Below are positions 1 through 64,000 of a stretch of 64,000 nt of DNA, one piece after another. Below the pieces are notes generated by a model. The model searched no databases. It was not told the origin of the DNA and saw only the letters and a list, made by a program, of their open reading frames with translations. A program made the position numbers and the translations under genes. How positions within the stretch are numbered: position 1 is the stretch's first letter; every line of letters begins with the position of its first letter. This DNA comes from Nitrosotalea devaniterrae (GTDB lineage Archaea; Thermoproteota; Nitrososphaeria; Nitrososphaerales; Nitrosopumilaceae), in NCBI GenBank assembly GCA_900065925.1, contig LN890280.1, positions 1,542,451 through 1,606,450 on the forward strand. Reading direction: 5' to 3'.

Positions 1-1
1 C

Positions 2-1132
2 CAATATTTTCTGCTGGGAGATATCAAAGGAGAACTCTCACCTAGTGCATTTGAGAAAGTCCAAAAAGCAAGTAAATTAGCCTTGGAAATAGTCAAAGAA
101 TCCATTGAAAAAAAATACGAAACAGATTGGCTTGAAAAGAAGATACCTGAAATAATCAAGATTTTGGAAATTGATCCACTTTTGACTATTCCAATATCAA
201 TACCCAAAATCAGTTCAGGGATGGCACTTTCAGATCAAGAATTTGTGAAAACTTTGAACAAGATTTCCAAATATCGTGAAAGTGACTTTGGTGAATTAGA
301 TCCTAACAAAATTTCTGAAGGTAAGGAAGTCTTTGAAGAATTCAAGGTTTTACTTGAAGAAGCGAAAAGGATAGGAAACAAAGGTCTCAACAATGAAGTG
401 GTTGGGATAAGCATTCCAGCTGCAACAAACATAGACGAGACAAAGATCATCGACATGGATCTGATAAACCACCTTAAAGCAAAATTCAAAGAGTGGAAAT
501 CAGGCTGGAAAGAAGAGCATGTTTTTTCAGGAGATGAGTTTGATGAAGAAGCACACATGGAGGGTCACAAGCCTTTCCTATCAGATAGAAAAATTGCAAT
601 CAAGACCAAAATTGTGATACTCCTTGATCATTCCTCCAGCATAGCAAGTCAAGAAATACAGTACAAAAAAGCTACATTTGCTTTATGTGAGGTTTTAGAA
701 TATTTGAAAGTAAAATTTTCAGTATATGCATTTAACACAGAACAAAAACAAGTTATTTGTTGGTTAGTAAAGCCAGAAAATTTGAAATGGAATAATATTT
801 CTGCCAAGAGACTTGTACAGATAAAGGCAAATGGAAGCACTCCGTTAGCAGAAGTTTACAATATGTTACTACCGTCACTTCGATCAAAGAAACCAGACAT
901 ATTTTTGACACTTACAGATGGTGAACCATCAGACCCTGATGCAGTTAGAGCGATAATGAGAGATTTCAAATCAATCGGTGTAAAGATGGTTGCAATAGGA
1001 TTTGGACCAGATACAGGAGATGCCATAGTAATTGCAAACAACCTTAGAAGATTAGGTTATGAGCGTACACTTGCAGTAAGCAGATTGAGCGACATCCCAA
1101 AAAGGGTTCTGAATGTACTTGGAACTAGTTGA
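2..1132 (+). CDS. VWA-domain protein, 5' end outside window
   Basis: The reading frame is open from base 2, so the gene starts before the window; a TTG at 83 is an internal codon rather than a convincing start. The C-terminal half is a von Willebrand factor A domain: a MIDAS motif DHSSS follows a hydrophobic strand (VILL), with the supporting GSTPLAE threonine and the TDGEPSD aspartate downstream, so a divalent metal site is likely intact. The N-terminal part is charged and helical with no recognised domain. Such CobT/CoxE-like VWA proteins usually work with a MoxR-type AAA ATPase, which might lie upstream. It ends four bases before the ASCH gene, suggesting one transcript. Exact function unknown. 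Confidence 0.8.
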   Translation, partial: QYFLLGDIKGELSPSAFEKVQKASKLALEIVKESIEKKYETDWLEKKIPEIIKILEIDPLLTIPISIPKISSGMALSDQEFVKTLNKISKYRESDFGELDPNKISEGKEVFEEFKVLLEEAKRIGNKGLNNEVVGISIPAATNIDETKIIDMDLINHLKAKFKEWKSGWKEEHVFSGDEFDEEAHMEGHKPFLSDRKIAIKTKIVILLDHSSSIASQEIQYKKATFALCEVLEYLKVKFSVYAFNTEQKQVICWLVKPENLKWNNISAKRLVQIKANGSTPLAEVYNMLLPSLRSKKPDIFLTLTDGEPSDPDAVRAIMRDFKSIGVKMVAIGFGPDTGDAIVIANNLRRLGYERTLAVSRLSDIPKRVLNVLGTS

Positions 1133-1136
1133 AGAG

Positions 1137-1592
1137 ATGAAGTGCCTCTCAGTATCTCAACCCTACGCCGATTTGATAGTTAATGGTAAAAAAACAATAG
1201 AATTGAGAACATGGAATACAAAATTCCGTGGTGAGTTTCTTATTCATGCTCCAATTAAGATCAAGGAAGAGGCATGTAAGAGACTGGACATTGACAAATC
1301 TAGTCTTAGAACAGGAGTAATCATAGGAAAAGTCGAAATTCACGATGTAAAATCATACGAGTCAGTGGAGGAACTCAAGAAGGACTATAACAAACATTTT
1401 GCCACCGAGGAGTTTTTACGCCACAGATATGGATTTTTACTCAGAAAACCACAGGCTCTCAGAGTTCCAGTACCATACAAAGGCAGCCTAGGATTTTTTG
1501 AAGCCAAGATAAAATCCAGACCATCTAAAAACGACATAAAATCAGAATTATTTGATGAAGAATACAGATACCAATGGATGGGAAAACACTAG
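1137..1592 (+). CDS. ASCH/PUA-like domain protein
   Basis: A 151-residue protein starting at the ATG just after the VWA stop codon; the frame is open a little further upstream but overlaps the VWA gene. The opening MKCLSVSQPYADLIVNGKKT followed by IELRTW and the strand FLIHAP is the signature of ASCH domains, a beta-barrel PUA relative thought to bind RNA or modified nucleotides. The invariant GKKTIELR segment is present. Short spacing to the VWA gene suggests co-transcription, but no functional link is known. Assigned to the family with good confidence; substrate unknown. Confidence 0.8.
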   Translation: MKCLSVSQPYADLIVNGKKTIELRTWNTKFRGEFLIHAPIKIKEEACKRLDIDKSSLRTGVIIGKVEIHDVKSYESVEELKKDYNKHFATEEFLRHRYGFLLRKPQALRVPVPYKGSLGFFEAKIKSRPSKNDIKSELFDEEYRYQWMGKH

Positions 1593-1607
1593 GATATTAT
1601 TAAAAAA

Positions 1608-2273
1608 TTAAATCTTGATGTTTGGATTTTCTTTTTTAAGTTTTTCCCAATCTGCAAGAAAGTTTTTCAGACCGACATCTGTTAGGGGATGTTTCAACAT
1701 TTTTCCCAACACATCAGGCGGTAATGTCACTACATCTGCTCCAATTTTTGCTGCTTCTACTACATGCATAGGGTGTCTTACGCTTGCAACAAGAATTTGT
1801 GTACTAAATTTATAATTTTCAAAGACTTGATGCATTTCTCTGATAAGGTTCATTCCATCCTGTCCATTATCATCAAGCCTTCCAATAAACGGGCTTACAT
1901 ATTTCGCACCAGCTTTTGCTGCCAATATTGCCTGGTTTACAGAAAAGCAAAGTGTAACATTTACTGGAATATTTTCTGATGTCAGTATCTTACAGGCCTT
2001 TAGACCCTCAGGTGTAAGAGGGCATTTTACAACCACATTGTTACCATATTTTCTTAGTCTTCTACCTTCCTCTAACATTCCACTAGTTTCCAGGCTCAGT
2101 ACTTCTAGACTAACATCGCCCTTGATAATTTGAACAATTTCTTCCATAACTTTTTGAGGATCCCCTCCTTCTTTTGCCATCAGAGATGGATTAGTAGTGA
2201 TTCCATCTACAAGACCCATGTCGTTGTACATCTTTATTGCTGAAATATTAGCAGTATCCAGAAATATCTTCAT
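1608..2273 (-). CDS. tal: Transaldolase / fructose-6-phosphate aldolase family
   Basis: A 221-residue protein matching the short TalC/Fsa class of transaldolases (about 215-220 residues). It opens MKIFLDTANIS, carries GITTNPSL near residues 24-31, and has the Schiff-base lysine in VVKCPLTPEG (about K83) plus GAKYVSPFIGRLDD. It moves a dihydroxyacetone unit between sugar phosphates in the non-oxidative pentose-phosphate pathway. It is the third gene of an operon with both transketolase subunits; its ATG overlaps the end of the upstream gene by four bases, consistent with translational coupling. Whether it acts as transaldolase or fructose-6-phosphate aldolase cannot be told by eye. Confidence 0.92.
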   Translation of the reverse strand: MKIFLDTANISAIKMYNDMGLVDGITTNPSLMAKEGGDPQKVMEEIVQIIKGDVSLEVLSLETSGMLEEGRRLRKYGNNVVVKCPLTPEGLKACKILTSENIPVNVTLCFSVNQAILAAKAGAKYVSPFIGRLDDNGQDGMNLIREMHQVFENYKFSTQILVASVRHPMHVVEAAKIGADVVTLPPDVLGKMLKHPLTDVGLKNFLADWEKLKKENPNIKI

Positions 2274-3238
2274 CGGGTTTGACTCCGAATAGCCTTAACG
2301 GCATTAGATATATGAATTGACGTGATGCCATGTTTTTCAAACAAGAGTGGAATCTCGCCATCTCTTGCAGATTCTCCAAACTGATCTTTTGTTCCTATAC
2401 GTTTTACAGGAACTGGATACGTCTCAGAAACTGTCTCGGCAACAGCGGAACCAAATCCTGCCATCACATTGTGTTCCTCACATGTTACTATTCCCCCTGT
2501 TTCACGAGCTGCTTTTTCTAAAAGTTCTGAATCAATAGGTTTGATCGAAAACATATCAATGACTCTGCATGAAATCCCTTCTTGCTTCAACAAGTCTGCA
2601 GCTTCAAGGGCAATACCTACAACTATACCACATGCAGTAATTGTACAATCAGAACCATCACGCAATACAATTCCTTTGCCAATTTTGAACTCTTGTTCTT
2701 TTGAGTGGATTACAGGTGTTTTTGATCTAGCCAATCTCATATAACATGGACCATAGATTTGTGCAAAAAGTTGAGTTAGTTTCTCCACTGCCACAGTATC
2801 AGATGGAACAAATACTTTGACATTTGGAATAACACGCATTATTGCAATATCTTCAAGTTGTTGATGAGAACCCCCATCTGGACCAACACTAAGACCTCCA
2901 TGTGATACAACCATTTTCACATTCAATCCATTCTTTCCATTTCTTGAAGGATATGCTATTGCATTACGTATTTGGTCTACACATCTTCCAGGAAGAAATG
3001 CTGCGTATGTACTTGCAAATGGAATCTTGCCCTCATTTGCAAGACCTGCAGCCATGGTAACTAAATTAGCTTCAGCAATACCAACATTAAAGAATCTATT
3101 TGGAAATTTTTTTCCAAAGGGTTTTGTCTTTAATGAATCAGTAGTATCGGCACCAACTACGACAATGTTAGGATTTTCGTCTCCTAACTTGATCAGAGTT
3201 TCACCATATACGGTTCTCATGTCAGCAAATTCAGTCAT
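2270..3238 (-). CDS. Transketolase, C-terminal subunit
   Basis: A 322-residue protein holding the pyrimidine-binding and C-terminal transketolase domains as a separate polypeptide, the usual archaeal split arrangement. It shows the conserved GIAEANLVTMAAGLA segment with the catalytic glutamate, the FASTYAAF strand and VSHGGLSVGPDGGSHQQLED. The C-terminal part contains a CEEHNVMAGFGSAVAE motif. It pairs with the N-terminal subunit encoded immediately upstream, whose stop codon overlaps this start by four bases. Together they transfer two-carbon units in sugar-phosphate interconversion using thiamine diphosphate. Confidence 0.93.
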   Translation of the reverse strand: MTEFADMRTVYGETLIKLGDENPNIVVVGADTTDSLKTKPFGKKFPNRFFNVGIAEANLVTMAAGLANEGKIPFASTYAAFLPGRCVDQIRNAIAYPSRNGKNGLNVKMVVSHGGLSVGPDGGSHQQLEDIAIMRVIPNVKVFVPSDTVAVEKLTQLFAQIYGPCYMRLARSKTPVIHSKEQEFKIGKGIVLRDGSDCTITACGIVVGIALEAADLLKQEGISCRVIDMFSIKPIDSELLEKAARETGGIVTCEEHNVMAGFGSAVAETVSETYPVPVKRIGTKDQFGESARDGEIPLLFEKHGITSIHISNAVKAIRSQTR

Positions 3239-4908
3239 GCAAAACCTGCCTCCTGTGCTATCTGTAAAAGTTCAGTTTTCTTTTTCCCTACTTCATGCAG
3301 ATCTATCCATTTCTTTACAAGATCGGCATTTCCAAGGCTGTGAGCCTTGTGAATCAAAAGTTTTCTTCTTGCGTGCATTAGTTTTTTCCTAAATTCAATA
3401 ATTGTTGTCCTGACATCTTTTTGTCCCATTATTGCACTTCCGCCTACAAACACCCTTGCACCATCCAAGAAACAACATTCCACATTAGTCAGGTCCACAC
3501 CTCCATCTGCCTCAATTAATCCCTCAAATTTTCGCTCAGAGAGGAATTTGACTATTCGTTGAGTTTTTTCATGTGTGGATTCAATATATTTCTGGCCAGA
3601 TTTACCAGGAATCACAGACATTATGATCAACTGATCCAAATCAGGAATAAACTTCTCAGACCATAAAGGTAGCTCAGTATCAGGATTGATTGCCAATCCA
3701 ACACTTACTGAATTTGAACGCAGAATATCATGAATTTCTCCAAAACTAGATTCATCACAAACTTCAACATGTACTGTAATTATATCAGAGCCTGCATCAA
3801 CATAGTCTTTCACATATTTTATTGGTTCGTTTATCATAAGATGAGTATCAAATGGAATGGGTGTAATTGATCTGAGTTGTTTTATCTTTTCATGATCAAA
3901 TGTCTTATTTGGTACAAACATACCATCCATTACATCAAGATGAATAAAGTCAGATCTTGCAAGAGCTGCTCTTTTAACCTCATTTTCTAAATTTGTCATA
4001 TCGCCTGCAATTATAGATGGAGATATCAAAAATTGACAATCCAACTCTAGATCAATTATTGGGGATATCTGCGGATTTGGTGCAACACCATGCCACTTAG
4101 GATTATCTTCCATATGTTCTACAGATTTACCTTTGATAGTACGCGATATGATAATTGAGGGAGTTCCTTTTGTTTGTAATGCAGAAGTTACGGCCTTGGA
4201 AATCTGTTCTATTCTATGACCATCTATTTCTAAAACATTCCAGCCAAAAGATCTCCATTTATCCCCCACTCTCCACCTTGCAGCATTTTTCCACATCTCA
4301 GAAATATCATCGCTGACAAGTTCCTCATCCAGAGGCATTACTCTTTCTGTATAATCATCTTGTTGTATGAAATTTCGATCCAAGAAAACTGTAAGATTAT
4401 CAACTTTATATTTAGAAGCAGTCATTGCAGCCTCCCAAACTTGTCCTTCATCAGATTCACCATCACCAATTATTGTGTAGATATGATGATTTTTGCCATC
4501 AATTCTTGCTGCAAGTGCCATTCCAGTAGAAAATGACAATCCCAAGCCAAGCGATCCTCCACAAAATTCAACTCCTGGACATTTGAAGTCTGGGTGACCT
4601 TGCAACTTGCTTCCGAATTTTCTTAATGTCTCGATTTCAGACTTGTCAAAAAATCCAGCTACTGCAAGATTAGAAAATAAACCAGGTGAAGCATGACCTT
4701 TTGATAAGACAAGTCTATCTCTGTTTTCCCAAAGAGGATTTTTTGGATCATAGTTTAAGAATTTGAAATACATACAACCCATAATTTCTGCCATCGAGAA
4801 TGAACCTCCAGGATGACCAGAAGCAGCATTAGTAATTCCTTTAATTACAAGTTTCCTTGCTTCTTTTACTTTTTTGAAAATATGATAATAGTTTAGGGCC
4901 ATAACCAT
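3235..4908 (-). CDS. Transketolase N-terminal subunit fused to ribulose-phosphate 3-epimerase
   Basis: Two enzymes lie in one open frame. Residues 1 to about 280 are a transketolase thiamine-diphosphate domain: SGHPGGS, GDGESDEGQVWEA and the metal-binding asparagine in LDRNFIQQ. From about residue 294 a full ribulose-phosphate 3-epimerase TIM barrel follows: ISPSI, the metal ligand motif HLDVMDG, DTHLM, VHVE and EADGGVDLTN, then GGSAI. A further tail of about 48 residues matches neither domain clearly. The first ATG at 4908 was chosen; a TTG at 4929 would add seven residues. It heads the operon with the C-terminal subunit and transaldolase, so consecutive pentose-phosphate steps are made together. 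No stop codon or frame change lies between the domains. Confidence 0.9.
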   Translation of the reverse strand: MVMALNYYHIFKKVKEARKLVIKGITNAASGHPGGSFSMAEIMGCMYFKFLNYDPKNPLWENRDRLVLSKGHASPGLFSNLAVAGFFDKSEIETLRKFGSKLQGHPDFKCPGVEFCGGSLGLGLSFSTGMALAARIDGKNHHIYTIIGDGESDEGQVWEAAMTASKYKVDNLTVFLDRNFIQQDDYTERVMPLDEELVSDDISEMWKNAARWRVGDKWRSFGWNVLEIDGHRIEQISKAVTSALQTKGTPSIIISRTIKGKSVEHMEDNPKWHGVAPNPQISPIIDLELDCQFLISPSIIAGDMTNLENEVKRAALARSDFIHLDVMDGMFVPNKTFDHEKIKQLRSITPIPFDTHLMINEPIKYVKDYVDAGSDIITVHVEVCDESSFGEIHDILRSNSVSVGLAINPDTELPLWSEKFIPDLDQLIIMSVIPGKSGQKYIESTHEKTQRIVKFLSERKFEGLIEADGGVDLTNVECCFLDGARVFVGGSAIMGQKDVRTTIIEFRKKLMHARRKLLIHKAHSLGNADLVKKWIDLHEVGKKKTELLQIAQEAGFA

Positions 4909-5025
4909 TCCAAAATTTGAATTGTACAATTTTCACTAGAATTCAAATTCATGTTTTTAAGCGCATTTGGAGTAAATAAAAAGTTATTTCACAAAATATT
5001 AATCCAAAAGCAACGTAGACAAAAT

Positions 5026-5415
5026 GTGGATATCAAAGATCTCGCCCCTCTTGTGATTTATGATGATAGATGTTACCTTTGTTCTAAATTTGCGAGCATT
5101 GTTCACACATTTGCTAGAGATAAAATCTTGATAGTAGGTCATTATTCCGAAATAGGTATGAAAATAAAATCTAAGATTTTTGATCATAATTATGACTCTA
5201 CCATAATGTTCTGGCTTGTGACAAAGAAGACGGCATATGGTGGAAGAGCAGCGATCCTACCCCTTTTTTTCAATATTCTATCTAGCAAGCCAAAAAAACA
5301 TCTAAACTATGATTCGTCGTCTAGTTGCAGTCAAGATTGTAAAACTCCTCGAGCATTTTTTATGAGAACAACGAGCCTGTTTTCCAATAGCAAAAAAATA
5401 GCCCTAAAATTCTAA
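5026..5415 (+). CDS. DCC-family thiol-disulfide oxidoreductase-like protein
   Basis: About 129 residues from a GTG start. The frame is open back to an ATG at 4951, but the later start puts the motif at the usual distance from the N-terminus. The signature is VIYDDRCYLCSKFA near residue 10, matching the DxxCxxC motif of the DCC (DUF393) family, a thioredoxin-like group with a presumed redox-active cysteine pair. Family members usually act near the membrane on disulfides, but substrates are poorly known. The tail is basic and serine-rich and does not resemble a typical DCC C-terminus, so the protein may be divergent or truncated. Confidence 0.6.
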   Translation: MDIKDLAPLVIYDDRCYLCSKFASIVHTFARDKILIVGHYSEIGMKIKSKIFDHNYDSTIMFWLVTKKTAYGGRAAILPLFFNILSSKPKKHLNYDSSSSCSQDCKTPRAFFMRTTSLFSNSKKIALKF

Positions 5416-5418
5416 AAA

Positions 5419-5547
5419 TCAATATCCTCTGCTGTTTCTATCAGGTGTTCCAGCGTTTGGATTTCTAAACCCGTGTTTATCCATCATATGATTTAGGAAT
5501 CTAATGTCATCAGAGAATTTTTCTCCACATATAGAACAGTTACTCAT
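5419..5547 (-). CDS. Single C2H2 zinc-finger microprotein
   Basis: A 42-residue protein beginning MSNCSICGEKF. It contains one classical C2H2 zinc finger with spacing C-x2-C-x12-H-x4-H over residues 4 to 26, followed by a short polar tail. The frame can be extended upstream to 5643, but that part overlaps the opposite-strand gene and looks non-coding. Single-finger microproteins of this size occur in archaea as small DNA, RNA or protein binders; the target here is unknown. It lies back to back with the 85-residue gene, sharing a roughly 50-base promoter region. Confidence 0.6.
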   Translation of the reverse strand: MSNCSICGEKFSDDIRFLNHMMDKHGFRNPNAGTPDRNSRGY

Positions 5548-5599
5548 ACAACAGTGACTGATCGAGATCTTTTTTAGGTTTTGTAAACATATACAACAC

Positions 5600-5857
5600 A
5601 TGGTAGATAGCCAAAAACTACATAAAATCACCTTCACTATCACACCTAACGCAAATGGCTATGTCATAGGATGTAATGAGATACAATCATTGTTTACAGA
5701 TGTACCTTCAGTTGTAAATATCGATAAAGTCATGAGAGATCTTCTATCAGAGTATATCGATAACTTTCCAGATGATGCACAAAAAAGAGGTTTTGACAAA
5801 GATACACCCATAGAGACAACATGGTATGCTTCTCCGAATTCTGTTGCTTTAGAATAG
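5600..5857 (+). CDS. Conserved-looking small protein of unknown function
   Basis: An 85-residue acidic protein with an ATG start. The first part alternates hydrophobic residues in a beta pattern (KITFTITPNANGYVIGC) and is followed by a helix, VMRDLLSEYIDNF. A strand-strand-helix order like this recalls small HicB-like folds, but no partner toxin gene is adjacent and I do not assign that function. It ends four bases before the 3' end of the opposing 5S rRNA gene, so the two are convergent. Confidence 0.55.
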   Translation: MVDSQKLHKITFTITPNANGYVIGCNEIQSLFTDVPSVVNIDKVMRDLLSEYIDNFPDDAQKRGFDKDTPIETTWYASPNSVALE

Positions 5858-5861
5858 TAAA

Positions 5862-5980
5862 AGGCGCCAGCACTACTGCTTCCCAAGGGCTCTCGCACCT
5901 TAGTAACACAGTAGCGACATTGGGTTTGACTTCCGGGTTCGGTATGGGACCGGGTCGGACCCCAACGCTGTGGCCGGCTT
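5862..5980 (-). rRNA. rrf: 5S ribosomal RNA
   Basis: Read on the minus strand, the segment starts near GCCGGCCACAGCG and contains the near-universal 5S core CCCATACCGAACCCGG and the helix IV-V segment GGTGCGAGAGCCCTTGGGAA. It ends ...GCTGGCGCC, which pairs with the 5' end to form helix I. Length is about 119 bases as expected; the exact ends are approximate to within a few bases. No 16S, 23S or tRNA is linked, matching the unlinked 5S arrangement known in Thaumarchaeota. An AT-rich TATA-like stretch lies about 25-30 bases upstream (around 6001-6012). Confidence 0.93.
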
Positions 5981-6026
5981 AGTTTCTTTGGCTTCTAATG
6001 TTATGTATTAATCTTGCTTGATAGAG

Positions 6027-6035
6027 ATATAAATT
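6027..6035 (+). promoter_or_regulatory. TATA box for ABCE1
   Basis: The element atataaatt ends 20 bases before the ABCE1 ATG at 6055, placing transcription start at or just before the start codon. A purine-rich gaggggag stretch also lies between them and could act as a weak ribosome binding site. Confidence 0.5.
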
Positions 6036-6054
6036 AAGAAAGAGGGGAGTATGC

Positions 6055-7839
6055 ATGACTCATCGAGTTGCAGTACTGGATAAGGAAAATTGTCAAACCA
6101 AAAAATGTGGTCTAGAGTGTATCAAGTATTGTCCAGTAAACAAGATGGGATCAGATTGTATAGTACTAAATGAAGAAACTGCCAAGGCTCAAATCGATGA
6201 GGATATTTGCAATGGATGTGGAATTTGTGTCAAGGTCTGTCCATTTGACGCAATAACAATTGTCAATCTGGCCGAGGAATTAAAATCAGACAAAATTCAT
6301 CAGTACGGACAAAATGCATTTAGACTTTACAGAATTCCAAGTTTAAAGAAAGGTCAAGTCATGGGGTTACTAGGAAGAAACGGCATCGGAAAAAGTACCG
6401 TTGTGAGTATATTGTCTGGAAACCAGAGACCAAACTTGGGAGATTATGAGTCACCACCAGAATGGAGTGAGATTTTAAAACATTTTCAAGGCACCGAACT
6501 TAAACCACATTTTGAAAAGATAGCAAATAATGAATTAAAGGCTTCAATAAAACCTCAACAAGTATACAATTTAGCAAAGGTATTTGATGGAAATGCAAAA
6601 GAACTTTTAGAAAAATATGATGAACGTGGAAAGGCAAAAGAGCTAGTACAACAACTTGGCTTGCAAAATTCTTTAGAAAATAAGCTTACAGATTTGAGCG
6701 GTGGAGAACTACAGAGAATTGCAGTAGCAGTAGCAGCATCAAGAGAGTCAGATTTTTATTTTTTCGATGAACCATCATCATATAATGATGTATTTCAGAG
6801 AATCGGAGTTGCAAAAGTAATTCAAGATCTTGCAAAAATTGGAAAAAGTGTAATGGTAGTAGAACATGATCTAACACTACTGGATTATCTCAGTGACTTT
6901 ATTGAGATCCTATATGGAGAGCCTGCAGCATATGGAATAGTTGCAAATATGCTTTCAACCAAAGTTGGAATTAATGTATTCTTGGATGGCTACTTGCCTA
7001 ATGAAAATGTCAGATTTAGAGATGCCGCCTTCAAGTTTGATGCATCCACATCAACAGATGAATTTGTTACAATTGAGAATATCATAAATTATCCAAATCT
7101 AGAGAAAAAATTTGCAAACTTTTCTCTATCTATTGAGGCTGGCAGGGTTAAAAAAAGTGAAGTTCTGGGCATAGTTGGTGCAAATGCATTAGGAAAAACA
7201 ACCATGATGAAAATTATGGCAGGAGTCGAAAAACCTGATACGGGAAGCATAGAAACTAAAGTAAAGATTGCCTACAAGCCACAATATCTAACAAATGATT
7301 ACGACATAGAAGTGATTGCACTTCTTGAGAAAGCATATGGTGGATCAATACAAGAAACTCCAGAAGAAGAAGTCATAATCAATCCCATGAAGATAAAAAA
7401 ATTATACAACAAATCTGTCAAGAATTTATCAGGTGGAGAACTCCAGAAAGTAGCAATTGGAGCATGCCTTTTGCAGAAAGTTGATGTCTATGCACTTGAT
7501 GAGCCATCTGCATTCCTTGATGTTGAAGATAGAATAGCAGTTGCAAAGCTTATTCAGAGATATGTAAGATCGTATGGAAAGTCTGCGATAATAGTTGATC
7601 ATGATATTCAGCTTATGGATTTGATCTCCGATTCAATTGTCATATTCCATGGAACTCCAGGAAGAGAAGGTCATGCAACAACTCCAAAACCCAAGGTGGA
7701 CGGGATGAATGAATTTTTGAGATCTCTTGATATGACGTATAGAAGAGATGAAACGAGTATGAGACCTAGAGTAAACAAATTGGAAAGCAGATTAGATAGA
7801 GAACAAAAGCAATCTGGAAAGTTTTACTATAGAAATTGA
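6055..7839 (+). CDS. ABCE1 / RNase L inhibitor homologue, ribosome recycling ATPase
   Basis: A 594-residue soluble twin-ATPase matching archaeal ABCE1 in length and order. The N-terminal 75 residues carry two [4Fe-4S] clusters, including CNGCGICVKVCPF. The first nucleotide-binding domain has Walker A GLLGRNGIGKST, signature LSGGELQR and Walker B FFDEPSS; the second has GIVGANALGKTT, LSGGELQK and ALDEPSAF. There are no membrane segments. ABCE1 splits 70S ribosomes after termination. It overlaps or abuts the Trm5 gene, so both are probably co-transcribed as translation-related genes. Confidence 0.96.
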   Translation: MTHRVAVLDKENCQTKKCGLECIKYCPVNKMGSDCIVLNEETAKAQIDEDICNGCGICVKVCPFDAITIVNLAEELKSDKIHQYGQNAFRLYRIPSLKKGQVMGLLGRNGIGKSTVVSILSGNQRPNLGDYESPPEWSEILKHFQGTELKPHFEKIANNELKASIKPQQVYNLAKVFDGNAKELLEKYDERGKAKELVQQLGLQNSLENKLTDLSGGELQRIAVAVAASRESDFYFFDEPSSYNDVFQRIGVAKVIQDLAKIGKSVMVVEHDLTLLDYLSDFIEILYGEPAAYGIVANMLSTKVGINVFLDGYLPNENVRFRDAAFKFDASTSTDEFVTIENIINYPNLEKKFANFSLSIEAGRVKKSEVLGIVGANALGKTTMMKIMAGVEKPDTGSIETKVKIAYKPQYLTNDYDIEVIALLEKAYGGSIQETPEEEVIINPMKIKKLYNKSVKNLSGGELQKVAIGACLLQKVDVYALDEPSAFLDVEDRIAVAKLIQRYVRSYGKSAIIVDHDIQLMDLISDSIVIFHGTPGREGHATTPKPKVDGMNEFLRSLDMTYRRDETSMRPRVNKLESRLDREQKQSGKFYYRN

Positions 7840-7844
7840 CAAAA

Positions 7845-8672
7845 ATGCTAAAACAGGCAATGGTTGGAATTCTGACAGAGTCAGAGGCAGAAGAGCTCTA
7901 CGGTGCATTTGATCAGATAGGAAACATAATCATATTGAGAGTTCCAGATTCTCTTTTGTCCAAGCGAAAAATAATTGGCGAAGTTCTTTTAGACAAAGTA
8001 AAGACAGCAAAATCAGTATATTGTCAATCATCCCCAGTCGAAGGAGATTATAGAATAAGAAAGTTAGAGTTGCTTGCAGGAGATGACAAGACTGAGACTG
8101 AATACAAAGAACACGGTTGCAGATTCATAGTAGATGTAGAAAAGACATTTTTTTCGCCTAGACTTTCAACCGAACGGGAAAGAATTGCAGAATTAATCAA
8201 AGATGAAGAGGTAATAATCAACATGTTTGGGGGAGTAGGAATGTTTTCCATTGTTGCTGCAAAGAAGAAAAGGTGTCATGTTTACAATATTGATATTAAT
8301 CCTGATGCGGCCAGATTGTGCTCTACTAATATACAATTAAACAAACTAAAGGGAACTGTTGAATCCATAGAGGGAGATGCAGCAAAAGTAATAGAAGAAA
8401 GGTTACTTGAGGCAGGAGATAGAGTTCTCATGTTATTACCTGAAAGATCAGATGAGTTTCTAGAATATGCAATAAAGACTGCAAAGAAAAAGTCAGTGAT
8501 ACATTACTATTGTCACATACATGCAGAAAAAAAAGACCAAGTGTCAACATTAGCACCACAACATTTTCTAGGGGTAGTAAATGTTAAATCAGAAATTTTG
8601 GGTGCAAAGATTGTAAGACCGGTAGGTCCAAGATTTTATCAAGCAGTTGTAGATGCTGCCATATCCAAGTAA
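7845..8672 (+). CDS. trm5: Trm5-like tRNA (guanine-37-N1) methyltransferase
   Basis: About 275 residues from the ATG at 7845; a TTG three codons upstream is an alternative. The family pattern includes RFIVDVEKTFFSPRLSTERERIA, then the SAM-binding loop INMFGGVGMFSIVAA and the acidic YNIDINPDAARL. The NPPY-like site of the family appears here as LLPERSDEF. It methylates N1 of G37 in the anticodon loop to prevent frameshifting. The missing third base pair of the textbook motif leaves some doubt between Trm5 and the related Trm5c/TYW2 group. Confidence 0.85.
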   Translation: MLKQAMVGILTESEAEELYGAFDQIGNIIILRVPDSLLSKRKIIGEVLLDKVKTAKSVYCQSSPVEGDYRIRKLELLAGDDKTETEYKEHGCRFIVDVEKTFFSPRLSTERERIAELIKDEEVIINMFGGVGMFSIVAAKKKRCHVYNIDINPDAARLCSTNIQLNKLKGTVESIEGDAAKVIEERLLEAGDRVLMLLPERSDEFLEYAIKTAKKKSVIHYYCHIHAEKKDQVSTLAPQHFLGVVNVKSEILGAKIVRPVGPRFYQAVVDAAISK

Positions 8673-8894
8673 TTACTTGTCGTCTGTTACAAGAGATGAC
8701 GGAGATGGTCTAGATGTTGCCATATTGTAGCCAATCCAAGAAATAACTCCAAGAATTCCACCTACAGCCATTAAGACTGAAAGCTGTAGTACAATAGGAC
8801 TCCATTCAGACAACATTAACAAATATGCATAGAGGAAAAACCCTACAATTGCCAAAACAAATATCATTGTTCCAACAGTTCGTTGTCTTGTCAT
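8673..8894 (-). CDS. Small two-helix membrane protein
   Basis: A 73-residue protein with two hydrophobic segments (about residues 9-28 and 35-58) and a polar Ser/Pro-rich C-terminal tail ending SLVTDDK. The stop codon abuts the convergent Trm5 stop. There is no recognised domain; it is probably a small integral membrane protein of unknown role. Confidence 0.6.
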   Translation of the reverse strand: MTRQRTVGTMIFVLAIVGFFLYAYLLMLSEWSPIVLQLSVLMAVGGILGVISWIGYNMATSRPSPSSLVTDDK

Positions 8895-8930
8895 CAGGCT
8901 AGAGTCTTTTTGTGACTTATTTATTTTAAT

Positions 8931-9431
8931 CTAGTAAGCAAACTCAATTGCCATAAGATACGCATCTTCACCGTCACGATAGTAGGCTTTTAGTCTCTGT
9001 TTTGTGATAAATCCAAGTTTTTCATACAATTTTACTGCTTCACTATTACTACATCTAACCTCAAGGTATAGCTCATCAGATTTTTTTAGCTTTACTCCTC
9101 CAATTGCCTCCTGAACTAGGCCTTCGCCAATTCCTTTTCTTCTATGTTCTGGCAATACTGCAACAGATACAACATGACCTTTTTTCACAAAACCAAGTTT
9201 TTTGAAGTTTGAAAAACCATATTCAATTTTACACATGATATATCCTACAAGTCTCTTTTCCACTTCAGCTACTAGAAATGCTTCAGGTAGCTCAGCAAGG
9301 AGACTTTCATAGAAATAGTCAGAATAGTGCTCTGGTAATGTTTTGAGATTAATCTCCATTGTTGGAATCAAATCAGATAGATCACATCTACGAATGACAC
9401 AATTTCCAATTTCTCTTAACGCAACCTGCAT
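8931..9431 (-). CDS. rimI: GNAT acetyltransferase, RimI-like
   Basis: A 166-residue GNAT-fold protein. It has the acetyl-CoA-binding motif VLPEHRRKGIGEGLV (the Q/RxxGxG/A signature) and the downstream LEVRCSNSEAVKLYEKLGF, typical of RimI/Naa10-type N-terminal protein acetyltransferases. Archaeal RimI homologues acetylate protein N-termini. The final YYRDGEDAYLMA is also characteristic. It is transcribed away from the protease gene on the other strand. Confidence 0.88.
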   Translation of the reverse strand: MQVALREIGNCVIRRCDLSDLIPTMEINLKTLPEHYSDYFYESLLAELPEAFLVAEVEKRLVGYIMCKIEYGFSNFKKLGFVKKGHVVSVAVLPEHRRKGIGEGLVQEAIGGVKLKKSDELYLEVRCSNSEAVKLYEKLGFITKQRLKAYYRDGEDAYLMAIEFAY

Positions 9432-9484
9432 TCTGATGATACTGGAATTATTAATTATTTAACTTTAAGGAAGGAGGGAAATAA

Positions 9485-10591
9485 TTAAAGCCAGTAAAAA
9501 ACACACGAACAAGCATATCAACTCTTGATGAAGTTCTATCAGTTGTTTCTTCATATTTTACCATAATAGGATTTAGTCAAAGTCCTACTATACTACAAAT
9601 TGAGATTTCTGGAAACGAGATAACTGAAAAATTTCGACAACTGGTTCAGAACCTAGAATCAAAAAATATGATAGTCAGATTAGAATCAAGTTTTGGAAGG
9701 ACGTTTTTGCTTGTTTCAAGATTTGAGCCTCCAAAATCACGCAGATCATGGATTCCAAGAGCATTATTTGCTGCCACAGTAATAGCTGTAATGATTGATG
9801 GATATTATCGAGCAATCAGTACAAATTCCATTGTAAAAGGAGATGACCCATTTTACATAGCAGTTCTATACACGGTTTCATTGATTGGAATACTTGGCAT
9901 CCACGAACTTGGTCACATGATTGCCTCAAAGAAACACAACCTCAAGATTAGCTGGCCATATTTTATTCCTGGAATTCCAGTACTAGGTTTTGTACCAACG
10001 TTTGGTGCACTAATAATGTCTCGTGGATTGATTGTAAATAGAAATATACTTTTTGATGTTGGAATTTCTGGTCCCATTGCAGGTCTTGTTGTAGCAATAA
10101 TTGTTTCCACATATGGTGCATACATTTCTCCTACAATACCAAGTTTACAGGCCCATGAACTTTTAGAAAAATCAGGTCTCATGGAGATGCATTCTAGCAT
10201 AATAATGGATGCAATAATTACACTTGTTGGAAAACATGTACCAAATCAGGAACTTGTCATGTCACCAGTTTTGTTAGCAGCCTGGTTTGGATTTCTCATA
10301 ACATTTCTCAACCTACTTCCAGCATGGCAACTTGACGGCGGTCACATTGCAAGAGCAACATTTGGTGTCAAGTGGCATAAAATTTTGACATATGCAAGCA
10401 TTGGGATTCTTGCTTCAACTGGTTACTACATAATGGCATTGTTTGTACTGATGTTTAGCATGAGAAGTCAAGATGTAAAACCATTGGATGACATATCACC
10501 ATTATCCAGAAAAAGAAAACGAATGTTCGGATTTGTTATTGCGCTTGCATTTCTTTGTGCACCATTACCATTTTCCATTTTACCTCAGTAA
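9485..10591 (+). CDS. Site-2 protease (M50 family) intramembrane metalloprotease; start codon unclear
   Basis: From the ATG at 9668 the protein has 307 residues, with HELGH (zinc ligands and catalytic glutamate) in a membrane helix near residues 79-83 and the third ligand in LDGGH, plus several other hydrophobic helices. The same frame continues upstream without a stop to 9485 and reads as plausible protein (TLDEVLSVVSSYFTIIGF, LQIEISGNEITEKFRQLV), yet has no ATG, GTG or TTG. I list the extended frame because an N-terminal soluble domain is likely; the safe minimal gene is 9668-10591. Site-2 proteases cleave membrane-bound regulators or signal peptides. A GGAGGG stretch lies just before 9485. 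Confidence 0.75.
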   Translation, partial: LKPVKNTRTSISTLDEVLSVVSSYFTIIGFSQSPTILQIEISGNEITEKFRQLVQNLESKNMIVRLESSFGRTFLLVSRFEPPKSRRSWIPRALFAATVIAVMIDGYYRAISTNSIVKGDDPFYIAVLYTVSLIGILGIHELGHMIASKKHNLKISWPYFIPGIPVLGFVPTFGALIMSRGLIVNRNILFDVGISGPIAGLVVAIIVSTYGAYISPTIPSLQAHELLEKSGLMEMHSSIIMDAIITLVGKHVPNQELVMSPVLLAAWFGFLITFLNLLPAWQLDGGHIARATFGVKWHKILTYASIGILASTGYYIMALFVLMFSMRSQDVKPLDDISPLSRKRKRMFGFVIALAFLCAPLPFSILPQ

Positions 10592-11668
10592 GGTATGAGA
10601 ACCATCAGAAATAATTGAAATCTTTTGTCGATCACCATATGTTTTAAGAATGTAATCTATAGTTTCTTTTGCGCCACTAAATGGAGTCAATTCAAGTTTA
10701 TCCTTAGTATAAAGATACGGTAAAATTGATACGATGCCTATTCCAAATTTTTTACGCATTTCTGTCAAGAATAACAGATCTTCCATTCCATCAATATACT
10801 TGGAAGGATTTTTCAGCCTATCCAAACTCATTCTTCCCTCCACATATTGTTGGATTGCCTCAGAGCCTAATCCATTTTTACATTCTGCAAGAAGAATTAC
10901 CAATCCTTCTTCTTTTATTGCACCTGAACAGTTCCAGATGGAGGAAAGTGCCCCACTCAAAGTTTCGTTGCTTGCCTCTTTTCCAGTGCTAACAATTGCC
11001 ACTCTATGTTTTTCTATCTCATGCATTGCAACACTTGATAATGATTTTACAAGTGAAAATGTTGATGACGGATGACCAACAGCAATATCAACTATTCCTG
11101 TTTGGTTTGCTACAATTTCAATAGTAGATATTTCAAATCCATCGGTAAATTTTTTTGCAACTTGCATTGTTTGTAATTCATAACCAGGAAGTGGAAGATT
11201 CCCTTCTCTTTTTTCATATGCCTCAAGCATATTGTCCTTGCCAAATCTTCGCAATATCTTGGTAGACATTGTATTGTACCCAAATAGACCATCAAACTCC
11301 ATCTCGCCAATAAAAATTAGATTAGCGTTAGAAAATTGAGATGCATCAAATTCAGATACAGATATGGATGGATCAGAAAAGACAGTTTTTATAAAATTCA
11401 AGTTTGATTTGTCTGCCAAAAATTTTGGTTTTGGGAGAGATTTTTTTGTGCAAATATCCAATAAAATAGCAATAACCTTTTGAATGGTTTTAGAATGCTC
11501 CATTATAACAAATTCTGTCGGTTTTGACATGTCAAGAGACTCTAATTTTGAAGTAATCTCCGAGTCAGTCAAATTCACGCCTCCAGATCCTATTTGATGC
11601 TCTAAATTCTCGGCTCGTACATCAAGAACAACATCTGTAGGTCCATAGCTAAGCCAAATTTCAGGCAT
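10580..11668 (-). CDS. LarA-like (lactate racemase domain) protein, function unassigned
   Basis: A 362-residue soluble protein that opens MPEIWLSYGPTDVVLDV, like the N-terminus of LarA/DUF2088 proteins, and later shows VGHPSSTFSLVKS, HRVAIVSTG and EGLVILLAECKNGLGSEA, resembling the LarA C-terminal domain. Classical LarA enzymes use a nickel-pincer cofactor held by several histidines and a lysine; I cannot verify that set here, so racemase activity is not claimed. It converges with the protease gene, overlapping its 3' end by 12 bases. Confidence 0.5.
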   Translation of the reverse strand: MPEIWLSYGPTDVVLDVRAENLEHQIGSGGVNLTDSEITSKLESLDMSKPTEFVIMEHSKTIQKVIAILLDICTKKSLPKPKFLADKSNLNFIKTVFSDPSISVSEFDASQFSNANLIFIGEMEFDGLFGYNTMSTKILRRFGKDNMLEAYEKREGNLPLPGYELQTMQVAKKFTDGFEISTIEIVANQTGIVDIAVGHPSSTFSLVKSLSSVAMHEIEKHRVAIVSTGKEASNETLSGALSSIWNCSGAIKEEGLVILLAECKNGLGSEAIQQYVEGRMSLDRLKNPSKYIDGMEDLLFLTEMRKKFGIGIVSILPYLYTKDKLELTPFSGAKETIDYILKTYGDRQKISIISDGSHTLLR

Positions 11669-11685
11669 ACCATACCGAAGGGACA

Positions 11686-11695
11686 GTTAAAATAA
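11686..11695 (+). promoter_or_regulatory. TATA box for pyrE
   Basis: The stretch gttaaaataa lies 22 bases before the pyrE GTG start, the spacing expected of a leaderless archaeal promoter. It also sits in the narrow gap to the divergently transcribed LarA-like gene. Confidence 0.45.
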
Positions 11696-11717
11696 ATCTA
11701 GTTCGGTAAATTTTGCT

Positions 11718-12326
11718 GTGGATTTTGTCAAAGAATTTGCAATATTTTTGCATGAAAGCGGCGCAATCAAGTTTGGAAGTTTCAAGCTTTCAAGCGGAAA
11801 AGATAGCGCATATTACGTGGATCTTAGACTAGTACCAAGTTTTCCACATCAGTTCAGAAAGATGATAAAATCAATGCAGAACTTGATATCAGAAAAAATA
11901 GGACTAGACAGTTTTGACTATATTGCATCAGTTCCAACATCAGGACTTGTAATAGCATCTGCTTTAGCCATAGAAACTGCAAAACCTCTGATCTACATAA
12001 GACAAAAGCCAAAAGATTATGGTACTAGTAGTCTAATAGAGGGCAAGATACCAGAGGGATCAAGAGTAATCCTAGTAGATGATGTCGGAACTACAGGTCA
12101 TTCTCTACTCAATGCCATTAAATCTCTAAAAGATGCCAAAATAATAGTAGAGTCAGCATTTGTCATAGTCAATAGGCTTGAAGGCGCACGTCAGAATCTA
12201 GAGGTCGAAAAAGTAAAAATGTATGAAATTACTGACATACTTACTATTTCTAACATTTTACATAACGAAAAAATTCTTGACGATCAGATTTTAGATAGAA
12301 TCAATAAACAAATGAATACTAAATAG
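11718..12326 (+). CDS. pyrE: Orotate phosphoribosyltransferase
   Basis: A 202-residue type I phosphoribosyltransferase starting at GTG. The PRPP-binding motif VILVDDVGTTGHS is present, as are the PyrE features FGSFKLSSGKDSAYYVDLR and the IYIRQKPKDYGTS loop. The enzyme joins orotate to PRPP to give OMP in pyrimidine synthesis. Other pyr genes are not adjacent. Length and motifs are normal. Confidence 0.93.
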   Translation: MDFVKEFAIFLHESGAIKFGSFKLSSGKDSAYYVDLRLVPSFPHQFRKMIKSMQNLISEKIGLDSFDYIASVPTSGLVIASALAIETAKPLIYIRQKPKDYGTSSLIEGKIPEGSRVILVDDVGTTGHSLLNAIKSLKDAKIIVESAFVIVNRLEGARQNLEVEKVKMYEITDILTISNILHNEKILDDQILDRINKQMNTK

Positions 12327-12336
12327 ATTTTTTAAA

Positions 12337-12900
12337 TTAGCTTTCGTAGATCATTAATTTTTTTTCTTCTAAAAGTGTATGCAGATTATGTACTGATCTA
12401 TAAACATCTGATTCTTTTTTTGCTCCAGTACATACAAGTTTTCCTGATGCAAATAGAAGTATGACTGTTTTAGGATCAAGCATGCGGTGTATCAGACCAG
12501 GAAATTGTTCTGGCTCATACATGCTTCTTGGAAGACTTCTTGCTGCTTGTTCTAGGTGTATTTTTCCACCAAGATTAGCAGAAGCAACCATGTTCTGAAT
12601 TACAATAACAGCGTCTTTTTTTATCTTGATTCCACCTTTTCGCAATGTCTGAACAACACTACGAACTGCCTTAATCGATTGTTCTTCAGATTTTGCTCCA
12701 GTGCAAACCATTTTACCAGAACTGAAAATTAGTGTTGCAGTTTTTGGAGATTTTATTCGAAAAACTAGACCTGGAAATTGATCAGGATGATATTCAACAT
12801 CTGGAAATGTTTGAGTTATCACATTAAGATCAATTCGTTGATCAACAGAAGCTGAAGCCACAACATTTTCGATACTTACAATAGGTTTTGTTTGAGGCAT
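12337..12900 (-). CDS. tbp: TATA-binding protein (TBP)
   Basis: A 187-residue protein built of two imperfect repeats of about 90 residues, the TBP saddle. Each repeat has a Q/EQFPGLVFRI or EQFPGLIHRM strand and a FSSGKMVCTGAKS or FASGKLVCTGAKK strand, the DNA-contacting signature. It recruits TFB and RNA polymerase to TATA boxes. It has its own strong TATA element 21 bases upstream, so it probably is transcribed without a leader. Confidence 0.97.
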   Translation of the reverse strand: MPQTKPIVSIENVVASASVDQRIDLNVITQTFPDVEYHPDQFPGLVFRIKSPKTATLIFSSGKMVCTGAKSEEQSIKAVRSVVQTLRKGGIKIKKDAVIVIQNMVASANLGGKIHLEQAARSLPRSMYEPEQFPGLIHRMLDPKTVILLFASGKLVCTGAKKESDVYRSVHNLHTLLEEKKLMIYES

Positions 12901-12920
12901 TTCGGTGTTTAAATACGCGC

Positions 12921-12930
12921 TTTATATATA
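12921..12930 (-). promoter_or_regulatory. TATA box for TBP
   Basis: On the minus strand this reads tatatataaa and sits 20 bases upstream of the TBP ATG. The position predicts a transcript starting at or within a few bases of the start codon. Confidence 0.6.
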
Positions 12931-12991
12931 CTCTATAACATTTGGTGCAAATATGTATGGTATCAAATTTATCAGATCTTTTTTTTAGATA

Positions 12992-13055
12992 GGCAGCTCA
13001 GACAAATGCCTTTACATCATCGTGTCAGTTATAACTCTGATTCTTCATTGCGGCC
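12992..13055 (-). ncRNA. Box C/D guide sRNA
   Basis: The 64-base minus-strand segment has the full archaeal box C/D layout. A terminal stem forms from GGCCGC and GCTGCC (one mismatch). A C box ATGAAGA (13042-13048, one change from RTGATGA) precedes a 13-base guide and D' box CTGA (13025-13028). A four-base spacer leads to C' box ATGATGT (13014-13020), a 12-base guide and D box CTGA (12998-13001). Guide lengths, the short D'-C' spacer and total size fit the known class, which directs 2'-O-methylation with fibrillarin, Nop5 and L7ae. A TATA box is placed correctly upstream. RNA targets were not identified. The remainder of 12901-13200 shows no other gene. Confidence 0.72.
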
Positions 13056-13077
13056 AAATGAAGATAATTTACTGCTT

Positions 13078-13087
13078 ATTTTAAAAT
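13078..13087 (-). promoter_or_regulatory. TATA box for the box C/D sRNA
   Basis: The minus-strand sequence attttaaaat is centred about 26 bases upstream of the predicted sRNA 5' end at 13055, the normal distance for an archaeal TATA element. Confidence 0.5.
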
Positions 13088-13200
13088 TAGTATATCATAT
13101 GAAAAAATTCCGTGCCACATGTTTTCACACATTATTTCTTTAACAAATTAGAGTAACCAAACAAAAGCTAGATACCACAAAACCAAAAAGAACTAAGTAG

Positions 13201-13274
13201 TGGGCCCAAAGGGCTTCGATCCCTTGGCTCACCGGTTATGAGCCGGTTACTCTACCAAGCTGAGTTATGGGCCC
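13201..13274 (-). tRNA. tRNA with CAT anticodon (elongator Met or Ile2)
   Basis: Folds as a 74-base cloverleaf: acceptor GGGCCCA/TGGGCCC, D-stem ACTC/GAGT, anticodon stem ACCGG/CCGGT around loop CTCATAA, and T-stem AAGGG/CCCTT. The anticodon stem lacks the three consecutive G-C pairs of initiators, so it is an elongator tRNA-Met or a tRNA-Ile2 with modified C34. The T-loop is ATCGAAG, with A instead of the usual T at position 54. No intron and no encoded CCA. Confidence 0.93.
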
Positions 13275-13317
13275 TACGAAAGAGCAAATTGACATGCGCT
13301 ATAAAATAGTATAGAGC

Positions 13318-13956
13318 TTAACAGTAAGCATTGTAACAGCTGTCAAGCAAGAGATTTTGAGCAGCTAGTGATTTACTAGCTATTTCTACTAATTCATCTT
13401 CTCTTGATGCATGAGTTTTTTCTAGGATCTTTCTCCAAAGAGCAGCATGTCTTATGTCAGCTTCTGCATGCAATCTGAAATATTCTATTGCGTCATCATC
13501 TGATAGACCATAGAATTTTCTTAATCCGTCTATCTTTGACAAACTAATTTTTGGTATTTCTTGCTCTAGAGCATACATTGCAGCGGCTCCTCCCTCAAAG
13601 GAGTTCATGAGACATGAAAGATTTGAAATGGCTTGTTTTGTATAGTCAAGGCCCGCATAATTTTTTAGGTCATTTTGTGATACACCCAATGCAGCTGCAA
13701 ACTTTATCCAGGGTTCTATGTGTTCAGCCTCCTCATCTCTATTTGAGGCAATTTTGTTCTTGATTTCAGATGGACTTTTCTCCATCACTTCGCCCACAAA
13801 GGATGGGACTGCTTTTACCAATTGAAAGTATTCTTTTGAATAACCGCTAAGAGAATCCATAGATAATTTACCTTCATTCCACATGACATAGAATTTGTGC
13901 TTTAACAAACTCTGATCTTCAATTATCTTGTCAATTCTTTGAATAAGAGAACTCAT
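13318..13956 (-). CDS. PqqC/CADD-like haem-oxygenase-fold protein (candidate para-aminobenzoate synthase)
   Basis: A 212-residue all-helical protein starting at ATG MSSLIQRIDK; longer versions of the frame run across the opposite-strand tRNA-Glu and are rejected. Metal-ligand-like residues appear as EEAEHIEPW (about 75-83), a glutamate in YALEQEIP (131) and H163-x3-D167-x2-H170. Chlamydial CADD and the Nitrosomonas homologue have this layout and make para-aminobenzoate by sacrificing an internal tyrosine; Y23 and K141 sit at roughly the matching places. The family also includes TenA and PqqC, so the assignment to pABA synthesis is inference. Confidence 0.65.
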   Translation of the reverse strand: MSSLIQRIDKIIEDQSLLKHKFYVMWNEGKLSMDSLSGYSKEYFQLVKAVPSFVGEVMEKSPSEIKNKIASNRDEEAEHIEPWIKFAAALGVSQNDLKNYAGLDYTKQAISNLSCLMNSFEGGAAAMYALEQEIPKISLSKIDGLRKFYGLSDDDAIEYFRLHAEADIRHAALWRKILEKTHASREDELVEIASKSLAAQNLLLDSCYNAYC

Positions 13957-14040
13957 GAAAATTATCAAAGTCTGGCAATAAAAAAATCTTTTGAATGGCT
14001 TCAAAAGGATTTTATGGATATAAAATAGGATGCAATTTGG

Positions 14041-14134
14041 GCTCCAGTGGTGTAGACCGGTCAAGCATGTGGGACTTTCAATCCTACGACCCGGGTTCAA
14101 ATTCTTTATGATGAAAATCCCGGCTGGAGCACCA
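14041..14134 (+). tRNA. tRNA-Glu(TTC) with a 16-base T-loop intron
   Basis: Acceptor GCTCCAG/CTGGAGC with discriminator A and an encoded CCA at 14132-14134. The anticodon stem TGGGA/TCCTA holds loop CTTTCAA, giving TTC. The T-stem CCGGG/CCCGG is interrupted by 16 extra bases at 14102-14117. They form a textbook bulge-helix-bulge: the T-stem is the outer helix, TTCA pairs with TGAA as the four-base-pair central helix, both bulges read AAT, and TC/GA closes a five-base loop. Cutting after the second base of each bulge restores the T-loop TTCAAAT exactly, placing the intron between positions 59 and 60. Confidence 0.93.
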
Positions 14135-14187
14135 CCTTTCAAAAGCATTAATATTCTAACTGTAATTACGATTGCTAGTGCAAATTC

Positions 14188-15039
14188 TTGGATAGAAAGA
14201 ATTTCGAGATAAATCCACTCATAAAAGACTTTGAAAGTTACATCGATAAGGTTGACGATGCAATTAAACAAGAATTAGAATTATACTCTGCATCAGAGTT
14301 TTTTGAACCATTACAGTATTCTCTGGAGGGCGGCAAGAGAATAAGACCACTCATCCTCATCTTGTCTGCAGAAAGTGTAGGAAAATGTGATGAGAATGCC
14401 TACTCTGCATCATGTGCAGTAGAATTTTTGCATACAGAATCTGTGATTCATGATGATATTATTGATAATGAAATTCTAAGAAGACGAAAGGATCCTTTTC
14501 ACATAAAATATGGATATAATACTAGTATCATAACAGGAGATTTTGTCCTAGGCCTGATTTTGAATATTTCATCACGCCTAGATAACGCAAGAATAGGAAG
14601 AGAGCTTGCAATTACTGCAATGATGATGAGCGAAGGAGAGATGATTGAAACTAGGTTAGAAACAAGTGAGGATGTTACTTTTGATGATTATGTCAAGGTG
14701 ATGGAATACAAAACTGCTACTGCATTTGAGGCAGCTGCAAAAATTGGAGCTATACTAGGTGATGGAACTGAGGAACAGATTCTAGCACTTGCAGAATATG
14801 GCAAAAACATGGGAATTGCATATCAAATTAGAGACGACTTACAAGATTGGAATAATGAGGATAAATTATTTAATACATTGATAAAGAAAAGTTCTGATCC
14901 ACGCATTGTGTTTGATCGCATGGATGCCATGCTCAATGATTATTCCAAGAAAGCAAAAACAGCATTAAGAAAAATCAATGATGGTCCAGCAAGAACAAGA
15001 TTAGAGAGTCTTCTAGACTTGACTATGCTTAGTGTATAG
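14188..15039 (+). CDS. Isoprenyl diphosphate synthase (geranylgeranyl-PP synthase type)
   Basis: A 283-residue trans-prenyltransferase; a TTG start is used. It has the chain-length region and first aspartate-rich motif HDDIIDNEILRRR and the second motif DDLQD, with KTATAFEAAAKIGA between. GGKRIRPLILIL near the N-terminus binds isopentenyl diphosphate. Archaea need geranylgeranyl diphosphate for ether lipids and longer chains for quinones; product length cannot be read by eye. The gene begins 53 bases after tRNA-Glu and converges on the end of the nuo operon (overlapping nuoN by 11 bases). Confidence 0.9.
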   Translation: MDRKNFEINPLIKDFESYIDKVDDAIKQELELYSASEFFEPLQYSLEGGKRIRPLILILSAESVGKCDENAYSASCAVEFLHTESVIHDDIIDNEILRRRKDPFHIKYGYNTSIITGDFVLGLILNISSRLDNARIGRELAITAMMMSEGEMIETRLETSEDVTFDDYVKVMEYKTATAFEAAAKIGAILGDGTEEQILALAEYGKNMGIAYQIRDDLQDWNNEDKLFNTLIKKSSDPRIVFDRMDAMLNDYSKKAKTALRKINDGPARTRLESLLDLTMLSV

Positions 15040-16516
15040 ACGGTAATCCACTCATAATTGGAACAGCAGATTTTGCAAACTCTATAACTGGATCTGGATA
15101 GACACCGATTCCAACTATGAATATTATTGAGAATATCATAACAGCAATTACGGATTTAGGTTCCTTGAGTCTCTTGTTTGATTCACCTTCCTCAAAATAC
15201 ATTTTTCTTATTATCCAACCATAGTAAGCAAGTGAGAGTGCACTGTTAAGAACTCCAGCCACTGCAAGATACGGAGCCCATGATAGTGTATGACCTGCAT
15301 CTATTGCAGATCCAAATAACATTAGTTTGCTCCAAAATCCATTAAGCGGTGGTACACCAGCTAACGCAAGCAATGAAATTGTAAGACCGAGTGCAGTGAT
15401 TGGCATCCTTTTGCCAAGACCTTTTATCTTTTCAATATGAGTTACACCAAGAGTTGTGACTATACCTGCAACAGCAATGAAAGCAGCTGCTTTCATTACA
15501 GAATGATTTAGAATGTGAAATAGTGAGGCCTGAATTCCAATGGGTGAAATTGGCGCCACGCTGAGACCTATCAAAATGTATCCTGCTTGTCCAATACTTG
15601 AATAAGCCAGCATTCTTGTGAGGTTTCTTTGTTTAATTGCAGCCAAGTTTCCTACAGTCATGGTCACTATTGCAATAACAGCAAGAGCAAATGCCCAGTG
15701 AAGATTCAGTGCTATTGCACCCATTATTATCACTCGTAATACTGCTGCAAACCCAGCTTTCTTTGTGCCAGCTGCAAGCAATGCAGCTATTGTTGGTGGA
15801 GAGCCTTCGTATGCATCAGGTAACCACATATGGAATGGAACAAGGCCTATCTTGAATCCAAAACCAGCTATGAACATACCTACAGCCAATATTGCAAGTG
15901 GCATCATGTCAGGTCCAAGTTTTGAGAATCCAACAATTACTTGCTCTATGTTTGTAGATCCTGTCAGACCATATGCAATTGAAATTCCATAGATTATGAT
16001 TCCAGACGATAAAGCTCCAAACAAGAAATACTTGATTGCAGCTTCATTTGAGGAAGGATCCTTTTTGAGATATCCAGCCAGAACATATGTTGGAATACTC
16101 ATGAGTTCCCATGCTATGAATAGCATTACAAGATCAGTAGAATATGCAATCAAGATCATTCCGATTGATGAAAGTAGAATTAATGAGTAGTATACTGCAG
16201 GATTTGCTCTTCCGCGCATATAGTTAAACGAACCAACTGTTGTCATTATTCCAACAATTAGCATTGCTATTGCAAAGAACGATCCAAACGTGTCATCAAC
16301 AAGAACATTGGATGAGAAAATTGCAGATGGTGTTACATGCTTTGTGAGTATTTGGTAGACGACAAATCCAATTGCTGCTAATAATGCACCAAGAGCTATT
16401 ACACCATAAACAGAGGAGCCTTTCTCTTTTCTTGCTACATTAATTACTGGAATTAATACTCCTACAGCTCCAAGTATCAGAGTTAACATTATTGGGGTGG
16501 ATGTAAATTCTATCAT
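15029..16516 (-). CDS. nuoN: Complex I proton-pumping subunit N
   Basis: A 495-residue antiporter-like membrane protein with about 14 hydrophobic segments. The conserved lysine/glutamate helices are recognisable: LFIAWELMSIPTYVLAG carries the key glutamate, and KIGLVPFHMWLPDAYEGSPP and LAYSSIGQAGYILIG follow. It is the last gene of the complex I operon, nine bases after nuoL. It forms part of the proton-translocating arm, together with NuoL and NuoM. Confidence 0.95.
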   Translation of the reverse strand: MIEFTSTPIMLTLILGAVGVLIPVINVARKEKGSSVYGVIALGALLAAIGFVVYQILTKHVTPSAIFSSNVLVDDTFGSFFAIAMLIVGIMTTVGSFNYMRGRANPAVYYSLILLSSIGMILIAYSTDLVMLFIAWELMSIPTYVLAGYLKKDPSSNEAAIKYFLFGALSSGIIIYGISIAYGLTGSTNIEQVIVGFSKLGPDMMPLAILAVGMFIAGFGFKIGLVPFHMWLPDAYEGSPPTIAALLAAGTKKAGFAAVLRVIIMGAIALNLHWAFALAVIAIVTMTVGNLAAIKQRNLTRMLAYSSIGQAGYILIGLSVAPISPIGIQASLFHILNHSVMKAAAFIAVAGIVTTLGVTHIEKIKGLGKRMPITALGLTISLLALAGVPPLNGFWSKLMLFGSAIDAGHTLSWAPYLAVAGVLNSALSLAYYGWIIRKMYFEEGESNKRLKEPKSVIAVMIFSIIFIVGIGVYPDPVIEFAKSAVPIMSGLPSIH

Positions 16517-16525
16517 TTCTATCTC

Positions 16526-18610
16526 CTAAATTAACAACAGGAATACTACGATTAGTATACCTACTCCAAAGATGTAAAGATAAGACTGTGAAACTCCTGT
16601 CTGTGTCGCTTGCATTATTCTTGCACCACCAGCCATAGTTTTCTCAGGAACTACGTTGAATCCTTCCAGTACAAAGTTCTCAAAGTATTTGTAAAGACCC
16701 CTAGCAACGTACAATGGAGCCACTACAAATCCCCAATAGATCAATGCATTGAGATACCATCTGTTTAAGAAGAATTTGTGAAGGGCGTAAAAGAATATGT
16801 TTGAATTTACAAATTTAACTGGATCTACAAATCTTCCAATATAGAAGACATACCCTAGGCCAAACCCAATAGCAAACGCGGCTAGTGATGCCATAAGAGC
16901 TACAGGATTAACACCTTCCAAGAAGCCACCAAGTAATGGTTGTGATCCCATTGCAACTGTTTCTACGCTAGATTTTATTCCAAATGTTGATCCCAAGTAG
17001 TTAACAAAGAGATCATGGATCTGGTGTTCAAATGCAAGACCCATCACACCCACTCCAATTGTCAGTACTGCAAGAATTCCATATGGAACCCACATTGAAG
17101 GACTGGCTTCATGCACATGATGTCCCTCTTTTTCCATATCTTCTACATGCTTGCTCTTGTTGCCAAAGAATACTAGCCCTATCATTCTAGTGGTATAGAA
17201 AGCAGTGATGACTGCAGTGATAACTGCTATTGCAAATATTGGAATTGCCCAAGTATTACCTGATTGATAAACTGCTGCAAATATTGCATCCTTACTCCAG
17301 AAACCTGTAGTGATAAACGGTGCTCCCATTAATCCAAGTCCAGCTGCCCACATGAAGGCATATGTCTTTTTCATGTATTTGCGAAGACCTCCCATATCAG
17401 TCATGAATCTGGAACCTACAATATGCAATATTGAACCAGCTGCCATAAACAACGATGCTTTGAACATTGCATGTGAAATAAGATGGAAGAATCCAGCAGT
17501 ATAACCATCAACAAATTGTTTTGAAAGACCTGCAACACCAAGGGCCATCATCATGTAACCTATTTGTGATCCAGTAGAATATGCAAGAACTTTTTTGATT
17601 TCTGGATGTACCATTCCTTGCGTAGCAAGAAGAAGTGCAGTTATTGCACCAACCCATGCTATTATCTCAAAGAATTGATCCATGTTAATTCCAATTGCTG
17701 CTAACGCAAAGAAGAGAGGAGCCAAACGCGCTACCAAAAATACACCAGCCTTTACCATTGTTGCAGCATGAATAAGTGCCGAAACTGCAGTAGGTCCAGT
17801 CATTGCCTCAAGTAACCATTCGTTTAGTGGGAATTGTGCAGACTTTCCTATTGCACCTCCAAACAACAAGACTGCAGCTGGAATCAGCAAGTGTTGTGCA
17901 GCCATGGCAGTTGCCCAGCTAGTATTTGCAGTCAACTCTCGGAATCCAAAAGTTCCTGCAAATGCAAAGATGAGGAACATGCCAGCTAGCATCATAACAT
18001 CACCAACTTTTGTCATGATGAATGCCTTCATTCCAGAATGAGTTGGCGAGTAATAGTCCATCAGACCAAGCACATGTCGTCCCTCTACTCCAACATGATC
18101 CTTTTTCTTGTCTTTATACCAAAATCCTACCAATGCATATGATGCAAGGCCTACTCCTTCCCAACCAAAGAAAAGTTGCAAAAAGTTATCAGACAATACG
18201 ATGAGTTGCATAGAACCTAGGAAAAATGCCATCCAGAAGAAAAATCTGGTGAGGTCCTTGTCTCCCTTCATGTATCCAGTACTGTATACAAAGATCAAAA
18301 ATGAAATCCAGGCAACAACGTTACTCATTATTACTGCAAGCGGATCAGCAAGCACTCCAGCCTTGATTCCAATTGACGATATCCAAGGAATTTGATTATG
18401 AATTTCGTGGTTGCCAAGAGCTCCTGGTAGAAGTGTCACAGCTGAAATTGCACTGGCAAGAGCAAATGCTACTGCAACCCAACCAGTTGAACGCTTGGAG
18501 ACTTTACCAAAGGCTGGTATTATCAGTGCTGCAGCAAATGGCAGTATCCAAATTGCCCATACTCTAAGGTCTCCCAATCCAGAAACAAGATCAAAAGGTA
18601 AAATAGCCAT
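16526..18610 (-). CDS. nuoL: Complex I proton-pumping subunit L
   Basis: A 694-residue antiporter-like subunit, the longest of the three. It has FFGWEGVGLASYALVGFWY with the conserved glutamate, SAQFPLNEWLLEAMTGPTAVSALIHAATMV, and LAYSTGSQIGYMMMALG. The long C-terminal part fits the lateral helix that braces the membrane arm. Located between nuoM and nuoN; it begins four bases after the nuoM stop. Confidence 0.95.
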   Translation of the reverse strand: MAILPFDLVSGLGDLRVWAIWILPFAAALIIPAFGKVSKRSTGWVAVAFALASAISAVTLLPGALGNHEIHNQIPWISSIGIKAGVLADPLAVIMSNVVAWISFLIFVYSTGYMKGDKDLTRFFFWMAFFLGSMQLIVLSDNFLQLFFGWEGVGLASYALVGFWYKDKKKDHVGVEGRHVLGLMDYYSPTHSGMKAFIMTKVGDVMMLAGMFLIFAFAGTFGFRELTANTSWATAMAAQHLLIPAAVLLFGGAIGKSAQFPLNEWLLEAMTGPTAVSALIHAATMVKAGVFLVARLAPLFFALAAIGINMDQFFEIIAWVGAITALLLATQGMVHPEIKKVLAYSTGSQIGYMMMALGVAGLSKQFVDGYTAGFFHLISHAMFKASLFMAAGSILHIVGSRFMTDMGGLRKYMKKTYAFMWAAGLGLMGAPFITTGFWSKDAIFAAVYQSGNTWAIPIFAIAVITAVITAFYTTRMIGLVFFGNKSKHVEDMEKEGHHVHEASPSMWVPYGILAVLTIGVGVMGLAFEHQIHDLFVNYLGSTFGIKSSVETVAMGSQPLLGGFLEGVNPVALMASLAAFAIGFGLGYVFYIGRFVDPVKFVNSNIFFYALHKFFLNRWYLNALIYWGFVVAPLYVARGLYKYFENFVLEGFNVVPEKTMAGGARIMQATQTGVSQSYLYIFGVGILIVVFLLLI

Positions 18611-18613
18611 TTT

Positions 18614-20170
18614 CTAAACTCCCACCAATCCCTTCATGAAAGGAATTATTTGGTTAAAGAACACATCAGGATATATTCCAATAACAACGCTAAATCCTGC
18701 CAAGACCATCATTGGTCCTGTCACATACCAATTGGCTTCTTTTGTTTTTTCTAGATTTTCTGGAAGTTTTCCAAAGAAGACTCGTTTTATCATCCATAGT
18801 ATGTATGCCATTGTGATAACAGTAGCAATCAGACCTAAACCAAATGTTGCCATTCTTATCATAGAACCTTGTTGAATAGCAGTTTGAAGTGCGCCATAGA
18901 ACATGGTCCATTCTGCCATAAATCCACTAGTTGGTGGAATACCCATTAGAGTGAGGGCGCCAATCATTGCACAAACTGCAGTTATTGGCATTTTTCCTGC
19001 AAGTCCACCCATCTTTGTTATGCTGCGAGTTCCAACTTGCAAGATTATTGCACCAACCATCATGAATAAAATCACTTTACCTAAACTGTGAGATACAAAC
19101 ATCATTTCAGAACCAGAAAGGCCAAGTACAGAAGCAGAACCAATTCCAAATAAGATATAGCCCATTTGACTTATACTAGAATAGGCAAATAATTTTCGAA
19201 TATCATCTTGTACCAGTGCCATTATTCCACCATAGATCATTGTTATCAAACCCCAAATATTCAGAGCCAGAGCAAAGTGTTCGTATTGACCAGGCATGAG
19301 CATGATTATCAATCTGAATAAGCCATATGCGCCAACTCCCAGCATTGCTCCAGATGATAATGCGTTAAGCGGAGTTGGTGAAGCTCGATAGACATGTGGA
19401 AGCCACATGTGTACTACAAACGATGCCATTTTTACCGTAAGACCAACTATGATTGCAATAGCTGCAAGTGCCAGGACATGAGGCGGTATGCCATGCGTTT
19501 TGATGTCAGCATAATTGAAACTGCCAACACTAAGACCTATTGAAAGAAAACCAAGTAAAAGAATTACTGCACCTACATGAGTCCAAAAGAAGAATAACAG
19601 TGCAACTCTTCTTCTTGATTCATACCCCCATAACGCCAACATGAAAAATGCTGGGATTAACATGACCTCAAAGAAGACGTAAAATTCTATCAAGTTGGTC
19701 GCAAGAATTGTTCCAAGCATCCCCATTGCCATGACAAGGAAGAGAGCATAGTAGGCTCCAATTTGATGATTAACATGATTTTTCAGTGAAGAAGATTCGA
19801 TCATCTCAGTACCACCACCTACCAGTTGTTTTTCAGAATTCATTCTTTCTTCAAACATTGTTGTGATTCTAGCAACCATGTATGGTTTTGAAAATAGTGC
19901 AAGTACCGTGGATATGAGGTATATTATGATTGCAAATGGAGAAGCAAGACCATCAAGTAACAATCCAAATTCGCCAAATAATTGAGTCCATTTGTAATGT
20001 TCTTCATAACTTCCTGAAAGCACTGGAACAATAACTAGTATTGTGCAGTACAACAACAATCCAAAGCTAAACAATGCCGCAGCTGTAGGCCCAGACTTGC
20101 GTCCAAGATAATATGCCACCGGAGAAAGTAATAGTGGTAAGAGTACAGCTTGTAATAGTATGAATTGCAT
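18614..20170 (-). CDS. nuoM: Complex I proton-pumping subunit M
   Basis: A 518-residue antiporter-like membrane protein with FYVFFEVMLIPAFFMLALWG (conserved glutamate), KMASFVVHMWLPHVYRASPTPLNALSSG and LFAYSSISQMGYILFG. Size and motifs are typical of NuoM. Its start overlaps the nuoK stop, so translation is probably coupled. Gene order K-M-L-N is the archaeal one. Confidence 0.95.
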   Translation of the reverse strand: MQFILLQAVLLPLLLSPVAYYLGRKSGPTAAALFSFGLLLYCTILVIVPVLSGSYEEHYKWTQLFGEFGLLLDGLASPFAIIIYLISTVLALFSKPYMVARITTMFEERMNSEKQLVGGGTEMIESSSLKNHVNHQIGAYYALFLVMAMGMLGTILATNLIEFYVFFEVMLIPAFFMLALWGYESRRRVALLFFFWTHVGAVILLLGFLSIGLSVGSFNYADIKTHGIPPHVLALAAIAIIVGLTVKMASFVVHMWLPHVYRASPTPLNALSSGAMLGVGAYGLFRLIIMLMPGQYEHFALALNIWGLITMIYGGIMALVQDDIRKLFAYSSISQMGYILFGIGSASVLGLSGSEMMFVSHSLGKVILFMMVGAIILQVGTRSITKMGGLAGKMPITAVCAMIGALTLMGIPPTSGFMAEWTMFYGALQTAIQQGSMIRMATFGLGLIATVITMAYILWMIKRVFFGKLPENLEKTKEANWYVTGPMMVLAGFSVVIGIYPDVFFNQIIPFMKGLVGV

Positions 20171-20475
20171 TATCCTTTCAAGCTCCTAAAGTCTGCAATG
20201 TCAATGTTTCTGTACATTCTATATGCTACAATTACAAGTGCTAATCCAACTGCAACTTCTGCGGCAGCTATTGCAATAGAAAAGAGAGCTAGTGTCTGCC
20301 CCTGGCTATTTGGTATGTATCTAGAAAATGCCACTAAATTGAGATTTGCAGAATTGATAATCATTTCAATTCCAAAAAGCATACGAATTGCATTTCTCTT
20401 TACTGCAATTCCATAGATTCCAATGGCAAGCAATGCCACTGAAACTAGAATAAAATCAATCAGCGCGTTGGCCAT
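20170..20475 (-). CDS. nuoK: Complex I subunit K
   Basis: A 101-residue three-helix membrane protein. The second helix holds the conserved glutamate in LFGIEMIINSANLNLVAFS, and the third holds another in AAAEVAVGLALVIV; both are needed for proton transfer in bacterial homologues. It overlaps nuoJ by 20 bases and touches nuoM. Confidence 0.94.
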   Translation of the reverse strand: MANALIDFILVSVALLAIGIYGIAVKRNAIRMLFGIEMIINSANLNLVAFSRYIPNSQGQTLALFSIAIAAAEVAVGLALVIVAYRMYRNIDIADFRSLKG

Positions 20476-20986
20476 CTATAACATCCTCCCTTCTTGCTAG
20501 CGTCATTGCACCAATAATTGATGATGCTAAAATTAACGCCATCACTATTAATGCAGGTGAATAATATGTTAGAAAGTCTTCTCCAATTTTTTTATAATCA
20601 ACTGCAGATGAATTTGTATCCATTGTTTTCAGACCTGAACCAATGATTATTGTTCCTATGCCAAGCATGAGAACAACCATCAGTACAATACCAGCATATC
20701 TTCGGCGTTTGTCTTCTACCTTATTGAAAATAAGCTCGCGTCTTACTAGCATGACTGTAAATAGTATAAGAACTGCAATAGAGCCCACGTAAACTGAAAG
20801 TTGGAACATCGCTACAAAGGGTGCATCCAAAAGCAGAAAGAATCCGGCAACACCAGATAGTGTAAGCATTAATGCAATTGAGCCATAGATCAAAGAGCGT
20901 ATTTCAAGTGCTACAATGGCAGATCCAATTGTCAGAACAGACAAGGCTAGAAATACAGAATCAACCATGTGAGGCACCCCTGTCAT
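20456..20986 (-). CDS. nuoJ: Complex I subunit J
   Basis: A 176-residue membrane protein with five hydrophobic segments, including LLDAPFVAMFQLSVYVGSIAVLILFTVMLV, the conserved third helix of NuoJ that contains the pi-bulge region. It overlaps nuoI by 26 bases and nuoK by 20, showing tight packing of the operon. Confidence 0.93.
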   Translation of the reverse strand: MTGVPHMVDSVFLALSVLTIGSAIVALEIRSLIYGSIALMLTLSGVAGFFLLLDAPFVAMFQLSVYVGSIAVLILFTVMLVRRELIFNKVEDKRRRYAGIVLMVVLMLGIGTIIIGSGLKTMDTNSSAVDYKKIGEDFLTYYSPALIVMALILASSIIGAMTLARREDVIDGQRAD

Positions 20987-21458
20987 CGATTTTTATTTCA
21001 ACATCTTGTGCAATGTTTGGTTTTATAGCAAGTTGTGCAGGGGTGTAAATTAGAGCAGATTTCGTAAAAGAAGAAAGCTCATAGTCGTTGGTCATGTAAA
21101 GTGCATAAAATGGACAGGCATCTACACATAGTCCACAGAATACACACTTGCCATAATCTATCTGTGGCATTATTGCTTTCTTGTTATGCTTCCATGTTTC
21201 ATGAATCTTGACCATGCTTATGGCCTCTGCTATCCCCTCACATGCTACTGAGCAAAGCTGACAACCAGTACAGTGCTCATGAAATAGTATGTGTCGTCCA
21301 CGTAGTCCAGCTATTCCTACTCCAGTTTCTGGATTGAATTGAAAGCCATCACCTACAAATTTTAATTTCTGTTCAGGATAACGTAACGTAAATCGCTTTA
21401 TTGCAAGATGTTTTACACCGGAATTTAGTGCACGGATTATTCCAATTACATTACTCAA
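20961..21458 (-). CDS. nuoI: Complex I iron-sulfur subunit I
   Basis: A 165-residue protein with two [4Fe-4S] motifs, CTGCQLCSVAC and CVFCGLCVDACPF, which carry electrons to NuoB. The first motif ends CE where most relatives have CP, a mild divergence. The sequence begins with an amphipathic segment suited to membrane contact. With no NuoEFG genes in the operon, this subunit is a candidate entry point for ferredoxin-type donors. Confidence 0.94.
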   Translation of the reverse strand: MSNVIGIIRALNSGVKHLAIKRFTLRYPEQKLKFVGDGFQFNPETGVGIAGLRGRHILFHEHCTGCQLCSVACEGIAEAISMVKIHETWKHNKKAIMPQIDYGKCVFCGLCVDACPFYALYMTNDYELSSFTKSALIYTPAQLAIKPNIAQDVEIKIDDRGASHG

Positions 21459-22756
21459 TGCAACAATCCTCCCGGTCCCAAGACACCTGCGTATAGCAAT
21501 CCGAGAGCTATAAAGATGTTAATGAATGCAAGACCAATTAATTTGTACCAACCGGTATGCAATATCATATCTATTCGAACTCTTGGGAAAACTCCACGCG
21601 GTAACAAAATTAAGAGTATGACTCCAACAGTTTTGATCACAAACCATAATGTACCATTAAGCATTTCCTGATCGAAAAGTGGTAATCCAGGGAACTTTGC
21701 AGTTACAGGGCCAATTGTAATTCCTTGAGTTATAATATCCTGCGGGAATGGAGGCCAAACCATAGGACCATTCCATCCTCCAAGAAATAGAACTGTGAAT
21801 AATCCTGCAAATGCATATAATTTCAGGTAAGTTCCAAGCTGAATCAATCCATACATCATTCCAGAGAATTCTGTTAACCATCCAGCAACAATCTCACTTT
21901 CTGCCTCTGGAAGATCAAATGGAACTCTCTCAAGTTCTGCCAATATTGTAATGAAAAATACTATAGCTCCAATTGGTAGAAAAGCTATCCACCAAAAGTG
22001 TTCTTGTGATACTACAATTTGTGAAAGATTTAGACTTCCAGAAAGTATTACAACTCCAAGAAGTGAAAGTATCAATGGAATTTCAAAAGCAACCATTTGG
22101 TGAAGGGCTCTAAGACCACCAATGAATGTCCATTTGCTATTTGCCGCCCATGCAGTAAGTACTGCAATTATTGGGAAGAAACCAATTACTGCAAATACTG
22201 CTAAAAGACCAACGTTTGGATTTGCTACAACCCATCCAGGGGCAACGGGAATAAGAGAAACAAAGGCACCAGCTGCACCAACAAACAGTAATGGACCCAT
22301 CCAGAAGATAGGTTTGTCAGCTTTTGCAGGTATGATAATCTCCTTACTCATTAGTTTGAAACCATCACCCATCAATTGTAATATTCCTTCTATTTTTCCA
22401 CAATAGAGCGGACCAACTCTGAGTTGAATTTTTGCAAGGAATTTTCGTTCAACAAATATTGTTGCAGCTGCAAGCAGTGCGGCAAATCCGAATCCTGGAA
22501 ATGCCATCACTTTGAAGATAGTAGTATGCATAAAGTTTTTGACAATTGGTAGAGTACGTGACGGATCTGCCATCCAAGTCATTGCCAAGTATGGAGTCAT
22601 GAGTTGGCCGTTGATTACAGGCAACTTGATGTAAAATAATACAATAAAGACTATTGGTAATCCAACTAGACTGAAGATCAGAATAACCCAAAATATTAGA
22701 TCAAATAGAGAACCAATAAATCGACTTAGTCTAAACTGCGGTGCGATAGTTGACAT
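21455..22756 (-). CDS. nuoH: Complex I membrane subunit H
   Basis: A 433-residue membrane protein, the link between the peripheral and membrane arms. It has FVERKFLAKIQLRVGP, the acidic loop ELERVPFDLPEAESEIVAGWLTEFSG and PRGVFPRVRIDMI, all hallmark segments of the quinone-binding subunit. It follows nuoD directly and overlaps nuoI by four bases. The N-terminal extension is somewhat longer than in bacteria. Confidence 0.95.
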   Translation of the reverse strand: MSTIAPQFRLSRFIGSLFDLIFWVILIFSLVGLPIVFIVLFYIKLPVINGQLMTPYLAMTWMADPSRTLPIVKNFMHTTIFKVMAFPGFGFAALLAAATIFVERKFLAKIQLRVGPLYCGKIEGILQLMGDGFKLMSKEIIIPAKADKPIFWMGPLLFVGAAGAFVSLIPVAPGWVVANPNVGLLAVFAVIGFFPIIAVLTAWAANSKWTFIGGLRALHQMVAFEIPLILSLLGVVILSGSLNLSQIVVSQEHFWWIAFLPIGAIVFFITILAELERVPFDLPEAESEIVAGWLTEFSGMMYGLIQLGTYLKLYAFAGLFTVLFLGGWNGPMVWPPFPQDIITQGITIGPVTAKFPGLPLFDQEMLNGTLWFVIKTVGVILLILLPRGVFPRVRIDMILHTGWYKLIGLAFINIFIALGLLYAGVLGPGGLLH

Positions 22757-23890
22757 TTATCGATCTGCCTCCACAGGCCAATAATTAAGACCCCAATAGA
22801 CTGCTGGCATGTTACCTAATTTTTCTCCTTTTAGCAAATATGGCATACAAATCAAATTCCTAAACGAGCCAACGCTTATCTTTACTCTATAAGGCTCTGG
22901 CCTGTTATTGGATACAATGTAATATCCAATTGCACCTCTTCCAGATTCTACTCTACGATAAACTTCATCATTACCGCCTTTTGGATTTGGCTTTAGTTTT
23001 GTACGTACAGATCCTGATTTTGGCATTTTTCTTAATGCATCTTTTATGATTCTACAGCTCTCAAACATTTCAAGATAAGGTACACGAGATCTTGCATAGG
23101 AATCACCTTCCTTCATCACTATTGTTTGAAAATCTAAATTTTCATAGACATCATATGGTTCCTTTTTCCTTACATCAAAATCAACACCGGATGCTCTGAG
23201 TACAGAACCTGTAGTACCAAGTCTGATAGCATCCGTTCTGGATAATATTCCACTTCCCTCAGTTCTTGCCTTTAGGAGAGGATTCTGATAGAATACTGCT
23301 TCATATTCTTTCAACCTCTTTTCAAAATATTCAACTTGGCGTAAGCATCTCTCTTCAAAATTGGATGGTAAATCATTTCTCACTCCACCAGGAACAAGAT
23401 ATGCATGAGTTACTCTTGCACCAGACATTGCTTCTAACAAATCAATGAAGAGTTCCCTGTCACCTGCAGGCCACATGAACATAGTAGAGTGACCTAAGAA
23501 TATCCCATAGATAGCTAACCAGTACAAAATGTAGATGCAACGATTTAGTTCTGCTGCAATGACTCGAATGTATTTTGCTCGCTCTGGAACTTCAATTCCC
23601 AATAATTCTTCCACTCCAAGACAGTACGGGTACAAAATATTGGAAGAGTCATGTATTACAGGTCTTTCAAGATGTGGAATGTTCTGGATATAATTTCTAT
23701 ATTCAGCCATTTTTTCTTCTCCTCGGTGTACATAACCTGGATCAGGATCACAAGAAACAATGTAATCACCATCTACTTTGATAATTAATCTCATGTGTCC
23801 AGAACCTGGATGTTGTGGACCTACGTTAAGTGTCATTATTTTATCATCCACGGTTTCAAGATGCATTCCTGGAGGTAGTTGTGTTGTCAT
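22757..23890 (-). CDS. nuoD: Complex I 49-kDa-type subunit D
   Basis: A 377-residue soluble subunit. It shows LNVGPQHPGSGHMRL, the quinone-site tyrosine/histidine region, YVHRGEEKMAEYRNY, and the C-terminal SVGSFRNLICMPYLLKG. Relatives of [NiFe] hydrogenase large subunits lose the nickel cysteines in this family, as here. It forms the quinone cavity with NuoB. Confidence 0.95.
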   Translation of the reverse strand: MTTQLPPGMHLETVDDKIMTLNVGPQHPGSGHMRLIIKVDGDYIVSCDPDPGYVHRGEEKMAEYRNYIQNIPHLERPVIHDSSNILYPYCLGVEELLGIEVPERAKYIRVIAAELNRCIYILYWLAIYGIFLGHSTMFMWPAGDRELFIDLLEAMSGARVTHAYLVPGGVRNDLPSNFEERCLRQVEYFEKRLKEYEAVFYQNPLLKARTEGSGILSRTDAIRLGTTGSVLRASGVDFDVRKKEPYDVYENLDFQTIVMKEGDSYARSRVPYLEMFESCRIIKDALRKMPKSGSVRTKLKPNPKGGNDEVYRRVESGRGAIGYYIVSNNRPEPYRVKISVGSFRNLICMPYLLKGEKLGNMPAVYWGLNYWPVEADR

Positions 23891-23891
23891 T

Positions 23892-24554
23892 TTATCTTCC
23901 CTTTATCTTGAAATCTTTTCTAAATGGAGGTATATCTGCCCAGTCTTCTGGTAGAAGCAATCTTCGCATATCAGGATGACCTTCAAAGTAAACACCAAAC
24001 ATTTCAAAACATTCCCTTTCATGAAATTCTACACTATAGAATACATCACGTAGTGATGGTGTCCTAGTTGAATCAGAACCGGGATTTGGAACATCTTCTC
24101 TTGGAACTCGAGTCGCAAGTGCAAAAATTTGTCTTCCAAGTTTTTCATCAGTGTAAGATCCTAGGTGATATACTACTTCAATTTCACTTGAATCTGGATA
24201 ATCAACTCCAGATACAGATTCAGCGTGATCATACTTTAGTTCGTCTCGTATGAATTTAGCAACCTCCACAATATCTTCTCTTTTAGTAGTTACTCTAATT
24301 CTATCAGGTCTTACATAATCTATACGTGCCTTATCACCAAATTTTGATGATATTTTATCTGCCAAAGATTTTTCAAATGCTGGAATTGGTTTTGGTTTAA
24401 CAGGAACATCCGGAGACAAGTCTAATCCTTTTTCTTCATAGAATTTCTTTGCTTCATCCTTTGACATAGAATCTGGTTTAGTGTTTTCAGAATTGTCAGA
24501 ATGTTTCTCTGCAGTATCCTTAACTTCTACGTCCTTGTCAATTCCAGAGTTCAT
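23892..24554 (-). CDS. nuoC: Complex I 30-kDa-type subunit C
   Basis: A 220-residue protein. The C-terminal 150 residues contain the NuoC signature SVEFHERECFEMFGVYFEGHP followed by RRLLLPEDW. The first 50 residues are charged and low in complexity (many D, E, K, S), probably disordered. Separate NuoC and NuoD genes are normal in archaea. Confidence 0.93.
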   Translation of the reverse strand: MNSGIDKDVEVKDTAEKHSDNSENTKPDSMSKDEAKKFYEEKGLDLSPDVPVKPKPIPAFEKSLADKISSKFGDKARIDYVRPDRIRVTTKREDIVEVAKFIRDELKYDHAESVSGVDYPDSSEIEVVYHLGSYTDEKLGRQIFALATRVPREDVPNPGSDSTRTPSLRDVFYSVEFHERECFEMFGVYFEGHPDMRRLLLPEDWADIPPFRKDFKIKGR

Positions 24555-24556
24555 TG

Positions 24557-25084
24557 CTATTTAGCCTTCGTCCGTTTTATTTTTTCTTGAAGTAACATAC
24601 ATCCCTGGATCAATGTTTCAGGTCGTGGAGGACATCCTGGAACATAGACATCAACGGGGAGAACCCCATCAATTCCAGGGAGTACATTATACGAGTCAAA
24701 GTATAATCCTCCAGTTATTGCACATGCTCCCATTGCTATGACATATTTTGGATCTGGCATTTGATCATATACCATTCTCAATCTAGGAGCCATTTTTCTA
24801 GTAATTGTTCCCATTACAACTATGAGATCACATTGTCGAAGAGAACCAAATGCTTCGATAATACCAAATCGTTCAACATCATATCTAGGACTTGAGGCAG
24901 CTCCAAATTCTACACTACAGCATGCAGTCTCAAGGTGTACTGGCCATAATGAGTAAATTCTGCCCCAATTAATGGCCATGTCAAATGGTTTTCCTACTGC
25001 TTTGATAAGAACATCACCAAGTTTTCCAACTAGAACATTAGTAGCGTGCGGTGCGGTGTCTGGACTAAGTAACTCTTTTAACAT
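24557..25084 (-). CDS. nuoB: Complex I subunit B (cluster N2)
   Basis: A 175-residue protein with the tandem cysteines ETACCSVEFGA, the cysteine in AMGACAITGG and PGCPPRPETLIQGC, which together bind the [4Fe-4S] cluster N2 next to quinone. Length and motifs are standard. It lies between nuoA and nuoC in the operon. Confidence 0.95.
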   Translation of the reverse strand: MLKELLSPDTAPHATNVLVGKLGDVLIKAVGKPFDMAINWGRIYSLWPVHLETACCSVEFGAASSPRYDVERFGIIEAFGSLRQCDLIVVMGTITRKMAPRLRMVYDQMPDPKYVIAMGACAITGGLYFDSYNVLPGIDGVLPVDVYVPGCPPRPETLIQGCMLLQEKIKRTKAK

Positions 25085-25127
25085 TATTCTTCCCTATCCC
25101 GAATCCTTTCTACATTCGATTTAAAAG

Positions 25128-25544
25128 TTACCAAATGTCTTTCCTTCCTGCTTGATACAACGCAAAGGCAAATGCTGCAAAAATTATTGCTAGAAATCCT
25201 ATTATTGGTAAAGTCGCGGACTTTGGCAAATTAAGAATACTGCTACCCCAGGCATACAAAAAGATCGACGCAACATCAAATACAACAAACATCAAGACAA
25301 ATGAGTAGTATTGCATCATAAAGTGAGTACGTCCTTCGCCTTGTGGGACTTGACCGGATTCCATAGGCAAGAACTTGACCGGATTAGGAGTTTTTCGTGG
25401 TGCGATCATTCTAGAAAGAATTAGGGTTGGCCCTGTTGCTACGATTGCAAATGTAAATAACAATAAGATTGGACTGAAACTACTTGCAGCTTCTCCTACC
25501 AAAGTAGCTAACAAGCCAGTCGGAGAATATAAAAAGCTATGCAC
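25128..25544 (-). CDS. nuoA: Complex I subunit A
   Basis: A 138-residue membrane protein with three hydrophobic helices. The loop PVKFLPMESGQVPQGEGRTHFMMQYYSFVLMFVVFDV is typical of NuoA, with its conserved acidic residue. It is the first gene of the nuoABCDHIJKMLN operon; the promoter should lie in the AT-rich region 25545-25630. Confidence 0.93.
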   Translation of the reverse strand: MHSFLYSPTGLLATLVGEAASSFSPILLLFTFAIVATGPTLILSRMIAPRKTPNPVKFLPMESGQVPQGEGRTHFMMQYYSFVLMFVVFDVASIFLYAWGSSILNLPKSATLPIIGFLAIIFAAFAFALYQAGRKDIW

Positions 25545-25689
25545 ATTATACGATCATAATTTTCATTGCTGACAAATTTTTCAATAATTTCTTTGAAATT
25601 GAATAATATATTCAATTTTCCACATTAATAGATTTTAATCACTTTAATTTCTAAAATGATTGATATATGACAGTAACAAAACCTACTTT

Positions 25690-26154
25690 ATGATAAATGT
25701 CGGACAAAAAGCACCACCATTTACCTTAGTAGATACAGAATTAAAAATGCGAAGCTTGGATGAGTTTAAAGGAAAAAAAGTAGTTCTCTCATTTTTTGTA
25801 GCTGCAAGCTCTCCTGTATGTACCAAGGAAATGTGTACTTTCAGAGACGAATGGGATCAGATATCAAAACTTGGAGCTCAAGTAATAGGAATTAGTAATG
25901 ATGGTCCATTTGCAAATAAAGCATTTGCGGAATCTCAACATCTTAATTTTCCAGTACTTGGAGACTACAAAAGTCAGACAATAAGAGACTATGACATCCT
26001 AATGCCAGACTTGTTGCACGTGAAAGGATATGATGCAGCAAAGAGATCTGTATTCATCGTTGATGAAGGTGGAACCATAGTCTACAAATGGGTTTCAGAT
26101 AATCCATTGATAGAACCAAATTACCAAGAGATCATGAACTTCCTCAAGAAATAA
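25690..26154 (+). CDS. Peroxiredoxin (Bcp/AhpE type)
   Basis: About 154 residues from the ATG that opens MINVGQKAPPFTLVDTEL. The peroxidatic cysteine lies in SSPVCTKEMCTFRD, with a second cysteine five residues later that could resolve it (CxxxxC, as in Bcp). It reduces peroxides using thioredoxin-type donors. It diverges from the nuo operon over a 145-base AT-rich gap. Confidence 0.9.
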   Translation: MINVGQKAPPFTLVDTELKMRSLDEFKGKKVVLSFFVAASSPVCTKEMCTFRDEWDQISKLGAQVIGISNDGPFANKAFAESQHLNFPVLGDYKSQTIRDYDILMPDLLHVKGYDAAKRSVFIVDEGGTIVYKWVSDNPLIEPNYQEIMNFLKK

Positions 26155-26188
26155 AATAAAAATCTCTTTTAATTTATTTTAAAAATAT

Positions 26189-26701
26189 TTATTCAATCTC
26201 TGCAAGAACATCATTTTTTGCAACTGATGCACCTTGTTTCATTTTTATGGATTTTACTACACCATCTTTATGAGATTTGATTGAAATTTGCATTTTCATA
26301 GATTCTAAAACACATACTACATCTCCTTTCTTCACATTATTACCAGCAGTTACATTTATCGATACAACTCTGCCAGGGATTTGACTCTTGAGATTTATTT
26401 GAGAATCAGAACTAGAGTCAGCTCCAGAATTTTTATAAACAATTTTGTCCATCTCTGGACGTTTGTTAAAGGTCAGCTTTACTCCATCAACAACAAGAGT
26501 TATTCGGTTAGTGCTATTTTCAAGATATTTTGTAATGTGGTAAACGCTATCTAGCATAAACTCAACTTTATCATGAGTCATTGTTATGATCTTAAGATCA
26601 CGTTCTTTTCCTTTGATTTTCAGAATAAATTCATTATTGCCAATGGATTTTACAATTTCTCCATCCAAGCTTTCATCTGTATTTTCTAGTTTGAATTTCA
26701 T
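26189..26701 (-). CDS. Biotin carboxyl carrier protein of acyl-CoA carboxylase
   Basis: A 170-residue protein ending in a biotinyl domain with the attachment lysine in VLESMKMQ and an upstream GRVVSINVTAGNNVKKGD strand. The N-terminal half is the domain seen in archaeal carriers. It is the third gene of the carboxylase operon, one base after the biotin carboxylase stop. It shuttles CO2 between the two catalytic subunits. Confidence 0.95.
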   Translation of the reverse strand: MKFKLENTDESLDGEIVKSIGNNEFILKIKGKERDLKIITMTHDKVEFMLDSVYHITKYLENSTNRITLVVDGVKLTFNKRPEMDKIVYKNSGADSSSDSQINLKSQIPGRVVSINVTAGNNVKKGDVVCVLESMKMQISIKSHKDGVVKSIKMKQGASVAKNDVLAEIE

Positions 26702-26702
26702 A

Positions 26703-28196
26703 TCAATGCCTGTCCACTTGTGTTTTCCATCTAATACTATGTTCCTTGCGTGGTTTTATCTTGTTTTTGAGAAATTCTGAATGTATGAGTGTTGCAGCTA
26801 ATGCAGCTTCTGATTTTTGTGATGCTTCATTTTTCAAATCATTCTGTAATCTATCAAGAATTTTGAATCTATCAAGAAAGTCTGTTGATAATTCACCATT
26901 GATGAATTCTGTACTATTTAGAATAGTCTTGTACAATGGTATTGCTGTTTCAACTCCTTCAATATAGAAATCAGATAGTGCTAAAGCCATTCTTTGTCTA
27001 GCTTCTTCAAAGTTTTGTCCCCAAGTGATAAGTTTGCCCATAAGCGAGTCATAATACGGCGATACAGTACAACCCGGATAGAGATAAGTGTCAACTCTGA
27101 CTCCAGGTCCAGACGGAATATTAACATCCCATATTTTTCCAGTCGAAGGTGCAAAGTCTAGAAATGTATCTTCTGCATTTATTCTACATTCTATAGAACA
27201 ACCATTTACTTTGAGATCTTTTTGTTTGAAAGGAATTTCTTTTCCATTTGCAATATCAATTTGTAATTTTACAAGATCAAGGCCTGAGACTAGTTCAGTT
27301 ACAGGATGTTCAACTTGTAATCTCGCGTTTATTTCTATAAAGTAGAAAGTTCCATCATCTAGCCTTAGAAATTCTGCTGTTCCAGCATTATGATAATCCA
27401 CAGCTACTGCTGCTTTTACTGCCAGTTCACCGATTTCGTCACGTATCTTTTGATCAACCACTGGAGAGGGAGACATCTCTATGAGTTTTTGATGTCGTCT
27501 TTGAATAGAGCATTCTCGTTCAAAGATATGTACTGCATTTCCATGCTTATCACGTGCTAATTGAAATTCAATGTGTCGTATTTTTGGGAGAAATTTTTCA
27601 ACAAATAATGCTGATTTCCCAAATGCAGCTTTGGATTCCCCAGAAGCAAGTTCAAAGGCTTGTCTCAATTCTTGTTCATTATGTACTAGTCTGATTCCTC
27701 TACCTCCTCCACCAAAAACCGATTTTAGTAAAACAGGATACCCTATCTTGTGTGCAACATCTAGTGCTTTTTCAACTTCCTCAACAATTCCTGGGCTTCC
27801 AGGTACAGTTGGTACTTTGGCTTTCATCATTGCATCTTTGCATTCCATCTTGTCACCACAAAGTCTCATTGATTTACCAGAAGGCCCTATGAAATTCAGA
27901 TTCTTTTTCTCGCAAAGATCTGCAAAGTCTGCATTTTCAGAAAGAAATCCATATCCAGGATGTATTGCATCAGCACCAGAACTAACAGCAGTTTCTATTA
28001 TTTTTTCCATGTTAAGATAGCTTTGTGTAGGAGATGCAGAACCAATATGATATGCTTCAGTAGCCATCTTGACATGTTTTGAGTGTACATCTTCGTCAGA
28101 ATAAACTGCTACAGATTTTAGTCCTAATGTGTTACATGCCTTTATGACACGTATGGCAATTTCCCCTCTGTTTGAAATTAAAATTTTCTCGATCAT
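26703..28196 (-). CDS. Biotin carboxylase subunit of acetyl/propionyl-CoA carboxylase
   Basis: A 497-residue ATP-grasp enzyme. It has the ATP lid GGGGRGIRLV, the catalytic region HIEFQLARDKHGNAVHIFERECSIQRRHQKLIE, and ARLQVEHPVTELV. It starts MIEKILISNRGEIAIRVIKACN, as usual. It carboxylates biotin at the cost of ATP. In thaumarchaea a single carboxylase accepts both acetyl-CoA and propionyl-CoA in the autotrophic cycle. Confidence 0.96.
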   Translation of the reverse strand: MIEKILISNRGEIAIRVIKACNTLGLKSVAVYSDEDVHSKHVKMATEAYHIGSASPTQSYLNMEKIIETAVSSGADAIHPGYGFLSENADFADLCEKKNLNFIGPSGKSMRLCGDKMECKDAMMKAKVPTVPGSPGIVEEVEKALDVAHKIGYPVLLKSVFGGGGRGIRLVHNEQELRQAFELASGESKAAFGKSALFVEKFLPKIRHIEFQLARDKHGNAVHIFERECSIQRRHQKLIEMSPSPVVDQKIRDEIGELAVKAAVAVDYHNAGTAEFLRLDDGTFYFIEINARLQVEHPVTELVSGLDLVKLQIDIANGKEIPFKQKDLKVNGCSIECRINAEDTFLDFAPSTGKIWDVNIPSGPGVRVDTYLYPGCTVSPYYDSLMGKLITWGQNFEEARQRMALALSDFYIEGVETAIPLYKTILNSTEFINGELSTDFLDRFKILDRLQNDLKNEASQKSEAALAATLIHSEFLKNKIKPRKEHSIRWKTQVDRH

Positions 28197-28202
28197 ATCT
28201 TT

Positions 28203-29750
28203 CTAAAGATTAATGTTTCCATGCTTTCGTGGAATTCTTCTTTCTCTTTTATTTGCCAAAGCATCTAAGGCTCTGATCAGAGATGGTCGTGTTTCAGCAG
28301 GATCAATTACTGAGTCAATTGTACCATAAGATGCAGCAACATAGGGATTAGCAAATTTTTCTGTAAAATTATCTACAAGCTGTTTTTTCAATGCAGTTGG
28401 ATCTTTTGCAGAATCAAGTTCTTTTCGATTCATAATTCTCACAGCTGCTTCAGAACCAAGTACTGCTATTTGTGCAGTTGGCCATGCATAATTCACATCT
28501 GTTCCCAGATTCTTGCTTGCCATAGCAATATAGGCTCCACCATAAGCCTTGCCTATGATTAATGTTATTTTAGGCACTGTGGCCTCACAGTAGGCATACA
28601 AGAGTTTGCTTCCATGACGAATGATTCCAGCATGTTCTTGTTGTGTTCCAGGCATGTATCCAGGCGTATCTACTAGTGTTATAATTGGAATACCATAACA
28701 ATCACAGAATCTGATAAATCTAGATGCCTTGTTTGATGAATCAATATCCAAAGCTCCTGCCAATACCATTGGTTGATTTGCAACAATTCCTATTGTTTTT
28801 CCATGAAGTCTTGCAAATCCAACTACAACATTTGGTGCAAATAATTCATGTATCTCAAAGAATACATGATTATCAACTATAGAAGTTATGATTTCTTTCA
28901 TATCATATGGTTGCAGTGGGTTTTCTGGAATTATGTTGATGAGGTTGTTGTCTAACCTATTTGGATCATCACCAGTTTCTACAATAGGTGCTTCTTCTGT
29001 ACTGTTCTGAGGAATATATGATAAAAGCGTCTTTACAATATCCATGCATTGATATTCATTCTTTCCAACAAAGTGTGCAACACCACTATTTCTTCCATGT
29101 GACATTGCTCCACCAAGTTCATCAAAAGATACTTCTTCTCCAAGTACAGTCTTAACAACTTCTGGACCTGTTACAAACATTGTAGCAATTTTATCTGCCA
29201 TTATTACAAAGTCTGTCATTGCAGGCGAATACACTGCACCACCTGCTGAAGGTCCTACACTAATTGTAATTTGAGGAACTACTCCAGATGCGAGTTGGTT
29301 GTGATAGAATATACTTGCAAAACCATCAAGACTTAGAATACCTTCTTGAATTCTTGCTCCACCTGAATCAATTATTCCAATGATTGGAGATCCAACTTTT
29401 ACAGCATGTTCCATAATTTTTGTAATTTTTTTTGCGCCCATTTCACTTAATGTGCCACCAAGAACCGTAAAATCATAAGCAAAGAGAAAAACTTGTCTTC
29501 CATGTATAGTCCCATATCCTGTTACTACTCCATCTCCAAAGAATTTTTTGTTTTGCATATCAAATTCGTGATAATGATGAGTTGTCATGGCATCAATTTC
29601 GGTAAAACTCCCTTCATCAAGCAACAGGTCAATTCGTTCTCTTGCAGTAAGTTTACCCTTATCATGTTGACCCTGAATTCTTTCTTCTCCACCACTTTGC
29701 TCTGCCTGTCGTCTTTTATGTAAAAAGTTCTTTATCTTTTCAGAATGCAT
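28203..29750 (-). CDS. Acetyl/propionyl-CoA carboxyltransferase subunit
   Basis: A 515-residue protein of the PccB type. It shows LTARERIDLLLDEGSF, GVVTGYGTIHGRQVFLFAYDFTV, SGGARIQEG, GPSAGGAVYSPAMTDF and VDTPGYMPGTQQEH, which form the acyl-CoA and biotin pockets. It begins the operon CT-BC-BCCP. This is the entry of CO2 (as bicarbonate) into the 3-hydroxypropionate/4-hydroxybutyrate cycle. Confidence 0.96.
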   Translation of the reverse strand: MHSEKIKNFLHKRRQAEQSGGEERIQGQHDKGKLTARERIDLLLDEGSFTEIDAMTTHHYHEFDMQNKKFFGDGVVTGYGTIHGRQVFLFAYDFTVLGGTLSEMGAKKITKIMEHAVKVGSPIIGIIDSGGARIQEGILSLDGFASIFYHNQLASGVVPQITISVGPSAGGAVYSPAMTDFVIMADKIATMFVTGPEVVKTVLGEEVSFDELGGAMSHGRNSGVAHFVGKNEYQCMDIVKTLLSYIPQNSTEEAPIVETGDDPNRLDNNLINIIPENPLQPYDMKEIITSIVDNHVFFEIHELFAPNVVVGFARLHGKTIGIVANQPMVLAGALDIDSSNKASRFIRFCDCYGIPIITLVDTPGYMPGTQQEHAGIIRHGSKLLYAYCEATVPKITLIIGKAYGGAYIAMASKNLGTDVNYAWPTAQIAVLGSEAAVRIMNRKELDSAKDPTALKKQLVDNFTEKFANPYVAASYGTIDSVIDPAETRPSLIRALDALANKRERRIPRKHGNINL

Positions 29751-29786
29751 GATTCGAATTAAAGGCTATTTACAACCTATATTAAT

Positions 29787-30059
29787 TTAATCAGTTTTAA
29801 CTTCCCTAATGCCATCACGGCCACCCTTGGCATTACGGAAAACATTCATCCCAATATGGTAATTCTCCCATAATCCTTCAATGATTTGGAGTTCCTCCCT
29901 TGCAGATTGTAATGTTTCTCTAGTAGCCTGTGGATCAGCCTCTATTTTTGCAAGTAGGTTTCGCTTTTCTGTAAGAAGATCCTCTAATCCTACCTCATAG
30001 TTTGATTCCCCATGAAAAGCTGGATCTAGCGGAGTTATCTTTGTGGTAGACTTTACCAT
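29787..30059 (-). CDS. Small coiled-coil protein of unknown function
   Basis: A 90-residue protein. Residues 24-66 are strongly helical and charged (LEDLLTEKRNLLAKIEADP and REELQIIEGLWENY), suggesting a helical hairpin. It has no cysteines and no recognised family. It lies between the RfcL operon and the carboxylase operon on the same strand, with short gaps on both sides, so it may be read through from either. Confidence 0.6.
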   Translation of the reverse strand: MVKSTTKITPLDPAFHGESNYEVGLEDLLTEKRNLLAKIEADPQATRETLQSAREELQIIEGLWENYHIGMNVFRNAKGGRDGIREVKTD

Positions 30060-30079
30060 TCATTTTTCAATCTGGGGGG

Positions 30080-30397
30080 TTAGATTTTAAGATTTAGTAG
30101 AGGATATCGCTTTATTACAGAAATCTGATAGAGTGAAAATGCATCTTTTGCTTCGCTGCATTTTTTACAGATACACATCTGGGAAACTTTAGCAAGATCA
30201 CAGTTATCGGTAAATTCACAATCAGGACATCCAGCTGGACCACCGCAAACTATGCATTTTAGCTGCATTACTTCCGCGCAAGCTTGGTGTTTTACACCTA
30301 GTCCTTTGGCCCACAAAGCAACTTCATTGATTTCAATTTTCTTATTACAAACTAGACATGTTCCCGGAAATTTCATCGGTATTGCACGCCAACTCAT
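30080..30397 (-). CDS. Zinc-binding protein downstream of rfcL
   Basis: A 105-residue cysteine-rich protein. Residues 14-50 read CLVCNKKIEINEVALWAKGLGVKHQAC, a zinc-finger layout similar to PARP-like or topoisomerase-type fingers, then CIVCGGPAGCPDCEF and CICKKC; at least two zinc sites are plausible. Its ATG overlaps the rfcL stop by four bases, so translation is probably coupled. A role in DNA metabolism is inferred from context only. Confidence 0.7.
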   Translation of the reverse strand: MSWRAIPMKFPGTCLVCNKKIEINEVALWAKGLGVKHQACAEVMQLKCIVCGGPAGCPDCEFTDNCDLAKVSQMCICKKCSEAKDAFSLYQISVIKRYPLLNLKI

Positions 30398-31554
30398 TTT
30401 ATCAGTGCCATCTCCTTTTGAATAATTTCACTATCAGTCTCATTTAGATCCATTTCGAGTGACTTGTTTTTCATGCAACAGAGAAGATATGGAAGATAAA
30501 AAGTTGAAAATGTACTACGTGAGACATGCATTTGCTTTGCAAGATTTCTAGTCAATCCCTTAATTGCCATACCATCCCATCTTATTCTATTAAGAGTTGG
30601 CCACGGAAGATTAAATTTAGAATATTTGATTGTCGTTCCTTGATGATATAATTTTGACAATATACCATCCAGGTATCGTAAAAGTCTCCATTCTTGTTTT
30701 CGTATTATCTTTCCATATAGCATATCAGCTTCAGATAATACATCCAACATGTCTTTCAGAATATTTACAGGTAGAGTACTTGTTATTATACTAGAATAAA
30801 ATGCATTAATTTTTTCCCTAGGATCAATTCTCATTGAATAAAGTATTGCCTGAGCTTCTTCAGGTGATTTGGCATTGAAGAATAGATTTACAGATTCTTC
30901 TATATTATGAGTTTCATACGACTTGTCAAGTTGCGGTTCAAATCCACCAGCCAGTGCCTGAGCAGAATTTAAAATTGATCGTATATCACCGCGTGAATCT
31001 ATAATCATCTTTATCATGTTACCGATTTTTATTGATGCACCTTCACGTTTGAGAATCTCTTCAATGTATAGTCTCATCAATCTGGGAGGAAGAGGTCTGA
31101 GTTTTACGGTAGTTGCAACTTTTTTTATGTTTTTCATCTTGCCAGATACATCAGAATTTGCTGCAAGAATTATTGGAATTGTAGGCTCTTTTAGTATGTC
31201 AACTAGTGCTTCCACACCACCAAAATCAGATCTTCCATGTATTCCATCTACTTCGTCAATGAAGATCATTGGTTTTCCAAGTACACTGCTATTACCAAGA
31301 ATAGGATTGAGAATTTCCTGAATTTTCTGTTTACTTCGTACATCACTTGCATTCATGCTGATTAAGTCATAGCCAAATTGCTTTGTTCCCAATACTGCCA
31401 TAGTGGTTTTTCCAATGCCAGGAGGACCAACCAATAGAAGAGGTTTTGTTCCTTTGATCCATTTACCAAGCCATTTTACAAAAGATTCTTTTGCTTCTTC
31501 ATTTCCAACCATCTCAAGTAGGTTCTTTGGCCTATATTTCTCAGACCACATCAT
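30394..31554 (-). CDS. rfcL: Replication factor C large subunit
   Basis: A 386-residue AAA+ clamp-loader subunit. It opens WSEKYRPKNL, has Walker A VGPPGIGKTT, Walker B FIDEVDGI, and sensor region ILAANSD; the arginine finger found in small subunits is absent as expected. The C-terminal end lacks an obvious PCNA-interacting motif, and the protein is short for RfcL (often 400-500 residues). It is the middle gene of a three-gene operon. It works with RfcS to load PCNA. Confidence 0.93.
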   Translation of the reverse strand: MMWSEKYRPKNLLEMVGNEEAKESFVKWLGKWIKGTKPLLLVGPPGIGKTTMAVLGTKQFGYDLISMNASDVRSKQKIQEILNPILGNSSVLGKPMIFIDEVDGIHGRSDFGGVEALVDILKEPTIPIILAANSDVSGKMKNIKKVATTVKLRPLPPRLMRLYIEEILKREGASIKIGNMIKMIIDSRGDIRSILNSAQALAGGFEPQLDKSYETHNIEESVNLFFNAKSPEEAQAILYSMRIDPREKINAFYSSIITSTLPVNILKDMLDVLSEADMLYGKIIRKQEWRLLRYLDGILSKLYHQGTTIKYSKFNLPWPTLNRIRWDGMAIKGLTRNLAKQMHVSRSTFSTFYLPYLLCCMKNKSLEMDLNETDSEIIQKEMALIK

Positions 31555-31560
31555 GTTAAA

Positions 31561-32679
31561 TCACTGTGGAATCTTTGATTCAAATTCTTTCCATAATTTT
31601 TCTTTTGAAAGTCGATTAAACCAATACAAGTTGTAATGCTCTACTGTCAAAAAAAGAAACTCTAGAAAATCCTTATGTGAAAAACTTTCAGGCAATAATT
31701 CCAGAGCAAGTCGTGCTTCACCTAGATAGATGTCACTTTTCTTCATAGTAAAATCAAATCCTTTTTGAACATCCCCTGTAAGAAATGTGTAATATAGAGG
31801 CCAAGAGGGAACTTTCACAAATTTATTCTTGATTGAATCTTCAATTTCATTTCCACATCCAACTGATTCTGCAGCTTTTGCCATTCCAAGATAAAATATT
31901 TCCCCAAGCGGAAACCTTGCAAGAGTCATATTTTTTCCTGCGGTTCCCATTACGGCTCTATATTTTTTGTAGCATTGAATCATTTCTTCTTCAGAGATAC
32001 TTTTAGGATTCATTTTTAATTTAAAATCGACATATTGACCTACACGCGCGTCTTTGAAGCCTCTCTCGAATTCTTCCAACACATCTTTTCCCCCAATAGA
32101 GATTTTATCTCTTGCAAGTTTCAAGATATATGGATTCATCAGCTTATAGTCATCTAAAAATTCCACATCTTCATCTTTGTCCATTATTCTATCCATTGGT
32201 TCACTTAGATCAATTGCAATAATATGACCATCAATGATATCAGTTTTTTTCTTACTATCATTATCATCACCGAAATACTGAGTAGAAGCATCATACAATG
32301 CACTAAAAACCGGAAATGTCATTTTAACAAAATTAGAATTTAGTATTCTTGAAACTCTATCCAACAGAGTTTCATAGTTTTCTAATCTTTTTCTTACCTC
32401 ATCTATCTGTGATTTTTGAAGAATTATCTCAGTAGAACCTACCTCTTTGGCGAATCTTTCTTGAGTTTCAAACGGATTAGGGTCAGATTTTATCTCTTTC
32501 AATAGATCTTCTGCAAATCTTTTGGTGAATTTGGGAAATTCTTCTTCTGCTTCCTTTTTGTACTTGTCAAATAACTTGTATCCTTTACTTTTGAACAAGG
32601 CTTGCTTGACAATATCCTTACCTGGTTTGGTAGACAAGAGTGCTTCCTTGCTGAAAATGGATTCGTCCTTACTACTCAC
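31561..32679 (-). CDS. Uncharacterised helical protein in the rfcL operon
   Basis: About 372 residues from a GTG start (a TTG four codons upstream is possible). I recognise no domain. It is mainly charged and helical, without cysteine clusters or membrane segments; the C-terminal third has aromatic-rich stretches (VPSWPLYYTFLTGDVQ and LFLTVEHYNLYWFNRLSK). The stop codon lies six bases before rfcL, and rfcL overlaps the zinc protein, so it probably belongs to a replication-linked operon. A clamp-loader or DNA-repair helper is a guess only. Confidence 0.7.
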   Translation of the reverse strand: MSSKDESIFSKEALLSTKPGKDIVKQALFKSKGYKLFDKYKKEAEEEFPKFTKRFAEDLLKEIKSDPNPFETQERFAKEVGSTEIILQKSQIDEVRKRLENYETLLDRVSRILNSNFVKMTFPVFSALYDASTQYFGDDNDSKKKTDIIDGHIIAIDLSEPMDRIMDKDEDVEFLDDYKLMNPYILKLARDKISIGGKDVLEEFERGFKDARVGQYVDFKLKMNPKSISEEEMIQCYKKYRAVMGTAGKNMTLARFPLGEIFYLGMAKAAESVGCGNEIEDSIKNKFVKVPSWPLYYTFLTGDVQKGFDFTMKKSDIYLGEARLALELLPESFSHKDFLEFLFLTVEHYNLYWFNRLSKEKLWKEFESKIPQ

Positions 32680-32764
32680 ACAATGGCACAACTTTTTTGC
32701 TATTTATGCATTCAGTCTCTTTTTTTGTTACTTCAAATAAATTAGGACTTGAAAAAGAAGAACC

Positions 32765-33577
32765 GTGGAGATAATTGAAATTCTAGAAGAGGCTGCAAAG
32801 AGAGTATACAATAATGTAAAGCACCTTGCAGGAACAAAAGAATCCGGTACTGACCATGGCGTTGGAGCAGGTGGTGACATATCACGTAGAATTGACATTG
32901 TTGCAGAAAAAACAGTTCTTGACTACCTACGTGAAATAAATTTTGAATGTACGGTTTTTGGAGAAGAATGTGGTTTGGTTGAGTTATCTACAAACCCTAG
33001 AGGATTTATCATAATGGACGCAATAGATGGTTCCACTAATGCAGTAAGAGGTTTACCATTCTTTTGTTGTTCACTAGCATTTACACCAGAAGATAAACTG
33101 AGTTCTGTTACAGATGGAGTGATAATGGATCTTCACAATGGCGATTTGTATTCCGCATCAAAAGGCAAAGGAGCATACATGAATGGAAAAAAGATTCGGG
33201 TACACAAAGAAAAGCCAATCTATTTTGTCGTGGGCGTTGACATTTCAGGGATTTCTCCAGATGTTTTACCTCAGTTAGCACCAATTCTTTCAGCATCAAA
33301 TCATGTCAGGCATTTTGGAGCTGTTGCCCTTGAGCTTGCAATATTTGCCCGTGGACTAGTGGATGTTTTTGTAGATCTTAGAAGAAAACTGAGAATTACA
33401 GATGTTGCCGCAGGATATCTCATTGCCTTGGAGGCCGGAGGATATGTAGTCGATGAGAATGGTATGCCACTTGATTCAAACCTGAGTTATGACAAGAGAA
33501 TTTCATTCATAGCGGCTGCAAATAAAGAAACACTTGTAGATGTCATGAAGAAACTCGGTTTATCACCCAAAATCTGA
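32765..33577 (+). CDS. Inositol monophosphatase / fructose-1,6-bisphosphatase family phosphatase
   Basis: A 270-residue protein from a GTG start. It has the lithium-sensitive phosphatase signature: GEECG (metal ligand glutamates), MDAIDGSTNAVRGLPFFC and, near the end, ITDVAAGYLIALEAGG. Archaeal members often act on both inositol phosphates and fructose bisphosphate. Substrate choice cannot be settled here. It stands alone, divergent from the rfcL operon. Confidence 0.9.
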   Translation: MEIIEILEEAAKRVYNNVKHLAGTKESGTDHGVGAGGDISRRIDIVAEKTVLDYLREINFECTVFGEECGLVELSTNPRGFIIMDAIDGSTNAVRGLPFFCCSLAFTPEDKLSSVTDGVIMDLHNGDLYSASKGKGAYMNGKKIRVHKEKPIYFVVGVDISGISPDVLPQLAPILSASNHVRHFGAVALELAIFARGLVDVFVDLRRKLRITDVAAGYLIALEAGGYVVDENGMPLDSNLSYDKRISFIAAANKETLVDVMKKLGLSPKI

Positions 33578-33610
33578 TATCAACGTTGACCTATTCTCAA
33601 GAAAAATTTA

Positions 33611-33720
33611 TGGCGCCCTTGGCGGGATTTGAACACGCGTCGAGGCCGTGACAGGGCCCCATTCTAGACCGGGCTTTACGAGGATTGGAATTAACCGCAT
33701 CCCCTCTATACTACAAGGGC
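33611..33720 (-). tRNA. tRNA-Asp(GTC) with an intron in the D-arm region
   Basis: The acceptor GCCCTTG/CAAGGGC, discriminator G and encoded CCA (33611-33613) frame a tRNA with anticodon stem GGGCC/GGCCT around loop CTGTCAC. Total length without CCA is 107 bases, about 34 more than expected, and the excess lies between the first half of the D-stem and the anticodon stem. Joining GTATA to GCCCGGTCTAGAATG would give a normal archaeal Asp D-arm; joining AGAGG to TCTAGAATG is an alternative. A GAGG/CCTC pair could be the central helix of the splicing motif. The T-stem GCGTG/CCCGC has one mismatch. Confidence 0.88.
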
Positions 33721-33818
33721 GTTAAAATACTGTGGAAGAAAATCTGAGTTTAAAGCTTTCTTTTCTTCAAAAAATTTTGTAAAAGACTAAATTATACACA
33801 ACTATGACCCTTCGCTAT

Positions 33819-33892
33819 GGGTTCGTAGCTCAGCCAGGTAGAGTACCGGACTTTTAATCCGGCTGTCCGGGGTCCGAATCCCCGCGAACCCG
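33819..33892 (+). tRNA. tRNA-Lys(TTT)
   Basis: A 74-base cloverleaf: acceptor GGGTTCG/CGAACCC, D-stem GCTC/GAGT, anticodon stem CCGGA/TCCGG around CTTTTAA, T-stem CGGGG/CCCCG. The discriminator is G. The T-loop is TCCGAAT, with C where T55 is usual. No intron and no encoded CCA. It diverges from tRNA-Asp across a 98-base gap that shows no gene. Confidence 0.95.
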
Positions 33893-33989
33893 CTTAAAAT
33901 TAGCAAATAATCAGGAAACACATCAAGTGTCAAATCATTCACAAACCATCATTTTAGATTAAATGACTTCAAAAATAGAAGAATTCTAA

Positions 33990-34199
33990 CTAACTTAGGT
34001 TCAGTTCTGGAAACTCTGCTTGCTTGATTCCCAAGTCATGCTGGAGTGTTCTGATTTTCTTTGCATATTCAGTCATTCTAGGATTATCACTCTGTACCTT
34101 TGCGATCTTGTATCCACGCCAGGCTTTTTTGAGTGCACCCCATGTCTGACCTGCAGTGTAGTTAGGGTTGTTTGTTTGTGGTTGTACGAATTGATACAT
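33990..34199 (-). CDS. Small basic protein of unknown function
   Basis: A 69-residue protein with a Gln/Asn-rich start (QPQTNNPNY) followed by a basic amphipathic helix (ALKKAWRGYKIAKVQ) and a second helix. No domain recognised. The normal codon pattern and isolated position between AT-rich gaps support a real gene. Its job is unknown. Confidence 0.5.
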   Translation of the reverse strand: MYQFVQPQTNNPNYTAGQTWGALKKAWRGYKIAKVQSDNPRMTEYAKKIRTLQHDLGIKQAEFPELNLS

Positions 34200-34340
34200 A
34201 CTAAAGGTGAGTTGTAAAAATCAGATATCAGTACATATGTTAAGTAAAATCAATATAAAAGTCAAGTTTCTCACATTAAATTCAGATATTTACTAGATTT
34301 ATCTGTAAAACTTTCAATTTTCCTATGTTTCTAACATATT

Positions 34341-35810
34341 TTAGGCTTTGTTTTTTATCAAAGCGTTCAGGTCATTCTCCAAACTTTCAATTGCCTCCCT
34401 TACCTCATTTGTCCTCTTACGAGTTCCTATTGTATAGGCTTGAATTTTCCTTTTCCTGTCCGTAATCATTCTTTGCTGCTCATGTTTACCAGAAGATCCT
34501 TGCGACCTTCTTGTGTCAAGTGATGATTCAGGAGTAGTAGACTGGATAATTTTGTAGAGATCTTTTGCACTAATTTCGTTAGATGGAATTGTTTCTTTTA
34601 CTTCTGATATAGATAAGTCGGTTAGAGATTTTTTTGAATTTGCTGCTATTTGTACTAAATGCCCAACTATTTTATGCGATACCCTAAACGGTATTCCTTT
34701 TCTTACCAGATGCTCTGCAATATCAAGAGAGATTGAAAATCCACCATCTATTGCCTGTCGCATTTTTTTCTCGTTTACAGTCATGGTCTTAAGAAGCGAG
34801 TTGATCACAAGTAATGATGATATAACTATCTTAGAGGTAGGCCAGATCGAGACCTTGATTTGCTGTAGATCTCTGTTGTATCCAGATGGCAAGCCCTTTA
34901 GATTTGACAGTATTGCCATTTGGTATCCTATTACCTGTGCAGTTTTACCACGGATTAGCTCAAGAATATCAGGATTTTTCTTCTGCGGCATGACACTTGA
35001 TGTAGAAGTGAATTTATCAGATAGTTCTAGAAAAGAAAATTCTGAAGTAGACCAGATGATAAAATCTTCTGCTATTCTACTCAGATTTGTCATCAATATA
35101 GAAGAGTTTCCCACATATTCTGCTACAAAATCTCTTGATGATGTTGCGTCAATAGAATTTTCCACGAGCCCCTTGAACCCAAGCAGTTTTGCAGTAGATT
35201 GTCGGTTAATTGGAATACTTGTACCTCCCACTGGACCTGCGCCAAGTGGAGATTCATTTACTCGTCCATATGAAACATAGAATCTGTCAAGATCTCGAAA
35301 GAGTGCATCAGAGTATGCTAGAAGAAAGTGAGAGAACAATCCAACTTGTGCTTGTTGGAGATGCGTATACAACGGCATTATGGCATTTTGATACTTTTCC
35401 GCTAGTTGTATGAGTGTAGAAATAACCTCATTTAGACAAAAACATACAATGTTGATATCATCTCGTATCTTCATGCGTATGTCAAGTGTGACTTGATCAT
35501 TTCTTGAGCGTGCAGTATGCATCTTGCCACCAGCTTCTTTTCCAGCTTTTTTTATTACTAGAGATTCAATTAGTTCATGAATGTCTTCGGCTTCAGATTT
35601 TTCAGAAAAGTTTTCTTTTTTGAGTTTCTCTAACGCACCAAGAATCTTTTCTGCGTCAGATTTTGTAATGATTTTGTTTTCCAAAAGCATCAAAGTATGA
35701 GCCTGACTTCCAAGTATGTCATATAGTGCAATTTGAAAATCATCTGAAATGGACGAAAGAAATTCTAATGTGTTTTCATCTAGTTTTCCTTCTAATCTAG
35801 ATCTGTACAT
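34341..35810 (-). CDS. argH: Argininosuccinate lyase
   Basis: About 489 residues from the ATG MYRSRLEGKLD; an earlier start would add eleven residues. It carries the fumarase/aspartase-superfamily signature SSVMPQKKNPD, with the catalytic serine loop, plus HTARSRNDQVTLDIRM, typical of ArgH. It splits argininosuccinate into arginine and fumarate. A basic tail (RKRKIQAYTIGTRKRTNEV) is longer than usual and fits poorly to the family. Confidence 0.92.
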   Translation of the reverse strand: MYRSRLEGKLDENTLEFLSSISDDFQIALYDILGSQAHTLMLLENKIITKSDAEKILGALEKLKKENFSEKSEAEDIHELIESLVIKKAGKEAGGKMHTARSRNDQVTLDIRMKIRDDINIVCFCLNEVISTLIQLAEKYQNAIMPLYTHLQQAQVGLFSHFLLAYSDALFRDLDRFYVSYGRVNESPLGAGPVGGTSIPINRQSTAKLLGFKGLVENSIDATSSRDFVAEYVGNSSILMTNLSRIAEDFIIWSTSEFSFLELSDKFTSTSSVMPQKKNPDILELIRGKTAQVIGYQMAILSNLKGLPSGYNRDLQQIKVSIWPTSKIVISSLLVINSLLKTMTVNEKKMRQAIDGGFSISLDIAEHLVRKGIPFRVSHKIVGHLVQIAANSKKSLTDLSISEVKETIPSNEISAKDLYKIIQSTTPESSLDTRRSQGSSGKHEQQRMITDRKRKIQAYTIGTRKRTNEVREAIESLENDLNALIKNKA

Positions 35811-35860
35811 CAATTTAGGAAATAGAATGGTTATATATAGCATAGACGCTTTTTTGATTT

Positions 35861-36181
35861 ATGTCACAGGCATCTCAAGACCTGAGAAGACAAATTTTTG
35901 ATGAACTAACAAAAGTAGTTGATCCAGAAATAAATGTCTCAATAATGGAGCTTGAACTAGTTGATAATATCGACATTACAGGATCTGAAGTTAAAATTGA
36001 CATTCACTTGACCAGTCCATTTTGTCCAGCAATATTTGGATTCAAGATTGCACAAGACGTACATGACAACTTGCTTAAGATAGATGGCATCAATGATGTA
36101 AAAGTAAACGTTTCAAATCATTTCATGGCAGAAGCCATAAACAATCAAGTAAACACAAGTAAAAATCCCAAAAAGCCTTAG
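35861..36181 (+). CDS. MIP18/SufT-like iron-sulfur assembly protein (DUF59)
   Basis: A 106-residue protein with the DUF59 pattern: VVDPEINVSIMELELVDNI and TSPFCPAIFGF, which holds the single conserved cysteine. Such proteins help deliver or mature iron-sulfur clusters. It converges on the succinate dehydrogenase operon, whose SdhB subunit needs such clusters, but that link is only positional. Confidence 0.85.
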   Translation: MSQASQDLRRQIFDELTKVVDPEINVSIMELELVDNIDITGSEVKIDIHLTSPFCPAIFGFKIAQDVHDNLLKIDGINDVKVNVSNHFMAEAINNQVNTSKNPKKP

Positions 36182-36185
36182 AATA

Positions 36186-36959
36186 TTATTTTCTAAATCC
36201 TAAGAGATATCCCCTAAGCAATTGTATTGCCATTGCGGGGTCTACACCTTTTGGACAAACCTGACTACAAGATCCAGCAAAGTGACATCTCCATATTCCA
36301 TGAGAGTCATCCACAATCTTTAGTCTCTCATCTTTTCCCTTATCTCGGTTATCTGCCACATATCGATAGGCCTGTGCAAGTCCCTGCGGACCAATAAATG
36401 ATGTATCAGTAGCCATTGTTGGACATGCGGAGTTACATAGACCACATTTGATACAGTAAGAGAACTGGAGATATTTTTCAAGATCTTGTGGTGTTTGTAT
36501 AAATTCCTTAGATTCTGGGGTTACTTCGGAATCTTCTCTTATGATAAATGGCTTCATTTTTTTGTGATTTGAAATTAGTTGTTTAAAGTCAACCGCGAGA
36601 TCCCTAATTATTGGAAAGTTATTCATGGGTTCAACGGTTACAACGTTTGAGTTTAATTCTGAAATCTTTGTGTAACAAGCAAGAGCTGGCTTTCCATTAA
36701 TTTTCATTCCACAAGAACCACATGATGCCTGTCTGCAAGAATACCTTACTGCTACAGAATGATCAAAATTTTGTTTTACATACAATATTGCTTCTAAAAC
36801 AGTAGTCCATTTTTGAACCGGAATTTGAAATTCAGAAAAGGCAGCTTCTTGTCCTTCGGATGGATTTGATCTAGATATCCTCAGAGTAATAGTATTTGGC
36901 TGACCAGTGATTTTTGTTTTTGATTCTTCAGATGGTTTTGGTACAGCTACAACTGCCAT
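36186..36959 (-). CDS. sdhB: Succinate dehydrogenase iron-sulfur subunit
   Basis: A 257-residue protein. An N-terminal ferredoxin domain has CRQASCGSCGMKINGKPALAC for [2Fe-2S]; the C-terminal domain has CIKCGLCNSACP and CHFAGSCSQVCPKG for the [4Fe-4S] and [3Fe-4S] clusters. It passes electrons from SdhA to quinone. It is the last gene of the SDH operon, two bases after the SdhD-type gene. Confidence 0.95.
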   Translation of the reverse strand: MAVVAVPKPSEESKTKITGQPNTITLRISRSNPSEGQEAAFSEFQIPVQKWTTVLEAILYVKQNFDHSVAVRYSCRQASCGSCGMKINGKPALACYTKISELNSNVVTVEPMNNFPIIRDLAVDFKQLISNHKKMKPFIIREDSEVTPESKEFIQTPQDLEKYLQFSYCIKCGLCNSACPTMATDTSFIGPQGLAQAYRYVADNRDKGKDERLKIVDDSHGIWRCHFAGSCSQVCPKGVDPAMAIQLLRGYLLGFRK

Positions 36960-36961
36960 GT

Positions 36962-37306
36962 CTAAGAAACCCCCATTCCAGCCATCAATATAGTTCTTGA
37001 GCCATAAGCAATCAATATTGCCATTGCTGCAAGAGATCCATAGTTTATCATTTTTTCATATGTTGAACCTTGTTTCAGTTCTAAGAGAATTACTCTGAGA
37101 CCATTGAAGCCATGTACTGAAAGCAAGATCAATAGAACTTCTAACATAAGTGCATATGGAAGAAAGTGATAGTTTGCAATGACATTTTGATATTGTAATG
37201 AATCAGAAAATTTTTGTGACATTCTCATTAGTATATGCACTGCTACAAGTGCTACAGCTCCCAGTGCTGTTCCATAATGTATTTTCATGATAATGCTTTC
37301 TCTCAT
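36962..37306 (-). CDS. sdhD: Succinate dehydrogenase membrane anchor (SdhD type)
   Basis: About 114 residues from ATG MRESIIMKIHYGTALGAVALV, with three hydrophobic helices and histidines in helices one and two suitable for haem or quinone. The frame is open ten codons further upstream but would overlap the preceding gene. It follows the SdhC-type gene by one base. The family assignment rests on position and membrane profile. Confidence 0.8.
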   Translation of the reverse strand: MRESIIMKIHYGTALGAVALVAVHILMRMSQKFSDSLQYQNVIANYHFLPYALMLEVLLILLSVHGFNGLRVILLELKQGSTYEKMINYGSLAAMAILIAYGSRTILMAGMGVS

Positions 37307-37307
37307 T

Positions 37308-37742
37308 TTAATCACCAAATAGTACTGATGCACCATACATCATGGCTAATGCTGCAAGAGCAATAGATACCCAGATGCAAAGTCTTTGTTTGTAGTTAAG
37401 CGATGCTGCTTTGTATGGATATTCAGGTTGACCAGGTTTTCCAACGCCTATACCTCCATGACCAAGCATGACACGTACACCATTTACAGTATGAAATACA
37501 CACATACCAATTACCAATGTCAGGAAGATATGGCCTTGTGGTGTCTGTGTGAATTCCAGCATTTTGTCCCATGCTATTTTTCCATTAACAATCGTACTTG
37601 TTTCATAAATATGACCTATCAAATATGCAAGTAATCCAAGTCCTGTCAGTCGCTGTAACCAATATGCGACTCGCTCTATCCCATAGCGAGTCGGATTTGC
37701 CATTCCCTTTATGCCTTCACGGTTTGACAATCTTTCTGCCAC
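37308..37742 (-). CDS. sdhC: Succinate dehydrogenase membrane anchor (SdhC type)
   Basis: A 144-residue protein with three or four hydrophobic helices. It contains RVAYWLQRLTGLGLLAYLIGHIYE, whose R..TG..H pattern is typical of the SdhC cytochrome b556 family, and a second histidine in VFHTVNGVRVMLGH. It starts at the SdhA stop codon. It anchors the dehydrogenase and bears the quinone site. Confidence 0.88.
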   Translation of the reverse strand: MAERLSNREGIKGMANPTRYGIERVAYWLQRLTGLGLLAYLIGHIYETSTIVNGKIAWDKMLEFTQTPQGHIFLTLVIGMCVFHTVNGVRVMLGHGGIGVGKPGQPEYPYKAASLNYKQRLCIWVSIALAALAMMYGASVLFGD

Positions 37743-39454
37743 TAGTATTTCCTCTCCACTGGCTTGTATTTAGTGATAGTTACTGGATATGTCTTAAGAA
37801 CTGGCTCCTTAGTATCATAGTAAACAAGAGTGTGATGTAGAAAGTTCTTGTCATCTCTATCAGGATAGTCAACTCTAGCATGTGCTCCTCGAGATTCCTT
37901 TCTTGCAATTGCGCCCATTAGAATAACTTCGGCAACACGAAACATTGAATCAAGTTCCATGACATTTGAAAAGTTTGTGTTATACTCTTTGGCTTTATCA
38001 TCAACATGTTTCCAAGTTTTTTGTTGTAGTTGTTTTACTTGTTTTAGTCCCTCAACCAGATCGCTTTCAGTCCTAAAGACATAAGCTTTTGAATTCATTA
38101 TATCAGTTAATTCTTGGCGTGCTTCATACGGATTTACACTTCCACTTCCCCTAAAGATTCCATCATAGATTCTCTTTTCTTCAGTAGATATCAGATGCAT
38201 TGGGAAAGGTGGCGGTGATTTATCTTCAAGGATATATTTTGCAGCCAGTTCTCCTGTGATCTTTCCCCATACAAGACATTCAGCTGTTGAGTTTGCTCCC
38301 AACCTATTTGCTCCATGAACACTGTTACATGCAACTTCTCCAGCTGCCCATATTCCTTGTATTTCTGTAGCACCATCTATGTTTGTATGAATTCCACCCA
38401 TCATGTAATGACATACCGGTCTTACATCAATTGGCTCAGTGATTGGATCTACACCAGAGAATTTTAGTGAGATTTCCCTTATTGCAGGTAATTTTCCTAT
38501 GAGTACTTCTTTACCAAGATGTGTGAGATCTAATTTTAGACATTCTACACCCGTTTCGTTTTTGAAACCCCTACCTTCATTAATTTCTGTCATCATTGCA
38601 CGCGAAACAACATCTCTTGAAGCAAGCTCAAGTTTTGTTGGTGCATATTTTTTCATAAATCTCTCCCCATCCTTGTTTATCAAATATCCTCCCTCACCTC
38701 TAGCACCCTCCGTAATCAGAATTCCAGAGGGCAATATTCCAGTAGGATGAAACTGGACAAATTCCATGTCTTTTAGTGCCATTCCAGCACGATAAGCCAT
38801 ATCCAATCCATCAGGAGTTGAAGCTAGTGCATAAGTTGAAAAACTGTAGACTCGTCCAGCTCCACCAGTTGCAATGATCAACGCTTTTGCCTTGAATGTG
38901 TAAAAGTTACCATTTGCAAGCTCGATTGCGGTAATCCCACAGAAACGTTGACCATCATGTATTACAGACGTAACAAACCATTCATTGTAAAATTCGATAT
39001 TATCAAATTTCTGGCAAGTATCATACAATGTTTGCATCTCATAAAATCCGACTTTATCTTGAGCATATGTAGCACGGTTAAAGCTGTAACCTCCAAAGGC
39101 TCTCTGGCCAATTCTTCCATCCTCTCTTCTTGACCATGGCATTCCCCAATGTTCAAGTTGGTATACTTCAGATGGCATTTCTTGAACAAGTCTTTCAATA
39201 ACGTCTTGGTCTCCCAGAAAATCACTTCCCTTTACAGTATCATAAACATGAGATTCAAGAGAATCGCCTTCTTCAGGATATAGTACTGCGGCGGTTCCAC
39301 CTTCAGCAGATACAGAATGAGAACGCATGACTTGAAGTTTTGAAATAACTCCAATCTTGATCTTTGAGCTTACTTTTGCTGCTTGAATTGCGGCTCTAAG
39401 ACCAGCAAGGCCAGAACCTACTATCAAGAGATCAAGTTCTATGCTGTTGACCAT
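37742..39454 (-). CDS. sdhA: Succinate dehydrogenase flavoprotein subunit
   Basis: About 570 residues from the ATG MVNSIELDLLIVGSGLAGLRAA, whose GxGxxG motif binds FAD; an upstream start at 39508 would add an atypical tail. The flavin-linked histidine lies in RSHSVSAEGGTAAV. The catalytic HPTGI and RPVCHYMMGGIHTN are also present. It oxidises succinate in the TCA cycle. First gene of the operon SdhA-C-D-B. Confidence 0.96.
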   Translation of the reverse strand: MVNSIELDLLIVGSGLAGLRAAIQAAKVSSKIKIGVISKLQVMRSHSVSAEGGTAAVLYPEEGDSLESHVYDTVKGSDFLGDQDVIERLVQEMPSEVYQLEHWGMPWSRREDGRIGQRAFGGYSFNRATYAQDKVGFYEMQTLYDTCQKFDNIEFYNEWFVTSVIHDGQRFCGITAIELANGNFYTFKAKALIIATGGAGRVYSFSTYALASTPDGLDMAYRAGMALKDMEFVQFHPTGILPSGILITEGARGEGGYLINKDGERFMKKYAPTKLELASRDVVSRAMMTEINEGRGFKNETGVECLKLDLTHLGKEVLIGKLPAIREISLKFSGVDPITEPIDVRPVCHYMMGGIHTNIDGATEIQGIWAAGEVACNSVHGANRLGANSTAECLVWGKITGELAAKYILEDKSPPPFPMHLISTEEKRIYDGIFRGSGSVNPYEARQELTDIMNSKAYVFRTESDLVEGLKQVKQLQQKTWKHVDDKAKEYNTNFSNVMELDSMFRVAEVILMGAIARKESRGAHARVDYPDRDDKNFLHHTLVYYDTKEPVLKTYPVTITKYKPVERKY

Positions 39455-39699
39455 TATTCGACATTCTCCTTTCCAAGCTTCATAAATATGTCTTGTGAAG
39501 GATTTCAATAGGCTATATTACTATTATGACGACTAGGAACAATTTTTGATCCTTCCATATTAGAAACTTTTACTTTTCAAAGAATTTTCAAGATATTTCG
39601 CAAGTTGTTGAAAAATATTTCAATCGAAAAAAATCAAGATTTGAAAAGATATCAAATATTCACTAAGCAATAAATAATTGTAGAACAGTATAGCCGCAG

Positions 39700-40560
39700 T
39701 TGACAAGCATTAGAAAATTATTATTAGATAAATCAAAACCTCTTGTTTTCCCAGGAGTTTACGATGCAATAACTGCAAGAATAGCCCAAAAAGCAGGCTT
39801 TGAAGCAATGTTTCAAACAGGCTATGGAACATCTGCAGCACTTCTGGGCATGCCAGATTATGGTTTCATAGGATCTACAGAGACAATTGAAAATGCAAGA
39901 AGGATATGCAAGTCAGTATCTGTTCCAGTCATAGTGGATGCCGATACAGGGTATGGCAACCCATTGAGCGTATGGAAACTTGTAAATGAGTTAGAGTCAG
40001 TTGGAGCATCAGGCATATTTCTTGAAGACCAGAAGTGGCCAAAGAGATGTGGTCATATGTCCGGCAAAGAAGTAATTCCAAAAGAGGAATATGCTGAAAA
40101 ACTTCGTGCTGCAGTAGATGCTAGGAAAAATAAGGATTTCATAATTGTTGCACGTACAGATGCGCGAGCTACTGAAGGATTAGATGCCGCAATAGAGAGA
40201 GGTTTACTTTACAAAAAGATTGGAGCAGATGCCATTTTTGTGGAAGCACCAAAATCAATTGATGAAATGAGGAGGATAGGCAAAGCAATCAAAGCGCCCC
40301 TAGTTGCAAACATGATAGAAGGAGGAGCAACGCCAGTTCTTTCAGCTAACCAGTTACACAAGATGGGATTTAATCTTATTTTATACCCATTATCTGTACT
40401 TTATGCAAATACATTTGCTACATTGAAAATTCTAAAAGAATTGAAAAAAACTGGAACAACTCTGAAGCTAAAAAAATCGCTGGTGAATTTTGATGAGTTC
40501 AACAATATTGTAGATCTTTCAAAATTCAAAAAGATGGAAAATAAATACTCAACAAAATAA
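39700..40560 (+). CDS. Isocitrate lyase / PEP mutase family enzyme
   Basis: A 286-residue TIM-barrel protein from a TTG start. It has VFPGVYDAITARIAQKAGF, the metal-binding DADTGYGNP and the family loop PKRCGHMSGKEV with the active-site cysteine. Members include methylisocitrate lyase, oxaloacetate decarboxylase and phosphoenolpyruvate mutase. Length and loop resemble the methylisocitrate lyase/oxaloacetate decarboxylase branch; the reaction is not decided. Confidence 0.85.
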   Translation: MTSIRKLLLDKSKPLVFPGVYDAITARIAQKAGFEAMFQTGYGTSAALLGMPDYGFIGSTETIENARRICKSVSVPVIVDADTGYGNPLSVWKLVNELESVGASGIFLEDQKWPKRCGHMSGKEVIPKEEYAEKLRAAVDARKNKDFIIVARTDARATEGLDAAIERGLLYKKIGADAIFVEAPKSIDEMRRIGKAIKAPLVANMIEGGATPVLSANQLHKMGFNLILYPLSVLYANTFATLKILKELKKTGTTLKLKKSLVNFDEFNNIVDLSKFKKMENKYSTK

Positions 40561-40596
40561 GTTACAAAAAAGAAAAGAGTTGTTCAAGGATCCTAT

Positions 40597-40881
40597 CTAA
40601 GAGTTTGTTCGCTTTACTTCTATTTCTATAGTAGAAACATTCCTGGAGCGTCCATCTTGTGATTGCATTTGTTCTGAACCTATCTTGATGTTTCCTACGG
40701 CATAGCCAGCATTCTCTGTTTTTCGTGCAATAATCTGAGCAACGTCTACTGCGTGGCCTATACTAAGTCCTCTTGCCTTGATGAATATTTTTGGTTGATT
40801 TGCCAACTGTATGAGCGCAGAAGTAACATACGACATCAGTGGCTTTTTTCCTATGTAGATAATGTCTCTAGATTCGGACAT
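40597..40881 (-). CDS. alba: Alba chromatin protein
   Basis: A 94-residue protein opening SESRDIIYIGKKPLMSYVTSAL; this lysine-rich loop binds DNA and RNA, and the family lysine that becomes acetylated in Sulfolobus lies here. The central KARGLSIGHAVDVAQII helix is typical. It coats DNA as dimers. A TATA box is 19 bases upstream, so it is likely leaderless. Confidence 0.95.
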   Translation of the reverse strand: MSESRDIIYIGKKPLMSYVTSALIQLANQPKIFIKARGLSIGHAVDVAQIIARKTENAGYAVGNIKIGSEQMQSQDGRSRNVSTIEIEVKRTNS

Positions 40882-40900
40882 GCGCTAACTGACATTTGGG

Positions 40901-40910
40901 ATAATTTAAA
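40901..40910 (-). promoter_or_regulatory. TATA box for alba
   Basis: The minus-strand sequence tttaaattat lies 19 bases upstream of the Alba ATG, at leaderless promoter spacing. Confidence 0.5.
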
Positions 40911-40934
40911 TCTAAGAATGAAAGATTCGAGGCA

Positions 40935-41342
40935 ATGAAGTTTTTACTATCCATAATTTTTGTAATAACAATTATTGGAGCTAGTTCTGCGTACGGATAC
41001 GAAGAAACTTCAACATCAGACTTTAAGATAGTAAATTCTCTTGGTGAGGAGATAAAATCTCCAGTAGTTGACCAGCAGCTTAACTTACAAACATCGCTAA
41101 AGAACATGGGTGGAAAAAATATTGATTGGGCATACATAGTTCAAGTGATTAATTCTGACGGGGCAATTGTTGATCTTAATTATGCCACAGGATCTCTTGT
41201 AAAAAATCAAACTCTTGCTGCGGCACTTTCATGGACTCCTAGTGAAAGAGGAAATTATAAAATTGAGATATTTGTTTGGGATAATTTGCGTGACATAAAT
41301 CCACTTGCCCCCATGTCAATTCATTCGATTACCGTAACTTGA
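40935..41342 (+). CDS. Secreted protein with immunoglobulin-like fold
   Basis: A 135-residue protein. The first 21 residues (MKFLLSIIFVITIIGASSAYG) form a signal peptide. The rest is beta-rich, with LQTSLKNMGGKNIDWAYIVQVIN and SWTPSERGNYKIEIFVWD, the pattern of thaumarchaeal exported Ig-like domains. It has no cysteine. It probably acts at the cell surface; partner and job unknown. Confidence 0.65.
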   Translation: MKFLLSIIFVITIIGASSAYGYEETSTSDFKIVNSLGEEIKSPVVDQQLNLQTSLKNMGGKNIDWAYIVQVINSDGAIVDLNYATGSLVKNQTLAAALSWTPSERGNYKIEIFVWDNLRDINPLAPMSIHSITVT

Positions 41343-41347
41343 AAAAG

Positions 41348-41421
41348 TGGACCGGGTGGGATTTGAACCCACGATCTCACCCATGCCAAGGGCGTATCCT
41401 ACTAGGCTAGACGACCGGCCC
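41348..41421 (-). tRNA. tRNA-Ala(GGC)
   Basis: A 74-base cloverleaf: acceptor GGGCCGG/CCGGTCC with the G3-U70 wobble pair that marks alanine tRNA, anticodon stem CGCCC/GGGTG around TTGGCAT, T-stem GTGGG/CCCAC with loop TTCAAAT, discriminator A. No intron. It converges on the secreted-protein gene. Confidence 0.95.
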
Positions 41422-41554
41422 ATATTCAACCAGAATATTACATCTGATTTGCATTAACTTTTTTTGAGAGGTTATTAACGTTTAGTGTAAATCAAAAATT
41501 CAAGATACAAAATAACAACATAAGATATTTAACTATCTAAATCAAATTCCTCGC

Positions 41555-42397
41555 GTGGTCGTAGATAGTAAAGCAATAATTTCATACATACAAATTCAGA
41601 AAGAAGATTTAGCTGTTTTTAGATTCAAGCCAAAAGAGGGTGGAGAAGTGCCCCAATACAAGGCAGGTCAGTTTCTTACACTTGGAGCACATGTGCCAGC
41701 AGAAAATAAGATTATTCGAAGAGCATATTCAATTGCATCAAATCCAGAGAATAGAAACTATATTGAATTATACATAAGATGGGTAAGAAAACCACTTCCA
41801 GGACGCCTCACTACAGTATTATTTAGTGCAAAAGAAGGCGATGAAATAATTTGGTTAAAGCCCACTGGCCCTTTCACCATAGAAGAAAAGAAACCAGATG
41901 GGGAACCAGACAATAGAAGAATAGTTTGTCTAGGAGGCGGTACAGGTCTTGCTCCATTCCTTAGCTATGCAAAACATCTTCATGCAATAGGAAGTAAGAG
42001 AGAAATTGTAGTATACCACGGAGCCAGCTATGTTGATGAATTAGGCTACAGAGATGAATTAACCAAGCTAGAAGAAGAAAGTCTAGACAAAGGAAAGGAC
42101 AAGTGGAATTTCAGATATAGAGCTACCATTAGTAGACCAGACGAATGGTTTAACAGAACTTGGAATGGTCATAAAGGTAGAGTAGAAAGTTTCTTGCAGT
42201 CAAAAGATGGAGAAATGTCTCCACTTGAAAAGATGGTTGGTGAAAAAATTACAAAAGACAATACAGTCTTCTTCATTTGTGGTTGGCAAGGAACCATAGA
42301 TGGATGTTTAGATGTTTTGACACCAAAAGGCTTTGTCACAGAAAGAAACAAGAGAGCAGACAAGAGCTTTGAAATAAAATACGAGTCATACGGCTAG
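41555..42397 (+). CDS. Ferredoxin-NADP reductase-like flavoprotein
   Basis: A 280-residue FAD/NAD(P)-binding protein from a GTG start. The FAD motif is RAYSIAS (RxYS), followed by GRLTTVLFSAKEGDE; the NAD(P)-binding loop is CLGGGTGLAPFLSYAKHL, and FFICGWQGTIDGCLDVL corresponds to the C-terminal C/G motif. There is no ferredoxin domain. It probably exchanges electrons between NAD(P)H and ferredoxin, such as the ferredoxins at 53-54 kb. Confidence 0.88.
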   Translation: MVVDSKAIISYIQIQKEDLAVFRFKPKEGGEVPQYKAGQFLTLGAHVPAENKIIRRAYSIASNPENRNYIELYIRWVRKPLPGRLTTVLFSAKEGDEIIWLKPTGPFTIEEKKPDGEPDNRRIVCLGGGTGLAPFLSYAKHLHAIGSKREIVVYHGASYVDELGYRDELTKLEEESLDKGKDKWNFRYRATISRPDEWFNRTWNGHKGRVESFLQSKDGEMSPLEKMVGEKITKDNTVFFICGWQGTIDGCLDVLTPKGFVTERNKRADKSFEIKYESYG

Positions 42398-42444
42398 AAG
42401 TCTTCTTTGAAAGAATAATATTCTATTACTTTAGCGAGTCTTAC

Positions 42445-42518
42445 AGGGACGTAGGTTAGCTTGGTAGACTGCCAGCCTCGGGCGCTGGATGTCGTGGGTT
42501 CAAGTCCCATCGTCCCTA
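42445..42518 (+). tRNA. tRNA-Pro(CGG)
   Basis: Acceptor AGGGACG/CGTCCCT with A1-U72 closing, D-stem GGTT/GACT, anticodon stem CCAGC/GCTGG around CTCGGGC, T-stem GTGGG/CCCAT with loop TTCAAGT. The discriminator is A. The A1-U72 end was needed to complete a seven-pair acceptor. No intron. Confidence 0.93.
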
Positions 42519-42551
42519 TATTTTCAGAAGTTTCATCATAATTCCAAATAA

Positions 42552-43184
42552 ATGATTGAAATATACCACAAAAATACAGAAAGACAAGTGACAATCTCAA
42601 TTTATCTTGCGCATCTGAATCCTGTTACCAAGGCTCATGTAGAAATTATCAATGAACTAAAAAATGAAAACCAGGTAAGAGTTTTACCGGTCATATTTAT
42701 GAAAAATGGAAAAGAGCTTAACAGTAGAAGTTTTCCGTTCAGTTATGAGTTGAGAAAAAAAATGCTCAAGGCAGTATTTGGTGATAGTATTACAGTTGAA
42801 CCAAATTATGTATTCTATGCACCATTTGTAAAATACATGCCTCCAATGTTATCACCCTATTCATGGAAAATAAAAGAACAAATCCTTGATGGAATAAAAG
42901 GAGATTATTTTACGTATACTGGAGACAAAGCTGAGGGTTTTGTACTCAAACTATATGGACTGAATCCCAAAGTAGGAAAGAGAAAAGAAACTTCTGCATC
43001 ATCTGTGAAACAAAAGATGTTTGATTCAGCAATGGGAAAAGATACAGATTGGGAAAACTATGTTGAGCCAAAAATAGTGCAAATAATACGTGAGAGTTGG
43101 GATGTTGTCAAGAGATTTGCAAGTGTGGACGATCTTACATACAGGATACTAGGAATGAAATTTCCAAGTACAGGATTCTGGTAG
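42552..43184 (+). CDS. Cytidylyltransferase-like nucleotidyltransferase
   Basis: A 210-residue protein. The start ISIYLAHLNPVTKAHVEIINEL resembles the nucleotidyltransferase motif (T/S)xxxxPxHxGH, with HLNPVTKAH in place of HxGH. The end KETSASSVKQKM recalls the ISSTxIR motif of NMN adenylyltransferases. The substrate (NMN, phosphopantetheine, or a sugar phosphate alcohol) is not decided. It follows tRNA-Pro by 33 bases. Confidence 0.7.
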   Translation: MIEIYHKNTERQVTISIYLAHLNPVTKAHVEIINELKNENQVRVLPVIFMKNGKELNSRSFPFSYELRKKMLKAVFGDSITVEPNYVFYAPFVKYMPPMLSPYSWKIKEQILDGIKGDYFTYTGDKAEGFVLKLYGLNPKVGKRKETSASSVKQKMFDSAMGKDTDWENYVEPKIVQIIRESWDVVKRFASVDDLTYRILGMKFPSTGFW

Positions 43185-43220
43185 AAATAGATTAATTATA
43201 GACGGATTAGGTTTTTCAAT

Positions 43221-44138
43221 ATGAAACCTTTTGTTCCAAAATTTGTTTGGTTTGATGGTAAATTAGTAAAAGCTGAAGATGCAAAGGTTCCAGTTATGAC
43301 CCATGCCATACATTATGGAACTTCTGTTTTTGAGGGAGTACGAGGATATTGGAATTCTAAAAACTTGTATATTTTTAGACTACAAGATCATATCAAGAGA
43401 TTTAGAAATTCAGGTAAGGTATACTCAATTTCTCTGAGATTCACAGATAAGGAAATTGCTAATGCAATAATTCAAATTTGTAAGAAAAATAATGTCAAAG
43501 AATCATGTTACATAAGACCATTTTATTTTGTAGGTAAACATGGAATTAATCTTCATGTAACTGAAGATACCCCAACACATACAGTTGTAGTCATGTTTCC
43601 TTTTGGAGATCTGTTTAACAAAAATGGAATAAAGGTAGGCATATCATCTTGGAGACGAATTCATGACATTTCTACACCTCCACTTGCCAAAATGGGTGGA
43701 AATTACCTAAATTCCATACTTGCAACACAAGAATCAAAACGAAATGGTTACGATGAAGCCATATTGTTAGATCATTTAGGAAACATAAGCGAAGCACCTG
43801 GAGAAAATATCTTTATTGTAAGAGACGGAAAATTACTAACACCTCCACCAAGTTCATCAGCATTAGAAGGAATTACAAAGGATTCAGTCATCAAAATAGC
43901 AAAAGATCTGGGATACGAGACAATAGAACGTGAAATTCCTAGGACAGAGATTTATTTTGCTGAGGAGGTGTTTTTGACAGGAACTGCGGCAGAAATAACT
44001 CCAGTCATTTCAGTAGATGGTAAACGAGTTGGAGATAACAAGGTAGGAAAAATTACAGAAAACATTAGAAAGATCTATTCAGACATCACAATGGGTAAAA
44101 ACAAGAAATACTCCAAATGGGTAACACCGGTGTATTAA
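43221..44138 (+). CDS. ilvE: Branched-chain amino acid aminotransferase
   Basis: A 305-residue fold-type IV PLP enzyme. It has HAIHYGTSVFEGVRGYW, the PLP lysine in AKMGGNYLNS and the phosphate-binding EAPGENIFIVRDGK, with SALEGITKDSVI and EEVFLTGTAAEI. It makes leucine, isoleucine and valine. The gene ends one base before the oxidoreductase gene, so it may share its transcript. Confidence 0.93.
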   Translation: MKPFVPKFVWFDGKLVKAEDAKVPVMTHAIHYGTSVFEGVRGYWNSKNLYIFRLQDHIKRFRNSGKVYSISLRFTDKEIANAIIQICKKNNVKESCYIRPFYFVGKHGINLHVTEDTPTHTVVVMFPFGDLFNKNGIKVGISSWRRIHDISTPPLAKMGGNYLNSILATQESKRNGYDEAILLDHLGNISEAPGENIFIVRDGKLLTPPPSSSALEGITKDSVIKIAKDLGYETIEREIPRTEIYFAEEVFLTGTAAEITPVISVDGKRVGDNKVGKITENIRKIYSDITMGKNKKYSKWVTPVY

Positions 44139-44139
44139 G

Positions 44140-45075
44140 ATGAAAATAGTTCAGATAGGAACTGGTGGATTTGGAAAGAATCATGCCAGAATTCTTTCAC
44201 AACTAGGAGTTCTTTCAGCTATATGCGATATGAATACTTCTCGGGCGGAAGAATTTAGTAAAAAATATTCTGTGAATCATTATTCCTCATTGGATTCTCT
44301 CATGGATTCAGAAAAATTTGATGCTGCATTTGTTTGTACACCTACTTTTACTCACTTTGAATTGGCAAGAAAACTCTTGGAGCAAAAAAAGAATGTTTTT
44401 GTAGAAAAACCAATGACATATCTTTCACACGAGGGTGAAGATCTTCTTCAGATAGCCAAAAAAAATAAAGTAATCCTCACAAGTGGATACATAGAGCGAT
44501 TCAATCCTGCCGTTTCACTTGTCAAAGAGTATGTCAGAACTAGAAAGTATGGAGAGCTGATTATGCTTGAATTTCATAGAGAAAATAGAATGCCAAATCA
44601 CATAAAAGATGTAGGAATTATTTATGATACTTCAGTACATGACATTGATACAGCCATGTGGCTATTTGATGATGTGCCCGAAGTTGTATTTGCAAGATCT
44701 GGAAAAATAAGACATGAGCATGAGGATTTTGCAACAATAATGCTTGGTTTTAAAGATAATAGAGTTGCAATCATATCATCAAACTGGATTACTCCAATTC
44801 GCGTTAGAAAATTTAATGCAGTGTGCGGAGATGCAATAATTTCTTCTGATTTTATTACACAAGAAGTCAAGATCGAAACTAGTTCAGGTGCTGAGATACC
44901 TCGTAAAGAAATGGAAGAACCTTTACTTTTAGAGATAAAAAATTTCATATCTGCAATAGAAGGAAAAGAGAACATAAGAGTAAGAGCAGAAGATGCAGTA
45001 AATACCACTAAGATTGCAGAAGCGGCACTTTTATCTAGTCACAAAGGAACTCCAATTTATCTGGATTTAAAATGA
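44140..45075 (+). CDS. Gfo/Idh/MocA-family oxidoreductase
   Basis: A 311-residue protein with a Rossmann N-terminus (VQIGTGGFGKNHARILS), the EKP motif VEKPM and a catalytic histidine in YDTSVHDIDTAMWLF. These enzymes oxidise sugars or sugar nucleotides with NAD(P). It is followed by a Trm112-like protein and a hexapeptide acyltransferase; the pairing recalls WlbA/WlbB-type UDP-sugar modification. The substrate is inferred from context only. Confidence 0.85.
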   Translation: MKIVQIGTGGFGKNHARILSQLGVLSAICDMNTSRAEEFSKKYSVNHYSSLDSLMDSEKFDAAFVCTPTFTHFELARKLLEQKKNVFVEKPMTYLSHEGEDLLQIAKKNKVILTSGYIERFNPAVSLVKEYVRTRKYGELIMLEFHRENRMPNHIKDVGIIYDTSVHDIDTAMWLFDDVPEVVFARSGKIRHEHEDFATIMLGFKDNRVAIISSNWITPIRVRKFNAVCGDAIISSDFITQEVKIETSSGAEIPRKEMEEPLLLEIKNFISAIEGKENIRVRAEDAVNTTKIAEAALLSSHKGTPIYLDLK

Positions 45076-45341
45076 ACAGAAAATTAATGGAAATTCTTGC
45101 TTGTCCAATAGACAAACACTTTCCACTTGAGTTAATAGAATTAACTGCAAAAGAAGAGATTATTTCAGAAGGTACAATATTTTGTTCAAAGTGTTCAAGA
45201 TATTATCCAATCATAGAAGAGATCCCCATAATGTTGCCTGATGAATTAAGAGATAAGAATCAAGATATTGAATTTTTAAACAAGTACAAAACTACTCTTC
45301 CTGAAAAGATTATTACAAAAGGCGCTCCATGGCATTTGTGA
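45072..45341 (+). CDS. Trm112-like zinc protein
   Basis: An 89-residue protein with CPIDKHFPLEL near the start and CSKCSRYYPIIEEIPIMLPDE later; both halves match the Trm112/UPF0434 zinc fold. Trm112 activates several methyltransferases, but none is adjacent. Its ATG overlaps the oxidoreductase stop by four bases. The location inside a sugar-modification cluster is unusual. Confidence 0.8.
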   Translation: MNRKLMEILACPIDKHFPLELIELTAKEEIISEGTIFCSKCSRYYPIIEEIPIMLPDELRDKNQDIEFLNKYKTTLPEKIITKGAPWHL

Positions 45342-45348
45342 TAAGAAA

Positions 45349-45825
45349 ATGGTAACAAACTTTATTTCAGAAAAAGCAAAACTAGGAAAAAATGTCAGAA
45401 TATGGCATTTTGCATACGTGGGAGATGACACCGAAATTGGAGATAATGTCAAGATAGGTTCACTAGCACATGTTGATTACAATGTCAAAATAGGAGAGAA
45501 TACCATGATAGAAGGACTTGTTTACATACCACCACTTTCCAGAATTGGAAAAAATGTCTTCATAGGTCCAGCCGCATCTTTAACTAATGATCCATATCCA
45601 GCAAGCAAAAAGATGGTGGGGGTCATCATTGAAGACGGAGTAGTCATAGGCTCTAGAGCAGTCATAAAAGCCGGAGTCAAAATAGGAAAGAATAGTGTAG
45701 TGGCAATGGGAGCAGTCGTTACAAAAGATGTTCCACCCAATTGTGTCGTAGTTGGAGTTCCAGCGAAAGTCAAGTATTCACGAGAGGAATATGACAAGAA
45801 AAAAAAGAACTGGGAAAACAGCTAG
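45349..45825 (+). CDS. Left-handed beta-helix acyltransferase
   Basis: A 158-residue hexapeptide-repeat protein: successive IGxxV turns (GDDTEIGDNVKIGSLAHVDYNV, KIGENTMI, GVVIGSRAVIKAGV, KIGKNSVVAMGAVVTKDVPPNCVVVGVPAK). This is the LbH trimeric acyltransferase fold, used by WlbB/WbpD-type N-acetyltransferases. With the oxidoreductase it probably modifies a nucleotide-activated sugar for surface glycans. The C-terminal charged tail is lysine-rich. Confidence 0.88.
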   Translation: MVTNFISEKAKLGKNVRIWHFAYVGDDTEIGDNVKIGSLAHVDYNVKIGENTMIEGLVYIPPLSRIGKNVFIGPAASLTNDPYPASKKMVGVIIEDGVVIGSRAVIKAGVKIGKNSVVAMGAVVTKDVPPNCVVVGVPAKVKYSREEYDKKKKNWENS

Positions 45826-46055
45826 TAACTGATTTGTTTATGAAATATCCAGTTCTTTATTTTTGACATAATCAAAATCCAAATTACTACAAGTATGAGG
45901 GCAATACCTGCTTTGACGATAGAGTCTATCAGATTATCTAGTTTTCCAAAACCCTGTATTGAAATGTGTGCTATAATTGAGACAACTAGTCCACCCCCAG
46001 CAATAATCAACACCCACATGACAAATATGTAGAAAAAAATCTGGGTTCCCTTCAT
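45822..46055 (-). CDS. Small membrane protein next to the GPT-family transferase
   Basis: A 77-residue protein with two hydrophobic segments (about residues 8-28 and 50-66) and a short basic end. It has no named domain. Its start overlaps the stop of the upstream transferase gene by four bases. Convergent overlap of four bases with the acyltransferase gene. Confidence 0.6.
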   Translation of the reverse strand: MKGTQIFFYIFVMWVLIIAGGGLVVSIIAHISIQGFGKLDNLIDSIVKAGIALILVVIWILIMSKIKNWIFHKQISY

Positions 46056-47047
46056 ATCCTAATTTCCATCATGAAAGATGTAATTATTGCAAGTGCTGCA
46101 GAAAATAATGCTAGCTTGAATATTACAAATCCCACTTGTTTTTCAGTCAGTGGTCCATTTGCCAAGATCAATCGTACTAGAGTTACAGGAGCAGATTTGT
46201 CAGTACTTGCCATCAGCTTAAAATCCTCAGTGTGAACTACAGGATTTGCTTTTATCTGCCTATGCTCAATTATTCTTTTTACACTAGAAAGAAAGAGAAA
46301 AGAGTTTATCACTGCAGGAAGTAACGCAATTGCAGCAATAATTTCAACATGACCTACTATGGATAATGCTCCATACATTGCTCCAAGAGTTAGTGCACCA
46401 GAATCGCCGGGGAATATTTTACTAGGTATTTTATGATACTTGTAAAATGCCAGTGATACAAAACCTAGAGGTAAACTTGCTAATGCAATATCATAATTAT
46501 GTAAAATGACAAGACAAATTGTAAGGGCAAAACTAGCAATAGTCATGAATCCGCTTGCAACACCATTGAGAACATCAATAGAGTTTATTGTATTTCCCAT
46601 TACTGGAATGATGAAAACTATCAATCCCAAATAGAGTTCTGGAATCTTGACTGAACCAAATAGTGGAAATGCAAGATGTGGATGGTATGCTCCAAGTAAA
46701 ATTATAGGTAATGCAGAAGCAGCAAGAGCCAGCGGTTTAAACCAGCCACCAAGTACCTTTCTATCATCTGCAAAACCAACAAGGAAGGCAAGCGAAGTTG
46801 TTATCATGATTGCCAATATATCAGTAGAAGGAAAAAAGGCATAAAGAATAAGTTCAGAAGCCAGAATTCCTGCAAGAATGGAAGGTCCTCCAGGGCGAGC
46901 AACCATTGTTATAACCTCTTTGTTGTAGTCTTTTACAACCATCTTTCTTTTTGTCAATACTGTAATCAGACTTGGAGTAATTGCATAAACGGTAACAAAT
47001 GCCACAGCTGAAATCAGTATTGCTATAATGGTCCTATCTAACATCAT
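46052..47047 (-). CDS. MraY/GPT-family UDP-sugar:polyprenyl-phosphate sugar-1-phosphate transferase
   Basis: A 331-residue protein with about ten hydrophobic helices. Family motifs are the DD pair in FADDRK, NSIDVLNG and FPGDSGAL, which bind magnesium and UDP-sugar. In archaea this enzyme transfers the first sugar phosphate to dolichyl phosphate for N-glycosylation (AglH-type). It lies 3' of Hel308, overlapping by four bases, and next to the sugar-modification cluster on the other strand. Confidence 0.88.
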   Translation of the reverse strand: MMLDRTIIAILISAVAFVTVYAITPSLITVLTKRKMVVKDYNKEVITMVARPGGPSILAGILASELILYAFFPSTDILAIMITTSLAFLVGFADDRKVLGGWFKPLALAASALPIILLGAYHPHLAFPLFGSVKIPELYLGLIVFIIPVMGNTINSIDVLNGVASGFMTIASFALTICLVILHNYDIALASLPLGFVSLAFYKYHKIPSKIFPGDSGALTLGAMYGALSIVGHVEIIAAIALLPAVINSFLFLSSVKRIIEHRQIKANPVVHTEDFKLMASTDKSAPVTLVRLILANGPLTEKQVGFVIFKLALFSAALAIITSFMMEIRI

Positions 47048-49167
47048 CTTATCTTTTTCAGATGTGTCTTTATGTTTTCTGCAATAACTAGCCCTATCTT
47101 ATCTATTTTTGCTAGTCTATCAATAGATATTTTGGATAAATCCTCAGTTGTTTTTATTCCATTTTTGAAGAGTATTCTGGCCCTGATCCTTCCAATTCCC
47201 TTTATTTTTACTAGATCAACAAGTTCTTCTTTAATACCATATAGTATTCTGGATCTCAAGTCATAAATCTCAGTCAATATATCGTCTTTTTTTTCCAGTT
47301 TTGCAATCTCATAAAGTGCATGAATCAGCCAATCTGCAGTCTCTGTCATTCGATGCATATCACCAGACTCTATACCAAAGTTATCAGAGAGAAATATTTC
47401 ACTTGATTCATTGATCCAAGAATGTATTGCAAGAAGACTTCTATTACAATCATACTCAGATATGGGCTCTATTAGTTGATCAGCATAATTTTCAATCAGA
47501 GTACTTAGAAATTCATAATCTTTGTTTCTCAATGAAAATTTTGGAAAGAAATCTTCGGAGATTGTGATAATATGCAACAGCCCAAGAGTATGCCCTTTTG
47601 TTGAAATATTTTCTAAAGATTTTCGAAATAGTACTGCTGTTAGAGGATCTATGTATAAGGTAGAGGTTCTTTTGCCAAATTCTGTGGCAATGTATCTACC
47701 TCCTTTTTGTTTGACAAAATCTTCTGATTCCAGATATCTCAAAGATATTTGAATGTGAAATTTTATTGTAGTTTTTCTTTCTTGAGATCCTGAGAGTGTC
47801 TTTGAAAAAAATTCAACGATGTCTTCTCCCTTTATTCCTGGATTTGTCGATACAAAACTCAGAAGATGAATCCTTAATGCTTTATCGCCAGTGAGCTTTG
47901 AAGAAATTGGTTCTGGGATTCCATTAATGTAATAGTCAAAAATTTCGTCGCTATTTGAATTTCCAACAATGATTGCTTCACCATATTTATCATATTGTGG
48001 TCTGCCTGCACGACCGCATAGTTGTTTATACTCTAATATGCTAATGGGTTTGTTAGCACCATATTTTGCATCATATCTACTCACATTAGCGATAACCACC
48101 CGTCTTGCGGGAAGGTTTACCCCTGCAGCCAAGGTGGGAGTAGATGCCAAAATCTTTATTCTTTTGTTTCTAAATTCAGATTCAATTAGATCTCTGCAAT
48201 TTGGATTAAGACCAGCATGATGAAATGCTACTCCGTTTTTAATTAAACTTGCCAAGGTTTTAACAAGCTCAGTGTGTTCATTATCATCTAAAATTTTTTG
48301 CGAGATCTTTTCTAACATTTCCTTTTCTTCGTTGTTCAGAGTCTTTGCCACCGCCTCTGATGCCTTTGTGGCAAGAGATACAGAACGAGTTCTTGTCTCT
48401 GCAAATAAAATTGCCTGTCCTCCATTATTTAGTGAATCCAAACCTAGATCAACAGGTGGTCCTCTGATACTTGTTTGAATTTCAAATTTCTTTCTGTCTT
48501 GCATTGTTACTATACCCTGATCATAAACTCCTTCTGACAACGGAACCGGCCTCCATTCACTATGAACTAGTTTACATTCTAACCAATCAGCAATTTCATC
48601 AGCATTCGTAACTGTGGCGCTTAGAGCAAGTATTTGGGGTCTTTGCGGTAACAACTTTAGCTTTGTAAGTACAATCTCAAGAGTGGGTCCTCTATCATCA
48701 TCACCTAATAGATGCACCTCATCAGCTATTACAAGACTTATTTGATCGATCCATTCTGCACCTTGTCTTATGATAGAATCCATTTTTTCGTTAGTTAGAA
48801 CAAGAATGTCATTTTGACCCAAATTCTTGTCAGATACATCAAAATCACCTGTAGATATCTGAATTTTCATATTTTTGCCAAGATCAACAGAATCAAGTTT
48901 TTTGAATTCATTGAATTTTTCTGATGCTAAAGCCTTTAGAGGACTGAGATAAACTATCTTGCCTCTTTTTTCAGATAGATGTTTTATTATTGCAAGAATT
49001 GCAAGTAATGTCTTGCCGCTTGCAGTTGGAGCAGAAACTAATATGCTCTGTCCTTCAAGTAACCCAGCCTTTACTGTCTTTTCTTGAGGTGGATAAAGAC
49101 TCACATATCCATTTTTTTGGAGAAATTCAATTGTGGAAGGAGGAATATCTAGCTGCTCTATTTTCAT
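47044..49167 (-). CDS. Hel308-type DNA helicase
   Basis: A 707-residue superfamily 2 helicase. Motifs: Walker A SAPTASGKTLL, DEVH box ADEVHLLGDD, SATVTN (motif III) and HHAGLNP with GRAGRPQ (motif VI). A winged-helix and ratchet domain follow, then a C-terminal helix-hairpin-helix KIKGIGRIRARILF and DKIGLVIAENI. It unwinds stalled fork DNA. The start overlaps the MCM stop by four bases. Confidence 0.93.
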   Translation of the reverse strand: MKIEQLDIPPSTIEFLQKNGYVSLYPPQEKTVKAGLLEGQSILVSAPTASGKTLLAILAIIKHLSEKRGKIVYLSPLKALASEKFNEFKKLDSVDLGKNMKIQISTGDFDVSDKNLGQNDILVLTNEKMDSIIRQGAEWIDQISLVIADEVHLLGDDDRGPTLEIVLTKLKLLPQRPQILALSATVTNADEIADWLECKLVHSEWRPVPLSEGVYDQGIVTMQDRKKFEIQTSIRGPPVDLGLDSLNNGGQAILFAETRTRSVSLATKASEAVAKTLNNEEKEMLEKISQKILDDNEHTELVKTLASLIKNGVAFHHAGLNPNCRDLIESEFRNKRIKILASTPTLAAGVNLPARRVVIANVSRYDAKYGANKPISILEYKQLCGRAGRPQYDKYGEAIIVGNSNSDEIFDYYINGIPEPISSKLTGDKALRIHLLSFVSTNPGIKGEDIVEFFSKTLSGSQERKTTIKFHIQISLRYLESEDFVKQKGGRYIATEFGKRTSTLYIDPLTAVLFRKSLENISTKGHTLGLLHIITISEDFFPKFSLRNKDYEFLSTLIENYADQLIEPISEYDCNRSLLAIHSWINESSEIFLSDNFGIESGDMHRMTETADWLIHALYEIAKLEKKDDILTEIYDLRSRILYGIKEELVDLVKIKGIGRIRARILFKNGIKTTEDLSKISIDRLAKIDKIGLVIAENIKTHLKKIR

Positions 49168-51245
49168 ACCCGGTTATAATGACCAGGTTTGGATTCATAA
49201 ATAGCTGACTCTCTTTGTAATTTTTTAAGATATTTTCTTGCTTCATCTTCTGTAAATTTATCAGTCTTGACTAGTTCTTTGACAAATGCTTTTTCTTCAA
49301 CAGGTCTTTTCTCATCTCCCTCAAGTGATTTCATCACATCCATGAATAGCTGCATTTTTGAAACTTCACTGTGAGGACGTCCCTGAAGAACTCCGAGATC
49401 AACTTTTCCAGTATTAACGTCAACGCCTGCATCTTGTAACATGCTTTGCATAAGGAATATTGCACGTTCTGCATCTTCTCCTTCAACTTGTGTTTTCATC
49501 AATAATCTAGCTCTTGCTGTTGCCAACCTTACAAGTCCCTCCAATTGTCTAGGAGTTACTGTGATCATTCCTTCAGATTCTACATTTCTCATTGTCATAT
49601 AGTAATTTAGAATCAGATCTTCTGCTTCGGGAGTAAGATTTGGATCGGATCTCTTTGCATATGACAAATATTTTGTAAGAATATCTACATCAATTAGCGA
49701 CTTGGTATCGGTTCCAGATGCTCTGTGTAGATTCAATATGTGTCTTGCAATTCTTGTATCTTTTTCTTTCGATGGGATGTCCCTTACAACAAAGATAAGA
49801 TCGAAACGTGTTAAGAGTGGAACTGGAAGGTTAACATTTTCTGTTATATTCTTGAAAGGATCATATTTTCCAAACATAGGGTTAGCAGCAGCCAAAATCG
49901 AAGTTCTGGCGTTCAACGTTGCAACTATTCCACCTTTTGCGATACTTACTGATTGTTGCTCCATTGTTTCATGTAACGCACTTCTATCTTCTGGTTTCAT
50001 TTTGTCAAATTCATCTATACAGACAAGACCTTGATCACCTAGTACTACAGCACCAGCCTCAAGCATCATTATACCAATTTTATCTCTGACAACTGCTGCA
50101 GTAAGTCCTGCTGCAGTTGAACCTCTTCCAGATGTATAAAGTCCCCTAGGTGCAATTCTTGCACAGAATTTTAGCATCTCACTTTTTGCGGTACCAGGAT
50201 CACCTACCAAAAAGACGTTGATATCACCACGAATTTTAGCACCATCTGCAAGAAGTTTTTGTGTTGATCCTACAATTAACAGCAAAATGGCTTCTTTGAT
50301 TATATCATGTCCACTTACATGAGGTGCAAACGAAGCGATAAGCCTATCATAAATATCAGGATTTTTTACAAGCGATTTGATTATTCGCTCTTCATCAGGA
50401 GAGATTTCCTCTCTTTCAGTGCTTCTTGAAGATTTATTTCCACGTCCACGATGAAACTCAATATTATTTCCCTGAATTCGTAATCTGTAGATGCCACTTT
50501 TCCCTCTCATAGAAGGTATGTGTTCTTGTTCAATTCTCACAATTCCTGTCAGTATAATACGATCACCTGGCCTTGCATTATCAACCAAGTCTTGTAAAAC
50601 TGTGACATCCAGATAATGAGGCAATTGACCAGGAGGCAAATCTTCTGGTAATTCTTGTAGTCTTACCATTTGAAAATCAATGAACTTACTTTGTTCAGGG
50701 CTTATCTCTAGATCTCTATGAGTACATTTTCCATTATCACATTTTAGCGGTTCCTTAAACTCTAAACCCTTTTCTTGGACTCTCACGGTCTTATGATTAT
50801 CAGGACAAAAGTAAACTAATTCTTTTGCAAGTGGTTTAATTTCAGAAGATCGTACAACCATTCCAGACACACTGATCACTTTTCCAATAACTTCTGCATT
50901 TACTTCACGTAAACTTCGTTGTGATGGATAATTTGAAATTCTTACCCTAATGTCATGCCGAATTTTTTCGGCATACTGTGGAAATCTCTCTTTAAGAATA
51001 TCTTTTATTGCTCCACCAAAGGCTCTAAGTATTTCATCAGGATCAACGCTAAATACAGATTCAATTTCAGGATATGATACTAGGTCATTATAGTCAGCTA
51101 CAATGTATTGAGTTTTCTTTGCCATCATTTGATCTATTTCATCAACATACTTGTAAGCGCCAGATTTATCTTTGAATTGACTTAGGAAATCTTTTACTTG
51201 ATCTTGAAGTTTACTTTTTGAAATTGATTCAGATTGTGTGGTCAT
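49164..51245 (-). CDS. mcm: MCM replicative helicase
   Basis: A 693-residue protein. The N-terminal part has a zinc site (CPDNH..CDNGKC) and beta-hairpins; the ATPase has Walker A GDPGTAKSEM, Walker B VCIDEFDKM and the arginine finger LLTRFDLIF. A C-terminal winged helix follows. It is the replicative helicase, loaded at origins with GINS. Its ATG overlaps the GINS stop by four bases. Confidence 0.96.
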   Translation of the reverse strand: MTTQSESISKSKLQDQVKDFLSQFKDKSGAYKYVDEIDQMMAKKTQYIVADYNDLVSYPEIESVFSVDPDEILRAFGGAIKDILKERFPQYAEKIRHDIRVRISNYPSQRSLREVNAEVIGKVISVSGMVVRSSEIKPLAKELVYFCPDNHKTVRVQEKGLEFKEPLKCDNGKCTHRDLEISPEQSKFIDFQMVRLQELPEDLPPGQLPHYLDVTVLQDLVDNARPGDRIILTGIVRIEQEHIPSMRGKSGIYRLRIQGNNIEFHRGRGNKSSRSTEREEISPDEERIIKSLVKNPDIYDRLIASFAPHVSGHDIIKEAILLLIVGSTQKLLADGAKIRGDINVFLVGDPGTAKSEMLKFCARIAPRGLYTSGRGSTAAGLTAAVVRDKIGIMMLEAGAVVLGDQGLVCIDEFDKMKPEDRSALHETMEQQSVSIAKGGIVATLNARTSILAAANPMFGKYDPFKNITENVNLPVPLLTRFDLIFVVRDIPSKEKDTRIARHILNLHRASGTDTKSLIDVDILTKYLSYAKRSDPNLTPEAEDLILNYYMTMRNVESEGMITVTPRQLEGLVRLATARARLLMKTQVEGEDAERAIFLMQSMLQDAGVDVNTGKVDLGVLQGRPHSEVSKMQLFMDVMKSLEGDEKRPVEEKAFVKELVKTDKFTEDEARKYLKKLQRESAIYESKPGHYNRV

Positions 51246-51781
51246 TTTTTATCACTCATTATCTGTTGTTTAAATTCAGCACTGTTGTTATGTATGTAAT
51301 CAAATAGTGTTCTTTCTTCTATTGTTAACTTCTTTGCTAAATCCGCAGTCATCTTGAATGAATCTGCCAATCTAATTATTTTCCCTTGTCGTTTGCGAAT
51401 AAGAGAGTTTAACATACTTTCTATTTTATCACGATCTTCTTGTGGAAGTCTCCGTGTGAACGAATTAACTTTTATGTAAAAATCCAAATCTAGAGTAGAA
51501 AGATCAAAATCGCCTTGTACATTTTCTTTCATAACAGCCTGCTTCAAGGCTACTATCATGTCAGTATCTTGTACTTCGACTAATTTTTCTAAAGATAATA
51601 CTTCAGCTATCCATCTTGAAATACTCAGGATTTCTCCCTGTTTGGCTTCTATTGATGTCAATGGTGCATCTATTTTGAGATCATGTCCAAAATTGACTTT
51701 AACTTCTTGTAAGCGATATCCTATACTATGTACCTGTATGAGTTCTGAAATGTGCAATTTACTCGATCCTCCTTTGAGCAT
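51242..51781 (-). CDS. GINS complex subunit (Gins51/15 type)
   Basis: A 179-residue helical protein with KLTIEERTLFDYIHNNSAEFKQQIMS at the end and LEKLVEV and NSFTRRLPQEDRDKIESMLNSLIRKR inside, resembling archaeal GINS domain A. Its location directly before MCM matches known archaeal pairs. GINS stimulates MCM in the CMG-like complex. The 275 bases to the next gene upstream hold no gene, only a short hairpin. Confidence 0.75.
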   Translation of the reverse strand: MLKGGSSKLHISELIQVHSIGYRLQEVKVNFGHDLKIDAPLTSIEAKQGEILSISRWIAEVLSLEKLVEVQDTDMIVALKQAVMKENVQGDFDLSTLDLDFYIKVNSFTRRLPQEDRDKIESMLNSLIRKRQGKIIRLADSFKMTADLAKKLTIEERTLFDYIHNNSAEFKQQIMSDKK

Positions 51782-52056
51782 CTAAAGGGATCGATCGATC
51801 AATTCTGTTAACCATTTAGTTCGATCATTTGATCTAGCATACATCTGTACAAATTTGTTCCTGTTCATAACTAAAATACTTGTTTTCTCATTCAACATAC
51901 AACCATAGGTAATCATTCTAAACAATTCTAGTCTTTTTCATGCATAATAACAATGGGTAATAATAGAATCCCATTCAACATCAGAACTACATTAATGATT
52001 TACAAGCATGATTTAGTAGACTTAATTTTATTAGTAGGTGAAAGACGTATGTCCCT

Positions 52057-53010
52057 ATGACTGAATCTTCTATGTGGGTAGAAAAATATCGGCCTACAAA
52101 GATCTCATCAATAATAAACCAAAAAGAGATAGTAGGTAGCTTAAGATCTCTTTTAAAAAATACATCAGAAATGCCTCACCTATTATTTTCTGGCTCTGCT
52201 GGAGTTGGTAAGACTACTACTGCACTGTGTCTTGCAAGAGAAATTCTGGGAGATTCATGGCGTGAGTATACTTTAGAATTGAATGCTTCTGATGAACGTG
52301 GTATAAACATGGTTAGAGAAAGAGTAAAGAAATTTGCAAGATTTTCAGGTTTAGATACTAACATTCCTTTCAAGCTTATAATTTTGGATGAAGCTGATGA
52401 GATGACCTCAGACGCACAGACCGCCTTGAGAAGAATTATTGAAGATACTGCAAGACATTGTAGGTTCATCATGATTGCAAACAATATATCAAAAATCATA
52501 GAGCCTCTTCAAAGTAGATGTGCTGTTTTCAAGTTTACAAGGATATCTGAAGAGGACATAGTAAGCCATTTGGAGGAAATTTGTAAAAAAGAAAAAATAA
52601 AGTACAATGTAGAAGGCTTGAAAACTTTATACCAGTATTCAGAAGGAGATATGCGCCATACCATAAACATGCTACAAGCTACAGCAAGTGTAGGGATAGT
52701 AAATGAAGACAATGTAAAATCTTCTGCAGGACTTGCCAAGACAAGTGATGTGAGTTCTATTTTGAAACTTGCATTGGGAGGAAAAATTTCAGAGGCCAGA
52801 AACAAAATGATTGAGCTCATCAAAGTTTATGGAATGTCAGAATCAGACTTTTTAAAATACCTCAATGAAGAGTGTTATAGAATAAAGACTGTTCATTTAT
52901 CTGAAATGCTAAAGGCCATAGCAAAATATGATTACAGGTTAATCATAGGAGCCAATCCAGAGATTCAACTATCCGCATTATTGGCAGAACTTGGAAATAT
53001 AGAAAAATAA
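52057..53010 (+). CDS. rfcS: Replication factor C small subunit
   Basis: A 317-residue AAA+ protein. It has WVEKYRPTKISSI, Walker A SGSAGVGKTTTA, Walker B LDEADEMT, and the SRC motif LQSRCAVFKF, whose arginine acts in the neighbouring subunit. Four copies with one RfcL load PCNA. It diverges from the GINS-MCM-Hel308 cluster. A TATA-like ttaatttta lies near 52022-52030. Confidence 0.95.
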   Translation: MTESSMWVEKYRPTKISSIINQKEIVGSLRSLLKNTSEMPHLLFSGSAGVGKTTTALCLAREILGDSWREYTLELNASDERGINMVRERVKKFARFSGLDTNIPFKLIILDEADEMTSDAQTALRRIIEDTARHCRFIMIANNISKIIEPLQSRCAVFKFTRISEEDIVSHLEEICKKEKIKYNVEGLKTLYQYSEGDMRHTINMLQATASVGIVNEDNVKSSAGLAKTSDVSSILKLALGGKISEARNKMIELIKVYGMSESDFLKYLNEECYRIKTVHLSEMLKAIAKYDYRLIIGANPEIQLSALLAELGNIEK

Positions 53011-53013
53011 TAG

Positions 53014-53097
53014 CGCAGAGAGAGGGATTTGAACCCCCGCGTGCTTGCGCACATAGGCTCTCAAGGCCCACGCCATGCCGGGCTAGGCGACCTCTGC
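53014..53097 (-). tRNA. tRNA-Ser(TGA)
   Basis: Class II tRNA of 84 bases: acceptor GCAGAGG/TCTCTGC with a G-U at the last pair, D-stem GCC/GGC, anticodon stem TGGGC/GCCTA around CTTGAGA, long variable arm GTGC-GCAA-GCAC and T-stem GGGGG/CCCTC. Discriminator G supports serine; a shifted loop giving leucine (GAG) would need mismatches. G37 instead of A37 is uncommon. Confidence 0.9.
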
Positions 53098-53208
53098 AAG
53101 TTTTTTTTGTAAGGACTTGTTAAAATTTGTTTAAGATCGTCGTTTTTTAGAATTTTGAACATTTCATGTAGGGATTAATAATAAGAAAAAGAAAAGGGAC
53201 GAAAAATT

Positions 53209-53763
<555 letters not shown>

Positions 53764-53773
53764 TTATTTAAAC
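53764..53773 (-). promoter_or_regulatory. TATA box for ferredoxin 1
   Basis: Minus-strand gtttaaataa, ending 21 bases before the ATG at 53742; fits a leaderless transcript. Confidence 0.55.
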
Positions 53774-53783
53774 CTAGACAAAA

Positions 53784-54230
53784 CTAAGTGAATTTTGCAA
53801 TCTCTTTTTCGTGTATGTCTTGATTTAACTGATCAACCTTGATTGCTTTTGTAGGACAAACTTCAACGCATGCCATACACCAAATACAATCAGCTTCTTT
53901 CACAGGATTTGCTTTGTCAGTGTAATCTTTTCTGTCATTTCTACCTGTTTCACCAGGATTTTTGTACCATTCAAAAACTTTGACTGGACAACTTAACAAG
54001 CATACTCCATCAGCAATACATGAATCCCAATCTACAGCTACAAATGTGCCATGTACGCCTATTGGTTTGATCTCTTCACCTGTAGCCTCAGAATCAGATT
54101 TTACTTTTGGATTTGATGATGCTTCAGCAAGACGTCCAGGACCCCAAACCAGATGATAATTTTCACTTAGTGGATCTTTGAACTTTTCAATTACCTGATG
54201 ATTTGCAGGGAAGTTTGGGTCTATAGGCAC
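53784..54230 (-). CDS. Dicluster 7Fe-type ferredoxin (paralogue 2)
   Basis: A 148-residue protein from a GTG start, clearly a paralogue of the neighbour. Shared segments are [42 protein letters not shown] and [14 protein letters not shown]. The loop between the cluster motifs is shorter and the histidine-rich tail is absent. It has its own TATA box, so each copy can be regulated separately. Duplicated ferredoxins may serve different partners, such as complex I and the reductase at 41.5 kb. Confidence 0.93.
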   Translation of the reverse strand: MPIDPNFPANHQVIEKFKDPLSENYHLVWGPGRLAEASSNPKVKSDSEATGEEIKPIGVHGTFVAVDWDSCIADGVCLLSCPVKVFEWYKNPGETGRNDRKDYTDKANPVKEADCIWCMACVEVCPTKAIKVDQLNQDIHEKEIAKFT

Positions 54231-54250
54231 AGTATCTGAAATTGTTGTTA

Positions 54251-54260
54251 CTTATTTAAA
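54251..54260 (-). promoter_or_regulatory. TATA box for ferredoxin 2
   Basis: Minus-strand tttaaataag ends about 20 bases before the GTG start at 54230, the same layout as for ferredoxin 1. Confidence 0.5.
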
Positions 54261-54306
54261 GTGTATACAAGATAAATTCATATCTTTCACAAATCGTCCT
54301 AGTTTA

Positions 54307-54978
54307 TTGGGAATTTTCAAATATGACGTATATCGTAATCCAAATGTAGGCATCTATGCCAAGTGTAACGACAAGTTTGTTTTCATACCAAACGGATTTG
54401 CTCCAACAAAAGCAAAAAACCTTGCAGAATTTTTAAAAACGGATTATGTATTTACGTCAGTTGCAAATACAAGATTGCTTGGACCATTGATGGTAATAAA
54501 TAACAGTGGACTTTTGCTCCCACGCAATTGTCATGAAGAAGAAATATCACACTTAAAAAAATCAACAGGTCTTAATGTTGACATACTTGATACAAAACAT
54601 ACTGCACTAGGAAATCTAATTTGTGCAAATGACAAGGGGGCAGTCATGTCTCCGCTCATTCCAACAGAATATGTCAAGAAAGTTGAAGACGTATTGCGAG
54701 TAAATGTCATAAGAAAAAGAGTTGCAGGATATCATCAAACTGGTGCAATGACAGTAGCAAATTCCAAAGGTGGAGTAATCCATCCATCCACAGAGGAAGA
54801 AGACATTAAAACAATATCACAGGTACTAGGCGTAGGATTAGAGCCTGCAACCATTAACGGTGGATCTCCCTACCTTTGTTCAGGCATGCTGGCAAATAAC
54901 AATGCAATAGTTGTTGGAGGCCTCACAAATGGTCCTGAGCTTGTAATGCTAACCAAAGCCTTTAGAGTTGAAGACTAG
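54307..54978 (+). CDS. Translation initiation factor aIF6
   Basis: A 223-residue protein from a TTG start, made of five repeats around a pseudo-fivefold axis. Telltale segments are NVGIYAKCNDKFVFIPNG, TRLLGPLMVINNSGLLLP, GNLICANDKGAVMSPLI and NSKGGVIHPSTEEEDI. It binds the large ribosomal subunit and prevents premature joining. It overlaps the 3' end of hisS by 17 bases. Confidence 0.94.
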   Translation: MGIFKYDVYRNPNVGIYAKCNDKFVFIPNGFAPTKAKNLAEFLKTDYVFTSVANTRLLGPLMVINNSGLLLPRNCHEEEISHLKKSTGLNVDILDTKHTALGNLICANDKGAVMSPLIPTEYVKKVEDVLRVNVIRKRVAGYHQTGAMTVANSKGGVIHPSTEEEDIKTISQVLGVGLEPATINGGSPYLCSGMLANNNAIVVGGLTNGPELVMLTKAFRVED

Positions 54979-56242
54979 ATTCTACATCATTTAACATAAC
55001 ATCTATTCTTACCTGTTTTTCAGAACCATCTTCCATATTTCGAATTATAACGCAATTATTAGCATATTCATTTGGTGCAACTATTATAACACGTTTGGAA
55101 GTAGAGGCAATTTCCATCTGTTTTTTCAGAGATTTTCCAGATAGATCTACATCAGTAGGTATGCATTTCAGACGGAGTTGAGAGGCGATACTAATTGCAA
55201 TTTTTTGCATATCATTATTGACAAAAACTACAGATATTCTGGCGTCTCTAATCTGTAGATTTACTTTTTGTTTTTCTAGCAATAATGCAATTCGTTCTAC
55301 GCCGCCTGCAGCACCAGTAGCACCAAGATCACTTCTTCCAAAGGCTTTTGTCAATGTATCATATCTTCCACCACCTACAAGTGCTCCAACATCAAAGTCT
55401 CTTTCAAATACTTCAAACACTATTCCAGAATAGTAATCAAGACCTCTAACTATGCCAAAATTTATTCTGATATTGTGTACCCCACGATTTTTCAAAGTAT
55501 TAAACAGCTGTACAATTTTGTCCCAATTCTTTATTTTAGTAACATCAATTTCTTTTTCTATTTCTTCAGGAAGGCCCTTGATTTCAGAAAACTTTAGAAT
55601 TTGTTCCAATTCAGATACCGAATAACCCTTTTCTTGATATTCTTTAATTATGTCTTGCTTTCTCTTTTTTTGAATCTTATCAACAGCCCTGAGAATATCA
55701 CCAATTACATCTGGTGAGTCAGATTTGAAAACATCTTTGACATATGCCTCAACAAGTTCTCTATCACATATATCAATTACAATATTTTCAAGTCCAAGTC
55801 TAGTTAGAAATTTAGATGTAAAATCAATTATTTCTGCATCAAACTCAATGTTTGGTTCACCATATATCTCGATGTCCCATTGATGAAAGAATCGGTATCT
55901 GCCTTTTTGTGGTTCATCGTAACGCCACACACCACCAAATGTTGAGATCTTGGAAGGTAATCGCATTGATTTTTGGGCTGTAGCAAAACGTGTAAGACCT
56001 ATTGTAAAATCAAAACGCAATGCAACTTCACGATTTCCTTTGTCAGTAAAATAATAGATCTCATTTTTTATTGATGGGCCACTTTTTGTTTCTATTACAG
56101 ACAATAACTCAATTGGAGATGATTCCATGAATTGAAAACCAAATAGATTTGATGTCTCAATGAATTTTTGACGAACATATTCAATTGTAGAAGATTCTTT
56201 TGGTTCAATATCTCGCATGCCGCGTGGTAGTTCCAATTTCAA
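54962..56242 (-). CDS. hisS: Histidyl-tRNA synthetase
   Basis: A 426-residue class II synthetase. Motif 2 is FGGVWRYDEPQKGRYRFFHQWDIE, and histidine-specific loops are ALRFDFTIGLTRF and FGIVRGLDYYSGIVFEVF. Motif 3 is GGGRYDTLTKAFG and GGVERIALLL. The C-terminal domain reads the anticodon. It converges on aIF6. Confidence 0.95.
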   Translation of the reverse strand: MKLELPRGMRDIEPKESSTIEYVRQKFIETSNLFGFQFMESSPIELLSVIETKSGPSIKNEIYYFTDKGNREVALRFDFTIGLTRFATAQKSMRLPSKISTFGGVWRYDEPQKGRYRFFHQWDIEIYGEPNIEFDAEIIDFTSKFLTRLGLENIVIDICDRELVEAYVKDVFKSDSPDVIGDILRAVDKIQKKRKQDIIKEYQEKGYSVSELEQILKFSEIKGLPEEIEKEIDVTKIKNWDKIVQLFNTLKNRGVHNIRINFGIVRGLDYYSGIVFEVFERDFDVGALVGGGRYDTLTKAFGRSDLGATGAAGGVERIALLLEKQKVNLQIRDARISVVFVNNDMQKIAISIASQLRLKCIPTDVDLSGKSLKKQMEIASTSKRVIIVAPNEYANNCVIIRNMEDGSEKQVRIDVMLNDVESSLQL

Positions 56243-56327
56243 AACTCATTCTTTTTCTAATGCATTTAGACTTTCTGATTATCAGATCATGGTTAGAATA
56301 AATAGTGCACTTGAAACCTAGCAATCC

Positions 56328-56744
56328 ATGGCTTATCGAGATCTAGATCATATGACAGATGCATTCATTGAAGTAGTTGGAAATACTATGGATGAAGCTT
56401 TCGGGAACGCAGGCATATCAGTTGTAGATACAATTGTAGATATCAAATCAGTTGAAAATAAAGAAGATAGAGAAATAGAAATTCATGCAAATGACTTGAA
56501 GAACTTGCTATATAGTTGGCTTGAGGAAGTAATTATTCTTACAATAACAGACGGGTTTGCGGGTAAAGTATTCAATGTAAAGATAACAAAGAATGGCACA
56601 TACCATCTCTTGGCAAAAGTCAGTGGAGAGGAAATTAATTTTGTAAAACATCACTTCAAAATGGAAATCAAGTCTCCAACGTATCACCTCATGGAAATCA
56701 TAGATGAAAAACCAGTTTTGATGCGGTTTCTTCTTGATCTTTAG
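56328..56744 (+). CDS. Archease
   Basis: A 138-residue protein of the archease family: YRDLDHMTDAFIEVVGNTMDEAFGNAG, with the metal-binding aspartates, and LYSWLEEVIILTITDGF. It is a cofactor for the RNA ligase RtcB, guiding guanylation during tRNA splicing. The genome needs it, since at least two tRNAs in this window carry introns. RtcB itself is not in the window. Confidence 0.9.
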   Translation: MAYRDLDHMTDAFIEVVGNTMDEAFGNAGISVVDTIVDIKSVENKEDREIEIHANDLKNLLYSWLEEVIILTITDGFAGKVFNVKITKNGTYHLLAKVSGEEINFVKHHFKMEIKSPTYHLMEIIDEKPVLMRFLLDL

Positions 56745-56784
56745 GCTAAATTATTAAATAGCTTTTATCTACAACCAATCAAGT

Positions 56785-57165
56785 TTGGTAGACGAAGAAT
56801 TAGAAAAAATTATGAAAAAAAAGTTAGAAGAAATGAAATCATACAAGGAACCAGAAATTCTTGAACTTGTTGATTCTAATTTTGATAAAGCTATAGTAGG
56901 CGATACTCCAATGATTGTAGATTTTTGGGCTACATGGTGTGGTCCATGCCAGTTCATGTCCCCAATTTTTGAGAAAATGGCAAAAAAATACAAGACCATA
57001 AGATTTGCACGTGTGAATGTAGATAATGCTCCTGGCATATCACAGAGATATGGGGTTTATTCAATTCCAACATTTATTGTATTCAATAATGGTGAACCTG
57101 TTGACAAGGCTATGGGAGCAGTGGGAGAGCCCGGACTAAACATGCTTGCACAAAAATATGCCTAA
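56785..57165 (+). CDS. Thioredoxin
   Basis: A 126-residue protein from a TTG start. The active site WATWCGPCQFMSPIF and the cis-proline strand YGVYSIPTFIVF are classical. An N-terminal helical extension of about 30 residues is unusual for a basic thioredoxin. It may supply electrons to the peroxiredoxin at 25.7 kb. It converges on infB with a four-base overlap. Confidence 0.93.
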   Translation: MVDEELEKIMKKKLEEMKSYKEPEILELVDSNFDKAIVGDTPMIVDFWATWCGPCQFMSPIFEKMAKKYKTIRFARVNVDNAPGISQRYGVYSIPTFIVFNNGEPVDKAMGAVGEPGLNMLAQKYA

Positions 57166-58946
57166 TAAGCATAAAGTGGATTAACTTTTCTCTGTATTTC
57201 TATTATTTCACGAAGGGTTTGAAATTCTTCAGGGCTTAGTTTATGTGAGAATGTTTTGAGCAATAATTTTGCTTCAGGAGAGGGAGGAAAAGAATAGAGA
57301 ACATCTTCTTCAGATATTTGTCTGCCTACTGTTACATTTTGAATTGAGACTGCCACCTCCTTACCTTTTTTTGCGACATCAACACTCTTACCATTTTCCT
57401 GGATTTGATGAACTACTCCAATTTTTCTGCCATCAGTATTCATGACAGATACTTTTTGTTTTAACACACCTGCATCGACTAGTACACCAAAAACTGCAGG
57501 ATTATTCTTTCTAAACACAAATCCTTTGAGAAATGTGAATTTGCATATAGGTGTGAGTTCTTGGAAAATGGCATTTTCTTCATTGGCAGTATCATCCTGA
57601 ACCCAATTTACATAATTATCAATCAAGCTGTAGATTACTTGATCATGGAAGATTTTGATGTGACTAGCTTCTGCTTCTTCTTGAGCATCTTGCAGGATTT
57701 TTACATTAAATGCAATTATGACACCCAAATGTCTATCACGTTCTTTTATCGCTAGTGCTTCCATGATATCTCGTCGTGTTACAGGTCCAATATCTGCAGT
57801 GGATACAGATATGTTTTGTTTTTTCAACATATCAGTTAAAGCTTCTAGCGAACCAATTGTGTCACACTTTAGAATCACTCCTTTTGTATCAGTCTTGATA
57901 AATACAGATTTCATTTCTGACTCGATTAATTTTTTGAATTCCTCAATTTTTGATTCATCGGTGGTTGCATACACGGGACTTCCAGGAAGTGCACCTTCAA
58001 GATCTGGTGATGCAATCTTGATACCAGCTGCTGCAACTACTTCATTTACAGGTCTGAACTTATCTCTAGGATCACGCATCTCATCAAGAGGTTTTGGTAG
58101 AAGTATTGCTTTGGGTTTTGTAACTATTACAGAGTCTCGTTTGGCAACTAGAATAAAGTCACTTTTTTTCAAAGTACCATCAATTAAGATAATGTTTGCA
58201 GTCATCCCAAGTCCAATCTCTTCTTTGACCTCAAGAACTATACCTCTTGTCTGTTTCTCAGTTTGATCCAATTTTTTTTGCATGTATTGCTGTGTCAATC
58301 CCACCAGAACTGCTAGTAACTCAGGCATTCCTTCTCCACTTCTTGCACTGACTGGAACTATTGCTACTTCTTTTAAGAAATCTTTTACTCTGTAAAATGC
58401 CTCTGAGTTGTATCCTAGAACTGATAATGTTCCCACTACATTATACAATAATTCATCGAGAGCTGTTTGCACAAACGAATCTTGTTCTTTGACAGATTGT
58501 GTAATGAATTTTGTTGGAGGATTTTTTTTCCAGCCAGAAACCATGTCCACTTTATTTAATGCTATTACAAATGGAACTTTTCTGCTCTGTAGAATTTTTA
58601 GACTTTCATTAGTCTGAGGCTGGAATCCTCGATTCACATCTATAACTAAAATAGCAATATCTGCAGCAGAACCACCCCTTGCTCTAAGATTTGTAAATAT
58701 TTCATGTCCTGGAGTATCAATAACAAGCAAACCCGGAATTTCTTGGTTTTCTCCCCCCATTTTTGCAAAAAGAGGTCCACATACTTTCTTTAATGTTTCA
58801 GTAGGAAGAAAACTTGCACCAATATGTTGAGTGATTCCTCCAGCTTCTCTTGCCTGTACGCCCGTACCTCTTATTTTATCAAGTAATGATGTTTTACCAG
58901 AGTCTACGTGACCTAGAACTGCGACTATGGGCTGTCGTATGTGCAA
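57162..58946 (-). CDS. infB: Translation initiation factor aIF5B
   Basis: A 594-residue GTPase. G motifs are GHVDSGKTS (G1), TQHIG (G2 region), DTPGHE (G3) and NKVD (G4). It matches archaeal IF5B without the long N-terminal extension of eukaryotes. A TTG start begins HIRQPIVAVLGH. It joins the ribosomal subunits with initiator tRNA and is part of a common archaeal cluster with Ndk, L24e, S28e and L7ae. Confidence 0.95.
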   Translation of the reverse strand: MHIRQPIVAVLGHVDSGKTSLLDKIRGTGVQAREAGGITQHIGASFLPTETLKKVCGPLFAKMGGENQEIPGLLVIDTPGHEIFTNLRARGGSAADIAILVIDVNRGFQPQTNESLKILQSRKVPFVIALNKVDMVSGWKKNPPTKFITQSVKEQDSFVQTALDELLYNVVGTLSVLGYNSEAFYRVKDFLKEVAIVPVSARSGEGMPELLAVLVGLTQQYMQKKLDQTEKQTRGIVLEVKEEIGLGMTANIILIDGTLKKSDFILVAKRDSVIVTKPKAILLPKPLDEMRDPRDKFRPVNEVVAAAGIKIASPDLEGALPGSPVYATTDESKIEEFKKLIESEMKSVFIKTDTKGVILKCDTIGSLEALTDMLKKQNISVSTADIGPVTRRDIMEALAIKERDRHLGVIIAFNVKILQDAQEEAEASHIKIFHDQVIYSLIDNYVNWVQDDTANEENAIFQELTPICKFTFLKGFVFRKNNPAVFGVLVDAGVLKQKVSVMNTDGRKIGVVHQIQENGKSVDVAKKGKEVAVSIQNVTVGRQISEEDVLYSFPPSPEAKLLLKTFSHKLSPEEFQTLREIIEIQRKVNPLYAY

Positions 58947-58952
58947 CTACTT

Positions 58953-59354
58953 TCACTTGAATACCACAGCTATTTCTTTTTCAAAACTTTCTTTAGAATC
59001 AGAAGCATGAATGATATTATCAGATATGCCCAATCCAAAGTCTCCTCTTATTGTTCCAGGTGCAGCATCAAATGATTTGGTTGAACCTATCATTAATCTA
59101 GTTGTTGCAATTGCATTATTTCCTTCTACAATAGCTGCAACTACATTTCCCGATGTGATAAAAGAAACTAATTCTCCAAAAAATGGTTTTGTATTATGTG
59201 CAGCGTAGAATTCTTCTGCCATTTGTTTTGTAAAAGTAAACATTTTCAATTTCAAAATGCTAAATCCCTTGTGCTCAAATTTAGAAATAATATCCCCTAC
59301 TAACTTTCTTTCTACACCGTCAGGTTTTACAATAAATAATGTCTGCTCAGTCAT
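58953..59354 (-). CDS. ndk: Nucleoside diphosphate kinase
   Basis: A 133-residue enzyme. The start is [23 protein letters not shown], and the catalytic histidine lies in [16 protein letters not shown]. It balances NTP pools and may supply GTP to aIF5B. It lies six bases upstream of infB and one base downstream of L24e. Confidence 0.95.
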
Positions 59355-59355
59355 T

Positions 59356-59559
59356 TTATTTTTTGACCTTTATTCCGCCTTTGACATATTTATTGGTCCA
59401 TTTGAGTCGTCTTGGATCACGTTTTAGGACTAGCATGTTCTTTTTGCATTTTGAAGAACAAAACCAAAACACAGAACCATCATTTTTTACAAGCATAGTT
59501 CCCGAACCTTTTGCTACAGGTCTATTACAAAAACTACAAGGCTTAACTAGAACACTCAA
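59356..59559 (-). CDS. rpl24e: Ribosomal protein L24e
   Basis: A 67-residue zinc-ribbon protein: [34 protein letters not shown]; four cysteines bind zinc. Part of the large subunit, near the aIF6-binding surface. Located six bases after S28e. Confidence 0.95.
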
Positions 59560-59565
59560 TTTTTA

Positions 59566-59772
59566 TCACTTTATTTTTCTCGCTTCACGTTCTGTTTCTC
59601 GCAATATGAGAATGTCTGACATTCTAACAGAGCCTTTTACGTTTCTTGTTAAAATTCTTCCCCTATCTTTACCATCCAATATTTTTACTCGAACTTGTAT
59701 AACTTCACCAGCAATTCCAGTTCTTCCCACTATTTGTATAACTTCAGCAGAGGTAGGAACTTCAGTACTCAT
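59566..59772 (-). CDS. rps28e: Ribosomal protein S28e
   Basis: A 68-residue OB-fold protein with the family end [19 protein letters not shown] and [21 protein letters not shown]. Small-subunit head component. Its start overlaps the L7ae stop by four bases. Confidence 0.96.
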
Positions 59773-60164
59773 TTGCTAGATTGACCGCCTTTTATCTGCG
59801 ACAAGGATGCCACAATTTGGTCTACTATGTGTTGAGCATCTCCAGAATCTAATATCGCAGCAGCAGCAGCAGTAACATCAATTCCCAAAGATTTGCCTAG
59901 TTCCTGTCTACTTGGGACAAAACCATATGGAATTCCATGTTCCTCACACAGTATAGGAAGGTGAGCAACTACCTCTGGTGGTTCTACATCTTCTGCAATA
60001 ATCACCAGTTTACTTATTCCTCTTTCAATTGCTTTTGTAACTTCGTTGGTACCTTTCTTTACTTTGCCACTTTGATGTGCGACTCTTACAGCCTCATAAA
60101 TTGGGCTAACCAAGTCAGTGGGCACCTCAAACTTTACGTAATAAGCCTTAGCCAGATGTATCAC
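59769..60164 (-). CDS. rpl7ae: Ribosomal protein L7ae
   Basis: A 131-residue protein. The kink-turn-binding loop contains [14 protein letters not shown] and [31 protein letters not shown] at 60164 opens [15 protein letters not shown]; homologues normally begin at the MAKAYY position, where this gene has CTG. It binds rRNA and also box C/D and H/ACA RNAs, so it would act with the sRNA at 12992-13055. Confidence 0.95.
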
Positions 60165-60215
60165 CCATTGGGATCATTTCCATTCCTTCTGTCTTTTTAA
60201 TTGGTTTTAAAAGTG

Positions 60216-61562
60216 TTATCTGTCAAGTGCAGTCTTTACCTTTTGCAGGTATTTTGCAAAAATATCATCTAATTTAGATTGGGAAGAGGATTCAGCATAG
60301 ATTCTAGCTATTGGCTCAGTACCACTCAATCTTACCATAACCCAGCTTGAATCATCCAATGATAATTTAATTCCATCAGTAAGATCTTTTTCACAAGATT
60401 CTGCTTTTAGAATTTTTACTATTTTTTTAAAATCATTTGTTGAACATTCTATTTTTCCTTTTGTAGTAAAAGATGGAGGTAATGAATTCATTTCTTCAGA
60501 TAGAGAATTTTTACTGGCCGCTAAAAGATCAAGTAATATGACCATGGTCATTGAGCCATCTCTAACTTGATTATGTTTACCATACATGAATCCACCATTT
60601 TCTTCAAAACCAATAATCGCATTTTCTTTTATCATCTTACGAGAAACTTCAACACTACCTACTCTAGTGCGTAGAACTTTAGATTCAGAATTTTCAGCTA
60701 TTTTTTCTATAACAGATGTAGAATTAACAGATGTGACTATCTTTGATTTTGGATATTTCTTTAGAATGTATTTTGATAAGAGTAATGCAGATCTGTCGCC
60801 TGTAAGAATTTTTCCAGACTCGTCACAAAAAATGCTCCTATCTCCATCGCCATCAAATGCTATTCCAAAATCAGATTTTGATTTGACTACCATATCTGAG
60901 AGTTTATCCAAATTTTGTGGTGTGGGCTCTGATCCTCTACCAGGAAAAGTGCCATCTATTTTTTCGTTTATTAGAATTGTCTCACATCCAAGATCTTTAC
61001 ACAATATAGGTGCAGTTACTGCCTGAGCACCATTACCAAGATCTAAAACTACCCTAAGATTACGCGATTTGATTTTGCGTACATTAACGCGGTTCTTGAT
61101 TCCAGAAATGTATGTGCTGACAGCTTTGGATTCTTTTGTAATTAAACCAAATTTATCTGAAATCTGCCATTTTTTTGTAAAGTAAAATTCTTCCACCTTG
61201 AGTTCGTCTTCTCTTGAGATTTCAATTCCATCTCTTGCAATGACCTTCATTCCATTATATTGTGGAGGATTATGTGATGCAGTTATCATAATTCCTCCAT
61301 TGTAACCAAGTTGTCGTGTGGCAAACTGCAAGCAAGGTGTAGGAACTATCCCACAAACTACAGAGTCCAGACCTGCTGAGCTCAGCGAGGCCGTCACTAT
61401 TTTTGATATTAGTACACTTGATTCTCGTCCATCATAACCTACTAAGATCGGTCCTTTCTTGAAAAAACTTGCAATTGACAAAGTAATTTTTGAGATAAAG
61501 TCTAGGGTTAGGTCCTCTCCAAATACCCCTCGAACCCCATTAGTTCCAAATATCTTTGCCAT
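60216..61562 (-). CDS. glmM: Phosphoglucosamine / phosphohexose mutase
   Basis: About 448 residues from the ATG MAKIFGTNGVRGVFGE. The phosphoserine loop is TASHNPPQYNG, the metal loop DGDGDRS, and the sugar loop GFEENGGFMYGKH; the phosphate-binding end is VRLSGTEPIARIY. It probably makes glucosamine-1-phosphate for UDP-GlcNAc, which would feed the glycan genes at 44-47 kb; related mutases act on glucose or mannose. Confidence 0.92.
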   Translation of the reverse strand: MAKIFGTNGVRGVFGEDLTLDFISKITLSIASFFKKGPILVGYDGRESSVLISKIVTASLSSAGLDSVVCGIVPTPCLQFATRQLGYNGGIMITASHNPPQYNGMKVIARDGIEISREDELKVEEFYFTKKWQISDKFGLITKESKAVSTYISGIKNRVNVRKIKSRNLRVVLDLGNGAQAVTAPILCKDLGCETILINEKIDGTFPGRGSEPTPQNLDKLSDMVVKSKSDFGIAFDGDGDRSIFCDESGKILTGDRSALLLSKYILKKYPKSKIVTSVNSTSVIEKIAENSESKVLRTRVGSVEVSRKMIKENAIIGFEENGGFMYGKHNQVRDGSMTMVILLDLLAASKNSLSEEMNSLPPSFTTKGKIECSTNDFKKIVKILKAESCEKDLTDGIKLSLDDSSWVMVRLSGTEPIARIYAESSSQSKLDDIFAKYLQKVKTALDR

Positions 61563-61609
61563 ACAGACCATCAACAATAGATAAATTTGTCTTAAAAGTC
61601 ATGGTGCAT

Positions 61610-61694
61610 GCGGGAGTTGCCAAGCCTGGTCAAAGGCGCAGGGCTTAGGACCCTGTCTTTTAGGAGTTCGTGGGTTCAAATCCCACCTCCCGCA
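61610..61694 (+). tRNA. tRNA-Leu(TAG), probable integration site
   Basis: Class II tRNA of 85 bases: acceptor GCGGGAG/CTCCCGC, discriminator A, D-stem GCC/GGC, anticodon stem CAGGG/CCCTG around CTTAGGA, long variable arm, T-stem GTGGG/CCCAC with loop TTCAAAT. The gene is complete and intron-free. An integrase gene begins 50 bases downstream, so its 3' half is the likely attachment core. Confidence 0.95.
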
Positions 61695-61743
61695 TTACAA
61701 TTCGGGTGGAAGGTCTATATATTTAGACTGCGTATAGTATCCA

Positions 61744-62862
61744 GTGAATCTAGAAGGCAAGTCAATTGATAATTTTATGAAAGGTTTTCACAGTGATTCC
61801 ACCAAGGAATCCTATTGCAAAAAGCTTTCGCAGTTTTTGGATTTCTGCAAGTGTACTCCTGATGAACTGGAATCAAAGACCAGAAAGAATGTCAAGTGGT
61901 TCCAGGATATCTTCATTGATTATATCGAGGCAAGAAGAAAGGAGGTAAGCGGCTCGACATTGCACCAGTTTCGTGATTCCCTAAAGCACTTTTTTGAGAT
62001 GAATGATGTTGATAAAATAAACTGGTCCAAGATTGCAAAGATAATCCCGCATGCAAAAAAGACTGGAAGCGACAGGGCTCCAACCATAGATGAGATCAGG
62101 ATTATACTTGAGCTTGCAGATATCAGGACAAAGTGTATTGTTCTCTTATGTTGCAGTTCTGGAATAAGGGTGGGGGCATTTGATGGGCTTGTCTGGGGCA
62201 ACATAACTCCGATAACTCAGAAAGGAAGCATAGTTGCAGCCAAGCTTGTGGCATATCATGGCCACAGGGAACAGTACTATACTTTTGTCACACCAGAATG
62301 TTATAACACATTGATCCGATACAGAAAGCTTCGTGAGTCAGTAGGAGAGAAGATAACATCGTTCTCACCTCTCATACGAGATACGTGGGACAATAACAAG
62401 TACCGCAAGCAGAGAATGGAGGATCCAGCAATCGCAAAACCTCTAAGCTCAAAGAGTATAGCAAACCAAATGGGCGAGTTTCTCAAGAAAATGAAGATTA
62501 GGGAGTCAAGGATTGGAGTAAATTACGAGTTCAAGCAGATCCATGGTTTTCGCAAATATTTCAAGACAAATGCAGAACGTGCTCTGAAAACAATTGATGT
62601 TGAGAAACTAATGGGACATGCTGAAAACTATTACAAACCATCTGAGCATTACCTTCTTGAAGAGTATTTAAAGACAGTACAGTACCTGACCATCTCGGAG
62701 GCAAGTGATCTCAAAAACAAGCTCGAACAGCAGATTGTAACATCAGACAAAAAAGTAGGTGAGATTGAGCGTGACAATATCAACCTACAAGACAGGCTTG
62801 AGAGGATTGAAAAGAATTACAGCGACCTAAAGCAAATGATAGAGCGCAAGATATCTGCTTGA
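61744..62862 (+). CDS. Tyrosine recombinase (integrase)
   Basis: A 372-residue protein from a GTG start. Residues 8-100 form a SAM-like DNA-binding domain (STKESYCKKLSQFLDF). The catalytic set is visible: arginine in CSSGIRVGAF, HGFRKYF (HxxR), LMGHAENYY (GH) and a tyrosine in YKPSEHYLL. The last 70 residues are a heptad-rich coiled coil. It probably integrates the element at tRNA-Leu. The gene is intact, so integration does not split it as in SSV-type elements. Confidence 0.93.
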   Translation: MNLEGKSIDNFMKGFHSDSTKESYCKKLSQFLDFCKCTPDELESKTRKNVKWFQDIFIDYIEARRKEVSGSTLHQFRDSLKHFFEMNDVDKINWSKIAKIIPHAKKTGSDRAPTIDEIRIILELADIRTKCIVLLCCSSGIRVGAFDGLVWGNITPITQKGSIVAAKLVAYHGHREQYYTFVTPECYNTLIRYRKLRESVGEKITSFSPLIRDTWDNNKYRKQRMEDPAIAKPLSSKSIANQMGEFLKKMKIRESRIGVNYEFKQIHGFRKYFKTNAERALKTIDVEKLMGHAENYYKPSEHYLLEEYLKTVQYLTISEASDLKNKLEQQIVTSDKKVGEIERDNINLQDRLERIEKNYSDLKQMIERKISA

Positions 62863-63012
62863 TTTAATATCACAAGATGTTTTGTATTTTAATATCTGAT
62901 GTTACAACGATATCGGTGCATCAATAACTTATGTAATTGTCGCAGTCTTGCCCTGGCATACAGTATAAAATATTTCATCATATTACAACCAAGTTTCATA
63001 CGTGGAAATATC

Positions 63013-63687
63013 TCATACAAGAATTCTATAACTAAATGGCATGTTGACCATTTTTCGAACACGGTTATCTGGAGATAATGCAAAAAGAAAGAGGCAGTCA
63101 AATACAGTTTTTTCATCAATGGTATTATCTTTGCATATGTTCAGGATTGTAGTGATATAGTCAAAGTTTCCATGTTCTATTTTTTGTTTCAATATGGTAC
63201 CAAAAAAAGCAGGCATTTTGCCACCTGTTGCAAGTATGACGGCTCTACGAAATAAATCGGATGCATCTGGGTGATGCACATCAAGATCAGAGAATTTTAC
63301 ACAGTGGTTTAACATTTCATCACATACCAGTTTGAGCAGCCATGTCAAATCTTTTCTATCCTGTCTTTTCTCATAGGATTCAATAAAAAATGGAATCCAT
63401 TTTTCCCTGTCCTTGCCAAAATTTTTCTTCTCGATTAGATTCATTGCAGCCAAGTCAAGCCAGTAATATTCCAGTGGTTTCCAATCTGCTAATTCAGTGA
63501 GAAAATATGCAAGACCAAGCTTGCTTGTCTTGTACATTCCCAGATCAGTCTTTATGACTAGTTTCTTGGATAACATTCGTTTCATCATGGTTCCAGTTGC
63601 GCCTTCCTTCCAGCCCAGCATCTCTGAGATTTTCCATTGCGGACATCCTCCTATGCAAAGTTGCAGAATCTGGGCATACCTATTCAT
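63013..63687 (-). CDS. Winged-helix DNA-binding protein with unknown C-terminal domain
   Basis: A 224-residue protein. Residues 1-60 form a winged helix (ILQLCIGGCPQWKISEMLGWKEGATGTMMKRML, then a wing LVIKTDLGMYKTSKLG). The remaining 160 residues are helical and aromatic-rich, with no family I recognise. It is transcribed divergently from the small-gene module, and two related palindromic boxes lie between them, suggesting autoregulation. The preceding intergenic part 62863-63012 shows no gene. Confidence 0.7.
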   Translation of the reverse strand: MNRYAQILQLCIGGCPQWKISEMLGWKEGATGTMMKRMLSKKLVIKTDLGMYKTSKLGLAYFLTELADWKPLEYYWLDLAAMNLIEKKNFGKDREKWIPFFIESYEKRQDRKDLTWLLKLVCDEMLNHCVKFSDLDVHHPDASDLFRRAVILATGGKMPAFFGTILKQKIEHGNFDYITTILNICKDNTIDEKTVFDCLFLFALSPDNRVRKMVNMPFSYRILV

Positions 63688-63699
63688 GGTCAGATACCA

Positions 63700-63743
63700 A
63701 TATACATTGTATATATTTAAATATTAGAATACACATTGTATAT
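63700..63743. promoter_or_regulatory. Palindromic operator pair between divergent element genes
   Basis: Positions 63700-63714 read atatacattgtatat, a perfect seven-base inverted repeat around one central base. A second copy of its core, acattgtatat, recurs at 63733-63743, 33 bases on, about three helical turns. Both overlap the likely promoters (tatatttaaatatt between them), so a repressor bound here would control both directions. The winged-helix protein is the obvious candidate, by inference. Confidence 0.55.
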
Positions 63744-63744
63744 T

Positions 63745-63954
63745 GTGACAGTAGTACAACATAGCCAGTTCGATATGCTTGTAGATACATCAAATGATAC
63801 CCTGACGTCAACTGATGAAGATAGCCTGCAGGAAATAAAAGCAAAGATGGTACAGATTGACAAGGATATATCAGAGTTCAAAGTGATGCTTGTCAGCTAC
63901 CAGTCCAAAGTCCGCAGAATACTCTTTGACTCTTTAAAAGAAAATGATACTTGA
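63745..63954 (+). CDS. Short acidic coiled-coil protein
   Basis: About 69 residues from a GTG start (a TTG three codons earlier is possible). The first third is polar (VQHSQFDMLVDTSNDTL), and the rest is a heptad-patterned helix (LQEIKAKMVQIDKDISEFKVML). No family recognised. It overlaps the next frame by 11 bases, so the pair are probably translationally coupled. Confidence 0.6.
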   Translation: MTVVQHSQFDMLVDTSNDTLTSTDEDSLQEIKAKMVQIDKDISEFKVMLVSYQSKVRRILFDSLKENDT

Positions 63955-64000
63955 TCTTGTACTGATATCATCAATTGTATCCATTCCAATCCTGGCAGGA
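63944..64000 (+). CDS. Start of a membrane or exported protein, cut by the window end
   Basis: Nineteen codons from an ATG inside the end of the coiled-coil gene encode MILDLVLISSIVSIPILAG, a strongly hydrophobic start fitting a membrane helix or signal anchor. The rest lies beyond the window. The overlap suggests a coupled two-gene unit: a soluble coiled coil followed by a membrane protein. Confidence 0.5.
   Translation, partial: MILDLVLISSIVSIPILAG

Follow-up and report, generated by a model that had tools for sequence, protein, structure and literature searches.

The window analysed here, a 64,000-nt stretch of the Nitrosotalea devaniterrae genome, contains what reads as a tRNA-Glu(TTC) gene on the forward strand (14041–14134, discriminator A and CCA included), with a T-loop encoded at 23 nt where 7 is normal. 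The question raised by this locus is what the additional bases are: an intron that is removed, a chance insertion in a dead gene, or part of an enlarged loop in the mature tRNA. Comparative sequence evidence leads us to favour the first answer, with a probability of roughly 0.94: this is probably the one functional tRNA-Glu(TTC) gene of the host, its T-loop split by a 16-nt archaeal bulge-helix-bulge (BHB) intron that would be cut by a two-subunit-type endonuclease and sealed by an RtcB-type ligase, and that is old and has been lost several times.

Structure of the gene and its intron

The cloverleaf can be read directly from the sequence, with an acceptor stem of GCTCCAG/CTGGAGC and the anticodon TTC (positions 34–36) at 14077–14079. 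Exon 1 (positions 1–59) spans 14041–14101 and exon 2 (positions 60–73 plus CCA) spans 14118–14134; the 16-nt insert between positions 59 and 60 lies at 14102–14117. ARAGORN reports nothing on the unspliced stretch and names the spliced one tRNA-Glu(ttc), and taking out the insert leaves the T-loop TTCAAAT. Direct reading and the ARAGORN call on the spliced form thus bear out what a first-pass annotation had proposed for the identity of the gene, the limits of the insert, its 59/60 site and the restoration of a normal T-loop. The same annotation called the intron very short, which at 16 nt it is, but this length is ordinary in the family, where introns run from 14 to 20 nt.

The outer helix of the BHB is the T-stem itself, with the 5' strand CCGGG (14091–14095) pairing with the 3' strand CCCGG (14119–14123). 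The exon bases TTCA (positions 54–57; 14096–14099) pair with TGAA in the intron (14112–14115) to form a central helix of 4 bp. On opposite strands at the two ends of this helix, and at the exon–intron borders, are two 3-nt bulges, both AAT, at 14100–14102 and 14116–14118. Inside them is a hairpin (14103–14111) of two pairs only, TC at 14103–14104 with GA at 14110–14111, around a 5-nt loop. Helix, bulges and inner helix had all been described this way beforehand, and our reading agrees. In BHB processing each bulge is cut after its second base; by this rule, cleavage would fall after the second A of the 5' bulge and before the T of the 3' bulge, and the resulting exon 1 border matches intronless relatives with the T-loop TTCAAAT. 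A group I or group II intron was rejected on size, 16 nt versus a catalytic core of hundreds of bases, and no Rfam intron family matches at the gathering threshold in the 64-kb window.

Detection and copy number

In a search of the whole window, the tRNA-Glu(TTC) gene was missed both by ARAGORN and by Rfam RF00005 at gathering. Genome-wide, RF00005 at gathering returns 40 tRNAs, tRNA-Glu(TTC) not among them; under lax settings Rfam matches it in part, at 13.8 bits. A T-arm intron model (R2), whose training rows include the window sequence and several relatives, recovers the gene in the window genome at E 8.3e-10, with the next match at E 0.227, making it the sole T-arm intron of this genome by that model. 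The expectation that automated finders often miss such genes therefore holds for ARAGORN and Rfam here, but it may not extend to tRNAscan-SE 2.0 as presented in PMC8450103, which includes a dedicated Thaumarchaeota noncanonical-intron model.

Being skipped by two standard searches is also what could be expected if the gene were dead, a relic or pseudogene whose T-loop took up an insertion by chance, in which case another tRNA would read GAA codons. The window genome (G000) is a single contig of 1,805,304 bases and is 99.81% complete. A Glu model based on the spliced gene gives two strong matches in it, the TTC gene at 82.9 bits and an intronless Glu-CTC (382470–382544) at 100.2 bits; Gly-TCC and Gln-TTG come next, with 62.5 and 61 bits. 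A second intact tRNA-Glu(TTC), named in the first-pass annotation as the case that would make this gene a relic, was looked for with this model in G000 and not found. The gene thus shows neither of the marks of a tRNA-Glu pseudogene, a damaged cloverleaf or an intact TTC duplicate. Together with the pairing kept in relatives, described below, this makes a relic very improbable.

Other tRNAs of this genome also deserve mention. A candidate tRNA-Trp (L242; G000:C1:1504230–1504520, +), read by eye, has a large intron with motifs like C and D boxes; tRNA-Trp introns with such motifs occur in other archaea. Two further candidates fall under the Rfam cut-off: a tRNA-Arg(CCT) with a D-loop insert (L241; G000:C1:1774460–1774760, +) and a tRNA-Leu(TAA) with inserts (L243; G000:C1:1521380–1521680, −). 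A tRNA-Asp(GTC) in the window (33614–33720, −), its anticodon read by eye, has an apparent D-arm intron; it is found by Rfam, missed by ARAGORN without introns and named Trp with introns. The published Ca. Nitrosotalea devanaterra genome is given 40 tRNA genes in the part of PMC4836417 that reports them; with Glu(TTC), Trp, Arg(CCT) and Leu(TAA) counted in, the genome would hold at least 44.

Splicing machinery

Two tRNA splicing endonuclease genes are present in the window genome, each with both Pfam domains. In the subunit encoded at 707421–707663 (−), the Tyr, His and Lys of A. pernix EndA, which we take to be the catalytic residues, are all conserved in the alignment, and a Lys also aligns with residue 44 of that enzyme, presumably the loop lysine important for broad specificity. 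In the subunit encoded at 380727–380978 (+) the aligned His is replaced. By alignment, then, one subunit has Tyr, His and Lys and the other is without the catalytic His, as in an (alpha-beta)2 enzyme. As far as these sources treat them, Thaumarchaeota enzymes are described as alpha2beta2 (PMC4090602), and (alpha-beta)2 and epsilon2 endonucleases handle relaxed motifs (PMC4090602, PMC6379350). An RtcB gene is found in the same genome at E 6e-177. Since RtcB and endonuclease genes also occur without such an intron, their presence is necessary rather than specific.

These components suggest how the precursor could be processed. The T-stem and the conserved TTCA of the T-loop would pair onward into the intron TGAA, presenting the two 3-nt bulges, each of which a two-subunit-type endonuclease would cut between its second and third base. 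An RtcB-type ligase would then join the exons to give the normal 7-nt T-loop. The spliced tRNA would be charged, and the oligomeric state of the endonuclease is likewise predicted.

Conservation and loss in relatives

Searching with BLAST gives some match to the gene in 243 of 250 family genomes, many of them partial or to other tRNAs. The T-arm intron model, run over a sample of the phylum, finds the intron in 51 of 299 genomes; counting rows by hand, 38 of these are in the family (38 of the 51 family genomes sampled), another 1 comes from the same order and the other 12 are more distant. Leaving aside loci from a motif scan, 51 distinct TTC genes could be read, with 39 distinct intron loops; a spurious 11-nt loop in L081 was discarded. 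All 39 have the full BHB, with introns of 14–20 nt, and all splice to a 7-nt T-loop (TTCAAAT in 34, TCCAAAT in 5). The motif scan yields at least 119 loci; since by design it picks up only T55 loops with TGAAA, they were kept out of the pair counts. With them added there are 56 distinct loops among the matches listed, all paired. The occurrence of the same intron in most relatives examined shows that it is genuine, though its kind is known.

Intronless orthologues serve as natural empty sites, with the T-loop TTCAAAT or TCCAAAT. At 33 further loci with intronless TTC genes, where one genome may stand under several loci, the loop is TTCAAAT in 24, TCCAAAT in 8 and TTCGAAT in 1. These sites bear on whether the insert might instead survive in the mature tRNA and enlarge its T-loop. 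Folding leaves room for this: the isolated window T-arm comes to −8.6 kcal/mol with the BHB and −8.7 without its central helix, whose mean pair probability is 0.44, so the arm folds equally well either way. In an L061-type relative the central helix is disfavoured (0.07) and the mature loop is still restored. Against retention, sister genes are without exactly these bases, the length of the insert varies, and its covarying pairing is the pairing that the endonuclease needs. An enlarged T-loop would also disrupt the contact between D-loop and T-loop. We consider a retained insert scarcely credible and excision of an intron the far better reading.

Synteny can be used to ask how the intron came to be absent from some genomes. 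Among genomes with both coordinates listed, nuoL is about 2.4 kb away from the tRNA whether the intron is there (for example G222) or not (for example G214, G216, G230, G085, G249). The distance is the same in both states, which points to loss in place rather than replacement of the gene from elsewhere. A tree was made from three linked Nuo proteins, a single locus, by a quick, short search; of the 30 genomes requested, G239 went unmatched and G009, G242 and G254 were left out as short or distant, leaving 26. On this tree at least 5 switches between presence and absence of the intron are needed. Within the family the intron is old, has been inherited in place and has been lost several times.

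An intron that is spliced may still persist because it has a role itself, for example in determining the order of T-loop modification or of 3'-end processing. Its retention in 38 of 51 sampled family genomes, even though losses are possible, fits this idea. However, it has been lost repeatedly with no visible change in the gene, and constraint is found on the pairing letters only; an own function therefore seems unlikely to us. In a separate observation, part of the window's genus (g1) has a rewritten Glu-TTC anticodon stem (window 14070–14090) and a variable loop of 4 bases, not 5.

Covariation and residue 55

A shuffle test was applied to 17 typed T-arms (13 family Glu rows and 4 from other archaea), using 500 shuffles and counting the T-stem pairs as well. 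Every cell is paired, a share reached by 0/500 shuffles; the covariation score of 0.203 was likewise reached by 0/500, as was the number of cells changed on both sides, 11. Weaker statistics are the number of pairs with change on both sides (3; 32/500) and of further pair types (6; 55/500). The varying pairs in these T-arms are three: the outermost T-stem pair, pair 55 and inner pair 1. Across the 39 distinct loops, pair 55 is T-A in 33, C-G in 5 and T-G in 1 (a wobble, in L035), and inner pair 1 is T-A in 37, G-C in 1 and C-G in 1. C55 goes with the intron motif TGGA in genera g3, g16 and g17 (L054, L059, L062, L069, L299). In g16 (17 genomes), C55 is found in 11/11 genomes with a TTC gene read, 3 with the intron and 8 without. 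Glu-CTC has TTCAAAT in 33/33 genes by script count.

Two views of C55 were rejected. It is not an extraordinary residue, being shared by three (Thr-TGT, Lys-TTT, Gly-GCC) of the 40 tRNAs that Rfam finds in the window genome and by 2 of 30 tRNAs read from G222, both by T-loop script. Nor does it look like one inherited change: C55 genomes are not one clade on the quick, single-locus Nuo tree of 26 genomes, where holding them together is rejected (AU p 2e-5) and at least 4 state changes are needed. It is possible, at a little short of even odds in our judgement, that in Nitrosopumilaceae-type archaea pair 55 has moved between U-A and C-G on more than one occasion, with one U-G intermediate, and that C55 has stayed after intron loss in g16, permanently marking the mature tRNA at what is usually a pseudouridine. 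The intronless Glu-CTC of these genomes keeps U55. Pairing pressure is one possible cause of C55. C55 is tolerated in other tRNAs, so the finding is a modest one. In the open-access literature, we found no publication describing covariation between the intron and position 55, and none on C55 persisting after intron loss; the link of position 55 with the intron, and its survival once the intron is gone, may thus be a modest addition to what is in print.

Relation to known introns

Noncanonical BHB introns are an established class in Thaumarchaeota, with a model of their own, and the kind of intron described here is therefore already known. The relevant part of PMC8450103 counts 107 noncanonical Thaumarchaeota tRNA introns, on which a separate model was trained; the window intron is like these in phylum, BHB logic and noncanonical position, and may already be in GtRNAdb. 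Beyond that set as described there, the present data add family-wide conservation, empty sites and exon–intron covariation. T-loop positions are mentioned in a review (PMC6379350), and the T-loop or T-arm BHB introns of other archaea, where covered in PMC6379350 and PMC3293823, are alike in BHB, location and EndA cutting but belong to other lineages and isotypes. Sulfolobus tokodaii tRNA-Glu, in the account of PMC4307357, also has a noncanonical BHB intron, with cleavage by recombinant EndA shown; that intron is in the D-arm, whereas the window intron is in the T-loop.

The 59/60 arrangement can also be found outside Nitrososphaerota, at 13 of 119 motif-scan loci among the matches listed, with Arg and Leu tRNAs making up most of these. 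Since pairing with TGAA is open to any tRNA that carries TTCA, recurrence of the site may come easily. Loci L111–L172 show the arrangement in Arg, Leu, His and other tRNAs of Micrarchaeota, Woesearchaeota, Bathyarchaeota and Hodarchaeota/Heimdallarchaeota records; ARAGORN naming is doubtful for some of the non-Nitrososphaerota loci, and L161 was not named. A Bacteroidota-titled (Chitinophagaceae) record with the archaeal motif also stands among the listed loci and probably reflects a contaminated assembly.

Significance

With the tRNA-Glu(TTC) gene, this acidophilic ammonia oxidiser has a complete tRNA set, and the locus explains how annotation can skip an essential gene. Across the family, the data make a clear case of intron retention, in-place loss and exon–intron covariation. 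They also open the way to testing whether introns can influence which residue a mature tRNA carries.

Follow-up and report, generated by a model that had tools for sequence, protein, structure and literature searches.

What is inserted behind the tRNA-Leu(TAG) gene of Nitrosotalea devaniterrae, how far does it reach, and what does it carry? The window, a 64,000-nucleotide stretch of DNA that corresponds to C1:1542451-1606450 of the 1,805,304-bp single-contig genome, holds this gene at 61609-61695 on the + strand, where it was recovered intact by ARAGORN, as the first-pass annotation of this DNA had stated. The 3' end of the tRNA is preserved by a 17-bp attL core, AAATCCCACCTCCCGCA (61678-61694, + strand), which forms the left boundary of the element with base-exact junctions in empty relatives. 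The annotation had predicted a second copy of the tRNA 3' end within about 100 kb, and we found one 15 kb away, beyond the window: the attR copy of AAATCCCACCTCCCGCA is an exact direct repeat at C1:1619259-1619275, 15,131 bp downstream of attL and outside any tRNA gene. In the 160 kb searched beyond the window this was the single + strand match longer than 13 bp, and we estimate that about 2e-5 such 17-bp matches would be expected by chance on both strands of that length. Because the core recurs once on the same strand, the element is taken to be 15,131 bp long, with its DNA spanning the tRNA 3' end to C1:1619275, so that the earlier claim of cargo continuing outside the window also held. A 35-bp match at C1:1631528 was considered as attR and rejected, as it represents the 3' portion of the tRNA-Leu(CAG) gene, encoded on the opposite strand. 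To the right of attR lies a gene that resembles, by eye, formyltetrahydrofolate deformylase. A 16-bp palindrome, ACTCTGCATGCAGAGT, stands two bases before attR (L006:19241-19256) and again beside the attR of the related element in the congener G330 (L122, near 113); it is possibly a site for a recombination protein.

We also searched for the left and right flanks across 37 genomes of the same genus. The tRNA-Leu(TAG) gene runs straight from AATCCCACCTCCCGCA into the right flank in 23 congeners, giving a base-exact empty site; in G405, for example, AATCCCACCTCCCGCA is followed by CCTATTGAACTATACAAAGCTGCATTTC, which matches the sequence after attR in the window genome. G404 was excluded from this count because its tRNA 3' part was unaligned. 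A related 12-kb element occupies the same tRNA-Leu(TAG) site in G330, a more distant congener. The right flank is 94% and 93% identical to that of the window genome in G405 and G414, both empty, and 77% identical in the occupied G330; near relatives without the element and a more distant one with it are what a mobile element would give, and core genes would not. The comparison with related genomes, which the first-pass annotation had proposed as a check, thus bears it out: the site is empty in most, and these genes are not conserved core genes there. Taken together, the 17-bp att repeat, the 23 congeners with base-exact empty sites and the homologous occupied site in G330 confirm, at the level of sequence, an element of about 15 kb integrated at tRNA-Leu(TAG), whose left edge is the tRNA 3' end.

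The two occupied sites share much of their content. Identities to the G330 element reach 96% for the integrase, 96% for a 224-aa protein, 95% for an Argonaute, 96% for its TIR-APAZ partner, 69% for an AAA ATPase and 60% for the protein family TMcc396, and no match was found there to the peptidase of our element or to two proteins at C1:1614526-1616237. Strong recent transfer, suggested by the 85% DNA identity between the elements, was considered and dropped, since the right flanks are 77% identical and the excess is only modest. G330 has in addition a 4.9-kb sister element (L218:6518-11406) in tRNA-Leu(CAG), which has an att pair of its own and an integrase 85% identical; this smaller element encodes secreted-looking proteins, and no defence genes were recognised in it. 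At the TAG site G421 has a related integrase that is truncated by the contig end, and in G541 (L231:5178-7032) a tRNA-Leu(CAG) site holds an integrase that is broken and a remnant of TMcc396.

By its sequence, the element belongs to the known type of thaumarchaeal cryptic integrated elements, for which the median att length is 17 bp and the median size 17 kb (PMC6563490). It shares with them a tyrosine integrase, a place at a tRNA-gene 3' end, a 17-bp att and a size of about 15 kb; common to both are also the pairing of integrase and att repeat at the target, the empty site in relatives and, in the Pfam and PHROGs scans of its genes, the lack of hallmark genes of viruses or conjugation. It differs in its TIR-APAZ/Argonaute operon, the word Argonaute being never used in PMC6563490, and in having TMcc396 in common with elements that carry other defence-like genes. 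An Argonaute-family gene (pPIWI) is likewise present on an archaeal integrated element in Bathyarchaeia, BATPV1, but this is a tailed provirus, and a TIR-APAZ partner is not mentioned in the portion of that source considered here (PMC11705971).

The integrase (61744-62862, + strand) is an open frame of 372 aa, identified as a tyrosine recombinase by its family matches and conserved residues. It begins 49 bases downstream of the tRNA, in agreement with the distance of about 50 bases given before. It matched the phrog_1 integrase (8e-11) and NCBIfam recomb_XerA_Arch (8e-13, under the cut-off of that model). Its catalytic residues had been called intact. This holds for R142, H267-x-x-R270, H292 and Y303, which are conserved in eight relatives, but not for the beta-hairpin, where tyrosine recombinases usually have Lys and this copy has His (Lys or Arg in relatives). 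No relatives of the integrase were found among viral contigs. More distant integrases in the same genome, at C1:495394, 926539, 1660420 and 1769344, probably mark other integrated elements.

By sequence, the element backbone comprises the integrase, the 224-aa protein, a 72-aa protein, TMcc396, an AbrB-like protein and the AAA ATPase, to which several secreted-looking proteins are added. The 224-aa protein (63013-63687, - strand) has an N-terminus that looks helix-turn-helix-like by eye, and family scans including PHROGs gave no match for it. The 72-aa protein (63736-63954, + strand) is 85% identical in G330 and 43% in G538. TMcc396 starts at 63944, runs out of the window at 64000 and covers C1:1606394-1607584 (+ strand); it is followed on the same strand by the AbrB/MazE-like gene (C1:1607643-1607921; PF04014, 7.6e-06). 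The AAA ATPase (C1:1611735-1612916, + strand; PF13191, 7.7e-09; phrog_6841, 3e-22) has C-terminal winged-helix similarity. Further right are genes for a 187-aa protein (C1:1613709-1614272, + strand), two proteins whose N-termini look like secretion signals by eye (C1:1614526-1615446 and C1:1615530-1616237, both + strand), a 127-aa protein (C1:1616625-1617008, - strand) and a WING-49 protein (C1:1618589-1619224, + strand; NF058652, 3.9e-23). A glutamic (A4/G1) peptidase homologue at C1:1617366-1618550 (L006:17366-18550, + strand; PF01828, 3.1e-15) has a signal-like N-terminus, on what is an archaeal mobile element.

TMcc396 is present in seven of 250 genomes of the family. It has N-terminal hydrophobic helices, a coiled coil and a C-terminal domain modelled as a Holliday-junction-resolvase-like (Hjc-like) PD-(D/E)XK fold (1gef_A, E 6.8e-04, TMt 0.73); the model is of low confidence (pLDDT 65.8, pTM 0.37), and only this domain of it was used. 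D286 and K302 are invariant, with Ser at position 300 where the second acid is expected. The protein is probably membrane-anchored, and a role in maintenance or exclusion is perhaps conceivable as a guess. TMcc396 recurs beside different defence-like genes (L214, L228, L229, L230). Its neighbours include, in G538, a PD-T4-1-like/EVE-AAA protein and its possible PD-(D/E)XK partner, adjacent to an integrase of the family found here; in G416, AbiEii-like, HD, M78-peptidase and Mrr genes together with a GHKL ATPase; in G406, an AAA_15 ATPase that has tRNA-Val and another integrase alongside; and in G563, a nucleotidyltransferase. In our reading, TMcc396 belongs to the backbone of a family of elements that carry defence genes. 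In G532, a type IIG restriction gene close to a related integrase, in an element whose right end was not mapped, points to such a family too. A backbone gene common to elements that differ in their defence-like cargo would offer a handle for finding further archaeal systems.

The core of the cargo is a pair of genes on the - strand at C1:1608533-1611492. The upstream gene encodes a 461-aa TIR-APAZ protein (C1:1610107-1611492) with an N-terminal TIR domain (TIR_2, 3.7e-20) and then an APAZ domain recognised by APAZ/PNTD models, and it overlaps by 4 bp the gene for a short Argonaute of 525 aa (C1:1608533-1610110; PADLOC pAgo_I, 2e-148). Both frames are open. The Argonaute consists of MID-PIWI only, without N or PAZ, and aligns over its full length to short Argonautes of 506-541 aa. 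Its K237, Q248 and K283, invariant in 10/10 archaeal relatives aligned, fit the motif of the guide 5'-phosphate pocket of Argonautes. Active Argonaute enzymes have Asp in the first PIWI motif; here, in an alignment that held no active enzyme and with positions assigned by motif knowledge, the first motif reads YVGIT, with no Asp, and the third HKSS. With the pocket residues kept and this Asp absent, the protein is expected to bind a guide without cutting. In the partner, the TIR motif is W80-P-N-M-E84, of the form W-x3-E, with E84 invariant across 21 aligned TIR-APAZ proteins; in TIR NADases this is the glutamate expected to be catalytic. We infer that it is equivalent to E77, the catalytic TIR glutamate of characterised SPARTA (PMC10474274).

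The operon is not confined to this element. The Argonaute is 89% identical in the same-genus genome G299 and likewise in a contig of a Nitrosopumilaceae archaeon. A 3.1-kb cassette of both genes, without the element backbone, was found at 80-81% DNA identity in Nitrosarchaeum (L124, with a Vsr nuclease as neighbour) and in another Nitrosopumilaceae genome (L123, near a match to the PADLOC candidate PDC-S54), from which the cassette appears to move independently of the backbone. No relatives of TIR-APAZ were found in the viral contigs or phage records searched.

To place this pair among short Argonautes we used 80 loci from a scan of species genomes, in which the N-terminal domains of the APAZ partners group as TIR, HNH, Schlafen-AlbA_2, DUF4365, SMEK and others, and clade definitions from papers later than the original 2022 SPARTA study. 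In those definitions S2A comprises (Mrr-)TIR-APAZ and S2B mainly DUF4365- or DHS-like-APAZ (PMC12205087); an earlier survey of 2018 had assigned TIR to APAZ group IIa, and to IIb either DUF4365, SIR2 or the absence of a further domain (PMC6299218). Canonical SPARTA formed a separate clade in the Argonaute tree (99*, 6 rows) and likewise in the APAZ tree with the TIR part left out (97*, 5 rows). The Argonaute of the element grouped with archaeal TIR copies (100*, five rows) within a larger clade of AlbA-, TIR- and C4-type partners. Sequence searches of solved structures gave a ranking: SPARHA 9om4_B (HNH-APAZ) was nearest to the Argonaute (6.8e-93), then SPARDA (DUF4365-APAZ), then SPARTA (3.6e-51). 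For the effector, the APAZ was nearest to SPARHA 9om4_A (2e-24), the hits of the TIR part were to other TIR proteins, and none of the SPARTA effector chains reached E 1. The APAZ also scores far above the TIR-linked PNTD models (67 bits) with the SIR2-linked (147 bits) and REase-linked (145 bits) ones, and its W-x3-E differs from the R-N-E type of TIR motif in most canonical copies aligned. The pair has the build of SPARTA, a two-gene operon with TIR-APAZ upstream of a MID-PIWI Argonaute, a conserved TIR glutamate and a similar predicted fold, and differs from SPARHA and SPARDA in having a TIR effector and no nuclease domain (HNH, DUF4365, SMEK) on its APAZ. In a moderate AlphaFold2 model of TIR-APAZ (mean pLDDT 77.7, pTM 0.55), Foldseek aligned the whole length with SPARTA effectors (top E 5.6e-20) at a poor rmsd of about 15, so the agreement concerns the domains, not their placement; the APAZ part aligned with SPARHA at TMt 0.80, rmsd 3.5 and 24% identity. 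On this evidence the system is of a known kind, SPARTA by composition and SPARTA-like but divergent, with an Argonaute and APAZ outside the characterised S2A clade, which is why we do not file it within S2A; it may be sister to that clade. The first-pass annotation had judged this region the most likely home of an undescribed system, and a defence-type operon does lie there, but one not wholly undescribed. We found no laboratory study of this lineage, and no description of a TIR-APAZ system from ammonia-oxidising archaea in the Argonaute literature searched.

We consider it likely that the element carries an RNA-guided defence of the NADase type and is a vehicle for exchangeable defence genes. 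In SPARTA, the guide-loaded heterodimer senses complementary invader DNA and oligomerises, after which its TIR domains break down NAD(P)+ by hydrolysis and the cell comes to a halt (PMC10474274, PMC11156904). Both genes here are intact, overlap and are homologous to parts of such systems, and the operon probably works in a SPARTA-like manner; the type of guide, the type of target and the hydrolysis of NAD+ are assigned by analogy with relatives. By homology to SPARTA, SPARHA and SPARDA, TIR-APAZ and Argonaute would form a heterodimer, in which the Argonaute would take up a 5'-phosphorylated small RNA as guide and would not itself cut. Pairing of the guide with invader DNA would lead the complexes to assemble or oligomerise, and the assembled TIR domains would become active NADases, hydrolysing NAD(P)+ and depleting NAD+, so that growth would stop or the cell would die ahead of the spread of the invader. 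Carriage of the system may favour the host or defend the element against competitors. Such a system would be of interest as little is known about immunity in ammonia-oxidising archaea.

A more ambitious proposal, which we put forward tentatively, joins two parts: a lineage of TIR-APAZ/short-Argonaute pairs, found in archaea, Planctomycetota, Verrucomicrobiota and others, that stands apart from SPARTA and gained its TIR independently, and a TMcc396-marked family of Nitrosopumilaceae elements that swaps defence cargo. If TIR did arrive twice, the short Argonaute would serve as an all-purpose sensor of targets, repeatedly fitted with different killing domains. It is also plausible, though by no means assured, that the pair is a diverged member of the characterised SPARTA (S2A) clade and that TIR was gained once. 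The same gene order and composition, the SPARTA chains being closest to the predicted fold by E-value and the weak mutual recognition of the TIR profiles of canonical SPARTA and this lineage, whose scores are ambiguous on the origin of TIR, are consistent with such a single gain; a tree that places canonical SPARTA on one side with the larger clade holding our Argonaute was not rejected (p-AU 0.65), which leaves room for one ancient gain with later effector replacements. The separate starred clades of canonical SPARTA in both trees and the higher rank of SPARHA and SPARDA Argonautes in the sequence searches argue for a separate lineage, and a single clade of all TIR-paired Argonautes was rejected (p-AU 2.8e-89), so that one TIR gain would need later replacement by other effectors.

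The function of the TIR domain and the nature of the element may be read differently as well. With the SPARHA filament structure 9om4 as the closest match of both APAZ and Argonaute, the TIR domain might be structural or signalling, with SPARHA-like filament assembly or another effect as its output; the invariance of the expected catalytic glutamate in 21/21 aligned TIR-APAZ proteins makes this improbable. Less unlikely, though still doubtful, is a provirus or integrated plasmid whose Argonaute operon excludes its own competitors and does not serve the host. The tyrosine integrase with its tRNA att site and the similarity of the AAA ATPase to a PHROG of unknown function fit this, and among the cryptic elements of Thaumarchaeota many may represent viruses or plasmids not yet known (PMC6563490), but no capsid, portal, terminase, replication, or conjugation/transfer family was among the element genes scanned with Pfam and PHROGs. 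The decayed site in G541 brings to mind a decaying island with non-working cargo; such decay is very improbable here, where integrase, Argonaute and TIR-APAZ all have open frames and the latter two are nearly identical to the G330 copies.

Other APAZ partners among the scanned loci are also of note. Those of five archaeal loci (L018, L127, L128, L132, L135) have an N-terminal domain in a cluster of its own, for which Pfam gave no match in the scanned L135. A mostly archaeal cluster has a Schlafen AlbA_2 domain in its scanned member, L166, an effector type missing from the published clade definitions compared; it comprises L019, L020, L022, L023, L154, L155, L157, L160, L162, L163, L165, L166, L168, L171-L173, L176 and L185.
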